Source of the DNA: a virus
Reading direction: 5' to 3' (one strand)
IMG/VR virus record: IMGVR_UViG_3300010343_000632
Location: 1 to 37,670 of that record
DNA length: 37,670 bases
In this document: positions 1 to 37,670 of the stretch, piece after piece
Layout of the letters: every line of letters begins with the position of its first letter
How positions within the stretch are numbered: the stretch's first letter is position 1
Position numbers and translations under genes: made by a program
The notes under the pieces: generated by a model
What the model was told of the DNA's origin: nothing
Seen by the model: the letters and a program-made list of their open reading frames with translations, nothing else
Database searches by the model: none

Positions 1-312
1 ATGCGGGGCGATTCACAAGGCCGGAGTGTACAGATTGGCCGCTATCTGAACTCGCCGGTGGCGCTCAACGTGGGCGTGACTAGCGCCTCGGTGCAGCTCA
101 ATCCCAGCCGGCACTACCGTTTGTGGGGCAGCGTGGATCTGTTCTTTCAGTTCGGACCCACGGGCGTGACGGCCACGTTGAGTAGCCACCCGGCGGCGGC
201 CAAGCTGGATTATCTGCATTACACGGATGACGCCAACACGACCCTGGCTGCGATTGTTAGCAGCGGCACGGGCGTGCTGTTCATCAGCGAGATTGACGCT
301 CAGGGAGTGTGA
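1..312 (+). CDS. Small phage protein of unknown function, possibly 5'-truncated
   Basis: The frame is open from the first base of the window to a TGA at 310-312. An ATG sits at base 1, but no upstream ribosome binding site can be seen, so the true start may lie outside the window. The 103 visible residues alternate short hydrophobic stretches with Ser, Thr and Gly (for example VALNVGVTSASVQL), as in small beta-rich virion or decoration proteins. There is no signal peptide, membrane helix or cysteine motif. It is the first gene of a run of small plus-strand genes leading to terL, and the next start (314) follows at once. A virion-associated role is inferred from fold style and position only. 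Confidence 0.6.
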   Translation: MRGDSQGRSVQIGRYLNSPVALNVGVTSASVQLNPSRHYRLWGSVDLFFQFGPTGVTATLSSHPAAAKLDYLHYTDDANTTLAAIVSSGTGVLFISEIDAQGV

Positions 313-313
313 C

Positions 314-601
314 GTGCGGGAATGGATGCGGTTCTGTTGGCGCTTCTGGCGCATGCGGCAGAAGCACGTGTGGGAGAAAGCGGCTCGTGCGGTGGAGGAA
401 GTCCTGCGGCATGACACATTGCAACAAGCGGCGACGGCGCAGGATTGCGTGACGTTTTGTCCTCGCTGCGGGCAGATTCCGGATGGAGACCGGCGGATGG
501 AAGAGGCGCGGGAGCGTTTTTTTGCGGGTTGGAAAGGCGAGCCGCCGAAGAGGAGTGAATTGGATTTTGCATTGGCGTGGGCGTATTTCAGGAGGAAATA
601 A
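314..601 (+). CDS. Small hypothetical protein with one CxxC knuckle
   Basis: I chose the GTG at 314 because GGGAG (303-307) lies 6 nt upstream and the start abuts the previous stop, typical of coupled translation. The ATG at 323 is the alternative. The 95-residue product has a Trp/Arg-rich basic N-terminus, a single CPRCG knuckle near residue 50 and a helical, charged C-terminus. One CxxC alone cannot hold zinc in a monomer. No family is recognised. Similar small zinc-knuckle proteins recur across this genome (711, 2083, 19012, 29171, 36245, 37274). Confidence 0.6.
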   Translation: MREWMRFCWRFWRMRQKHVWEKAARAVEEVLRHDTLQQAATAQDCVTFCPRCGQIPDGDRRMEEARERFFAGWKGEPPKRSELDFALAWAYFRRK

Positions 602-623
602 GGGAACCGTGATGAGGATGACG

Positions 624-686
624 GTTATCAGAGATCAGTTATCAGCGATCAGGAAGCGACCCGTGACCAGCGATCAACGATTGGCA
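624..686. repeat. Dispersed repeat, ATCAGCGATCAG family
   Basis: The gap between the genes ending at 601 and starting at 711 is filled by tandem variants of GATCAG, TTATCAGCGATCAG and GACCAGCGATCA. Related sequence recurs inside terL (3969-3999) and upstream of the tail spike (15388-15420). Such strings are familiar from the intergenic regions of acidobacterial and some other soil bacterial genomes. They are unusual in a phage, where intergenic space is costly. Confidence 0.7.
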
Positions 687-710
687 AAATAAGACAAGAG
701 AAAGGCTTTG

Positions 711-935
711 ATGGATTCGAGGTTGAAGGGATATGCGGGAAGGGTGACGCACCCGACGTTGGCGCTGGAGCGCGCCTATTGCACGATCTGCGGGCGGCCC
801 TTTGGCTGGGTGAGCACGGAAAGCTACGCGCACGTGGCCCCGGAAGAAGTGCTTGTGGTGTGCGACGCTTGCGATGAGCGCTATGGGCGCATGCCCTTGC
901 CAGAATTGGAATTGAAGCGAACAAAGGAGAGTTGA
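711..935 (+). CDS. Small zinc-ribbon-like protein
   Basis: ATG at 711 is preceded by AGAAAGG (699-705); a TTG at 708 is an alternative start. The 74-residue product carries CTICG near residue 23 and CDACD near residue 52, a two-CxxC arrangement that would make one structural zinc site (Cys4). The tail is acidic and lysine-rich. It may bind nucleic acid or protein, but no family can be named. The stop at 933-935 is followed directly by the next start at 937, indicating an operon. Confidence 0.65.
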   Translation: MDSRLKGYAGRVTHPTLALERAYCTICGRPFGWVSTESYAHVAPEEVLVVCDACDERYGRMPLPELELKRTKES

Positions 936-936
936 C

Positions 937-1425
937 GTGCCATTTTATTACGCGGTTTCCTCGCAACAGAATACCAACGCCACGGCGAATACGGACACGC
1001 TGCTGGCGGATTTGAAGACGGCCAGCGCCAACGCGGGATTGCGCGCGTATGTGCAGAAGCTGCAGGCAGGGTCTTACGCCACTCCCGCCGACAATGCCAT
1101 TCGCCTGCGCTTGCACCGGCTGACATCACTGGGCACTTATGCCTCGGGTACGTCGGTGACACCCGCGCAATTGGTGCCCGATGCACCGGCGGCAGCCTCC
1201 CTGGCGTCCACCCTACCTTCATTGGGAACCGGCGCGCTGAATGCGGTGCCGGCAATCCAGTTGGCGTTCAATCAGCGCGGAACGGGACTTTGGGCCGCAT
1301 TCACCGTGGACGAGGCCATCGGCATTTCCGGCGCCAACAACGCCGTCAACGGGTTGGTGGTGCTGGATAGCCAGTCGACCGGGACATCCGTGCCGGTGAA
1401 CTTCAAGATCATTTTCAGCGAGTAG
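937..1425 (+). CDS. Putative virion structural protein
   Basis: GTG at 937 has an excellent ribosome site (AAAGGAGA, 923-930). The 162-residue product is rich in Ala, Ser, Thr and Asn with no cysteine. Its C-terminal half has amphipathic beta-like strands (LWAAFTVDEAIGISG, VPVNFKIIF), the style of head-decoration or tail-surface proteins. No signal peptide or membrane helix is present. It sits among small genes upstream of terL, where phages often place accessory structural proteins. Function is not recognised; the virion role is inferred. Confidence 0.6.
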   Translation: MPFYYAVSSQQNTNATANTDTLLADLKTASANAGLRAYVQKLQAGSYATPADNAIRLRLHRLTSLGTYASGTSVTPAQLVPDAPAAASLASTLPSLGTGALNAVPAIQLAFNQRGTGLWAAFTVDEAIGISGANNAVNGLVVLDSQSTGTSVPVNFKIIFSE

Positions 1426-1428
1426 CGT

Positions 1429-2052
1429 GTGGCGACGACAACCTGGGTTGCGGGGCTGTACAACGACGTGACTGTGCAGCCCCCGCCTGCAAACCCGCAA
1501 GCACCGGCGAACTTGCTGGATATGGAGGAGCGGAGAATTCTGCTTCCACCGCTGCCGGCGGAAGCGGAGCTCTTCTATGACGAGTTGAGCGGCTACAAGG
1601 CCACTGAAGTTCGCGCGGGCTTGCAAGCCAACGCGGAATTCGACGCACGGTGGATTCTGCTGGGCCGGCCCCCTTCCGCCTTTGACGAGGTGGAGTGGCA
1701 GCGATTTGCGGGAACGTGGTTTTCGCAAGCGACGAGCGAGGCGGAAACCGGGTTGACGCCCATCGTGCCGGGACGCGCCTGGGACGAGGCCGATTGGCAG
1801 CGCGCTTTCGCCAGCTTCGCCGCATTTCCGGCGGAAGACGAGCAGTCAGAGCGGTTGCCGTTCACACCACCGCCCGTGCCGAATCTGGGCTGGGATGATT
1901 TTGAGTGGAACCATGATTTTGGGGCGCGGGGATTGGCGATGCTGGCGGTCCTGGACGATTTTGTGAACGCCCCGGCAGGCAGCGGATCGGGCGGGCCAGC
2001 GCCAAGAAGCAGGGCGGCGAGGCTGGGCTTTGCTATGCCCGCGTTCCGCTAG
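1429..2052 (+). CDS. Hypothetical protein, Pro/Trp-rich
   Basis: GTG at 1429 lies 4 nt after the preceding stop; no clear ribosome site is visible, so coupled translation is likely. The 207-residue product has a proline-rich N-terminus (VQPPPANPQAP). Two similar acidic/aromatic stretches occur near residues 85 and 113 (FDEVEWQRFAGTWF and WDEADWQRAFASF), followed by a third weaker one (WDDFEWNHDFG). This points to a small internal repeat built on (D/E)xxW. No catalytic motif is recognised. It may be a structural or scaffold accessory. Confidence 0.55.
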   Translation: MATTTWVAGLYNDVTVQPPPANPQAPANLLDMEERRILLPPLPAEAELFYDELSGYKATEVRAGLQANAEFDARWILLGRPPSAFDEVEWQRFAGTWFSQATSEAETGLTPIVPGRAWDEADWQRAFASFAAFPAEDEQSERLPFTPPPVPNLGWDDFEWNHDFGARGLAMLAVLDDFVNAPAGSGSGGPAPRSRAARLGFAMPAFR

Positions 2053-2082
2053 GGTAAGCAGCAAGAATCGCCGTCAAATCCG

Positions 2083-2307
2083 ATGAAAAGGTGCAAGGCA
2101 TTTTACCCGATCGCGGGATCGCGAACGGCTTGGATTCCGTGTCTTCGGAAAGCGGAACCAGAATCGGGCTTCTGCCAGCGGCACGGCGATGCAATCGTTG
2201 GTGCGTGGCTGGGAGCAGTGATTCACGGGCCTGAATTGAACGATGAGGCGGCCTTGCAAGAAGACAAGAGGAGGCGCAACCAGCGGCGCACGCGGCGGAG
2301 GAAGTGA
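2083..2307 (+). CDS. Small basic protein with C..C..CxxH zinc motif
   Basis: The 74-residue product reads CKAFYP at residue 4, CLRKAEPESGFCQRH around residues 20-34, then a very basic tail (RRRNQRRTRRRK). The spacing Cys, Cys, CxxH resembles the short zinc-binding fold of many small phage and mobile-element proteins, here with one ligand of the usual Cys4/His set missing or displaced. The basic tail suggests nucleic-acid binding. The stop at 2305-2307 abuts the next GTG at 2308. Confidence 0.6.
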   Translation: MKRCKAFYPIAGSRTAWIPCLRKAEPESGFCQRHGDAIVGAWLGAVIHGPELNDEAALQEDKRRRNQRRTRRRK

Positions 2308-2862
2308 GTGGACCCGCCCGTTCGCATGACGCTGAAGGGCTTCCGGGAAAACGACAGTCCGATGTCCGGAGTTGTGCTCGTGGTGGGTCCGGTGCCGCGA
2401 GACAGGGGAGTGCCTTCGTCAACGAGCCAGGCGACGCACGAGTCGCCATTGGGCGCAACTGCTTCTGACGACGGAAAAGTGGCTACCGCTGGCGGGGATG
2501 CACTCTCCGCTGCAGCCGCTGCGGGCCGCGAAGCCAACGCTGAGGTGGCTGATTCCATGGCTAAGAAATCCCAGGGCACTCCCCCTAGGAAAACCCCAGA
2601 GAGCACAGAAGCGCTTTGGGAACAGAGGATGCATCTGAAAGGTGGGCCGAAGCTGCCCGTAGATGGCTGGGAGTTTCTGTGTGCACTGAATCAGAAGATT
2701 GATGTGGTGGAGTTGATGAACCTCCATCTGAGGTCGCCCGACGATAAATTGTCGGGGCGATTGCTGGAGCAGGTGCTGGAAATGGCCTACGAAAAGACGG
2801 AGCGGGCGGCGGAAGAGAGCGAAACCTCGGAGTGGAATATTCCGCGACCAGTTAGAGACTGA
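2308..2862 (+). CDS. Hypothetical protein in terminase-small-subunit position
   Basis: GTG at 2308 follows the previous stop directly; ATG at 2326 or 2362 are alternative starts. The N-terminal half is low-complexity (Ser/Ala/Gly/Glu) and probably disordered. The last 75 residues are helical and charged (DVVELMNLHL, LLEQVLEMAYEKTERAAEE). Together with its place two genes upstream of terL, this makes it a candidate small terminase or another packaging factor. No helix-turn-helix is obvious, so the role is inference only. Confidence 0.5.
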   Translation: MDPPVRMTLKGFRENDSPMSGVVLVVGPVPRDRGVPSSTSQATHESPLGATASDDGKVATAGGDALSAAAAAGREANAEVADSMAKKSQGTPPRKTPESTEALWEQRMHLKGGPKLPVDGWEFLCALNQKIDVVELMNLHLRSPDDKLSGRLLEQVLEMAYEKTERAAEESETSEWNIPRPVRD

Positions 2863-2871
2863 GGAGGAAAG

Positions 2872-3036
2872 ATGGCAAGCGCAAAAGCGGTGTTTATCGG
2901 GGAAGTGGCACAGATCGCGGGCGTGGGCGCGGTCGTGGCCGGCGTCGTGTTGAGCCTGCATCATTGGGGCGCAGCGGCGGCGCTGCTTGGGGGCTTCGCG
3001 GCGTTCTTCGTTGGCAAAAAGCTGCGCGGGGCCTAA
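2872..3036 (+). CDS. 54-residue two-helix membrane protein
   Basis: This short gene begins at ATG 2872 behind a near-perfect Shine-Dalgarno (GAGGAGG, 2861-2867) and ends at TAA 3034-3036. The product is almost entirely hydrophobic. Residues 14-29 (AQIAGVGAVVAGVVLS) and 33-47 (GAAAALLGGFAAFFVG) form two likely membrane helices separated by a His-His-Trp turn, with a basic C-terminus (KKLRGA). Size and topology suit a small holin-like or other phage membrane protein, but its place directly before terL is not a typical lysis site. Confidence 0.65.
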   Translation: MASAKAVFIGEVAQIAGVGAVVAGVVLSLHHWGAAAALLGGFAAFFVGKKLRGA

Positions 3037-3045
3037 GGATTCACG

Positions 3046-4674
3046 TTGGCCACAATGATGGCGCGCGCTCGCAAAGGGCAAGAGAACAGCCGCACGGAGT
3101 GGTACAAGCCCTTTGCGAGGCAGCAGGAATTCCATACTTCCAGGGCAAAGTACCGCCTCTTTGGCGGAGCGGCGGGGCCAGGGAAGACGAAAGCGCTGCT
3201 GGCTGAGGCCATCAAGCAGGCGCAAGAGGTGGCCGGCAGCGACACACTGCTGCTTCGGCGGACGTTCCCGGAACTCGAAGGCTCGCTGATCGCCCAGTTC
3301 CGGCGCGAAGTGCCGCAAGATTTATATCGCAACTACAACGAAGCGAAGCACCTGGTGACATGGGCCAACGGGTCCACCACGCGCTTTGGCTACTGCCGCA
3401 ATGAGAATGACGTTTATCAGTATCAGGGCGCGGAGTTCTTGTTCATCGGCGTCGATGAACTGACCCACTTCACACTGCAGCAGTGGCAGTTCCTGACTTC
3501 GCGGAACCGCTGTCCCGTGCCCTGCTACACAAGCGGGAACAACACGGGGAAGCGCGTCTTTCCTTGCATGGCGGGTGCCACGAATCCGGGGAACATTGGA
3601 CATGCCTGGGTTAAGGCTTTATGGGTGGACAAAGTGCCCCCAACGGGATTTGAGCGTCCTGAACTCTATGATCCCGACGATTATGATTTTATACGCGCCC
3701 GGATTGCCGACAATCCGATCTATGCCAACGACCTGAATTACCGCAAGACGCTCGAGGCCCTCCCGGAACAATTGCGGAAAGCGTTTCTCGAAGGGAACTG
3801 GGACTTTTTCGCCGGCCAGTACTTCGACTTGTTCGAGATTGGCCGGCACACCGCGCGGCCCGAAGAAATCGGCATGCAGGCCTGGTGGCCGCGGTGGATT
3901 TCGATTGACTGGGGATTCCAGCATCCCAGCGCGGTGTACTGGCATTGCGCGATGCCGAGGGCAGCGAACAGTTATCAGCGACCAGCGACCAGGAATCCTG
4001 AGTTGTCAGGCGGTGAGACGCGTGACGACGCTGCGGCAAGAATTGTGACGTACCGGGAGTTTGTGCAGAACGGATTGTCGCCGCGGATGCTGGGACAGGC
4101 AGTTGCCGAGCGCTGCAAGGACGAGAAGATTCAGGAGATTTACCTTTCGCCGGATGCGTTTGCGCACCGCACGAGCGAAGCTTCGATCGCCGAGCAACTG
4201 GGAGAGGTGCTGGCGGCGAATGGATTGCCGCGTCCTTCGCCGGCGGATGACGACCGGATTGGCGGATGGCAGTTGATGTACCAGTTGCTGGAGCAGGACG
4301 CCTGGGTGATCACGGAGAATTGCGCGAAGTTGAAGGAGTGTTTGCCGCAACTCGTGCGCGATAACCGGCGGGTCGAAGATGTGCGCAAGGTGGAGGGCGA
4401 CGATCCAGCCGACGCGGCGCGCTACGGAATAGTTCCCGGCGCAAGATACGCCGGTGTTGGGGCATCCGCCACAGGCGGACCCGGGGCGGGGCAGGCTCCG
4501 CCCCATTATTCTCAAGTGCGGTTCGTGCCTGGAATGCCGCTGGGGGAACAGATCGCGCGTCAGGTCACGGCGGAGGATGCGACTTCGCGGGCCATCCAGT
4601 TTCAGAGGCTGGAGGCGGAGGCGCGCAAGCAATTTGGGCCGCAGCGTTTCCCGCGCCGCCGCTGGAATTGGTGA
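3046..4674 (+). CDS. terL: Terminase large subunit
   Basis: This is the packaging motor ATPase and nuclease. I chose TTG 3046 because AAGGA (3035-3039) is spaced 6 nt from it; ATG 3055 and 3058 are alternatives. In the 542 residues one sees a Walker A GGAAGPGKT (40-48), an LLLRRTFPELEG motif (68-79), a Walker B FLFIGVDEL (131-139), the coupling segment GATNPGN (177-183), and the RNase H-like nuclease start ISIDWGF (285-291). Later acidic residues (D370 in YLSPDAF, D456 in DPADAARYG) complete the nuclease site. Residues about 305-325, between the first nuclease strand and the next (RIVTYREF), are encoded by a dispersed repeat (3969-3999). A GC-rich palindrome codes for part of residues 476-486. 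Confidence 0.95.
   Translation: MATMMARARKGQENSRTEWYKPFARQQEFHTSRAKYRLFGGAAGPGKTKALLAEAIKQAQEVAGSDTLLLRRTFPELEGSLIAQFRREVPQDLYRNYNEAKHLVTWANGSTTRFGYCRNENDVYQYQGAEFLFIGVDELTHFTLQQWQFLTSRNRCPVPCYTSGNNTGKRVFPCMAGATNPGNIGHAWVKALWVDKVPPTGFERPELYDPDDYDFIRARIADNPIYANDLNYRKTLEALPEQLRKAFLEGNWDFFAGQYFDLFEIGRHTARPEEIGMQAWWPRWISIDWGFQHPSAVYWHCAMPRAANSYQRPATRNPELSGGETRDDAAARIVTYREFVQNGLSPRMLGQAVAERCKDEKIQEIYLSPDAFAHRTSEASIAEQLGEVLAANGLPRPSPADDDRIGGWQLMYQLLEQDAWVITENCAKLKECLPQLVRDNRRVEDVRKVEGDDPADAARYGIVPGARYAGVGASATGGPGAGQAPPHYSQVRFVPGMPLGEQIARQVTAEDATSRAIQFQRLEAEARKQFGPQRFPRRRWNW
3969..3999. repeat. ATCAGCGATCAG-family repeat inside terL
   Basis: CAGTTATCAGCGACCAGCGA and its continuation match the elements at 624-686 and 15388-15420. 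The repeat keeps the terL frame and encodes about ten residues (NSYQRPATRN) in a loop between two strands of the nuclease domain. The position suggests a tolerated in-frame insertion. Confidence 0.65.
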
Positions 4675-4686
4675 AGAGGTGTGAAA

Positions 4687-5052
4687 CTAAAACGGAGCGT
4701 CGGGGTCGATTGCGCGGCGAATGCCGAGACAGACGTCCCGCATGCGCCGGTTCGACAATGGGCGGGGAAGTCTCTCCACAAGCTGTGCTTTGCGGACAGT
4801 GTTTATGAAGTAGCATTTTAACCAAGAGACGCCTGGCAGCCCGGATTCCCCAGTTTCCATGCGGATTACCGAGGGGCCCTCGATGCCTCTCGAGCTGAAA
4901 GGAACGACCAGAACGGAGTCGATGTGGCGACTAAGGTTGCGCGCATCCACGGAAAGGATGACCACCCAGTGGCGGATGGGAGGGTCGCCGAGATTTGCAG
5001 TCCAAATCTCCCCACGATGGGAGACGGGCCAGAGTGGATACGCGTCACTCAT
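4687..5052 (-). CDS. mazF: MazF/PemK-like mRNA interferase toxin
   Basis: The 121-residue product begins with the MazF signature HRGEIW (12-17), followed by strands WVVILSVD (29-36) and SVLVVPFSS (46-54), then an INTVRKAQL stretch near residue 85. These match the small SH3-like barrel of MazF/PemK endoribonucleases in order and length (110-120 residues). The basic loop between strands 1 and 2 is shorter than in Escherichia coli MazF. The ATG overlaps the antitoxin stop by 8 nt (5045-5052), the usual toxin-second order. It converges on terL with a 12-nt gap, so read-through in either direction would be antisense. Confidence 0.85.
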   Translation of the reverse strand: MSDAYPLWPVSHRGEIWTANLGDPPIRHWVVILSVDARNLSRHIDSVLVVPFSSRGIEGPSVIRMETGESGLPGVSWLKCYFINTVRKAQLVERLPRPLSNRRMRDVCLGIRRAIDPDAPF

Positions 5053-5320
5053 CGAAGTTTACATTCCCTGATTCGTAAGCCAGTGTCAGCCCTAGGGCGC
5101 TGTCTTCTGCAATGTTCTCCTTTGACAGAGATTCGTAGTAGTCGGCGGTGGCGGCTTCTAGCTTCTTGCGTGATTCGGCGCGGCGAGCGATGGCCACGGC
5201 GCGATCGACGGCTTCGGCGAGATTGGCGGCCTTACCCCGGCGAACGAGGGATTTGAGGAAGGCATCGGTTTCGGGAGCTACGGTGGTGGAGATTTTGCGG
5301 CGATTGGCGTGGGTTGGCAT
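5045..5320 (-). CDS. Ribbon-helix-helix/MazE-like antitoxin
   Basis: ATG 5318-5320 is preceded by AGGAGGGG (5329-5336); a longer frame to 5407 has no ribosome site. The 91-residue product starts with a basic strand (RRKISTTVAP, 7-16) and then two helices (ETDAFLKSLVRRG and LAEAVDRAVAIARRAESRKK), the layout of ribbon-helix-helix DNA-binding antitoxins. The acidic C-terminal tail (SLSKENIAEDSA to FDE) would wrap and block the toxin. It is translationally coupled to the MazF-like gene. Autorepression through the direct repeats upstream is likely. Confidence 0.8.
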   Translation of the reverse strand: MPTHANRRKISTTVAPETDAFLKSLVRRGKAANLAEAVDRAVAIARRAESRKKLEAATADYYESLSKENIAEDSALGLTLAYESGNVNFDE

Positions 5321-5341
5321 GGCCGTTTCCCCTCCTGAACC

Positions 5342-5398
5342 AGTATAGCATGATATCTGATATTTGTAAGACACTTTGTCTGACATTCTATCTGACAT
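5342..5398 (-). promoter_or_regulatory. Toxin-antitoxin promoter with TCTGAYAT direct repeats
   Basis: On the minus strand TATACT (5342-5347) and CTTACA (5365-5370) are 17 nt apart, giving a plausible sigma-70 promoter whose transcript would start near 5335, just before the Shine-Dalgarno. Three direct repeats, TCTGATAT (5356-5363), TCTGACAT (5379-5386) and TCTGACAT (5391-5398), lie in the spacer and upstream. They are likely operators for the antitoxin. Confidence 0.5.
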
Positions 5399-5639
5399 GA
5401 TGACCATTCAAAACCTGATCCGGGGCTTCTTTCGGACGCGCTATGTGGGGTTGCTGGAAGAGGAAGTGGCGCGGCTGCGGGCGGAGAACCGCGCGCTGCT
5501 GAATTCGCTGCTGGGAACGGCGGGATTTCCTCCGGTGGAGTTTGCGGTGCCGGTGAAGCCGGTGGAGCTGCCTAGATTGCGGAAGAGGTCGTGGCAGCAG
5601 ATGCAGATGAAGAAGGAACAGGACGCGATGAAGGGATGA
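5397..5639 (+). CDS. Small coiled-coil protein before the portal gene
   Basis: Starts at ATG 5397 or 5400 have no clear ribosome site; a TTG at 5376 is possible. The roughly 80-residue product has a leucine/glutamate heptad segment (LLEEEVARLRAENRALLNSL, residues about 18-37), a Pro/Val-rich middle and a Lys/Gln-rich end. This is a short coiled coil suited to oligomerisation or to docking on a partner such as the portal. It is divergent from the toxin-antitoxin operon, so its 5' end overlaps that regulatory region. Confidence 0.55.
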   Translation: MMTIQNLIRGFFRTRYVGLLEEEVARLRAENRALLNSLLGTAGFPPVEFAVPVKPVELPRLRKRSWQQMQMKKEQDAMKG

Positions 5640-5698
5640 CGGGCGGAGAGAATTAAGGAATGCAGACGGAGAATTAACACAGAGATCGCAAAGAAGAG

Positions 5699-8600
5699 AT
5701 GACGAGAGATCGTATGGAAAACGCAACTAAGGATTGGGAAGCCGGGATGACGGCGCCGGCGGATGGGAATGCTGGAGTTGCGGAAGATGCCGGAGGGATT
5801 CCTCACTTCGCAGACTCCGCTCGGTATGACGGGCAGGTGGGGCCAGCAAGCGAGGCGGTCGAACTGGGGCCGAACTTCGAGCGGCTCGAGGAAGAGCGGC
5901 CGGAACTCGTGAACGCGCTGCGCGAACTGGTGCGGCAATACCGCGTGGAGGGCGTGGCGGCGCGGATGCACGAAATCCGGCGAATTCGCCAGGCGCGGCT
6001 TTTCTGGCAAGGGCTGCAGTACGCCTGGTGGAACCCCAATGACATGAACTGGCACTTGCCGTTTGAGCAGAAGTTCAACGACGATCGCACGCTGGAAGAA
6101 ATGCCGCGGTATCAGTTTGTGACGAATTTTTATCAGGGATTCGGGCTGTCGTTTGTGGCCGTGCTTTCGCAGGACGTGCCGAGCGTGCGCTTCTATCCCC
6201 AGTCGGCGCAATCGCTGGTGGATATTGCCGCGGCGCGCGCGGCAAGCGATGTGGCGGAACTGGTTGAACGGAATAATCATGTGGAGCACCTACTCACGTC
6301 GATCGGCTATTTCTTGTGGACGGATGGGAAGCTGGGCGCCTATGTGCGCTACGTGAAGGATGGCCAGCGGTTCGGGTTTCGTGAAGAGGAGATCCTCGCG
6401 GCGGTGGAGATTCCCCTGGGCGAGGATGTGTGGGTTTGCCCGGAGTGCGGGAAAGAAACACCCGTGGCCCGCGAAGACACGAACACCCAGCCCAGCGAAC
6501 AGCCTGTCAAAATCGACCCGGATCACGGATCACGAAACACGGATCACGGAATCACCTGCCCGGGTTGCGGGGCGGAGTTGGGCGAAAAGGATTTGCGGAG
6601 GGCCGAGCGGGTGACAGTGCCGCGGGTGGTGGAGACGCGGCGCGTGGCGAACGGCCAGGAAGTGATTTCGATTGCTGGCGGGCTGGAACTGAATACTCCC
6701 GTGTGGGCGAACGAGATGCACGAGTATCCGTACCTGCAATGGCAGACGGAAGTGCATCGCGCAAAATTGAAAGCGGCGTATCCGCTGGCGACGGAAAAGA
6801 TCGAGTCGGCGCCCTCGCAGGGCCCGGAGGATGTGTACGCGCGCGTGTCGCGACTGAGTGTGGAGCAAGGGTTGCCCTCGATTCATCCCGGCGACGCGCT
6901 AATGAATTTGATTACGTTTGACCGCACCTGGTTGCGCCCGTGGGCGTTTTACGGGATCGAAAATGAAGACGTGCGGAACGAACTCTTGGCGCTTTTCCCG
7001 GATGGCTGCTACGTGGGCTTTGCGGGCGATGTGTACTGCGAGGCGCGCAACGAAAACATGGACGATCACTGGCGGGTGCTGCACGCGCTGCCAGGGGACG
7101 GCCAGAACCGCCCCAGCGTGGGCGATTCGCTGGTGCAGGTGCAGGAGCGTTACAACACCCTGAGCAACATGCAGGCGGAAACGTATGAGTACGGAATTCC
7201 GCCGATCTATGCCGATCCGCAAGTGTTGGACTTTGACGCGCTGGCGAATCAGGTGGCGGAGCCTGCGGCGCACTTTCCGGCGCGAGCGCGTCCGGGGCAG
7301 CCTTTGGCGGCGGGATTTTTCCAGCCTGCCCCGGCGCAGGTGCCTCCGGACATGATTCGCCACCAGCAGGATTTGATTGGCCCAGTGTCGCAGTTCTTGA
7401 CCGGGCTGTTTCCCGCGGTCTTTGGTGGAAACATGGAGGATGTGAAAACGGCCAGCGGGTATGCCATGGCGCGCGACCAGGCCATGGGTCGGCTGGGTCT
7501 GGTGTGGAGGCGCCTGAAACAGTTTTATAGCGAGGTGATGTTGTTGGGCGTGGATTGCTTCCGCAAGAACCGGCCCGAGGACGTAGATGTGCCGCTGCTG
7601 GGTCCGGACGGGACGCTGGACGCACGCATGATTCGCGTGGGCGATTTGAAAGGGAATATCTGCGTGCATCCCGAGGCGGATGAGACGTTCCCGCGGCTGA
7701 AATCGCAGCAGCGCGGCGTGCTGCAGCAGTTGTTTGGGCTGAAGGATCCCCTGATTCAAGAGGCGCTGGCGGAGCCGGCCAATCTCGGGTACATCAAAAA
7801 TGTGCTGGGATTGACGGAGTTGGTGATTCCGGGCGAGGACTCGCGCAATAAGCAGTTGCGGGAGATCCAGGTGCTGTTGGGAAGCGCGCCGATTGTCGTG
7901 GCTGGGGAAGCTCGAAACTCGAAAAACGAAAAGCGAAATTCGGAGGAAGGTCCCGAGTCAAATCCGCAGCTTGTGCCCATCGTGCTGCCGTCCGTGCCGG
8001 TGGATTTGCTGCTCGATGATCATGCGGTGGAGTTCGAGGAGTGCAAGCGGTGGGCGAATTCGGAGGCCGGCCAATCGGCAAAGCTGACGAATCCCGCGGG
8101 TTTCACGAACGTGCGCGCCCACGCGGAAGCGCATTTGCGGGCGATGATGACCGCGCCTCCTCCAAGTATTACTGGATATCATACATCGAGCATCTCCACG
8201 GGGCAGCGAGCGCCCAGTGAATTGTCTGTAAACGCCGGAACGGACCAAGATGCTCCTGGCGACCACTGGGTCACCATCGATGGCAGTCATGTCTTGATCC
8301 ACGAGGCACAAGGGAGGCAAAATCAGAACCAGGCTCAAACGCAGCCAGAACCAGAAGAAGGACAACGTGGGCATGAGTTGATGGACAATCGCCAGGTAGC
8401 AGTCCACTCGTACGACTTATTCCGGGATTCGGGTTTCGGCAACAATCCTACGGAACACTCGATGTGGGTAACCTCGAAGGATGGGCAATATGGATTCATA
8501 GCTTGGCCTTGGTCGGCAGAACGCGGAAAGGAGACTTGGAAGGGTCCGGCACCTGATGGCGCAGTTGCGGTTGTTCATACCCATCCATCGGCGAAGTCAG

Positions 8601-8767
8601 AGCGGCCTTCGCCCCAAGACCATGATTTGGCAGACGGCAAGCAATCCAGCGGCATTCGGGTGCCAGTTTACGTCCTTCACAGGAATGGCATATGGAAGGC
8701 TGTACCCGGCGTAAAGAATCCGACTGAAGTGCGCGATTATCACTGGGTGAATAACTTCAAACCGTAG
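5699..8767 (+). CDS. Portal protein with C-terminal JAMM/MPN-like domain
   Basis: The portal part covers about residues 55-815: helical N-terminus, LEEMPRYQFVTNFYQGFG (132-149), a tower and stem region with PPDMIRHQQDLIGPVSQFLT (549-568), KTASGYAMARDQAMGRLG (583-600), ending at VRAHAEAHLRAMM. A zinc knuckle (CPEC 247-250, CPGC 287-290) is split by repeat-encoded residues. After residue 820 a linker with HWVTIDGSHVLIHEA (856-870) leads to a JAMM/MPN-like (DUF4329-like) domain with E919, HTHP (960-963), S971 and D974 as probable zinc/catalytic residues. At 1022 residues it is far longer than ordinary portals. Start ATG 5699 or 5714 is uncertain. Portals form the dodecameric DNA gate and tail attachment site; the fused domain could be a delivered effector or a maturation protease. 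Confidence 0.85.
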   Translation: MTRDRMENATKDWEAGMTAPADGNAGVAEDAGGIPHFADSARYDGQVGPASEAVELGPNFERLEEERPELVNALRELVRQYRVEGVAARMHEIRRIRQARLFWQGLQYAWWNPNDMNWHLPFEQKFNDDRTLEEMPRYQFVTNFYQGFGLSFVAVLSQDVPSVRFYPQSAQSLVDIAAARAASDVAELVERNNHVEHLLTSIGYFLWTDGKLGAYVRYVKDGQRFGFREEEILAAVEIPLGEDVWVCPECGKETPVAREDTNTQPSEQPVKIDPDHGSRNTDHGITCPGCGAELGEKDLRRAERVTVPRVVETRRVANGQEVISIAGGLELNTPVWANEMHEYPYLQWQTEVHRAKLKAAYPLATEKIESAPSQGPEDVYARVSRLSVEQGLPSIHPGDALMNLITFDRTWLRPWAFYGIENEDVRNELLALFPDGCYVGFAGDVYCEARNENMDDHWRVLHALPGDGQNRPSVGDSLVQVQERYNTLSNMQAETYEYGIPPIYADPQVLDFDALANQVAEPAAHFPARARPGQPLAAGFFQPAPAQVPPDMIRHQQDLIGPVSQFLTGLFPAVFGGNMEDVKTASGYAMARDQAMGRLGLVWRRLKQFYSEVMLLGVDCFRKNRPEDVDVPLLGPDGTLDARMIRVGDLKGNICVHPEADETFPRLKSQQRGVLQQLFGLKDPLIQEALAEPANLGYIKNVLGLTELVIPGEDSRNKQLREIQVLLGSAPIVVAGEARNSKNEKRNSEEGPESNPQLVPIVLPSVPVDLLLDDHAVEFEECKRWANSEAGQSAKLTNPAGFTNVRAHAEAHLRAMMTAPPPSITGYHTSSISTGQRAPSELSVNAGTDQDAPGDHWVTIDGSHVLIHEAQGRQNQNQAQTQPEPEEGQRGHELMDNRQVAVHSYDLFRDSGFGNNPTEHSMWVTSKDGQYGFIAWPWSAERGKETWKGPAPDGAVAVVHTHPSAKSERPSPQDHDLADGKQSSGIRVPVYVLHRNGIWKAVPGVKNPTEVRDYHWVNNFKP
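5795..5830. repeat. CTCCGCTCGGKATGAC-family repeat in the portal N-terminus
   Basis: GGGATTCCTCACTTCGCAGA followed by CTCCGCTCGGTATGAC is a member of the family also found at 11039-11090 and 23567-23666. Here it encodes about residues 33-44 of the portal, in the variable region before the conserved core. Confidence 0.6.
6521..6556. repeat. GATCACGGATCACG repeat in the portal zinc knuckle
   Basis: Three tandem variants of (G)GATCACGGA / ATCACGAAACAC encode DPDHGSRNTDHGIT, which separates the two CxxC halves of the portal zinc knuckle. The frame is kept. It resembles dispersed bacterial repeats rather than phage coding sequence. Confidence 0.65.
7911..7943. repeat. CTCGAAACTCGAAAAACG repeat in the portal
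   Basis: Short tandem CTCGAAA / AACGAAA / GCGAAATT variants encode ARNSKNEKRNSE (about residues 738-749). The insertion lies between the conserved portal stem region and the last conserved segment. It looks like a third in-frame dispersed element in the same gene. Confidence 0.6.
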
Positions 8768-8779
8768 GGGGAGACTCAG

Positions 8780-9445
8780 ATGAAACGACAACGCTGCCTC
8801 GTTCTGATCTGGGTACTGGCAGTCTCGTGCGTTTGGGGCACGCCAGTCCCGGCCGCGTCTTCCTCACCGCGAGCGAGTGCACCACAAGAAACTCAAGACA
8901 CGATCGATGGCTGGGCACGAGACAACTACGATCTGACTCTCGATCTGGTGTTCCGGGATCGTTGTGCAGCATTGAAAGACGTGCGATGGATAGCTTGCGT
9001 TCGCATAGTTCCTGGCTACGCGAACGAGATCGAATACACATTGTCAGTGGAAAAGAGTTATGGTGGCACAATCCTCGCGCATATTACGAGACCAAAAGGG
9101 CAGTCGGTTTACTCCCAGCTCTGCAGGCGGAAGAAAGAGCGCCCGCATGCTTCTGTGGGGGCTCTAGCTAGGCTTATCAAACTAGAGTCGCAGGCCGGCG
9201 ACCAACGCAGGTTTCCTGGGCTGGTTAGTTTGGCAGACGAGTTTGAAAAAATTCGATTCTCGCCAGTTCCGCCCGATGAACTCATGATGGATGCTACTCG
9301 ATATCGTTTTTGTATCAGGTCCTTCTCTGGCGATAAGATGGAGATTCTCTTGCGCGGCCCAGGCCCAACCGCGCCCGGTCAGCCCCTAATCCTGATCCAA
9401 TGGGCCGAATCAGTAAGGGAACTGCTGGCCAGCGCTTTCAAGTAA
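8780..9445 (+). CDS. Secreted protein, candidate immunity partner of the portal JAMM domain
   Basis: ATG 8780 follows a good ribosome site (GGGGGAG, 8767-8773), 12 nt after the portal stop. The 221-residue product has a Sec signal peptide: basic MKRQR, hydrophobic core CLVLIWVLAVSCVWG, then a probable cleavage site near PVPAAS. The mature part has several cysteines (DRCAAL, WIACVR, QLCRRK, YRFCIR) that could form disulfides in the periplasm. No enzyme motif is recognised. Location directly after a JAMM-type domain matches the toxin-then-immunity order of polymorphic toxin loci, but an immunity role is inference. Confidence 0.7.
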   Translation: MKRQRCLVLIWVLAVSCVWGTPVPAASSSPRASAPQETQDTIDGWARDNYDLTLDLVFRDRCAALKDVRWIACVRIVPGYANEIEYTLSVEKSYGGTILAHITRPKGQSVYSQLCRRKKERPHASVGALARLIKLESQAGDQRRFPGLVSLADEFEKIRFSPVPPDELMMDATRYRFCIRSFSGDKMEILLRGPGPTAPGQPLILIQWAESVRELLASAFK

Positions 9446-9673
9446 ATGGGTCGCGGAAAAGGAATCGGTGCTGCTACAGTTGCCCACCAAAATTTCGGAA
9501 AGTGATTCGGCGAGAATCGCTGGAGAGATGAGCAATCTGCGGGCGCAACACAGCTAGGCATCGGCGACAAAATTGGTTTCAGCGCCAGCGAAAGAAATTT
9601 CCTGCAGAACTGGATTGACGACAAAAATCGAGCAGCCATGCAGGAACGCATGGAAAAAGGATATACACACTGA
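9446..9673 (+). pseudogene. Decayed fragment, possible orphan toxin tip
   Basis: From ATG 9446 a single frame runs 76 codons to TGA 9671-9673 with one internal TGA at 9503-9505. The first part reads GRGKGIGAATVAHQNFGK. After the internal stop, protein-like sequence continues (GIGDKIGFSASERNFLQNW, then a charged helix ending KGYTH). No ribosome site precedes it. It looks like the 3' end of a gene whose N-terminal part is lost, as in displaced toxin-tip cassettes. UGA read-through cannot be excluded but has no support. Confidence 0.45.
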
Positions 9674-9716
9674 TGGCCAGAATGCGCCAATCTGGTGGCC
9701 TCATCCGTGGAACGAA

Positions 9717-10289
9717 TTACGGTTTCACGGTGATGTGAAGGCGGTTTGACGCGAGCTGGGGCTTATCCATGGTCCAAAGGGGAAGGTTTCCAATGGGATC
9801 CTTGCCCAAGTACTGCGCGATCCACTTGCGGGACAAAGAGCCACTGAAGAAAGCAGATATGTCATACTCCCCGGGCCCGTTCACGAGATCTGATACTGCG
9901 AAGGCTTCGGCGCGTCCATAGAAGTTTCCTTGCGCGAGTTTAATAAACTGATAAACGTCTCCCCGGCGCGGGGGAGGCGGAACGCAATCCAAAAGTATGC
10001 GCCCCTGGACATCTTTTCCCTGGGCGTCGACTATGCGCAAGGTAAGACCCCGCGCCGGATTCCAGCATAGGTCCCATTCCCAGATGTAGACGTTGCTTTC
10101 TCCGACGTTTGTCAAGCGTGTTTCTAAATGGAGGGTGTCGGACAATCGATAGGTGTCCCGGTCTGTCTTGAGGGCTAACTCAAGTTGCGGCGAGGAAGGG
10201 GATGGAGCCCCAGGGGCGGAGCCTATCGAACGTGCAATGACACACCAAGACCCAGCAATTAACAGCAACGGCAACCAATGTTTCGGCAT
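9717..10289 (-). CDS. Secreted beta-sandwich protein of acidobacterial type
   Basis: ATG 10287-10289 has a strong ribosome site (GGAGG, 10295-10299); a longer frame to 10385 does not. The 190-residue product has a signal peptide (MPKHWLPLLLIAGSWCVIA). Next comes LALKTDRDTYRLSDTLHLE and TRLTNVGESNVYIWEWDL, the opening strands of an Ig-like or BsuPI-like domain common in secreted proteins of Acidobacteria. It is antisense to the flanking late genes, which marks it as an acquired moron. With the fragment at 9446 it may be a second, partly decayed toxin/immunity unit. Confidence 0.75.
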   Translation of the reverse strand: MPKHWLPLLLIAGSWCVIARSIGSAPGAPSPSSPQLELALKTDRDTYRLSDTLHLETRLTNVGESNVYIWEWDLCWNPARGLTLRIVDAQGKDVQGRILLDCVPPPPRRGDVYQFIKLAQGNFYGRAEAFAVSDLVNGPGEYDISAFFSGSLSRKWIAQYLGKDPIGNLPLWTMDKPQLASNRLHITVKP

Positions 10290-10352
10290 GACTATCCTCC
10301 AAGTCGCGAATCGGAGTAATTCCAGACGTGGAATAACTGTTGAGGTAACTTC

Positions 10353-11741
10353 ATGGATAATATCGCAACGACGAGCGCGGCGCACGACCTATTTGCGCTT
10401 ACGGATGAGCAGATTCTGGGGATGGAGCCGCACACAGAAGTGGCGAGTGGCTCGTTGCTGACGGATGAGCAACTGCTGGAGGACGCCGGAACGAGCACGG
10501 AGCGCGGCGCGCAGGAGCACGTTGCTGAAAGCAAAACTCCGACAGAGGATATGACGCGCCGGGACAGCACGGAACAAGGGAAAGCGAGCGCGATGCAGGC
10601 ACAGACAGGAGTGTCTGTGCCACAGGCGCCGCCACAATGGCTGGCGGAGAGGATGCGGGATCCTTGGCACGGGGAGGAGGCCAAGGAGTTGTGGGAAAGC
10701 ACGTTGCAGGCAAAGCAGGAAGCGGCGGCTTATCGCGAGGCGATTGCCACGCCTGCCGAAGCGCGAACGCTGAAGGAGCTTTATCCCAGCGGAGTGAATG
10801 CGGCGAAATCGGCAGCGGAACGCGCGCGGCAGTTGGATGAGTTTGATGCGGCATATTTCGGCGCGGCAGGGCGGCCGGCGGAGGCGTTGAGCGCGGCGCG
10901 AGTGCAATTGGCGCAGAGGTTGATGGAGCAGGATCCGGCGGCGTTCCGAGAGATGGTGGCGGCGGGAGTGCGGTTGCTCGAAGGGCGCGGCCAGTCGGCG
11001 CCGGGCAGCGAACAGCGTCAAGACGCGGGGAGCAAGCCGGGATCCCTCGACTCCAGTCTGCATAATGGGCAGACTTCCGCTCGGGATGACAATCGTTCAA
11101 AGGACAGTGAAGGGCAGACGGCGGGAACCGCACAGACTGGAGTGTCTGTGTCACCTGAAGTCGCAAACCGCTACGTTGCATTTGAGAAGGCCACGAACGC
11201 GGAGTTGGAGAAAAGCGTAGGCGGAGCCATCGCGCGGGCCATGGAGCAGGCGTTGCCGAATCTGAAGAGCCTCGATCGTGAGGGGCGAGGCGCGGCTTCG
11301 CAGGGCGCACCCTTACAAGAAAGATTAGGCGTGGCGGTCCGCGAGGATGTGGAAGCGGCGCTGAAAAGCGACGCGCAACTCGGCGAGCAAGTGGCACAAA
11401 TCCTTGCAGCGCGGCGGTTTGACGATGCCACGCGGGCTCAGGTAGTGCGGGTGATTGATGCGCGGGCACAGCAGTTGGTGCCGGGCGCGGTGAAACGCGT
11501 GGTGGGGAGTTGGACCACAGCGACGCTGGGGACAACAGGGAAGAGCCGCGTGGCGGAAGCGAGATCGGGTGCCTCGCGATCGGCGGGCGAATCCGCTGCG
11601 AAGCCTGCGCCGCAGACGGGGAAGAACAGGACGAGTTCCGCACGAAATGAGAGTCCTGAACTGCGCATCGGCGCACGAACGGAGAACCCAGGCCGAGTGG
11701 ATTATGGGAAGTTGAGCGACGAACAGATCTTGGATTTGTAG
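10353..11741 (+). CDS. Putative capsid scaffold protein
   Basis: The 462-residue product lies directly upstream of the major capsid gene and is Ala/Glu/Arg-rich, helical and cysteine-free, as scaffolds are. ATG 10353 lies behind GTTGAGGTAA (10337-10346). A short motif occurs three times: LTDEQILGM (16-24), LTDEQLLED (36-44) and LSDEQILDL at the extreme C-terminus. Long helical stretches at about 85-215 and 265-385 fit a rod-like core protein. Three dispersed-repeat insertions encode QTGVSV (twice) and a GSLDSSLHNGQTSARDD segment in presumed linkers. Confidence 0.8.
   Translation: MDNIATTSAAHDLFALTDEQILGMEPHTEVASGSLLTDEQLLEDAGTSTERGAQEHVAESKTPTEDMTRRDSTEQGKASAMQAQTGVSVPQAPPQWLAERMRDPWHGEEAKELWESTLQAKQEAAAYREAIATPAEARTLKELYPSGVNAAKSAAERARQLDEFDAAYFGAAGRPAEALSAARVQLAQRLMEQDPAAFREMVAAGVRLLEGRGQSAPGSEQRQDAGSKPGSLDSSLHNGQTSARDDNRSKDSEGQTAGTAQTGVSVSPEVANRYVAFEKATNAELEKSVGGAIARAMEQALPNLKSLDREGRGAASQGAPLQERLGVAVREDVEAALKSDAQLGEQVAQILAARRFDDATRAQVVRVIDARAQQLVPGAVKRVVGSWTTATLGTTGKSRVAEARSGASRSAGESAAKPAPQTGKNRTSSARNESPELRIGARTENPGRVDYGKLSDEQILDL
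10598..10621. repeat. GGCACAGACA/TGTCTGTGCC palindrome in the scaffold gene
   Basis: A perfect 10-bp inverted repeat with a 4-nt loop (GGAG) encodes AQTGVSVP in the scaffold. A second, slightly degenerate copy is at 11131-11150. I associate this palindrome with dispersed elements of acidobacterial genomes; the two copies show it is mobile within this genome too. Confidence 0.7.
11039..11090. repeat. GGGATCCCTCG...CGCTCGGGATGAC repeat in the scaffold gene
   Basis: This has the same ends as the full element at 23567-23666 but a different centre, the hairpin AGTCTGC/GCAGACT. It is read in frame by the scaffold gene. Confidence 0.65.
11131..11150. repeat. Second CACAGAC/GTCTGTG palindrome in the scaffold gene
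   Basis: CACAGACTGGAGTGTCTGTG repeats the element at 10598-10621 with two changes and again encodes AQTGVSV in the same frame. Confidence 0.65.
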
Positions 11742-11928
11742 AAGAGCTCTCACGGCTGGGGACGCGGGGCGGCAGACCCCCAGGAAAAACCAAGAGAAAA
11801 CCAAAACCAAAAAGAACAACTTCAGGGCCTTCACTTTTGCCCTGCGTAACACCGGAGTTTTGGCGCCTTCTCGCAAGACGCCTGCCTGCCCTTCTGAAGC
11901 GGGGCAGCACATCTAAGGAGAAAAACCA
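11742..11928. other. Intergenic region between scaffold and capsid genes
   Basis: This 187-nt stretch contains an A-rich string of AAAACC/AACCAA units (11783-11820), another dispersed-repeat type. GC-rich segments follow, then the capsid ribosome site (TAAGGAG, 11914-11920). I see no convincing sigma-70 promoter or terminator. The high expression needed for capsid protein may depend on mRNA processing or on the strong ribosome site. Confidence 0.4.
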
Positions 11929-13197
11929 ATGCCAGCACAGCAGAACGCGAATGTCATCGCGTTGCAGCTCGAGAAGGTGCGCGACAAAGTACCTTTGCTC
12001 TATGAGCGCGACGACATTCTTCTAACCATGATCCAGCAGCGCGGCGACGTGGAGAAGATCTCTTCACGAAACCTGCGCCTGCCCTTGCAGGTCAATCCCG
12101 GTGGGAAGGCCGGGTCGTACAACGCGGACGGTGGCGACCTGGGCCGCGGTTCGGGAACACAGTACGACATCGCGCAGGTCTCGCCCATTTTCTTCCGCTT
12201 CGCGATTGAAATCACGAAGCTGGTGGAATACGCGACCACCGGGCGCGAGCGCGCCATCGAAAATGCCGCCAAGCGCGAAGTGGCCAACGGCATGAAGCAG
12301 TTCCGTTCGTTCCTGGACAAGCTGATCCAGACGGCAGGGAATGGTGTCCTAGGAACGATCAGCGCGGTGAACGGTACCACGTTCACAATGACGGTGCCCT
12401 ACGGCGCGGCGCTGGTCTATCCCGGACAAACGATCCAGATTTACGACACCACGTTGACGACCAACCGGAACATCGCCGCGAGCGTGACCACCAGCGTGGT
12501 GACAGCGGATCCCATCACCACGCAGCAAATCACCGTGGACAACGTTCCGACAGGAACGGTGGCGACGGATGTGATCGTGCACGACGGATTGAGCGGGGCG
12601 CAGCCCGTTTCGTTGTATGGGATCAAGTATCACCAGAACAACGCGACCACCGGCACGTGGCTCAACCTGAACCGTACGACCTATCCCATTCAGTTGGCCA
12701 CGCCACGCGTGAACGCGGGCAACGCGGCGCTCACTCCTGCCAACGTGCGCCTGGCCATCAACAAGGTGCGCAAGTCGTTGGGCATCAACCACCTGAGCAA
12801 GCTGATCGCCTACATGGCGGTCGAGCAGGAGCACGCCTGGGAAAATCTGGGCATCACGGTGAGTTCCATCATCAAGGAAGGCGGCGGCGGAAACGCAAAC
12901 GATCTGGATCTGCTGTTCACCGGTCGAAAAACCATGAGCGGGATTCCGATCAAGTCCAGCGTGAACGCGGACCAGACGCGCGTGGACTTCCTGGACTTGG
13001 CGCACTGGGGGCGCGCCGTGTTGAAGGACATTGATTTCTATGAGGTCAATGGCAACACGGTGTTCCCGATTTACGGAGCCAGCGGCGGCCTTGCGGCGTC
13101 TTATATCTTTTATTTTGACACGGCTTTTCAACTTTGGTCAGACAGCCCGCGCAGCGGCGCATATATCGATACGCTGGCGCGGCCAAGCGGCTACTAA
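11929..13197 (+). CDS. Major capsid protein
   Basis: The 422-residue product follows the scaffold gene and starts at ATG 11929 with a strong ribosome site. The helical N-terminus (LEKVRDKVPLLYERDDILLT), a loop rich in Gly/Asp (residues 58-78), a long spine-type helix (FAIEITKLVEY to NGMKQFRSFLDKLIQTA, 90-136) and a C-terminal beta segment (FYEVNGNTVFPIYG) fit the HK97 fold. Residues about 142-215 are Thr/Val-rich strands that read like an accessory beta domain. There is no N-terminal propeptide cleavage signal that I can identify. It forms the icosahedral shell. Confidence 0.88.
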   Translation: MPAQQNANVIALQLEKVRDKVPLLYERDDILLTMIQQRGDVEKISSRNLRLPLQVNPGGKAGSYNADGGDLGRGSGTQYDIAQVSPIFFRFAIEITKLVEYATTGRERAIENAAKREVANGMKQFRSFLDKLIQTAGNGVLGTISAVNGTTFTMTVPYGAALVYPGQTIQIYDTTLTTNRNIAASVTTSVVTADPITTQQITVDNVPTGTVATDVIVHDGLSGAQPVSLYGIKYHQNNATTGTWLNLNRTTYPIQLATPRVNAGNAALTPANVRLAINKVRKSLGINHLSKLIAYMAVEQEHAWENLGITVSSIIKEGGGGNANDLDLLFTGRKTMSGIPIKSSVNADQTRVDFLDLAHWGRAVLKDIDFYEVNGNTVFPIYGASGGLAASYIFYFDTAFQLWSDSPRSGAYIDTLARPSGY

Positions 13198-13204
13198 AAA
13201 GGGG

Positions 13205-13318
13205 ACGTAAAGGAGGTAAAGGAAGTAAGGGAGGTAGAGGAATCGGCGCGCCCGTCGAAGGGGCGCAGGGTCGCGTTCCTTCACTTCCTCAACCTCCTGA
13301 ACCTCCTTTACTTCATTT
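13205..13318. repeat. AAGGAGGTAAAGGAAGT inverted repeat
   Basis: A purine-rich arm (13205-13243, AGGAGGTAAAGGAAGTAAGG and so on) faces its pyrimidine-rich complement (13276-13318, CTTCACTTCCTCAACCTCCT and so on) across about 35 nt. The transcript would form a long imperfect hairpin between the capsid gene and the next gene. The many AGGAGG-like strings could act as decoy ribosome sites. It is a dispersed-repeat type rather than a classical terminator, since no T tract follows. Confidence 0.6.
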
Positions 13319-13334
13319 CCAAGAAGAGCCTTGG

Positions 13335-13928
13335 ATGATTCAAGTTTTGCGAGAAAGACACGACACGCCGGAGGAGGTTGCGCGTCGTCTGGAAGCCGCC
13401 GGCGGGCGGAATCGCTTTGGCGAGCCCACCTATCGTGTGATTTGGGGCTGGAACCGCCTGGCGTGGATTGGCGGGAAGTTCGAGGACCGCGATCCGCACG
13501 GGGATTTGCTGCGGGAAGTGGTGGAATTGCGGCTCGAGCCGAAATATCCCCAGGTGAACCGTTGGCACGTGGAGCGCTGGGTGCCTCCGGAAATGTACGG
13601 ATCGCCGCGAGATTGGTACGCAAGGACGGTGGAGAGCGCAAATGGCGTGAGCGTGCCGGCGCTGGGACCGTATCCGGAGCGGGGCGAATACGAGCACTGT
13701 TTTACTCTGCAAGGGTCGAAGGGCGAGTTTGTCCAGTTGACGCCAACGATTGTGGAGCATGTGGCGCGAGCAATCGAGTGGGCGAGGCGTTTCCCGAAGG
13801 CGAAACAGCGCGGCATGTTGTACGAAAGGGAAGTGCGCAGAGAGCGCGAGTACGAGGAGTGGGCATACACCCTGATGGATGACGCAGTGCCCGCCTTGCA
13901 TGGGCAGCCATTTGTGACCGTGGTGTAG
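13335..13928 (+). CDS. Conserved-style phage protein, function unknown
   Basis: The frame is open from 13134 but its first part overlaps the capsid gene and the repeat at 13205-13318, so ATG 13335 is the likely start. The 197-residue product has a tryptophan- and tyrosine-rich, compact sequence: YRVIWGWNRLAWIGG (33-47), WHVERWVPPEMYGSP near residue 78, and a charged helix toward the end (KQRGMLYEREVRREREYEEW). It has no cysteine cluster or membrane helix. Position just after the capsid gene suggests head completion or a capsid-associated role. No family is recognised. Confidence 0.7.
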   Translation: MIQVLRERHDTPEEVARRLEAAGGRNRFGEPTYRVIWGWNRLAWIGGKFEDRDPHGDLLREVVELRLEPKYPQVNRWHVERWVPPEMYGSPRDWYARTVESANGVSVPALGPYPERGEYEHCFTLQGSKGEFVQLTPTIVEHVARAIEWARRFPKAKQRGMLYEREVRREREYEEWAYTLMDDAVPALHGQPFVTVV

Positions 13929-13963
13929 GCAGGAATCTTGGGTCCAGAAAGTAATGATGAATC

Positions 13964-14200
13964 ATGACCGGAAGAAGTTCACACCTGCGGATCTGGCTTA
14001 AAGGGCTGACGGCAGCCGGAATCAGCGGAGCTGCGGGCGGGGTAATGACCGGCCTGGCCGCGGTGGGGATTGATCCGGCGCATTTTAATTTGCGAGCGGG
14101 GATGGGGGCGACTGTCAGGATTGGGGCGGCTGCGGCGTTGATCAACGCAGTGATTGGTGTCGCGGCGTATTTGCAGAAGTCGCCGTTGCCCGACGAGTGA
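13964..14200 (+). CDS. Small two-helix membrane protein, holin-like
   Basis: ATG 13964 opens a 78-residue product. After a basic start (MTGRSSHLRIWLKG) come two hydrophobic segments, GLTAAGISGAAGGVMTGLAA and GATVRIGAAAALINAVIGVA, then a short tail. This topology matches small holins and other phage inner-membrane proteins. It is far from the lysis genes at 24849-26197, so it may instead serve head assembly or superinfection control. The ribosome site is weak. Confidence 0.6.
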   Translation: MTGRSSHLRIWLKGLTAAGISGAAGGVMTGLAAVGIDPAHFNLRAGMGATVRIGAAAALINAVIGVAAYLQKSPLPDE

Positions 14201-14246
14201 CACGTGAGCGGCGCGCATTGCGTCGCCAGCGATTGGGGAGCAGAAC

Positions 14247-14969
14247 ATGCCAGTAGTGGGATCCAGTGCGTATAACACGGCGGGACAGATAACCTCCCTG
14301 GTGAGGTCGCTGCTGAACGATTCGCAGGGAAACCTGTTCACGGATACCTTGCTCTTGCCGTATCTGAATGCGGCTTATCGGAAACTGCAGCGCGCCATCG
14401 GGAACGCCGGTGGCGGCGGATTCATCCAGGATGACGTGCTGCTGGTGGTGGCCGCGGTGGCAGGACAGGATGCGTCGCTGCAGGTGTCGATCAGCGATGC
14501 CAGCGCGCCGCCCAATCAGCTCCCGACGGATTTGCTGGTGCCGCTGAAACTTTGGGAGCGGCCGAATTTGTCGAGGCAAGAGTTTGACGAGATGGTGGAC
14601 CTGACCAGGCACGGCGGGCTGCCCTCGCGGGTGCAGGACGTCACGCTGAGCGTGTGGGAATGGCGCGCCGACGGCTTGTGGTTCCTTGGGGCCACCCAGG
14701 ACACGCAGATCCGCTTGCGCTATTTGAAAGCGTATCCCGATTTCACGGATTCAACCTCGCCGGTGCTGGTGCGCAACGCCCAGGAAGCGCTGGCGTATGC
14801 CACGGCGGCGCTGGCGGGATGGTCGAGGGGCAGCCCGCTGGCGGAGAAATGGGACGACGCGGCCAGCGACGCGATCGAAGACCTGGTCGTAGCGGCAGTA
14901 CGCCGAGAGCAGCAGAGTGGCCGAAGGCGGCGGCCGTTTTCGGCGAGGAGCGGGTACACCCCGTTTTGA
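14247..14969 (+). CDS. Head-tail adaptor/connector protein
   Basis: ATG 14247 has GGGGAG (14235-14240) upstream. The 240-residue product starts with a helical segment containing LLNDSQGNLFTDTLLLPYLN and AAYRKLQRAIG. A beta region with the hallmark LPTDLLVPLKLWERP (about 92-106) follows, then WRADGLWFLGATQDTQIRLRY and a helical end. The helix-then-LPxDLxxPxxLWER arrangement is typical of adaptor proteins of short-tailed phages (P22 gp4/SU10 adaptor type), which extend the portal and hold the tail nozzle. The C-terminus is basic (RRRRPFSARSG). Confidence 0.75.
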   Translation: MPVVGSSAYNTAGQITSLVRSLLNDSQGNLFTDTLLLPYLNAAYRKLQRAIGNAGGGGFIQDDVLLVVAAVAGQDASLQVSISDASAPPNQLPTDLLVPLKLWERPNLSRQEFDEMVDLTRHGGLPSRVQDVTLSVWEWRADGLWFLGATQDTQIRLRYLKAYPDFTDSTSPVLVRNAQEALAYATAALAGWSRGSPLAEKWDDAASDAIEDLVVAAVRREQQSGRRRRPFSARSGYTPF

Positions 14970-14971
14970 AG

Positions 14972-15018
14972 CAGTCTTCAGTTCTCAGTATTAAGTAATA
15001 AGTAAAGAGTGTTCAGCA
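14972..15018. repeat. Dispersed repeat of CAGTCTTCAGTTCTCAGT type
   Basis: CAGTCTTCAGTTCTCAGTAT followed by TAAGTAATAAGTAAAGAG fills the gap after the adaptor gene. It belongs to the same broad class of short bacterial dispersed strings as the other repeats here. I see no promoter in it. Confidence 0.45.
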
Positions 15019-15050
15019 GGAGGCTTTCGAGCCAGGAGAGGGGTGCGGGG

Positions 15051-15386
15051 ATGTCGATTACCATTTCGTTGAGTCCGGCGAATGTGGACTCGAGCGCGAG
15101 CAATTTTGTGTATGCGGTGGCGACGCTGACGTTTTCAGGGAATTACGTGTCGGGCGGCGACACGTTGGACTTCACGCAAATCGCCAACCAGTTGCCGTCG
15201 GACGCGATCGTGCAGGCGTTCGCGGAAAGCCAGAACGGGAACAACGGGTATTACGTGCCCATCCAAGGGACGGCGCTGAACAACTGGAAACTGAAAGCGT
15301 TCGCTGGAGGTGGAACAGAGCTCTCACCGGCGGCGTATCCCGCGGACGTGGTGCAGCTGTCGATTACGGCGCGGAAGCTGCTGTAA
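15051..15386 (+). CDS. Small beta-rich virion protein
   Basis: ATG 15051 lies behind AGGAGAGGGG (15035-15044). The 111-residue product alternates strands and turns (ITISLSPANVDSS, FVYAVATLTFSGNYVSGG, VVQLSITARKLL) and has no cysteine or helix. This is the pattern of small head-decoration or tail-accessory beta sandwiches. It sits between adaptor and tail spike genes, so a head or tail surface location is likely. Confidence 0.65.
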   Translation: MSITISLSPANVDSSASNFVYAVATLTFSGNYVSGGDTLDFTQIANQLPSDAIVQAFAESQNGNNGYYVPIQGTALNNWKLKAFAGGGTELSPAAYPADVVQLSITARKLL

Positions 15387-15387
15387 G

Positions 15388-15462
15388 CAAGGGATCAGCG
15401 ATCGGAGACCAGCGATCAGGCAAAAGACAAACCTCAGATCTGAAGACCTGAGCTACAGGACT
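15388..15462. repeat. Two dispersed repeats upstream of the tail spike gene
   Basis: GGATCAGCGATCGGAGACCA and its continuation (15388-15420) is the ATCAGCGATCAG family. ACCTCAGATCTGAAGACCTG followed by AGCTACAGG (15431-15460) is a separate palindromic string centred on CAGATCTG/AGACCTGAG. Together they fill the gap before the spike start. Confidence 0.6.
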
Positions 15463-15471
15463 GCGAAGCAC

Positions 15472-18400
15472 ATGATACGATCAAAAGTCAGTATGGGAAT
15501 TTTCTGGGCGATCTTGGCGCTGGCGCTGCATTTGTGGCCTGGCGTGATTGGGCCGGCGCAGGGGCAGGGCTCGCGCAAAGACGACATCGTGTTCAACACG
15601 CGCGGGGTGCCTCTGGCCGGGGCCACGGTGCGCGTCTGCGCGATGCCGGCGAGCGGGCAGCCGTGTACGCCTCTCGCGCTCATCTACTCCGATCCTCTTC
15701 TCACCCAGGCGCTCGCGAATCCCACGACCACGGATGGCATGGGGAACTACACTTTTTACGCCGCGCCGGGCAAGTATGAGATCGAGATCTCCGGCCCCGG
15801 AATCACCACCAAGCAATTGCCCAACGTAATCCTTCCGAGCGATCCTTCCTCGCCTACATTCAGCAGCCTCTCTTCCACGGGCGCGATCAACGCCTTTACC
15901 TTGAGCCTCACCGGCAACCTGACGGTGAACGGCAGCACTACAGTGGTCGGGAATATGGCCAGCGGCACACTGAGCCTCACGAATCAGAGCACGGCGCCGG
16001 GCACGCCGGGGGCGGGCTCCGTGAATTTGTACACTAAGACGGCGGACAAGCGGCTGTACTACAAGGATGAAACCGGCGTGGAAGTGGGCCCGATTGCCAG
16101 TGGCACGGGCGCGCAGACGAATACGCCGAACACCTTCACGGCGCAGCAGACTTTCAACGCCGACACGCAGTTCGGCGGACCGAATCCCTACTATGACCTG
16201 CGCAAGTTCGGCTGGTACACAAGTCCTACTTACTACAGGACTGGGACGACAGGTTCAATGTCGGCGTCATCGAACACACTGACTCTGGCCTCGGCTTTGG
16301 ATTTCGCCAACGGACAGGGCGTCGTGATTCTTGGCGCAGGGCCCACGCCGACGATTTCGACGCCCACGACGGTTACTGCGGCGGCAGTGGGAGCGACCGG
16401 CTCGACCACCTATTACTACTGCGTAGTGGATGAGGACTATCTGAACGGGCGCACCGCGTGCAGCTCGGCAGGCAGCGTGGCGAACGCGGTAGCGACGCTG
16501 GGGATTCAGACCAACACGCTTTCGGGAACTCCGGCGTGTGCGCGGGCTTCCGGGGTCGTCACCTGCACGACCAGTGCGGCGCACAACTTCATCAACGGCT
16601 CGCAGATTGAGATTCAAAACGGTTCCACGGGCGACCACAGCTTTGAGGGCGCGTTCACGCTAACTTCGGCATCGGGCAGCACGTTCACGTTCAACCAGTA
16701 CGGCGTGTCGGATTCCAGCGGCACGGTGACGGGCGGTAACGCTCGTGTGGTGGGCATGGTGGCGGTGAAGTGGCAAGCGCCCAGTGCCTATACCGTCCTG
16801 AAGCATCTCATCTACCGCTGCACGGGCGCATCTTGCGCGCTGCCCGCGAACGCGGCCAACTACAATCTCGTGGGCGTGGCACAGGGCCAGGACAGTTATT
16901 TCCTCGATCGTGGGTACAGCGTAAGTGCCTCCAGCATTGACAACGGCGACGCGCCGCAGACGGCTCCCACGACGACCTCGAACGGCTGGCTATCAACATC
17001 CATCACCTCGGGTGCCGGGACTACCACGCTGACGCTCGCGGCACCGTCCACGAATGCCGTTGCGGGGACCAAGGTTGTGCACGACAACGCCCCCGTCATC
17101 AAGGCGGCGTGCGCCTCTCTTACAGCGAATGAGGGCGGAGCGGTCTTCTACGCACCCTCGCAACCTAGCGCGGGACAATACAGCTACGCGCCATTCTCCT
17201 CGTTCTTCAGTTTCAGTGCAGGCGACAACGCGCCAATCTCCGCGACTTGCGGCGGCGATGAGTTCGACTTCGCGACACCGCTGTGGTTGAACGCGCCCAT
17301 GCAGCTTGGGCACTGGATGACGGTCAAGGGTGGTGCGCCCGGAGCACTGGGCAGTCCCACGGGTTTTTTTGAAGCTGTTACCACTTCCATAGCCGGTGTT
17401 GCCTTCCCGATGATTTACGTGAACGGCCAAGCTTCCACCAACGACTGGCTCGCGAATTTCCTCATCACCTGCAACCAACCTTATCAAACCTGCCTCTACG
17501 AAGATGAATCCTCGAACGGAGATGGCGCTACCGACTTCCGCTACGATGACGTGTACCTGCAAAACAGCAATGGGAACACCAACGCCTATGTCTCCAAGGC
17601 AGGTTTCGGGCGTTTCTGGACACGCGGCATTTGGCAGACCAGTTCCACCAGCTTCGCCTCACCCACGGCGGCGCTATTCACGGTGAGTTGCGGCACGGGC
17701 ATGTCCTCGCCGACATGGTCCTCTATCGGCTACACGACCAACACGTCCATTTATGGCGGCTTGCTGATTGACGGCTGCGGCGTGAACCTAGGCCCTGAGG
17801 GCGCCTGGTCATTCAACAATCTTCTGACAGAAAGTGGCTACATTCCCGCGATTCGCGCCAACACCGGATCTTATGGAGTGGCTTTCGGCGCCACTTCCCT
17901 CAGCTACGCGGACATTCTCGGCGGTTACTCGACTCCCGCTGTGGACCTGACCAACGCTCCGGGCAGCACTGTCACCATCAATTATCCCTCTTGCGCGACC
18001 GCGTATCAGCCTCTTTTTGAGGTTGGCACCAGCGGAGACTATCCCGGCCTGCAAGTGGCGGGTGCGCCCTGCGCGTATCTTGGCGCAAACAACGGTCAGG
18101 TGAGCTACCCCGGTTGGTCGCTTAGTGACCAACTGGCTTGGAACACGCGCCTGCAGAAGACGTCGCACATCGCCTATCAGATGGGCATTCCCGCGGCGCC
18201 GCAAAGTTGTGTCGTAAGCTCGGGCGGTTCCACATGGGTGGGCACGCATGTTTACCAGTTCACGGCGGTTGACCCAGACGGGAATGAAACGACGGTGGGG
18301 CCGTCTATCTCTGCCACGACGACGACGGGCAATCAGACCGTTACCTGCACCGCGCCATCCTCCTTCCCTCCTGGCGCGGTGGGTTTGGACCTCTACCGCG

Positions 18401-18933
18401 ACAGCGGCCTGGTCAACCCGAATGGCGCAAGCTGCAGCATTCCGCAAGTCAGCGTGCCCGGCGGCACGGTTGTGGACAACTATTCGTATGAGTGCAGTTC
18501 CAACACACCCTACCAGAATCAGGCGGGGTCTTCGCTGCTTTCCTCCGGCGGTCTATCCACCTACAAACTCCATCTGGGCAGTGAAGCCCTCACGGCTTCT
18601 CCTCGTGGCGAGCAAAACATCTTCCTTTCCGGTGCGCTGACTGCGACGTGGACAGGCTCGACGTGGACGCCGGACAAAGCACTGACGGTGACCCGCGTGC
18701 AGGTGCAGGCGAAGACGGCGCCCGCCGGATGCACGACCAACGCGGTGGTGCGTCTCACGGATGGCATTACCCCCATCAACATCACCATCTCCGCTTCGGC
18801 CAACGATTCCGGCGTGATCGCGCAGAACTACGCGGCCGGGACGCCGTTGACGTTGAGTGTGCAGACGGCTGCGGCGGGTTGCACAACGTCTCCCGCGGAC
18901 GCGAATGTGACCATCCAGTATCGCATGCAGTAG
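15472..18933 (+). CDS. Tail spike/fibre with predicted signal peptide
   Basis: ATG 15472 (or 15493) starts a product of about 1153 residues. It opens with a strong Sec-type segment (MGIFWAILALALHLWPGVIG, then PAQGQG), unusual for a virion protein. A small beta domain follows (GVPLAGATVRVC, NYTFYAAPGKYEIEISGPG), then a fibre-type GSVNLYTKTADKRLYYKDET module. DLRKFGW (about 243) resembles the entry strand of pectate-lyase-like spikes, and a long Ser/Thr/Gly-rich beta-helix-like body runs to residue about 870. The C-terminal third has further beta domains (DPDGNETTVGPS, FPPGAVGLDLYRDSGL). It most likely binds or degrades a host surface polymer; catalytic residues cannot be assigned. Confidence 0.75.
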   Translation: MIRSKVSMGIFWAILALALHLWPGVIGPAQGQGSRKDDIVFNTRGVPLAGATVRVCAMPASGQPCTPLALIYSDPLLTQALANPTTTDGMGNYTFYAAPGKYEIEISGPGITTKQLPNVILPSDPSSPTFSSLSSTGAINAFTLSLTGNLTVNGSTTVVGNMASGTLSLTNQSTAPGTPGAGSVNLYTKTADKRLYYKDETGVEVGPIASGTGAQTNTPNTFTAQQTFNADTQFGGPNPYYDLRKFGWYTSPTYYRTGTTGSMSASSNTLTLASALDFANGQGVVILGAGPTPTISTPTTVTAAAVGATGSTTYYYCVVDEDYLNGRTACSSAGSVANAVATLGIQTNTLSGTPACARASGVVTCTTSAAHNFINGSQIEIQNGSTGDHSFEGAFTLTSASGSTFTFNQYGVSDSSGTVTGGNARVVGMVAVKWQAPSAYTVLKHLIYRCTGASCALPANAANYNLVGVAQGQDSYFLDRGYSVSASSIDNGDAPQTAPTTTSNGWLSTSITSGAGTTTLTLAAPSTNAVAGTKVVHDNAPVIKAACASLTANEGGAVFYAPSQPSAGQYSYAPFSSFFSFSAGDNAPISATCGGDEFDFATPLWLNAPMQLGHWMTVKGGAPGALGSPTGFFEAVTTSIAGVAFPMIYVNGQASTNDWLANFLITCNQPYQTCLYEDESSNGDGATDFRYDDVYLQNSNGNTNAYVSKAGFGRFWTRGIWQTSSTSFASPTAALFTVSCGTGMSSPTWSSIGYTTNTSIYGGLLIDGCGVNLGPEGAWSFNNLLTESGYIPAIRANTGSYGVAFGATSLSYADILGGYSTPAVDLTNAPGSTVTINYPSCATAYQPLFEVGTSGDYPGLQVAGAPCAYLGANNGQVSYPGWSLSDQLAWNTRLQKTSHIAYQMGIPAAPQSCVVSSGGSTWVGTHVYQFTAVDPDGNETTVGPSISATTTTGNQTVTCTAPSSFPPGAVGLDLYRDSGLVNPNGASCSIPQVSVPGGTVVDNYSYECSSNTPYQNQAGSSLLSSGGLSTYKLHLGSEALTASPRGEQNIFLSGALTATWTGSTWTPDKALTVTRVQVQAKTAPAGCTTNAVVRLTDGITPINITISASANDSGVIAQNYAAGTPLTLSVQTAAAGCTTSPADANVTIQYRMQ

Positions 18934-19011
18934 AAACCCGCTTCCCGGAACGCCAAACGCGGGATTACCCTCCCCGGGCTTCGGAATTCACAAAGACATT
19001 TTGAGGAAAAC

Positions 19012-19650
19012 ATGAACACGCAGAACGATGTCGTTGCGTTGGTGAATATCTCCACGCAAAAGTGGCCGCCACGCCACCGCACCTATTTTGGCTCGCTGGA
19101 GATCCGCACCCCGGAACCCGGCGAGGCTTTCGCGGTCACGCCCATCCATGCCTGCAAAGGCATCATGGATCTGGGCGACAAGCGCACCATGGAATTCCCC
19201 ATCACCGCGCGGGAGATCGCCGATGACCTGGTCCGTGAGATCAATGGCGATTCCGGCGAGGGAAGCTTTCACGGCGTGTTTGTGGCGGCAGGAGCGGTGC
19301 CCACGGAAGCGGAGTTGGCGGAGGCGCACAGGAAGCTGGATGCGTTTCACCGGCGATTGGTGGAGGCGGCCGACCTCGAGTGGGAGCGTTCGCACAATCC
19401 CATGTTCATTACGGACTTGGAAAGGCGCGCGGCACGCGAATTGAAGCTGGATAAGCCGTGGTTGTATGACCCCAAGCCCCAGGCGGAATGCCCCGCATGC
19501 GGCGAAAGGATCAAGGCGGGCGTGGCTGTGTGCCGCTCCTGCCGGGCAATCCTGAACCGGGAGAAGGCCGCGGAGTTTGGATTGGCGCCGACAGAAGCGG
19601 AGCGGCCCGTGGACTTCATGAAGCTGAGAGAAAAGGGAAGCGCGAAATAA
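19012..19650 (+). CDS. Phage protein with C-terminal zinc ribbon
   Basis: ATG 19012 follows TTGAGGAAAAC. The 212-residue product has a beta-rich N-terminus (DVVALVNISTQKW, RTYFGSLEIRTPEPGEAF), an acidic helical middle (AELAEAHRKLDAFHRRLVEA) and a zinc ribbon near residues 160-178 (CPACG and CRSCR, 14 residues between). It may be a virion-associated or tail-assembly factor. Its stop codon lies inside the T tract of a minus-strand terminator (19645-19675). Confidence 0.7.
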   Translation: MNTQNDVVALVNISTQKWPPRHRTYFGSLEIRTPEPGEAFAVTPIHACKGIMDLGDKRTMEFPITAREIADDLVREINGDSGEGSFHGVFVAAGAVPTEAELAEAHRKLDAFHRRLVEAADLEWERSHNPMFITDLERRAARELKLDKPWLYDPKPQAECPACGERIKAGVAVCRSCRAILNREKAAEFGLAPTEAERPVDFMKLREKGSAK

Positions 19651-19675
19651 AAAGGGCGGCGAAGATTCGCCGCCC
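19645..19675 (-). terminator. Rho-independent terminator for the minus-strand tRNA/antisense RNA unit
   Basis: On the minus strand GGGCGGCGAA (19675-19666) pairs perfectly with TTCGCCGCCC (19663-19654) across a 2-nt apical gap (TC) and is followed at once by TTTTTATTT. On the plus strand the hairpin is followed by CCAAAAA, so it would not terminate there. No minus-strand protein gene lies nearby; the only clients are the tRNA and small RNA. Confidence 0.85.
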
Positions 19676-19712
19676 CCAAAAATGCAACGTGCACTGGGCA
19701 CGCCTGAGAAGC
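19649..19712 (-). ncRNA. Predicted small RNA antisense to the tRNA anticodon arm
   Basis: From a start near 19712, set by the promoter at 19719-19746, to the terminator gives about 64 nt. The first 20 nt (GCTTCTCAGGCGTGCCCAGT) are complementary to tRNA nucleotides 23-42, that is the 3' half of the D stem plus the anticodon arm up to C42, with 19 Watson-Crick pairs and one G-U. The middle is a short spacer with GTGCAC, the end a strong terminator hairpin. This is the layout of a bacterial regulatory RNA: seed at the 5' end, terminator at the 3' end. No open frame with a ribosome site is present. Confidence 0.6.
19693..19712 (+). repeat. Inverted copy of tRNA nucleotides 23-42
   Basis: ACTGGGCACGCCTGAGAAGC on the plus strand equals the tRNA sequence at 19835-19816 (minus strand) except C for T at tRNA position 29. 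A second short piece, GCGTTGAGGG at 19752-19761, equals tRNA positions 41-50. The two pieces are separated by 39 nt that hold the small-RNA promoter. Confidence 0.85.
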
Positions 19713-19718
19713 AGATTT

Positions 19719-19746
19719 AGCATAGCAGACGTAATACTGTTGTCAA
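19719..19746 (-). promoter_or_regulatory. Sigma-70 promoter for the antisense small RNA
   Basis: On the minus strand a perfect TTGACA (19746-19741), a 16-nt spacer and TATGCT (19724-19719) form a good promoter. Transcription would begin near 19712, exactly where complementarity to the tRNA begins, and run into the terminator at 19645-19675. Confidence 0.65.
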
Positions 19747-19767
19747 TGGGCGCGTTGAGGGACTGTG

Positions 19768-19857
19768 CGGAGAGTGGAAGACTCGAACTTCTGGGGCTGC
19801 AGAGCAACCCTCAACGCTTCTCAGGCGTACCCAGTACCCCCACTGGGAGCACTCTCC
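19768..19857 (-). tRNA. 8/4-type class II tRNA, serine-like body, anticodon GAG
   Basis: The 90-nt sequence folds with an 8-bp acceptor stem (GGAGAGTG with CACTCTCC) directly joined to a 4-bp T stem (GAAG/CTTC) and a canonical T loop TTCGAGT. This is 12 bp in total, as 8/4 rather than 7/5. The D arm is CCCAGT/ACTGGG with a 6-nt G-rich loop. The anticodon arm is ACGC/GCGT with loop CTGAGAA, giving anticodon GAG (reads CUC/CUU, Leu). The variable arm has 7 bp (GGGTTGC/GCAGCCC, one G-U) with loop TCT. The discriminator is G, and CCA is not encoded (CAC follows). GGAGAG ends, G73 and a long variable arm are serine identity features. Known precedent: 8/4 and 9/3 tRNAs reported from Acidobacteria and some phages, proposed as missense or nonsense suppressors. 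A 7/5 fold needs an A-C mismatch in the T stem. Confidence 0.85.
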
Positions 19858-19878
19858 GAGGCACGCCCACGCAGCACA

Positions 19879-19908
19879 TATATACCATACATATAAGTAT
19901 AGAGACAA
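19879..19908 (-). promoter_or_regulatory. Promoter of the tRNA gene
   Basis: On the minus strand TTGTCT (19908-19903), an 18-nt spacer and an extended -10 TGG-TATATA (19884-19879) give a start near 19872. That leaves a leader of about 15 nt before the tRNA 5' end at 19857. The region also overlaps the 5' leader of the plus-strand gene at 19912. Confidence 0.55.
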
Positions 19909-19911
19909 GAA

Positions 19912-22860
19912 ATGTCCACACTGGGATCATTGGATGCACCGATTGAGGTTTTCGGCGGGCTTGTCACCGACATGTCTCCCGCCGATCTGCCGCATGGAGT
20001 TTCACCGGATTGCCAGGACGTTGTCTTCAGCAACGGCGGCGTGATGACACGACCCGGGCTCCAGGCGCTCTTTGGGCCGTTGGCGGGCAACCCGACGGTG
20101 AATTACGTGAAAACGTACACGACACCGAACGAAACGCTGCGAACGATGGCGCTTGATGGCGCGGGGAATTTGTATAAGGAGATCACAGAGGGAACGCTGA
20201 CACAGATCGCCAGCGGCCTGGCGGCGAACTCGTACGCCAATTCGGCGACGTTGTTCGCCAGGGAATATCTGGCGATCAGCGACGGGATGACCGGGAATGA
20301 CTTGCCGCGGCAATACGACGACACAAATTTCGATCGCGTGAGTCAAGGCGGACCAGGCGCTGGGCCAGCGGTGGTCGACGAAAACGTAATCGTGGCCATC
20401 GCGGCCAGCCCCAATGGTGCGACACAGCCCGCTGCGGTGACGATCGTAGCCAGCCCCAATGGGGCGACGCAAAACGGCTACCTGGTAACCATTACGACGA
20501 ACGCCTCGCACGGATTGTCCGCCGGCCAAAGCGTCACGGTGGCGGGCGTCGGCGTGGCGGGTTACAACGGCACGTTTGCAGTGGTGTCTGTGCCGAGCTC
20601 GACGCAGTTTACTTACATTGCGGGCGCTGCGGGGCTGGCAAGCTCCGGCGGCGGCACGGCGGCTTCCGCAACGGTCACGATTCAAACGAGCGCGGCGCAT
20701 GGCTTGTCCGTGGGGCAGCTTGTGACGATTGCCGGCATGGGTGTGAGCGGGTACAACGGCACATTTGCGATCGCAACAGTCCCCGACTCGATGCACTTCA
20801 CGTATGGCGCCACCACCGGCGGCCTCGCAGCTTCGGGCGGCGGCACGGCGGCCGCGGCCGGGAATGTTGCCATGGGCGTGCACCAGGTGTGCGTCATGTT
20901 CCAGACGCGCCAGGGCTATTTGACGAAGCCGGGGCCGGCGACGAACTGGACGGCGAGCGGCGGCAAGCGTGCTGTGGTCACGAATATCCCGACGGGGCCG
21001 AGCAATATCATCGCGCGCATTTTGTGCTTCACGGGGGCTGGTGGCGCCAGCTTTTACTATGTGGGCGGCGGCGGAACGCTGTTCACCGGAAACATGGTCA
21101 TCAGCGACAACACCACGACGTCGCTAGTAGTGGATTTCTCGGATCCGATTCTTCTCGCGGGGACAAACGTGGACGACATGTTCCGGCTCATAGAGCTTGG
21201 CGATTGCGCCGGGGTGATCGGCTATTCGGAACGCCTGTTCTGGTGGGGTGAACGGAACAAGATGGACAATTGGGTGAACCTGGGATTCGACGGCGGGTTC
21301 ATGGGACCGTCTCTGCCGCACTACCCGCTGGGCTGGACGCCCGACGGCACATTTGCGCCCGGCGGCACCGATGAAGAGAATTTTGTGGTGTGGGGCGCGG
21401 CGTATTCGATCGTGGGGAACGGCTCCACGGCCACACGCGGTTTGATGACCCAGGGCGCGGTTCAGGATGCACTGGGGGCGCCACTCATCCAGGCGAATAC
21501 GAGTTACACCGTGCGGGCGCGCTGTGCGTGCAACGCTTCGCTGACACATGGAACGCTGCACGTGCATCTCTACAGCGCCAGCGGGGGAATCAACACCACG
21601 GGCCTGCAACTGACCGCGGCACAACTCACAACGGGCTACATAGAATACAGCGCGCAACTGACAGCGCCGCTCACCGTGATTCCGGGCGATCTGGTGCTGC
21701 GCGTGTATGCGGACGGCACGCCCACCCAGAACGGCCAGTTCTACATCGATTGCATCGAGATTTTCCCGACCTTGCAGCCATTGAACGCTTCGCAAGTGCG
21801 GGCGAGCCGCGTGGAGGATCCGGAAAGCTACGACGGGCTCGACGGGATGCTGAGCGTGGCGGAGAACAACGGGCAGGCCATCAGGTCCGCATTCGAGTTG
21901 CGAGAGCGGCTGTATTTCGTGAAGGAACATTCGATGTATGTGACGCAGGACGACGGCACGAATGAGCCGGCGCTGTGGACGATATCGGAAGTTTCGCAGC
22001 GCGTGGGCACGCCCTCCGTGCGCGGCGTTGGCTTCGGCGAGGATTGGGCGGTGATCGCGCACCGCACCGGGCTGTACCTGTTTTCCGGCGGGGAGCCCGT
22101 GAAGATCTCCCAGGAAATTCAGCCCACCTGGAACAAGATCAATTGGCAGTATGCACAAACGCTGTGGGTGACGGTGGATACGAAGGAGCGGCGCATTTAC
22201 GTGGGCGCGCCATTCGGAAGCGCCACTACGCCGAACCAGGTGCTGATGCTGGACTATCACGACCTTGATACGGTCAGCGCCCTGTCCTCGAGTCCGCCGG
22301 TAAACATCACCTACACGGGCAGAAAAGCGGCGACAGACAACGCGCGCAAATGGTCGCCATGGCTGATTGCGGCGAATTGCTGCGCCTTGATCGAGCGGCC
22401 CGACGGAACGGCGGTGGCGGCGTTCGGCAGCGGCAATCCCGGCGTAGGCGGGGGCGGATCGACGGGGAAGATTTATCAACTGAGCGACACGCAGTATTCC
22501 GATGATGGCGCGGCGATCGCGAGCTATTACACCACGCACTATTTCCCAGAGCGCATGGTGGAAAGCTCATTGGGGTTGGGCGCGCACCGGAAACTGTTCA
22601 GTTATCTGAGCATGTACGTGGAAGGCGCGGGGAACTTGGCGCTGACGAGCTACGTGGATTCCTCAGGCGCGGCGCAGGCGCAGCAGCCATTGCCGCTCAG
22701 TTCGCCCGGGCTGGAAGATTTGGAGTTGCCCATCAATGTGCTGGGGGAACGCGTGGCGTTTCAGGTCAGCACGAACCAAGCCGGCGCGTGGTTTAAACTG
22801 CAGCGTTTTACGCCCAGTCTGCGGACGGATCCGTGGGCCCCGGTGCGCGGCGTGAATTAG
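19912..22860 (+). CDS. Tail tube/stabilisation protein of short-tailed phages
   Basis: The 982-residue product starts with GGLVTDMSPADLPHGVSPD and VVFSNGGVMTRPGLQALFG, the opening used by P22 gp10-type stabilisation and other tail-nozzle proteins (genome-end remarks on first strands: all beta). The C-terminal half contains WAVIAHRTGLYLFSGGEPVK and a beta-propeller-like run. Residues about 188-318 hold two tandem copies of a HGLS(A/V)GQ...GYNGTF...SGGGTA module. Upstream of these is a 15-residue duplication around ASPNGATQ. The ribosome site is weak (ACAAGAA). It likely closes the portal channel below the adaptor. Confidence 0.7.
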   Translation: MSTLGSLDAPIEVFGGLVTDMSPADLPHGVSPDCQDVVFSNGGVMTRPGLQALFGPLAGNPTVNYVKTYTTPNETLRTMALDGAGNLYKEITEGTLTQIASGLAANSYANSATLFAREYLAISDGMTGNDLPRQYDDTNFDRVSQGGPGAGPAVVDENVIVAIAASPNGATQPAAVTIVASPNGATQNGYLVTITTNASHGLSAGQSVTVAGVGVAGYNGTFAVVSVPSSTQFTYIAGAAGLASSGGGTAASATVTIQTSAAHGLSVGQLVTIAGMGVSGYNGTFAIATVPDSMHFTYGATTGGLAASGGGTAAAAGNVAMGVHQVCVMFQTRQGYLTKPGPATNWTASGGKRAVVTNIPTGPSNIIARILCFTGAGGASFYYVGGGGTLFTGNMVISDNTTTSLVVDFSDPILLAGTNVDDMFRLIELGDCAGVIGYSERLFWWGERNKMDNWVNLGFDGGFMGPSLPHYPLGWTPDGTFAPGGTDEENFVVWGAAYSIVGNGSTATRGLMTQGAVQDALGAPLIQANTSYTVRARCACNASLTHGTLHVHLYSASGGINTTGLQLTAAQLTTGYIEYSAQLTAPLTVIPGDLVLRVYADGTPTQNGQFYIDCIEIFPTLQPLNASQVRASRVEDPESYDGLDGMLSVAENNGQAIRSAFELRERLYFVKEHSMYVTQDDGTNEPALWTISEVSQRVGTPSVRGVGFGEDWAVIAHRTGLYLFSGGEPVKISQEIQPTWNKINWQYAQTLWVTVDTKERRIYVGAPFGSATTPNQVLMLDYHDLDTVSALSSSPPVNITYTGRKAATDNARKWSPWLIAANCCALIERPDGTAVAAFGSGNPGVGGGGSTGKIYQLSDTQYSDDGAAIASYYTTHYFPERMVESSLGLGAHRKLFSYLSMYVEGAGNLALTSYVDSSGAAQAQQPLPLSSPGLEDLELPINVLGERVAFQVSTNQAGAWFKLQRFTPSLRTDPWAPVRGVN
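20404..20472 (+). repeat. 45-bp tandem duplication in the tail protein gene
   Basis: GCCAGCCCCAATGGTGCGAC (20404) recurs 45 bp later as GCCAGCCCCAATGGGGCGAC (20449). Each copy encodes ASPNGATQ in the same frame, giving a 15-residue unit directly before the two HGLS/GYNGTF modules. Confidence 0.75.
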
Positions 22861-22900
22861 GCCCTCGCCCCAAATGGCGGACCTTGGGAGCTGAAGATAC

Positions 22901-23443
22901 ATGCTGACCGTTGCGCAACTGGCGCCGCTGAAGGACCGCGACCCGTATTTATACGAGACGCTGACGAAGATTGTGTCGGCGGTGAACGCCACGAGCCAGA
23001 ACGCGGGCGTGGACCCGGCGACACCCTCCCCGGCGCCTGCGCCGATCGCTTCGCTTCAGGTGCAGGCAGCAAACGGGTGGTTTGACCTGTCCATTACAGA
23101 TCCGGCGGCATCGCGGCCAGGGCTTTTCTACTTCGTCGAGTCGGATGTGACGCCGGCATTTTCCGCGCCACGCGTACATTTCCTCGGTGCGGCGCGAAAC
23201 CTGTATCTGCAACTCGGGAATCAGACGTTGTATTGGCGCGCGTATTCGCAGTACATCGGCTCGCAGCCCTCTGCGCCGGTGAGCTTTGGGTCGCCGCCAA
23301 TCGCCGTGGCGGGCGGAGGCGCCAGCGGGCCTGCTCCACTGTCCTCGAGCGGAAGCGGCACACTGCCGAACGGCTTGCTGCGCGGCGGAAACGGATTCGG
23401 CACGCCCACGGGCGCGCGCATTGTGAAGCAGACGATTCTCTGA
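22901..23443 (+). CDS. Small virion structural protein
   Basis: ATG 22901 follows GGGAGCTGAAG (22886-22896). The 180-residue product begins with a helix (LKDRDPYLYETLTKIVSAVN, residues 10-29). A Pro/Ala linker and a beta domain follow (GWFDLSITDPAASRPGLFYF; RVHFLGAARNLYLQLGNQTL). The end is Gly/Ser-rich and probably flexible. The layout suits a head- or tail-fibre attachment protein next to the tail tube gene. No family is recognised. Confidence 0.65.
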   Translation: MLTVAQLAPLKDRDPYLYETLTKIVSAVNATSQNAGVDPATPSPAPAPIASLQVQAANGWFDLSITDPAASRPGLFYFVESDVTPAFSAPRVHFLGAARNLYLQLGNQTLYWRAYSQYIGSQPSAPVSFGSPPIAVAGGGASGPAPLSSSGSGTLPNGLLRGGNGFGTPTGARIVKQTIL

Positions 23444-23566
23444 GGCCTCGACAGCCCGCGATCGTTATCTTGGGAATTGAAATCCTTGAGCTTCTAAACC
23501 TTTTCGGATCCCGCCACGATCACGCTGATGTTGACGATTTAACAGTGGCTGAATAATCCCGGCGAT

Positions 23567-23666
23567 TGTCATTCCGAATCCCGTTCGCTTTTTGAACGGG
23601 ATGAGGAATCTGCTTTTTCTCTTGTCAATTGCGAAAAGCAGATCCCTCGCTCCGCTCGGGATGACA
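23567..23666. repeat. 100-nt branched palindromic element
   Basis: Outer arms TGTCATTCCGA (23567-23577) and TCGGGATGACA (23656-23666) pair. Inside lie ATCCCGTTC/GAACGGGAT (23578-23602) and ATCTGCTTTT/AAAAGCAGAT (23608-23643). The element folds as a three-way structure and matches the partial copies at 5795-5830 and 11039-11090. It looks like a complete dispersed bacterial repeat (REP/MITE-like) inserted in the intergenic space before the acetyltransferase gene. The rest of 23444-23726 holds no other feature I can support. Confidence 0.75.
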
Positions 23667-23726
23667 AAAGTGTTTCTACCTTGCCGAGATGCGGCTGAAC
23701 AGTGCTCGACCTCTACGGGGATAGCC

Positions 23727-24143
23727 TTGCGCATACGGGAGTATGACGAGGGCGACTTGCAAGAGCTTCAGGCGATCCATGCCGCGCAAGGCTTCCCGTA
23801 CGAATTTCCCGACCTCCAGAACCCGCTCTTCCTGACCAGGCTGGTGCTGGCGGGCGATGAATCGGATCCAGCCGAAGGGAAGGGAATTGCGGGCGCTGCC
23901 CTGCTCCGTCTGACGGCCGAGGCCTATCTGCTGCTCGATCCAAAACGCGGCACGCCGAAAGAGCGCTGGCAATGGCTGCTTGGCCTGCACGAAGCGACAC
24001 GCCGCCAGGCCTGGGAGCGCGGCTTGGAAGACGTGCATGCCTGGCTGCCGCCGGAAATTGCGTCGAAGTTTGGCAGACGGCTCGCGCGGCTCGGCTGGAT
24101 ACGTGACGATGAGTGGATGCCGTACTGCAAAAGATTGAAGTAG
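23727..24143 (+). CDS. GNAT-family acetyltransferase
   Basis: TTG 23727 with GGGGAT upstream is preferred; a longer frame from 23592 would be encoded by the palindromic element. The 138-residue product reads LRIREYDEGDLQELQAIHAA (N-terminal GNAT strand and helix), GIAGAALLRLTAEAYLLLD (central strands), a helical region HEATRRQAWERGLEDVHAWL and a final RLARLGWIRDDEWMPYCKRL, the standard end of a GNAT fold. The acetyl-CoA pyrophosphate loop (R/QxxGxG/A) is not canonical. Phages carry similar genes among late genes; the substrate is unknown. Confidence 0.7.
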   Translation: MRIREYDEGDLQELQAIHAAQGFPYEFPDLQNPLFLTRLVLAGDESDPAEGKGIAGAALLRLTAEAYLLLDPKRGTPKERWQWLLGLHEATRRQAWERGLEDVHAWLPPEIASKFGRRLARLGWIRDDEWMPYCKRLK

Positions 24144-24172
24144 AGATTAGCAAACGAGGGTTCGGAGGTTTT

Positions 24173-24733
24173 ATGGGACGCGGGGCACAAGCACAAACAC
24201 GGCAGATGACGGACCAGCAACTGGCGCAGACCAACGCGCTAAACCAGCAATTGCTGGGACAGCAGCAGTCGCTGGGAAACCAGGTGGGCACGCAATACCA
24301 GAACATTGTGAACAATCCGGGATATAGCGACGCGACCAAGGCTGCCATCACGGGTCAATCACAGGGCGCGCTGGCCAGCGCATTTGACTCGCTGCAGCAG
24401 TCGGCCATGAACCGCATGGCGCGGACAGGGAATTCCGCGGGATACGCGGACTTGACGGACGAATTGGCACGGGAAAAAGGCAGGCAGGAAGCCAGCACGG
24501 CGCAACAGAACCAGGTGAACTTCGCCAATACCGCGATGCAGCAGCAGATGTCGGCGCTGCAGGGGCTATCGGGCCTCTACGGCGTGGACACAAACCTGCT
24601 CGGGCGCACGCTGGGCATCCCGGCATCACTCCTTAATACACGCGCGAACGCCTCGCGGCCTAGCGGGTTTTTCTCTTCGCTGGGATCAAGTGTTGGCGGG
24701 ACGCTCGGCGGACTGCCAAGTCTGTTCATGTAG
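24173..24733 (+). CDS. Gln-rich internal virion/ejection-like protein
   Basis: ATG 24173 has GGAGG at 24164-24168. The 186-residue product is rich in Gln, Ala and Asn, helical and cysteine-free (QLLGQQQSLGNQVGTQYQNI; ALASAFDSLQQSAMNRMART; EKGRQEASTAQQNQVNFANT). The glycine-rich C-terminus (FFSSLGSSVGGTLGGLPSLF) could insert in membranes. Composition and position after the tail genes resemble DNA-ejection proteins of short-tailed phages such as P22 gp7-type proteins. The role is inferred. Confidence 0.65.
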   Translation: MGRGAQAQTRQMTDQQLAQTNALNQQLLGQQQSLGNQVGTQYQNIVNNPGYSDATKAAITGQSQGALASAFDSLQQSAMNRMARTGNSAGYADLTDELAREKGRQEASTAQQNQVNFANTAMQQQMSALQGLSGLYGVDTNLLGRTLGIPASLLNTRANASRPSGFFSSLGSSVGGTLGGLPSLFM

Positions 24734-24848
24734 TGCACAGCTTGCCGTACTTCGAGACTTGAGGTCGGCGCGCTCGACGACCTGTCACCAGGGCAGGATG
24801 ACGAAAGCCCCGCCCTGACGCTGTAGTGAAACCCAGGGGGCCCCCACC

Positions 24849-25103
24849 ATGTTTTCCATTTCCTCCGCAATTCTTCTGGCACTGGTCTCAATCGGCGCGC
24901 AATTCGTTGTGTTCCTGCGTTGGATTCACCGCCGCATGCGCGACGACGAAATCAATCGTGTGTTCTTGCGCGACTTGGCGCTGCGCCACCTCCCCTGCAT
25001 TTACCGCGCACTTTACAGAATGGCGGAGCAGCAGGGCATTGCGCTGGATGAAATGCCCATCGTGAATTTCGTGGATCTGCAAAACGGCGGCCGGCGGCAC
25101 TGA
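24849..25103 (+). CDS. Small membrane protein in the lysis module
   Basis: ATG 24849 lies behind AGGGGG (24834-24839) in the palindrome GGGGGCCCCC. The 84-residue product has one N-terminal membrane helix (SSAILLALVSIGAQFVVFL) followed by a basic, helical cytoplasmic part. Its stop overlaps the next ATG by one base (TGATG, 25101-25105), so it is coupled to the transglycosylase gene. This suggests a holin, antiholin or other lysis helper. Confidence 0.65.
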   Translation: MFSISSAILLALVSIGAQFVVFLRWIHRRMRDDEINRVFLRDLALRHLPCIYRALYRMAEQQGIALDEMPIVNFVDLQNGGRRH

Positions 25104-25546
25104 TGCCTCTCGATGCCAAGCTCATGGAACTGGCGCGGCGCGCCGCCCAGGGAGAAGGGCTTGATCCGGCATTGGTGTGCGCGGTCGTCGAGCAAGAATC
25201 CAACTGGAACCCCTGGGCGATGCGCTACGAGCCCCTCTTTTTCGCCAAATATGTTGCCCCGCTTTACACCAACAACAAGGTGGGCGCCACGGAAGCCTAT
25301 GCACGCGGCATCTCGTGGGGCCTGATGCAGGTTATGGGGCAATTGGCGCGCGAAAAGGGCTTGGCTTCCCTGTACCTTTCCACGCTGTGCGACCCGGCAG
25401 TAGGTTTGGCGGTGGGTTGCAAGATTTTGCGTCAAAAGTTGGACGCGGCAGGCGGCGACACGTCACGCGCGTTGCTCGCGTGGAACGGGGGAGGGAATCC
25501 GGATTACGCGGAGGAAGTGCTGGCGCGCGTGGCGCGCTACCGCTAA
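25103..25546 (+). CDS. Lytic transglycosylase endolysin
   Basis: The 147-residue product is a soluble SLT/goose-lysozyme-type domain. EQESNWNPWAMRYEP (30-44) carries the catalytic glutamate (E32, in the usual ESxWNP setting). ISWGLMQVMGQLAR (near 71) is the GLMQ motif, and LLAWNGGGNPDYAEEVL (near 125) is the AYNxG-type motif. There is no signal peptide, so export needs a holin. It is flanked by a small membrane protein and a spanin-like protein, forming a lysis module. Confidence 0.88.
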   Translation: MPLDAKLMELARRAAQGEGLDPALVCAVVEQESNWNPWAMRYEPLFFAKYVAPLYTNNKVGATEAYARGISWGLMQVMGQLAREKGLASLYLSTLCDPAVGLAVGCKILRQKLDAAGGDTSRALLAWNGGGNPDYAEEVLARVARYR

Positions 25547-25573
25547 AGGCGCTTGTCCTCAGAAGAGATCGTC

Positions 25574-26197
25574 ATGACATCAGGGAACTGGCTCAAAGGC
25601 GCGGCAATAGTGATTGCGCTGGTGGCCGCCGCAAGTGTGTATTTCGTCTGGCGCGGAAACCAACGCGCGCAGGCGCAACTCAAAGCCGAACTGCTGGCCA
25701 CGCAAAAGGCGCTGACCGATGCCGATGCGCGACAGCAATCGCGCAATGCGCAACTCGCTCAGCTCCTGGCTCAGCTCAACCAGAAGAAAGCCACCGTCCA
25801 CAATCCAGCGCAGATCGTGACTGCACTGCCGGACGTCCTGCCATTGCCCACACCTCTTGCCCTACCAGCGCAGGCACCCAACACAGCCCTTCCGACCACC
25901 CAGGGAGGCTCCAAGCAGCCAATCGAGACCCCAGCCCCCAAGGTGCAGTTGCCCTCCGAAGACCTGAAGCCGCTCTACGACTTTGCTGTGAACTGCCAGG
26001 AATGCCAGGCGCAACTCGCCGCAGCCCAGGCAAACCTTAAAGATGAACAGACCAAGACGCAGGCGCTGGGCAAGGAACGCGATACCGCCCTTCAGGCCGC
26101 GCGTGGCGGCTCGGTGCTGCGGCGCGTGGCGCGCGCGGCCAAATGGTTTGTGATAGGCGCAGCCGCGGGAGCGGTGGCCGCGAAGTTGGCGCGTTAG
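25574..26197 (+). CDS. Rz/i-spanin-like membrane protein
   Basis: ATG 25574 has AGAAGAG upstream. The 207-residue product has an N-terminal membrane helix (GAAIVIALVAAASVYFVW), a coiled coil (AQAQLKAELLATQKALTDAD and on to QLNQKK), a proline-rich linker (LPLPTPLALPAQAPNTALP), a CQECQ-containing second coil, and a C-terminal hydrophobic segment (WFVIGAAAGAVAAKLAR). Position after the transglycosylase supports an inner-membrane spanin role, but the second hydrophobic end is atypical. No separate outer-membrane lipoprotein partner was found. Confidence 0.65.
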   Translation: MTSGNWLKGAAIVIALVAAASVYFVWRGNQRAQAQLKAELLATQKALTDADARQQSRNAQLAQLLAQLNQKKATVHNPAQIVTALPDVLPLPTPLALPAQAPNTALPTTQGGSKQPIETPAPKVQLPSEDLKPLYDFAVNCQECQAQLAAAQANLKDEQTKTQALGKERDTALQAARGGSVLRRVARAAKWFVIGAAAGAVAAKLAR

Positions 26198-26293
26198 GGC
26201 GATCGCACGCTGGCGGTAATGAGCTCCACGAGTAAGGCGGAGCCACTATCTTCGACCAGGATTTAAATCCATTCTCAAAGAAAGGAGGACTCC

Positions 26294-26488
26294 ATGCCCA
26301 CACCGACAAACACCTTCACGGTGACCATCGCGGACGCGCATTCACACAGCGTAGCGAACTCCGGCATCGCCGCAAGCTCAAAGCTGGACGCCACGCTCTC
26401 AGCCATGCAAGCCGCCGTGAACGAACCGTCCGTCTACGCCGCGTTCGTCACTACCGATACGTGGACCATCACCGTGACGCAGCCATAA
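26294..26488 (+). CDS. 64-residue hypothetical beta protein
   Basis: ATG 26294 follows an ideal ribosome site (AAAGGAGG, 26280-26287). The product is Thr/Ser/Ala-rich with alternating strands (TNTFTVTIADAHSH and DTWTITVTQP) around a short helix. There is no signal peptide or cysteine. It is the last gene before a terminator and is probably abundant, judging by its ribosome site. Its function is unknown. Confidence 0.65.
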   Translation: MPTPTNTFTVTIADAHSHSVANSGIAASSKLDATLSAMQAAVNEPSVYAAFVTTDTWTITVTQP

Positions 26489-26498
26489 GTTCCGAACT

Positions 26499-26563
26499 GG
26501 CGCGCCCGTGTTCCTGATCCCGTGGCGGATAGCTCCGGGCAGCCTCTCACGGCGCGCCTTTTT
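26499..26563 (+). terminator. Terminator after the first late block
   Basis: GGCGCGCCCGTG (26499-26510) can pair with CACGGCGCGCC (26548-26558), with one bulged C, and TTTTT follows (26559-26563). The 37-nt loop is long. It ends the block of genes that includes lysis and the small gene at 26294. Confidence 0.55.
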
Positions 26564-26623
26564 GTCAGCGCCTTACGAGTTCACCCCATAGCCTCAGGAA
26601 ACCCCTCCGCCCGTGCAGTACGC

Positions 26624-26653
26624 CCGGCTGGCGCACCCCCCGCGCCAGCCGGG
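26624..26653. repeat. Perfect 12-bp hairpin CCCGGCTGGCGC
   Basis: CCCGGCTGGCGC (26624-26635) and GCGCCAGCCGGG (26642-26653) enclose a 6-nt loop. No T tract follows, so this is not a classical terminator. It lies between the terminator and the promoter at 26715 and may be an RNA-processing or protein-binding site. The remainder of 26489-26940 shows no supported gene. Confidence 0.6.
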
Positions 26654-26714
26654 GAAGTACCTCGAGAAAAGCCTGGATATACGCAGAAAAGATAGGAATA
26701 GAGAAAGAAAGAGC

Positions 26715-26743
26715 TTGACATCGTGTCCTATAACAGATATTAT
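26715..26743 (+). promoter_or_regulatory. Strong sigma-70 promoter of the second structural block
   Basis: TTGACA (26715-26720), a 17-nt spacer and TATTAT (26738-26743) give one of the best promoter matches in the window. It lies in an AT-rich island that differs from the GC-rich surroundings. It would drive the genes from 26941 to 33201, with a leader of about 190 nt. Confidence 0.75.
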
Positions 26744-26940
26744 GTTAACTAGAAAATCGCTTTTCCTTCGCTGTTTATAAAGGTTTCCGCGTTTTCCACC
26801 CCCGCAAAACCCACCCGCAAAACAGCCCTTCCCCGCACCCACCGTTGCACCGAAACAGGGCAAATTTTCCGCTTGACACGATTGCGGTGAACGGCCTGAA
26901 GCTGCACTCGTAACCGAGATCAGCACACGGAGCGCACGCC

Positions 26941-27366
26941 ATGCCGATTCGCATTAAGCCCGCCTCTTCCAGCCAACAGAAGTACATCAACAATACCGGC
27001 AATGCCGGCCAGAGCTACCAGGACGGCATCAACAACCCGAGGCGCGATTGGCTGGCCGCAACCACCGCCGCGGAAGGAACCTGGTCCAGTTCCGTGCAAG
27101 CCGCAATCACCAGCGGCAGCTTCGGGAAGTCGCTCACGCAAGACGCCGGCACGAAGCAGAAATCGAACGCCATCAATCTCGGCGTCGGCCGCTATCCCGT
27201 GGGGACCAAGAACGCCGCGCCCAACTGGGCGAAATTCACGCAGCCCGTTTTGGACGCGATGGCCAGCGTGCCCGACATGCCGCGTGGCCCGAAGATGAGC
27301 CAACAGAATTTTGACAAGCAGCGCGCGTACGCGGCCGCTGCTGCCTCTGCGAAGAAGAACAAGTAA
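26941..27366 (+). CDS. Phage structural-type protein, Ala/Asn/Gly-rich
   Basis: ATG 26941 opens a 141-residue product that is basic, helical and free of cysteine. The motifs NTGNAGQSYQDGINNPRRDW (18-37), GVGRYPVGTKNA and VPDMPRGPKMSQQNF recall a recurring small-protein type I have seen near capsid and tail genes in soil phages. The lysine-rich end (AAAAASAKKNK) suggests contact with DNA or with the capsid interior. The ribosome site is weak. Specific function is unknown. Confidence 0.6.
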   Translation: MPIRIKPASSSQQKYINNTGNAGQSYQDGINNPRRDWLAATTAAEGTWSSSVQAAITSGSFGKSLTQDAGTKQKSNAINLGVGRYPVGTKNAAPNWAKFTQPVLDAMASVPDMPRGPKMSQQNFDKQRAYAAAAASAKKNK

Positions 27367-27444
27367 CGATTTACCCCCATGATGATACCGCGCCGGGGAG
27401 GCGACGCGGAAGAAATCCTCCCCACAAATCAGGGAGATACGAAC

Positions 27445-28236
27445 ATGCCGCCAGCAATCGACACCGTAACCGCTACCGTAACCGCCGCTGCCGTCGCCGG
27501 GTCCGCCGCCGCCGCAGTAGCCGGAGACTCTTTGATCGTCCGCTCGACCACCGGGCGGGTGCGCTTGCTGAACGCGTGGATCGACACCGACAGCCCCGGC
27601 TGGTTCCAGGTCACCTCTCCCAAGTTGCACGACAACACCCGCGGCATACGCTTTCGCACCCAGACCCACCAGCCTTTTCCACTTCTGCCGCTAGAAACCA
27701 TGCAAGATTTGTACCCCGTGGACACGCTTGCTGCGATCATTTCCAGCGTCGCTGGTGCCGGAAAAATCGACAACCTGATGCTGATGCTTTACTACGACGA
27801 CATCAGCGGCGTGGCGCAAACGTTGATTGACGTGCCGACTTTGGAGAAGCGCAGACTTGAAACGGTGACCGTCGAGTACGCTCCTGGCGCTCCGGCTTCC
27901 GGTTCGACGTACTCGGGACTCGCAGCGCTCAACGCGCAGAGCGATCTACTGAAGCGCGGCAGCTCGTATGCGCTTGTCGGCTACCAAGTCGCCGCGAACG
28001 TCACCGGCATCACCATCCGCGGCGCGGACTCCGGCAACCTGCGCATCCCGATGCCCGGATGCGCGCCCGCATGCGACATGAGCGCGTCATGGTTCTACGA
28101 TCTCTCCGACCACACCGGTCTGTCGCTGATTCCGGTTTTCCAGGCCAACAACACGCCGGGCATTTTCATCGAGCAAGTCAGCAACGACCTGCTCGCCGCG
28201 ATCACCGCCAGCCTGACCTTCGTGCGCCTCGGATAA
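27445..28236 (+). CDS. Beta-rich structural protein
   Basis: ATG 27445 has AGGGAGA at 27431-27437; a longer frame from 27379 lacks one. The 263-residue product begins with a Thr/Ala/Val stretch (TVTATVTAAAVAGSAAAAVA) and continues with many short strands (DSLIVRSTTGRVRLLNAWID; KIDNLMLMLYYDDISGV; ALVGYQVAANVTGITIRG). The C-terminal part (GLSLIPVFQANNTPGIFIEQ) is similar in style. A virion shell or spike component is plausible. No family is recognised. Confidence 0.65.
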   Translation: MPPAIDTVTATVTAAAVAGSAAAAVAGDSLIVRSTTGRVRLLNAWIDTDSPGWFQVTSPKLHDNTRGIRFRTQTHQPFPLLPLETMQDLYPVDTLAAIISSVAGAGKIDNLMLMLYYDDISGVAQTLIDVPTLEKRRLETVTVEYAPGAPASGSTYSGLAALNAQSDLLKRGSSYALVGYQVAANVTGITIRGADSGNLRIPMPGCAPACDMSASWFYDLSDHTGLSLIPVFQANNTPGIFIEQVSNDLLAAITASLTFVRLG

Positions 28237-28261
28237 CCGGCGCTCTTCACAAAGGAGCGCG

Positions 28262-29158
28262 ATGGCCACACCGCCGGGAGTAGCAACCACTACCGCAGGG
28301 AATCCGCCACCCTCGGAAATTCAGACCTCGCCAAACCTCGTCCAGTTCGATCCCAAGCTAGTCGTTCCCACACAGCCCATTTACCTGCAACGCAACGACA
28401 TACTCGTCTTCACCGGGATAACAAACGACCTTGCAGCCACAATCCAGGTCAACTATCGCTACCTGACACCCGAGGGCGAAATCAAGGAAGGCCAATACAT
28501 CTTCCAAGCTTCCAGCCCGAACATTTTCTTCTACTTCTCCATTTTTGAAGGTTGGCTGCTCTCTTTCACCATCCGGCAAACCGACAGCGTCATAGCCGGC
28601 ACGTGGTCCTACGTACAAGTGTTCGTCGCACGCACTCCACCCGCGACTTTGCTCGGAGTCACGCAAGGGCTCCTCTGGGAAGGGTACGTACCCTACAACC
28701 TTTCAATCGGCTGGCCCGGAAGTCCCTCGAAGGAAGCGACAGACGGCGCCGGCGTGTTGCGCAGCATCACCGGGACAATGCCCGGAGTCGGAGCGGAAAT
28801 CAGCGAAGTGGTCCCAAATCAGCGCCGCTGGATCTTGCTCGTGCTACGAGCTGCTCTGATGACCAGCGCCACAGTCGCAAACCGGCAAGTCGCAGTCTAT
28901 CTCGACGATGGGACAAACACCTTTTACGCGACTCGCGCAGCCGCACTCCAAACCGCAATCGCCACGTGGTACTACTGTTTTGCACCAGGAATCCCATACT
29001 ACTACGACACTATAAATAATGTCACAATACCCATTCCATCGCCCACAGTGCTGAGATCCGGCTTTCGCATCAAGACCAACACCAATGGCCTCCAGGCAGG
29101 CGACCAGTGGTACGCGCCAGAGTATCTAGTCCTGGAGTGGGGCCTCTGGGATGCCTAA
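28262..29158 (+). CDS. Structural protein, all-beta
   Basis: ATG 28262 follows AAAGGAG (28250-28256). The 298-residue product is rich in Tyr, Trp, Ile and Thr with regular strands (DILVFTGITNDLAATIQVNY; NIFFYFSIFEGWLLSFTIRQ; RRWILLVLRAALMTSATVA; WYAPEYLVLEWGLWDA). It is probably a sandwich or jelly-roll virion protein paired with the preceding gene (26-nt gap). The stop is followed at once by TAAGGAG for the next gene. Function is unknown. Confidence 0.65.
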   Translation: MATPPGVATTTAGNPPPSEIQTSPNLVQFDPKLVVPTQPIYLQRNDILVFTGITNDLAATIQVNYRYLTPEGEIKEGQYIFQASSPNIFFYFSIFEGWLLSFTIRQTDSVIAGTWSYVQVFVARTPPATLLGVTQGLLWEGYVPYNLSIGWPGSPSKEATDGAGVLRSITGTMPGVGAEISEVVPNQRRWILLVLRAALMTSATVANRQVAVYLDDGTNTFYATRAAALQTAIATWYYCFAPGIPYYYDTINNVTIPIPSPTVLRSGFRIKTNTNGLQAGDQWYAPEYLVLEWGLWDA

Positions 29159-29170
29159 GGAGAATTGCAA

Positions 29171-29428
29171 ATGCCCGGCAGACTGAAGTGCAACTCGTGC
29201 GGCGGCACCTGGCCCGACCCAAAGGTCACGGGCCTCATCTACATGCACCAGTGCCCGCCGCAAATTGTACAGACACCGGAAGTCGCCGACGCCGTGACGC
29301 ACGTGATCACCGTGCCCGCGGTTTTCCAGGCTACCCCGAACCCACGGAACGAACTTTTGCAGCCCAACACAGTCTTTACGCCGAACCCGCAGATTATTTC
29401 CGCCGGCTCGGGCGTCACAGTAGTCTGA
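29171..29428 (+). CDS. Small zinc-ribbon protein
   Basis: ATG 29171 has TAAGGAG (29157-29163). The 85-residue product carries CNSCGG at residue 7 and a later H-x-C (MHQC, near 29), a likely CxxC/HxC zinc site. A Pro/Val/Thr-rich beta tail follows (VITVPAVFQATPNPRN to SAGSGVTVV). It may be a minor virion or assembly protein. Its function is not recognised. Confidence 0.65.
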   Translation: MPGRLKCNSCGGTWPDPKVTGLIYMHQCPPQIVQTPEVADAVTHVITVPAVFQATPNPRNELLQPNTVFTPNPQIISAGSGVTVV

Positions 29429-29439
29429 GGTAGATTCCC

Positions 29440-29880
29440 ATGGGACTCGCCAACCTCAACCTGCAAAGTTTAATCGGCGGGAGCGTCGCGGACGCTTTCG
29501 CCAAGGTTGTCGGCGTGTTCAAGGTTGACCCCACCGCGAAACTCAACGCGGAAACCGAACTCCAGAAGATCCAACTCGAGCTCCAGGGCAAGCTGCAAGA
29601 CGCCATATCGAATGAGATCACGGCCTCGGCAGAGATCATCAAATCCGAAGCGCAAAGCCAGAGCTGGCTGCCCCGCAACGTGCGGCCCCTCCTACTGCTC
29701 CTCTGGGGTTTGCTCATCACGTTCAACTACCTACTACCACTGCTCGCGCATTTCGTCTCCGCGTTCCAAAGCATGCAACCCCTCGTGCTTCCCGACTGGC
29801 TCTATAAACTGACGGCCATCGGCTTCACAGGCTACGTCACCGCGCGCACCTGGGAAAAAGTGACGAACTCGGACCAATAG
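29440..29880 (+). CDS. GTA-type holin with membrane helices
   Basis: The 146-residue product has an amphipathic N-terminal half (ADAFAKVVGVFKVDPTAKL; ETELQKIQLELQGKLQDAI), then SWLPRNVRPLLLLLWGLLIT. A further hydrophobic segment (YLLPLLAHFVSAFQSM) and a C-terminal one (LYKLTAIGFTGYVTARTWEK) follow. The order SxxRPxxLLxW, a second helix and GYVxxRTxEK is the signature of the 3TM holin family first noted in gene transfer agents. It would permeabilise the inner membrane for the transglycosylase at 25103, although it is 4 kb away. Confidence 0.8.
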   Translation: MGLANLNLQSLIGGSVADAFAKVVGVFKVDPTAKLNAETELQKIQLELQGKLQDAISNEITASAEIIKSEAQSQSWLPRNVRPLLLLLWGLLITFNYLLPLLAHFVSAFQSMQPLVLPDWLYKLTAIGFTGYVTARTWEKVTNSDQ

Positions 29881-29887
29881 AGAGGAA

Positions 29888-30037
29888 ATGAGCGAAACCG
29901 CCATCGTCGCCATCATCGTGGGCGCATTCGGAGCACTGGTGAGTGTCATACAAATCTTGGGGCTGTGGATTCTTAACGACATTCGTCATCGCGTGGAACG
30001 CCTCGAAAACCGCGTCATAAGGGGCAACAGCCTGTGA
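29888..30037 (+). CDS. 49-residue membrane protein
   Basis: ATG 29888 follows AGAGGAA and lies 8 nt after the holin stop. One membrane helix (IVAIIVGAFGALVSVIQILG) is followed by a short basic/acidic coil (RHRVERLENRVIRG). Its last codons overlap the next GTG start (GTGA, 30034-30037). Position and size suggest an antiholin or holin partner. Confidence 0.65.
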   Translation: MSETAIVAIIVGAFGALVSVIQILGLWILNDIRHRVERLENRVIRGNSL

Positions 30038-30357
30038 GCACCTGGCCCATCTCGCCACTCAGCGCAAGCGATCTGGATTTCGCAGTCGTGAACTACGACT
30101 TTACCGGGCTCACCGCCGACGCACTCGCGGATCTGCCAAACCTCGAAACCGCGATGGATGGACTGCTCGCCGATCTCGCCACGAGCATCGCAGACCAAAC
30201 CGTGCTCATCGACTCGATGGCCGACGACCTGGACGACCTGGACACCATCCTAAGCGAAGTGGCAAACGAGGATCTCACGCAAATTCTTGCGGATCTCGCA
30301 GGAGTCGCCGCTGCCGGCGACGGCATGCTGGGCGATGTGACCACATCGGTCGGATAG
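30034..30357 (+). CDS. Acidic helical protein
   Basis: GTG 30034 overlaps the preceding stop by 4 nt. The 107-residue product is strongly acidic, Leu/Asp/Ala-rich and without Lys or Cys (ADALADLPNLETAMDGLLAD; DSMADDLDDLDTILSEVANE). Regular heptads suggest a coiled coil. An acidic phage coil of this type could be a DNA mimic, a chaperone or a virion cement. No family is recognised. Confidence 0.6.
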   Translation: MSTWPISPLSASDLDFAVVNYDFTGLTADALADLPNLETAMDGLLADLATSIADQTVLIDSMADDLDDLDTILSEVANEDLTQILADLAGVAAAGDGMLGDVTTSVG

Positions 30358-30364
30358 GAGAAAT

Positions 30365-30586
30365 ATGCTGCCCTCGGAAGTGAACGGACTAAGAATCAAG
30401 GACGCCGTGGAATTCGATAAGCAAGGAAACGGCGTGCGTTACCAGCTCTACACCTTCTTCGTCGGCGACCACGGCCCCTTCACCGAGAAATTCTACGCCG
30501 GCGAGCAGGACACGCCGGCCGTGGAACGCCGCATCAACCTGCGCGTAGCGCAGCTCCGCGAACTCGGCGCGATCCCGCAGACATAA
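30365..30586 (+). CDS. Small hypothetical protein
   Basis: ATG 30365 follows GGATAGGAGAAAT. The 73-residue product has strands NGVRYQLYTFFVGDHGPFTE and a helix with PAVERRINLRVAQLREL. It is compact, charged and without cysteine. It lies in a run of tightly spaced genes between the holin and a membrane-associated protein. Function is unknown. Confidence 0.6.
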   Translation: MLPSEVNGLRIKDAVEFDKQGNGVRYQLYTFFVGDHGPFTEKFYAGEQDTPAVERRINLRVAQLRELGAIPQT

Positions 30587-30608
30587 TCGGCAAGGGAGGC
30601 AAAACCCC

Positions 30609-31421
30609 ATGGGACTCCCAATCGGCTTCGGACCTCCCGACACAGGCGACCTACCGGACTATAACCCAGGCATGGACGTGGCGATCTGGGAAGAGCTTGT
30701 CAGCATCTGGGGCACCATCGTTCAGGTCGCCAACTTCTTCTGGAGCCTCATCACCACCATCGTCAGCGTCCTGGTATTCATTTTCCGCGCACTCCTGAAA
30801 TTCCTGAAGCACATCTGGGAGAACTACGTCAAAGCAGCCATCGTCTGGATCTACAACCACGCGATAAAACAGGACAGTTGGCTGCAACGCCACATCCGCG
30901 CCGTCGTCAAGCGGCTGCAGAAAATAAAGGACTGGTACGACAAGCACATCCTGAAACAGCAGCTCCGAATGCTGCAATTCCTTCAGACGATTCGGCGCTT
31001 CCTCGGGATCCTGCGATTGTTTCACGTGAAGTGGGCGGCAGCTCTCGACCAGGACCTGGCCGACATCCAGAACCGCATCGAGCAGACCATCCGAATCACA
31101 CGCGGAATTTTCAACGAGATCATCAACACCCTGGCCATGGTGCTCGACCCCACCCTGCTCATCAAAACCAACGTCCTTGGCGCTTCCCTGCTCTCGAACG
31201 TCGGCGCGGTAAAGAGGATTTTCGGCTATGGCGGTAACAGGATTTTCAGCGGCGATGAAGTGGCGACCATCGACAAGCAGCACTCACTCTACTTCACCTC
31301 GACAGTACAGACACACCAACAGGCACTGGTGACAAGCGGACCAACACAAGATGATCTGGACAACCGCAAAGCCGCGCGGCAAGCTCTCACAGATGAAATC
31401 AACGCGCCACTTCCCTTTTAG
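30609..31421 (+). CDS. Membrane-associated virion protein
   Basis: ATG 30609 follows AAGGGAGG (30593-30600). The 270-residue product has a Pro/Gly-rich start. Long hydrophobic and aromatic helices follow (WGTIVQVANFFWSLITTIVS; VLVFIFRALLKFLKHIWENY). Next come basic amphipathic helices (IRAVVKRLQKIKDWYDKHIL) and a less structured C-terminus. It could be an internal protein ejected into the host membrane with DNA. Its end overlaps by 4 nt the end of a convergent minus-strand gene. Confidence 0.65.
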   Translation: MGLPIGFGPPDTGDLPDYNPGMDVAIWEELVSIWGTIVQVANFFWSLITTIVSVLVFIFRALLKFLKHIWENYVKAAIVWIYNHAIKQDSWLQRHIRAVVKRLQKIKDWYDKHILKQQLRMLQFLQTIRRFLGILRLFHVKWAAALDQDLADIQNRIEQTIRITRGIFNEIINTLAMVLDPTLLIKTNVLGASLLSNVGAVKRIFGYGGNRIFSGDEVATIDKQHSLYFTSTVQTHQQALVTSGPTQDDLDNRKAARQALTDEINAPLPF

Positions 31422-31669
31422 CGGCCGAACATGGAGTTAGCGACGTGACGTTTCAACAAGGCATCAGTCTCAGGACCGGGCGAAGCAGCAAGAGCAGTGG
31501 GAGCGGGCAGCTCACGACGAATAGCCTGCAACTGCGAAACCACCGCCCACATCGCGCGCTCAATTCCCTTGAGACGGTAATACGCACAAAACGCCAGCAC
31601 AACCAAAGAGAAAGAAATCCCCATCACCAGCAGACCAGGAAGCATAAGGATGCCAAGTTCAGGAAGCAT
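31418..31669 (-). CDS. Antisense small membrane protein
   Basis: ATG 31667-31669 (minus strand) has GGAGG at 31676-31680. The 83-residue product has one strong membrane helix (ILMLPGLLVMGISFSLVVLA) and then a basic helical coil (YYRLKGIERAMWAVVSQLQA). The gene is wedged antisense between two late genes and is divergent from the next one (38 nt between start codons). Such morons often act in superinfection exclusion or lysis timing, but nothing shows this directly. Confidence 0.7.
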   Translation of the reverse strand: MLPELGILMLPGLLVMGISFSLVVLAFCAYYRLKGIERAMWAVVSQLQAIRRELPAPTALAASPGPETDALLKRHVANSMFGR

Positions 31670-31707
31670 GCAAGACCTCCATTTTGCGGGGACAGGAGTA
31701 TAGCACA

Positions 31708-33201
31708 ATGAGCAACGGCGGGAATCCACTCGTAAATCAGCCGCCAACTACGGTAACCGTCTCGGACGTGACACAGCAGGAAGTCGATCCGCGCAAAAAG
31801 TCCGAACTGGAAGCCCTGGGACGAAAGGACGCTGGAGAATTTAACACTATGTGGGCCGCACGCGCAGCCCACATCACCGACGCTCCCGGGACAGTGGCAA
31901 GTATGCTTGTCGGGATACTCGACTCAATTTTGGCCGCCATGATGAAGGTGCTCACAGCAGCTCAGGGCGAGAAAAATTCCAGCTTTTACGATCTCGCCGC
32001 CGCCGTAGTCAAAGACCTGACCGGCACGGATGTGGACGCAGAGGCGCTCAAGCAATCCACTTTCGGCAGCGGCCGGCTCGCTGGCATGGAAGCACTCGGC
32101 GGCGACCTGTACAACCTACTCGAAGATGAATTCAAGCCAGCGTCCGGCGACCTCGAAGCAGGCGACACGGCACCCGCCGAAAAGTTTCTCGGGTTCCTGA
32201 TGAACTTCGCCATTCGCCAAGGGAACGTCGAGACGATCCTTAGCCTCATCCCAGAAGAGTACCGTTTCCTGGACGGCATCCGAACGTATGGAGAGCTGAT
32301 GGCCAAGAACCTTGGCCTTGGGAGAATGGCCCGCCGCGCCTTGCAACCCCTCATCCAAATTCTCGTTGCCGACCCGCTGATGTACAAGCTGCAAGAGGAC
32401 TACCGGCCAAAGCGCATCGGGGCCATGCCGGCGATAAAGAAATACTTCCGTGACGCAACGTTCGAGCAGCAGATGCGCAAGGAACTCGCCCAGGAAGGCT
32501 ACACGGACGCGCGGATCGACGATCTCATCACGGACTACCGGCCACTGCTATCGGAACGGCACCTCGTCGAATCCCTTTTCCGCTTTGGAAACGCAACGGT
32601 AAGCGTTGGAGCCACGACAACAGCCAGCATCACGGATCTGCTGGCCCAACGGGGTTACTCTGCGGCGGACATTGACCGCCTGATCCAGGTGTCGCGCCCG
32701 TTCCTCGACAAACAGGAAATCGCTACCCTTTTTACAAATGGAATCATGGACCACCAGACGGCCAGCACCTACATGGGCATGCTCGGCTACGACGACACCA
32801 CCGCCGAGCTTGTGCTGCGTGCGCATTCACTGCAACACCAGCACGCGCGACAGCTCGGACTTGCGCAGTTAAAGAAAGCGTTCCACGACAACGTGATCGA
32901 CCTGCTGGAACTCAAAGCACACCTAACCACGCAGGGCTACTCGGACGACGACATACAGATCATCACGCTCGACCTGGTGCAACCCGTGCATGGCAAGGTG
33001 CGCCAGCTCTCACTCGCGGAGATCAAAGCAGGGTTGAAAGCCGGCGTGCTCACACAGGGACAGGCGATGGAGCACCTAAAGACGCTGGGCTTTTCCGACG
33101 CGGATATAACTGTGCTAATGCAGATCTTCCCGGGCCCACCAGCACCCGCCACGGCAGGAACAACCGCCAGCACGCCAGCAACGCCACCCGCGGCAGGCTA
33201 G
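31708..33201 (+). CDS. Large helical-repeat virion protein
   Basis: ATG 31708 has CAGGAG (31693-31698); a longer frame from 31684 would include it. The 497-residue product is helical. From about residue 250 a module of about 75 residues repeats with a GY(S/T)xxxI hallmark: LAQEGYTDARIDDLITDYRP, LAQRGYSAADIDRLIQVSRP, LGYDDTTAELVLRAHSL, LTTQGYSDDDIQIITLDLVQ and LKTLGFSDADITVLMQIF. Each is preceded by a helix with (L/I)xxxF or KAG. The C-terminus is Ala/Pro/Thr-rich. Size and late position suit an internal core or ejection protein. Confidence 0.7.
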   Translation: MSNGGNPLVNQPPTTVTVSDVTQQEVDPRKKSELEALGRKDAGEFNTMWAARAAHITDAPGTVASMLVGILDSILAAMMKVLTAAQGEKNSSFYDLAAAVVKDLTGTDVDAEALKQSTFGSGRLAGMEALGGDLYNLLEDEFKPASGDLEAGDTAPAEKFLGFLMNFAIRQGNVETILSLIPEEYRFLDGIRTYGELMAKNLGLGRMARRALQPLIQILVADPLMYKLQEDYRPKRIGAMPAIKKYFRDATFEQQMRKELAQEGYTDARIDDLITDYRPLLSERHLVESLFRFGNATVSVGATTTASITDLLAQRGYSAADIDRLIQVSRPFLDKQEIATLFTNGIMDHQTASTYMGMLGYDDTTAELVLRAHSLQHQHARQLGLAQLKKAFHDNVIDLLELKAHLTTQGYSDDDIQIITLDLVQPVHGKVRQLSLAEIKAGLKAGVLTQGQAMEHLKTLGFSDADITVLMQIFPGPPAPATAGTTASTPATPPAAG

Positions 33202-33508
33202 GCGCGCCCTTTGCCAGTCGCCCAGGGCGCTTCCCTTAGCCGGCCGGCCAAAGCCCTCCCTCGGCCACCTGATGCACTGGAAGTGAACCTTTTCACTTCC
33301 ACCCCGCCTGCCTACCAGATCCCGCCCTCCTGCCTGCCAGGAAAACCCGGTAACGATTTTTCGACGAACTTCGCGCAACGCGACGATGGTCTCCCTCCCA
33401 CTTCGGTTCGTAAATTGAATGAGCCACCGACCAGCGCGCGCCCGAGCGCGCGCGCTTGCAGCTTTGCGCCGGTTGGCGAGGATCTGTCCTTGAAAAAAGA
33501 TCAATCGC
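33202..33508. other. Convergent intergenic region with hairpins
   Basis: No supported gene lies between the last plus-strand late gene and the end of the minus-strand operon. The region holds a perfect hairpin TGGAAGTGAA/TTCACTTCCA (33278-33301, loop CCTT) without a T tract. Farther on, an alternating GCGCGCGC/GCGCGCGC hairpin (33434-33455) could extrude or adopt Z-form. One or both probably limit collision of the two convergent transcripts. Confidence 0.5.
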
Positions 33509-34039
33509 TTAATCGAACGGTAGGGGCATCGCACCGGCAAGCCATCGGTTATACCGCAAGCCTGGACCGCGGACAAATCGAGTGACCGGACCACTCTTAA
33601 CTCGCCGAACACGAAAGAAACTCAGCACACGGCAGCTCGCCATGTTACTGGGCGCAACGAACCAGAACCGTTCCAGATCCGCATTCGGCACCCAGTCTAT
33701 CCACATCGTGTGAAACCAAACCACGAACTCCCGCGCGACGATCGTCGCCTGGCGTAGCAGCGCATTCTTCTCTTGAGTGTTCAGCTGGACATAAGGAGGA
33801 TCAAGAATCACGACGTCGAAGGAATTTGCTGCAAACGGAGGGAGCCATGCGTCCCCAATAACATCAGGTCTAACAATTGGGTCCAGATCCAAACGAAGCC
33901 CGAAATCCGCCATGCCGCCGAACAAGTGAAGGACAGACTTCCCGCCAACCTCCCGGAGAATCACCGACCTAACTTTTTTGGGAAAGGACCAACCGTTGTG
34001 GGATTCCCGACTACAGTTGATCCAACCACAAAACTTCAA
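33509..34039 (-). CDS. DNA methyltransferase-like protein
   Basis: The 176-residue product has an SAM-binding-type turn (LHLFGGMADFGLRLDLDP, motif I) and the catalytic VVILDPPYVQL (near 86-96, motif IV DPPY), the pattern of N6-adenine or N4-cytosine DNA methyltransferases. It is short for the family and may be a minimal domain. The ATG overlaps the upstream stop by 4 nt. It is the last gene of the minus-strand operon. It may protect phage DNA from host restriction; the target site is unknown. Confidence 0.7.
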   Translation of the reverse strand: MKFCGWINCSRESHNGWSFPKKVRSVILREVGGKSVLHLFGGMADFGLRLDLDPIVRPDVIGDAWLPPFAANSFDVVILDPPYVQLNTQEKNALLRQATIVAREFVVWFHTMWIDWVPNADLERFWFVAPSNMASCRVLSFFRVRRVKSGPVTRFVRGPGLRYNRWLAGAMPLPFD

Positions 34040-34578
34040 CGCCCACCACCTTTGAGGGGAGAAAAATCAGTAGGGACAACCTCGACGGCAACTCCAGAGC
34101 TGCGCGCGACGGCCAGGGCGTCATTCCCGATGCGCGCGCACACCAGCAACGTCCCAGGATTCGGATCGAGCGGCAGGTCATCGGGAAAAAGCTTCTCGAC
34201 TCCAAGGGACAAATGCACCAGCGGCGGTCCGCCGTTGACAATCCGGGCACGCCACAACACCACATAGCCGGCGAGCTGGCCGAAACTGGTCAGGCCCGGA
34301 TTCTCTTCCACCTCGATCAAGGTGACGCGCTCGCCCTTCACCGCAACCACGTCCACGCGCTTCATGGAATTCGCAATCCACATGCGCCGCGAAGAGTCAG
34401 GGTAGGAAGGTCCGGGATCGACGCCATCTCCCAGGCGCACGTTGTATTCGTAGCGGTCAAAACGAGTGGAGTTGCCATAAAGCCAGTTCTTCCACACCAG
34501 GATTTCCCGGAGCTGCATTCCGGGGAACTTCAACCGATCCGCCTGAAAACGTATCGCCGGATTTGTCGCCGTGCTCAA
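34036..34578 (-). CDS. Hypothetical protein, possible nuclease-like fold
   Basis: The 180-residue product has KRVDVVAVKGERVTLIEVEE near residues 73-92. A D followed by ExE in two adjacent strands is reminiscent of the PD-(D/E)xK nuclease core, but with Glu in place of the catalytic Lys. After it comes SFGQLAGYVVLWR, also typical of that fold. The N-terminus has Trp/Tyr-rich segments. Coupling to the methyltransferase gene by a 4-nt overlap hints at joint action on DNA. Activity cannot be claimed. Confidence 0.55.
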   Translation of the reverse strand: MSTATNPAIRFQADRLKFPGMQLREILVWKNWLYGNSTRFDRYEYNVRLGDGVDPGPSYPDSSRRMWIANSMKRVDVVAVKGERVTLIEVEENPGLTSFGQLAGYVVLWRARIVNGGPPLVHLSLGVEKLFPDDLPLDPNPGTLLVCARIGNDALAVARSSGVAVEVVPTDFSPLKGGGR

Positions 34579-34594
34579 ACCTTCCCCCTCTCGA

Positions 34595-34975
34595 CTACGC
34601 TACCAGCTTGCGAACCACTCCGATCTCGAACTCGGGCGAGTCGCTGAAATCCTCTTTCTTCGCCTTCTTAATCCCCACGCACTCGACCTTCCACAGATCA
34701 CCCTTTTTCATCTGATAGCCTTTGAGGCGCAACGATTCGAGCGCGTTCTTAATTCCCGTGAGACTCGGCAACTCGACGACCTCAGTCTCTTCGCCATCGA
34801 TAGTCACAGACGTATCGAGAGTCAACCTATACGCCGCGCCACCTACCTTCTGGTCTCGTTTCCCCTCAAGCACGCCCGAAACCGCAGTTCCCTGTTTCCA
34901 AAACTCCGCACCGAGCAACGGAACCGCGATCTCATCGCTACGCCCAACCCACGACTGCGCAACCGCTTGTGTCAT
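34595..34975 (-). CDS. Phage early protein, OB-fold-like
   Basis: I chose ATG 34973-34975 because GGAGG lies 9 nt upstream (minus strand); a GTG at 34990 would place that site inside the gene. The 126-residue product has a VGRSDEIAVPLLGAEFWKQG start and several strands (TAVSGVLEGKRDQKVGGAAY; YRLTLDTSVTIDGEETEVVE). A basic segment (MKKGDLWKVECVGIKKAKKE) and an acidic end follow. A small OB-fold single-strand-binding or recombination helper next to the Rep gene is plausible but unproven. Confidence 0.6.
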   Translation of the reverse strand: MTQAVAQSWVGRSDEIAVPLLGAEFWKQGTAVSGVLEGKRDQKVGGAAYRLTLDTSVTIDGEETEVVELPSLTGIKNALESLRLKGYQMKKGDLWKVECVGIKKAKKEDFSDSPEFEIGVVRKLVA

Positions 34976-34999
34976 CTCAACCACCTCCACGTGAAGGTA

Positions 35000-36244
35000 T
35001 CAGGCAGCACCCTCGAAAAGCGCAGGCTGCCACGCTGATTTCTCCGGCATCGCGCCGGCGAACCCTATCCGCTTCTGTCCACTTGCCACAACGGGCGACG
35101 GCGTCAACTCCCACGGCGGACCATGCACCGCTAGGTACTCATCTATTTGCCGGTGGAAGGCGAAGGAAAACTGCCTCGGTCCACCATGACACATTTCCGT
35201 TTCCGACAACGCCGCACGTAAACCGATCCGTCGATAACCTTGATCACGCAGCCGCATGCAAACTTCTGGGTCAGGTTGACTGTCGTCTCCCGGCTCTCGC
35301 TGGAACTCTTCTGGCTGTGCGTCATAAAAACTCCCAAAGCACTGGATTCGCCGCACACCCTTGAAGGCGCGCATGAACTCATCAACCAGCAAATGGTCAC
35401 CGGCAAACTCAGCGCATTTCGTGACGTACTTACACACCTCGCGCAGCGCCTTCACATTCAGGTGGTTGTACTTCCTCTTCCCGCGCCGGGTTACCGTGTA
35501 GGCACGCTGCAAGTGCAGATAACGCGCATCGCCGGTAATGCGTATCCATGCGGCTTTCAGCAGCGTCAGCCACCAACGCGGAAGCCTACGCGGCCCCTCA
35601 AACAACACGTGGATGTGCGGGTGCCAGGACTTCAATTCCAGATTGCGCGTACACTCTATAGAACGCACACCGCCGTAAATCCGGAGCGACTTGCCAGTTT
35701 CGTCCTCGACTTTCTGAAACACCCACGACTTCCACAGCTCCGCGAACTGCTCCGAGATTTCCGATATATCCCGCCGCGAGATGTCTTCCACGTTGGGCAC
35801 CGTGAGCGTCAGAAACCAGTACGATCTTCCCGGCCGGTTGAGCATCGTGGAGAGCTTCTTAATCAGCGGGCGAGAGCGACGGTTCGCACACTCGGGGCAA
35901 AACATCGAATCACAGAAGCACGGAACTGCCTTCCGATCCCCATTCGGATGCACCCACACGTCAAACCACTCCCCGCACGTGGCCAGGGCTTTTGCCTGCT
36001 TTTCCCTTCCACACCTGTTAAGGGAATTCACTACCTGCCTGGTGAGCTTGTCCCGCTTCTCCCGGCGGTAAAAGTCTGCCCCTTCCGCCGATGACCCCAT
36101 GAAAGCAACAGCTTTGCTAGATGTTCCTATCTTATGAACATACCGCGCTTCGCGCGCCCCCCTTCCGCCTTCGCCCCCCGCCGCAAAACCCGCGCGGGTG
36201 GCGGGCGGGAGTTTACCGGCTAAAGGCTGCAAGGGACTGACCAT
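35000..36244 (-). CDS. rep: Rolling-circle replication initiator (HUH Rep)
   Basis: The 414-residue product carries the HUH endonuclease motifs in order: YWFLTLTVPN (142-151, motif I), WHPHIHVLFEG (207-217, motif II; H210 and H212), and CKYVTK (271-276, motif III; catalytic Y273, K276). A cysteine cluster before motif I (C109, C111, C116, C119) would bind zinc. This is the layout of Rep_1-type plasmid initiators, which nick the double-strand origin and stay bound to the 5' end. It is rare for tailed phages with terminase and portal. The start (36242-36244) follows GGAGGTG and the upstream stop; ATG 36098-36100 (M49) is an alternative, since the first 48 residues are low complexity. Confidence 0.88.
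   Translation of the reverse strand: MVSPLQPLAGKLPPATRAGFAAGGEGGRGAREARYVHKIGTSSKAVAFMGSSAEGADFYRREKRDKLTRQVVNSLNRCGREKQAKALATCGEWFDVWVHPNGDRKAVPCFCDSMFCPECANRRSRPLIKKLSTMLNRPGRSYWFLTLTVPNVEDISRRDISEISEQFAELWKSWVFQKVEDETGKSLRIYGGVRSIECTRNLELKSWHPHIHVLFEGPRRLPRWWLTLLKAAWIRITGDARYLHLQRAYTVTRRGKRKYNHLNVKALREVCKYVTKCAEFAGDHLLVDEFMRAFKGVRRIQCFGSFYDAQPEEFQREPGDDSQPDPEVCMRLRDQGYRRIGLRAALSETEMCHGGPRQFSFAFHRQIDEYLAVHGPPWELTPSPVVASGQKRIGFAGAMPEKSAWQPALFEGAA
36121..36141. promoter_or_regulatory. Candidate double-strand origin hairpin within rep
   Basis: ATGTTC (36121-36126) and GAACAT (36136-36141) form a 6-bp stem around the 9-nt loop CTATCTTAT. A stem with a T-rich loop resembling TATCTTGATA-type nick sites is the look of a rolling-circle origin. 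It lies in the 5' part of rep, next to very GC-rich palindromic sequence (36142-36200). Weak evidence. Confidence 0.25.
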
Positions 36245-36499
36245 TCACACCTCCATAAATCTGTAGGTCGAGGACTCCTTACACGAGGGGCAGAGGACAT
36301 GGAACACGTGCCGGCCGCTCTGGTTGCCGATGTACACGGCGGAAGTGCGCCAGGGCAACTGCTTCCCACAGCAGTGACACCGAAGAGGAGCCGGCGACGC
36401 AGCCTTTGAGCCGGGGAGTCGCTCTCCAGCGTTGCTCCCGCTTATGTCCACGCCGCCGGCCTCATCGTTCCCCGGGTTGGGAAGTTCATTGGAAAGCAA
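36245..36499 (-). CDS. Small zinc-ribbon protein upstream of rep
   Basis: The 84-residue product has a disordered N-terminus and then a Cys4 ribbon: CHCCGKQLPW at residue 41 and CPSCKES near 71. Its TGA is followed directly by the rep ATG (GGAGGTGTGAATG), so it is tightly coupled to rep and may regulate or assist replication. Its start overlaps the end of the upstream gene by 14 nt. Confidence 0.65.
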   Translation of the reverse strand: MLSNELPNPGNDEAGGVDISGSNAGERLPGSKAASPAPLRCHCCGKQLPWRTSAVYIGNQSGRHVFHVLCPSCKESSTYRFMEV

Positions 36500-36737
36500 G
36501 GCTCATCGCTCCATTTACCAATTCGTTAGCGTGCACAACCACTTCACAGTCCGCAATCTGCCTACGATACCGCCACACCAGATACCAGAGATCCCCGGCC
36601 TGCTCCGAGTCGAGCCGCGTGCTCGGATCGAGCGCCATCAACCAGTAGAAGGATTCAGTGCGGCGCGCGTGCCAGCTCCACTTCGGCATCTTCACGTCGC
36701 GTAACGACCGGATCGCGCGTTTTTCCAGCTCCGTCAC
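36486..36737 (-). CDS. Small early protein, Trp/Arg-rich
   Basis: GTG 36735-36737 has GAGGG upstream (minus strand). The 83-residue product is basic at the start (MTELEKRAIRSLRDVKMPKW) and helical, with TRLDSEQAGDLWYLVWRYRR (near 40-59). No cysteine knuckle is present. It is part of the continuous minus-strand operon. Function is unknown. Confidence 0.6.
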   Translation of the reverse strand: MTELEKRAIRSLRDVKMPKWSWHARRTESFYWLMALDPSTRLDSEQAGDLWYLVWRYRRQIADCEVVVHANELVNGAMSLAFQ

Positions 36738-36749
36738 CAGGACCCTCTG

Positions 36750-36947
36750 TCACTTCTTAGCCAAGAACGGCGCATCCTTGGCGGAATGCTCCGCCCAGTT
36801 CTTCCAGTTCAACACTTCCTGCTCCGCGGAGATCGCGCGGGCGCGCCAATCCACGCCCCACCTCTTCATCATGCGGAGCATCTGGAAATGGTAAAACAGT
36901 ACCGTTAACGCAACTCCACATAGCAGACCAACCCAAAACAGCAGCAT
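36750..36947 (-). CDS. Small single-helix membrane protein
   Basis: ATG 36945-36947 has GGAGGAG just upstream (minus strand). The 65-residue product starts with a membrane helix (LLFWVGLLCGVALTVLFYHF) and continues as a basic then acidic helix (RAISAEQEVLNWKNWAEHSA). It resembles phage early membrane proteins and lysis-control peptides. It follows a short coupled frame (36958-37080). Confidence 0.65.
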   Translation of the reverse strand: MLLFWVGLLCGVALTVLFYHFQMLRMMKRWGVDWRARAISAEQEVLNWKNWAEHSAKDAPFLAKK

Positions 36948-36957
36948 GGCTCCTCCT

Positions 36958-37080
36958 TCACAAGACCGGCCACGAGGCGGGGAGATATGCGCCGTCTACA
37001 CGGCTTGCCCTTCGCACGCTCCCCAGGACTCTGGACGACCCCCTCGTGGTTTCTCTTTGTGTGTTAATTAGAATTTTCAT
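36958..37080 (-). CDS. 40-residue coupled small protein
   Basis: ATG 37078-37080 overlaps the upstream TGA (ATGA, 37077-37080) and the frame closes 10 nt before the next start. The product is basic (MKILINTQRETTRGSSRVLG and on). The coding stretch also folds as nested hairpins (36970-37049). The frame may therefore be a leader peptide or a chance frame in a structured RNA. Translational coupling makes it worth listing. Confidence 0.5.
   Translation of the reverse strand: MKILINTQRETTRGSSRVLGSVRRASRVDGAYLPASWPVL
36970..37049 (-). promoter_or_regulatory. Structured RNA element in the early operon
   Basis: On the minus strand CCACGAGG pairs with CCTCGTGG at the ends of an 80-nt stretch. Inside, GGGGAG pairs with CTCCCC (around 36979-37024), GCCGT with ACGGC (36991-37004), and CCAG with CTGG (37022-37034, loop AGTC). 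The nested three-way shape lies within the small frame at 36958-37080 and before a membrane-protein gene. It could be a leader-peptide attenuator-like or ribosome-access switch. Confidence 0.35.
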
Positions 37081-37274
37081 GCGTCCAACGCCTGAGACTG
37101 CACCTCTTCGTAATCGCGCTGCCGCAACGTCACCCCGACCTCTTGCGCCCAAGCGAGAAGCAGTTGCGCCTTGAGCTTCCGCTCTGCAGGGGCATCCCGT
37201 AGGAACGCGACCACGGCTTTCTTCGAGCCCGGGTGCATCAGCTCCTCGGGAATGATGAGTGTCGGCGACGGCAT
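37077..37274 (-). CDS. Small helical early protein
   Basis: ATG 37272-37274 shares bases with the upstream TAA (TAATG), so translation is coupled. A longer frame exists but overlaps that gene. The 65-residue product is helical (KKAVVAFLRDAPAERKLKAQ, then LLLAWAQEVGVTLRQRDYEE) and has no cysteine. It may be a DNA-binding or protein-binding early protein; no family is recognised. Confidence 0.6.
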   Translation of the reverse strand: MPSPTLIIPEELMHPGSKKAVVAFLRDAPAERKLKAQLLLAWAQEVGVTLRQRDYEEVQSQALDA

Positions 37275-37453
37275 TACGATGTCGCCGGCGCGCCAGTTCC
37301 CTCCGTGGCCGGCGCAGCCGCCACCGGAGCCGGCGGATCGACCGCCACGCCAAAATCCAGACCGCAGAAGGGGCAATGCGCTGTCAAGATCAACCGCGCA
37401 ACGCTCTCCACGCTGCCTGCTTTCTTCTCGCAACTCGGGCAAACTATGTCCAT
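37274..37453 (-). CDS. Small zinc-ribbon early protein
   Basis: ATG 37451-37453 lies just after the stop of the upstream gene (GAGGTGAAGCGATG); a TTG at 37489 is an alternative. The 59-residue product has CPSCEK at residue 5 and CPFCGLDFG near residue 28, a Cys4 zinc ribbon, then a Pro/Ala-rich tail. It is one of several such small proteins here. Function is unknown. Confidence 0.6.
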   Translation of the reverse strand: MDIVCPSCEKKAGSVESVARLILTAHCPFCGLDFGVAVDPPAPVAAAPATEGTGAPATS

Positions 37454-37457
37454 CGCT

Positions 37458-37670
37458 TCACCTCGCTCGACCGGCTCTGTGTCGGCCAACTAATTGAATA
37501 CCTTCCCGCGCTTCGATGGCCCGCAGAATCCGGCCGCAGGCGTATTTCCCCGCCAAGGCTTGCTCCGCTTTGTGGAGATCCCGCTGCAACAATCCCTGGT
37601 CCTCTTCCCGCTCGAAGTCCGACTGCACATCGCGCACGAGCCGCACGAAATCTTCCGTAGTCATACACAT
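37458..37670 (-). CDS. Small early protein at the right edge, possibly truncated
   Basis: The frame runs from the last base of the window (CAT at 37668-37670; a second ATG at 37662-37664) to TGA at 37458-37460. The 70-residue product is charged and helical (MTTEDFVRLVRDVQSDFERE; HKAEQALAGKYACGRILRAI). It is the first visible gene of the minus-strand operon. Its promoter would be outside the window. Confidence 0.6.
   Translation of the reverse strand: MCMTTEDFVRLVRDVQSDFEREEDQGLLQRDLHKAEQALAGKYACGRILRAIEAREGIQLVGRHRAGRAR

Follow-up and report, generated by a model that had tools for sequence, protein, structure and literature searches.

A phage-borne 8/4 allo-tRNA and a predicted antisense RNA that follows its anticodon: a candidate two-RNA module of phages and Acidobacteriota

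The window that we analysed (the whole stretch of phage DNA, 37,670 nucleotides) carries on its minus strand a gene for an 8/4 allo-tRNA with anticodon GAG and, downstream of it on the same strand, a predicted gene for a short RNA (sRNA) that starts with a segment antisense to the anticodon region of that tRNA. Pairs of this kind recur with other anticodons in related phages, in prophages and in acidobacterial genomes, and from comparison of their sequences we could recognize both predicted RNA units as well as a co-evolving complementarity between them. We give somewhat more than an even chance to the explanation that the whole module consists of a serine-inserting tRNA that would be silenced by an antisense RNA, following a toxin-antitoxin logic. 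The features are, in the order of transcription:

19879-19884, minus strand: TATATA, a -10-like box for the tRNA, its end 21 nt upstream of the gene; weak, inferred, no consensus -35
19860-19867, minus strand: 5' leader segment GGCGTGCC, antisense to GGTACGCC of the tRNA (7/8); direct repeat D1
19768-19857, minus strand: 8/4 allo-tRNA; anticodon GAG at 19822-19820, loop CTGAGAA at 19824-19818, discriminator G19768
19752-19761, minus strand: 3' trailer CCCTCAACGC, antisense to the 3' strand of the anticodon stem and the start of the variable arm (19808-19817), 10/10
19719-19746, minus strand: sigma-70-type promoter of the sRNA, TTGACA-16-TATGCT, with TG before the -10
19650-19713, minus strand: predicted antisense sRNA, about 60 nt long, with a 5' end deduced from the position of the -10
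19693-19712, minus strand: antisense segment GCTTCTCAGGCGTGCCCAGT, complementary to tRNA positions 19816-19835 (19/20, the exception being a G-U pair)
19652-19677, minus strand: strong intrinsic terminator of the sRNA

The tRNA is a genuine 8/4 allo-tRNA. Its acceptor stem (GGAGAGTG/CACTCTCC) counts 8 bp, or 9 bp if C19858 and G19768 (C-1:G73) pair, and is abutted with zero gap by a 4-bp T stem (GAAG/CTTC), giving a 12-bp branch composed as 8 + 4; the variable arm has 7 bp (GGGTTGC/GCAGCCC), the D stem 5-6 bp, like that of tRNA-Sec, and CCA is not encoded at the 3' end. The first-pass annotation had listed the gapless branch, the variable arm, the CTGAGAA loop and the discriminator G, all of which are present in the sequence, and had read them as an 8/4 serine-type, suppressor-like tRNA, a reading that the structure backs. 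The helices are supported by covariation: in a family alignment of 12 sequences 98.5% of the cells are paired, and the acceptor, anticodon and T stems all show compensatory changes. ARAGORN labels the gene tRNA-Leu(gag) (19767-19857, minus strand). The covariance-model comparison that had been proposed as a check did not return an ordinary 7/5 tRNA-Leu: the Rfam family of ordinary tRNAs gave no match that reached the threshold, the best model was tRNA-Sec (RF01852; 37.7 bits over 19768-19858 vs a gathering score of 47), and at gathering score there were zero Rfam matches in the searched region. The phage tRNA has neither the 7/5 branch nor the A73 of an ordinary tRNA-Leu, and apart from its sub-threshold score it also departs from tRNA-Sec in its anticodon, which is UCA in most RF01852 members.

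The phage tRNA combines a long variable arm, G1-C72 and G73, which are serine-type features. Among 80 allo-tRNAs the discriminator is G73 in 61 and U in 16, A37 is kept in 78 and the T loop is of the GTTC type; about a quarter have C33 in place of U33, by which decoding may be weaker. Among close relatives the anticodon varies while the body stays nearly identical (GAG, GAC, GCG, CTC, GTC or CAG), and no serine anticodon was found among the compared allo-tRNA/sRNA pairs; this constancy of the body suggests that the choice of amino acid should be independent of the anticodon. Given the long variable arm and the established identity rules of tRNAs, seryl-tRNA synthetase (SerRS) would be the best candidate for the charging enzyme. 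The assignment also rests on a review of allo-tRNAs (PMC7609411), according to which 8/4 and 9/3 allo-tRNAs of Silvibacterium bohemicum, in E. coli, inserted serine at the leucine codons CUC and UUA. The first-pass annotation had named no precedent for a GAG member in a tailed phage; because of the S. bohemicum case a CUC-reading allo-tRNA is not unprecedented as such, and it is the copy in a tailed phage that may be the first.

Two inverted repeats, absent from the first-pass annotation, tie the tRNA to the next 170 nt of the same strand: one of 20 nt (19693-19712/19816-19835, 95%) and one of 10 nt (19752-19761/19808-19817, 100%). The longer one places the antisense segment about 55 nt downstream of the tRNA, and the segment covers the tRNA from the 3' strand of the D arm through the whole anticodon loop. 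The only consensus promoter that we found in the region lies between the trailer and this segment, and the terminator behind it overlaps the end of the converging gene 19012-19650; the segment is thus predicted to belong to a free-standing RNA gene, with a sigma-70 promoter, a 20-nt antisense stretch and an intrinsic terminator. Weak matches to Rfam sRNA families at 19640-19720 reflect the terminator. As a chance control, 149 random phage stretches of 260 nt were compared with the tRNA and reached 15/20 at most, as against 19 at the real site. On the strength of these comparisons and of those described below, we are nearly certain that the putative antisense partner of the allo-tRNA is real.

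The neighbouring virion gene (19912-22860), used as query, recovered 17 related contigs, and pattern searches gave more. The gap between the two virion genes (19651-19911) resembles a cargo site: in the related phages L002-L016 its counterpart is highly variable and holds a pair, an sRNA alone or unrelated sequence. In two relatives (L001, L011) it contains a tRNA with anticodon GAC, and the sRNA reads GTC where that of the phage under study has CTC; other pairs combine GCG with CGC (L024) and CTC with GAG (L009), and three with anticodon GAG (L022, L023, L026) have altered stems and sRNAs that match these. No close relative of the phage was present in INPHARED, and the exact (strict) pattern of its anticodon arm had no match in viral contigs. 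A genome scan recovered the pair from two acidobacterial MAGs (L036, Terriglobia; L037, Acidiferrales), and genome G086 has three pairs, each with a different anticodon; a D-arm pattern matched 25 of 396 Acidobacteriota genomes, of which only G086 had allo-tRNAs. Since ARAGORN misses most relatives, we built covariance models, which gave 76 matches in 51 of the 397 genomes of the order of G086, each with one to five, as well as matches in 5 of the 95 genomes of the order of L037; of the hits that the first model scored under about 50 bits, most resemble ordinary tRNA-Ser, and the automatic anticodon calls, kept in the tables, are wrong in at least L069, L070, L123 and L140. The chromosomal pairs sit at conserved positions between housekeeping genes (hemA/hemC, adh/xdhC, a sigma-54 regulator).

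Within a contig of 624 kb, genome G801 contains a relative of the phage in which the pair is flanked by the same two genes; the identity is 92% for the major head protein, 80% for the tail protein and 68% for TerL. Relatives of the phage thus exist as prophages and, considering also the pairs in acidobacterial genomes, its host group is very likely the Acidobacteriota. Related prophage-like regions in L037 and in G816:C3 (27000-46000) have the pair at gene junctions other than that of the phage, from which it follows that the module moves within this phage group. Several further observations concern the surroundings of the pairs and the rest of the phage genome. Two tandem allo-tRNA/sRNA pairs with anticodons ATC and GTC occur in L143 (1519-1919; G718); there, the ATC tRNA would be an exact match for the sRNA that follows the GTC tRNA. 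In L184 (1588-5063; G522:C169) a GCG pair stands beside two genes, one PD-(D/E)XK endonuclease-like and one with a weak TIR domain, which may represent a defence island, and a more distant phage relative has a 75-nt tRNA-His(gtg) according to ARAGORN (L017, 13168-13242, minus strand). The phage itself encodes a 414-aa protein (35003-36244, minus strand) that matches the Rep_1 family of rolling-circle replication proteins (PF01446, E 8e-21) and also shows a weak zinc-binding domain of the IS91 type, which is unusual beside a large terminase, and a holin of the GTA_holin_3TM family (29440-29880, plus strand; PF11351, E 3e-16); with the holin and the G801 prophage, a gene-transfer-agent-like relative could be considered.

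The complementarity between tRNA and sRNA follows the sequence changes of the pairs closely. In an alignment of 16 loci from phages, prophages and MAGs, 96.2% of the cells of the duplex are paired, and the pairing falls to 30-34% when the duplex is slid by one column. Both sides have changed in 8 of the 20 base pairs, with 29 doubly compensated cells, as against a mean of 8.8 in shuffled data (none of 500 reached the observed value). Much of this covariation is carried by the anticodon (second position A-U, C-G and U-A; third position G-C and C-G), and RNAalifold, unprompted, preferred the tRNA:sRNA duplex over the anticodon stem of the tRNA itself. Extended to 88 allo-tRNAs of phages and acidobacterial genomes, the search scored a downstream antisense for 83, the mean score being 15.2 downstream vs 8.7 upstream and 8.1 in sense. 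The sRNA holds the exact complement of the anticodon in 62 of 73 distinct pairs, and in 68 when wobble is allowed; upon reassignment of the sRNAs among the pairs (20,000 permutations) the mean was 11.8 exact matches and the maximum 25. The permutation tests ignore shared descent; the changes are nonetheless many and are spread over phages and chromosomes. Four Acidiferrales loci that were found later all match their anticodon, including the new combination CAG/CTG. The predicted duplex energies are graded likewise: -39.7 kcal/mol for cognates, -29.6 for swaps between loci with the same anticodon and -22.8 for other swaps.

The predicted promoters of the two RNAs are asymmetric, strong for the sRNA and without sigma-70 consensus for the tRNA. 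Across the allo-tRNA loci the sRNA promoter scores 9.3 of 12 vs 7.2 in shuffled sequence, a median of 6 nt separates the end of its -10 from the antisense, by which the sRNA should start with the anti-anticodon segment, and a terminator is present in 83 of 83 loci. Upstream of the tRNAs no sigma-70 consensus was found (7.59 vs 7.55 shuffled). A promoter of its own had been ascribed to the phage tRNA: an AT-rich -10-like element is indeed there, and in the relatives its end is mostly 19-24 nt upstream of the tRNA, but the sole consensus promoter of the locus belongs to the sRNA. In 14 loci the tRNA is preceded by a CRP-like site (TGTGA-N6-TCACA-like; 2.25 expected), and 12 of these are centred 54-59 nt upstream of the tRNA, about -41.5 from the inferred start; a centre near -41.5 is the geometry of class II CRP promoters. 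The antisense leader recurs in 56 of the 83 loci (3 of 83 in a control stretch) and the antisense trailer in 67, and the read-through transcript of the phage locus is predicted to fold into a single long hairpin structure of about -99 kcal/mol and not into a cloverleaf.

The two partners are lost unequally. From the five loci that were scored as lacking an antisense, L070 does have one, L140 has a diverged one and L111 is interrupted by an assembly gap (N); L121 seems truly without sRNA and is the sole such case among the loci that could be judged. The remaining one (L041, 1501-1585; G149) is an allo-tRNA-like gene of another class, with anticodon TAT and no antisense partner; as UAU is named among the commonest 8/4 anticodons (PMC7609411), allo-tRNAs may fall into two kinds. 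Conversely, at least ten phage contigs have the sRNA without an allo-tRNA, although these contigs are fragments and the tRNA could lie elsewhere. Many of the orphans in the tail gap have a degraded or lost -35 and may be relics, unlike a second sRNA-only class at another phage position (L006, L020, L032, L034; anti-anticodon GAG, for a CTC tRNA), which keeps the TTGACA -35 and the terminator. The orphan L004 (GCC) pairs with the chromosomal allo-tRNA L130 at a predicted -50.4 kcal/mol, which would in principle allow phage sRNAs to neutralise the copies of hosts. That loss of the sRNA is rare and loss of the tRNA common is the pattern of a toxin and its antitoxin.

From these data we infer serine charging, inhibition, toxicity and induction, which would act together as follows. 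The host SerRS, ignoring the anticodon, would charge the allo-tRNA with serine; the free phage tRNA would then put serine at CUC/CUU leucine codons, the phage's own CUC codons included, and the family as a whole at Leu, Val, Arg, Asp, Gly, Glu or Ile codons. The antisense RNA of about 60 nt would be made constitutively from the strong promoter just downstream of the tRNA, and its 5' end would pair with the anticodon loop, anticodon stem and D arm, the resulting duplex of about 20 bp blocking decoding and destroying the cloverleaf, whereas the antisense leader and trailer would mute the tRNA precursor. Lacking a sigma-70 promoter, the tRNA is probably expressed under certain conditions only, with a CRP/FNR-type activator turning it on in some loci, and mistranslation would arise only if synthesis of the tRNA outruns the sRNA or the sRNA disappears; with each change of anticodon the pairing would have to be renewed. 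The likely use would be addiction, superinfection exclusion or stress arrest. The first-pass annotation had missed the antisense RNA, the conservation of which argues for a tRNA that is silenced as a rule and not freely used; a co-evolving partner under its own strong promoter likewise points to a default state that is off. That the sRNA inhibits the allo-tRNA is very probable, and a toxin-antitoxin-like use of the pair has slightly better than even prospects.

The main rival is a regulated, adaptive mistranslation, in which a signal would release the allo-tRNA, serine would be spread over the proteome and the sRNA would set the level without the tRNA being a toxin; phages would carry the pair to alter lysogens or virions. 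The positions that are conserved across genomes between housekeeping genes also fit such a stable physiological role and count against a toxin, the CRP-like sites upstream of some tRNAs point the same way, and mistranslation can be tolerated. Adaptive mistranslation predicts, however, neither the orphan sRNAs of phages nor a set of anticodons that reaches common codons for at least seven amino acids, and we consider it unlikely, but worth keeping in mind. Alternatively, the tRNA could be a decoy or sensor that titrates the sRNA, the latter being the effector on another RNA. The predicted promoters make the sRNA the strongly expressed partner, and the abstract of Mukai 2017 is said to suggest acidobacterial allo-tRNAs as possible regulatory RNAs. 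The tRNAs have kept the full cloverleaf, compensation in acceptor and T stem, A37 and the GTTC-type T loop of a working tRNA, and the complementarity follows the anticodon instead of a constant target, which makes this role improbable.

Two further explanations concern one of the partners each. That antisense, leader and trailer merely arose by an inverted duplication and have no function is suggested by the pieces of the tRNA reverse complement that all three contain, but in almost every locus a promoter and a terminator stand in register with the antisense, and the pairs are kept via G-U and compensatory changes and not as identical blocks, in phages, prophages and chromosomes alike; we deem it very improbable, and an att-site or duplication artefact was dropped as an explanation. 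An ordinary tRNA-Leu that supplements codons for phage translation would agree with the ARAGORN label and with the CUC frequency in the phage genes (17.8 per 1000 codons). It is hardly credible in view of the 8/4 branch, G73 instead of A73 and the best match to tRNA-Sec, of the Val, Arg, Glu, Asp and other anticodons on the same body in relatives, and of the antisense partner and a transcription that runs against the late genes.

The silenced serine-inserting tRNA that we favour bears on the question why a cell or a phage keeps a tRNA that misreads common codons, and with two short RNAs the natural role of allo-tRNAs becomes testable. Should it be a toxin-antitoxin system, it would be the first known to us with a functional tRNA as toxin, and it would offer a programmable on/off switch for codon reassignment. 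In relation to known systems, the tRNA is of a known kind: Mukai et al. reportedly named allo-tRNAs, the 8/4 acceptor branch included, in 2017. With the described allo-tRNAs (PMC7609411) it shares the 12-bp 8/4 branch, the long variable arm, the serine-type features, the varied non-serine anticodons and the occurrence in Acidobacteria, and it differs in the phage/prophage copy, the antisense sRNA and the antisense leader and trailer. With respect to the sources searched, three things are apparently new: the sRNA partner, the complementarity of leader and trailer to the tRNA, and the orphan sRNAs of phages; no antisense partner of an allo-tRNA appeared in that literature, the scope of which did not extend to the full text of Mukai 2017, which may mention antisense. 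The resemblance to tRNA-Sec (RF01852) extends to the long acceptor, long D stem and long variable arm, but tRNA-Sec has a 13-bp branch vs 12 bp here (C-1:G73 uncounted), and here the anticodon is a sense one and the score is below gathering. Type I antitoxins and antisense control RNAs are, like the sRNA, short, equipped with a strong promoter and a terminator, and complementary to a neighbouring partner; such RNAs target an mRNA or a replication primer from overlapping genes, whereas here the target is a tRNA and the RNAs are encoded in tandem on the same strand. T-box leaders are likewise terminator-bearing RNAs that read a tRNA anticodon by base pairing, but through a codon-like triplet and not through about 20 bp, and no NCCA-binding element was seen here; a T-box leader was rejected, as there was neither a T-box match in Rfam nor a minus-strand gene behind the terminator.

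The closest comparison is that with type VIII toxin-antitoxin systems such as CreTA (PMC12737573), in which, as here, two RNAs are encoded side by side and the proposed toxin acts on translation. Both components of the present module are RNAs (as predicted units) that are encoded together; that one is toxic would follow from its predicted missense decoding, and that the other neutralises is suggested by the co-evolving complementarity. We tentatively propose, at odds that we put somewhat below even, a new RNA-only toxin-antitoxin class of both phages and acidobacterial hosts, with a codon-to-serine tRNA as toxin and an anticodon-tracking antisense RNA as antitoxin, in which antitoxin-only phages could neutralise host or prophage copies. 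In CreTA the toxin RNA depletes a tRNA, whereas the candidate toxin here is itself a complete recoding tRNA, and the predicted antitoxin, unlike that of CreTA, would pair directly with the toxin and need no Cas proteins.
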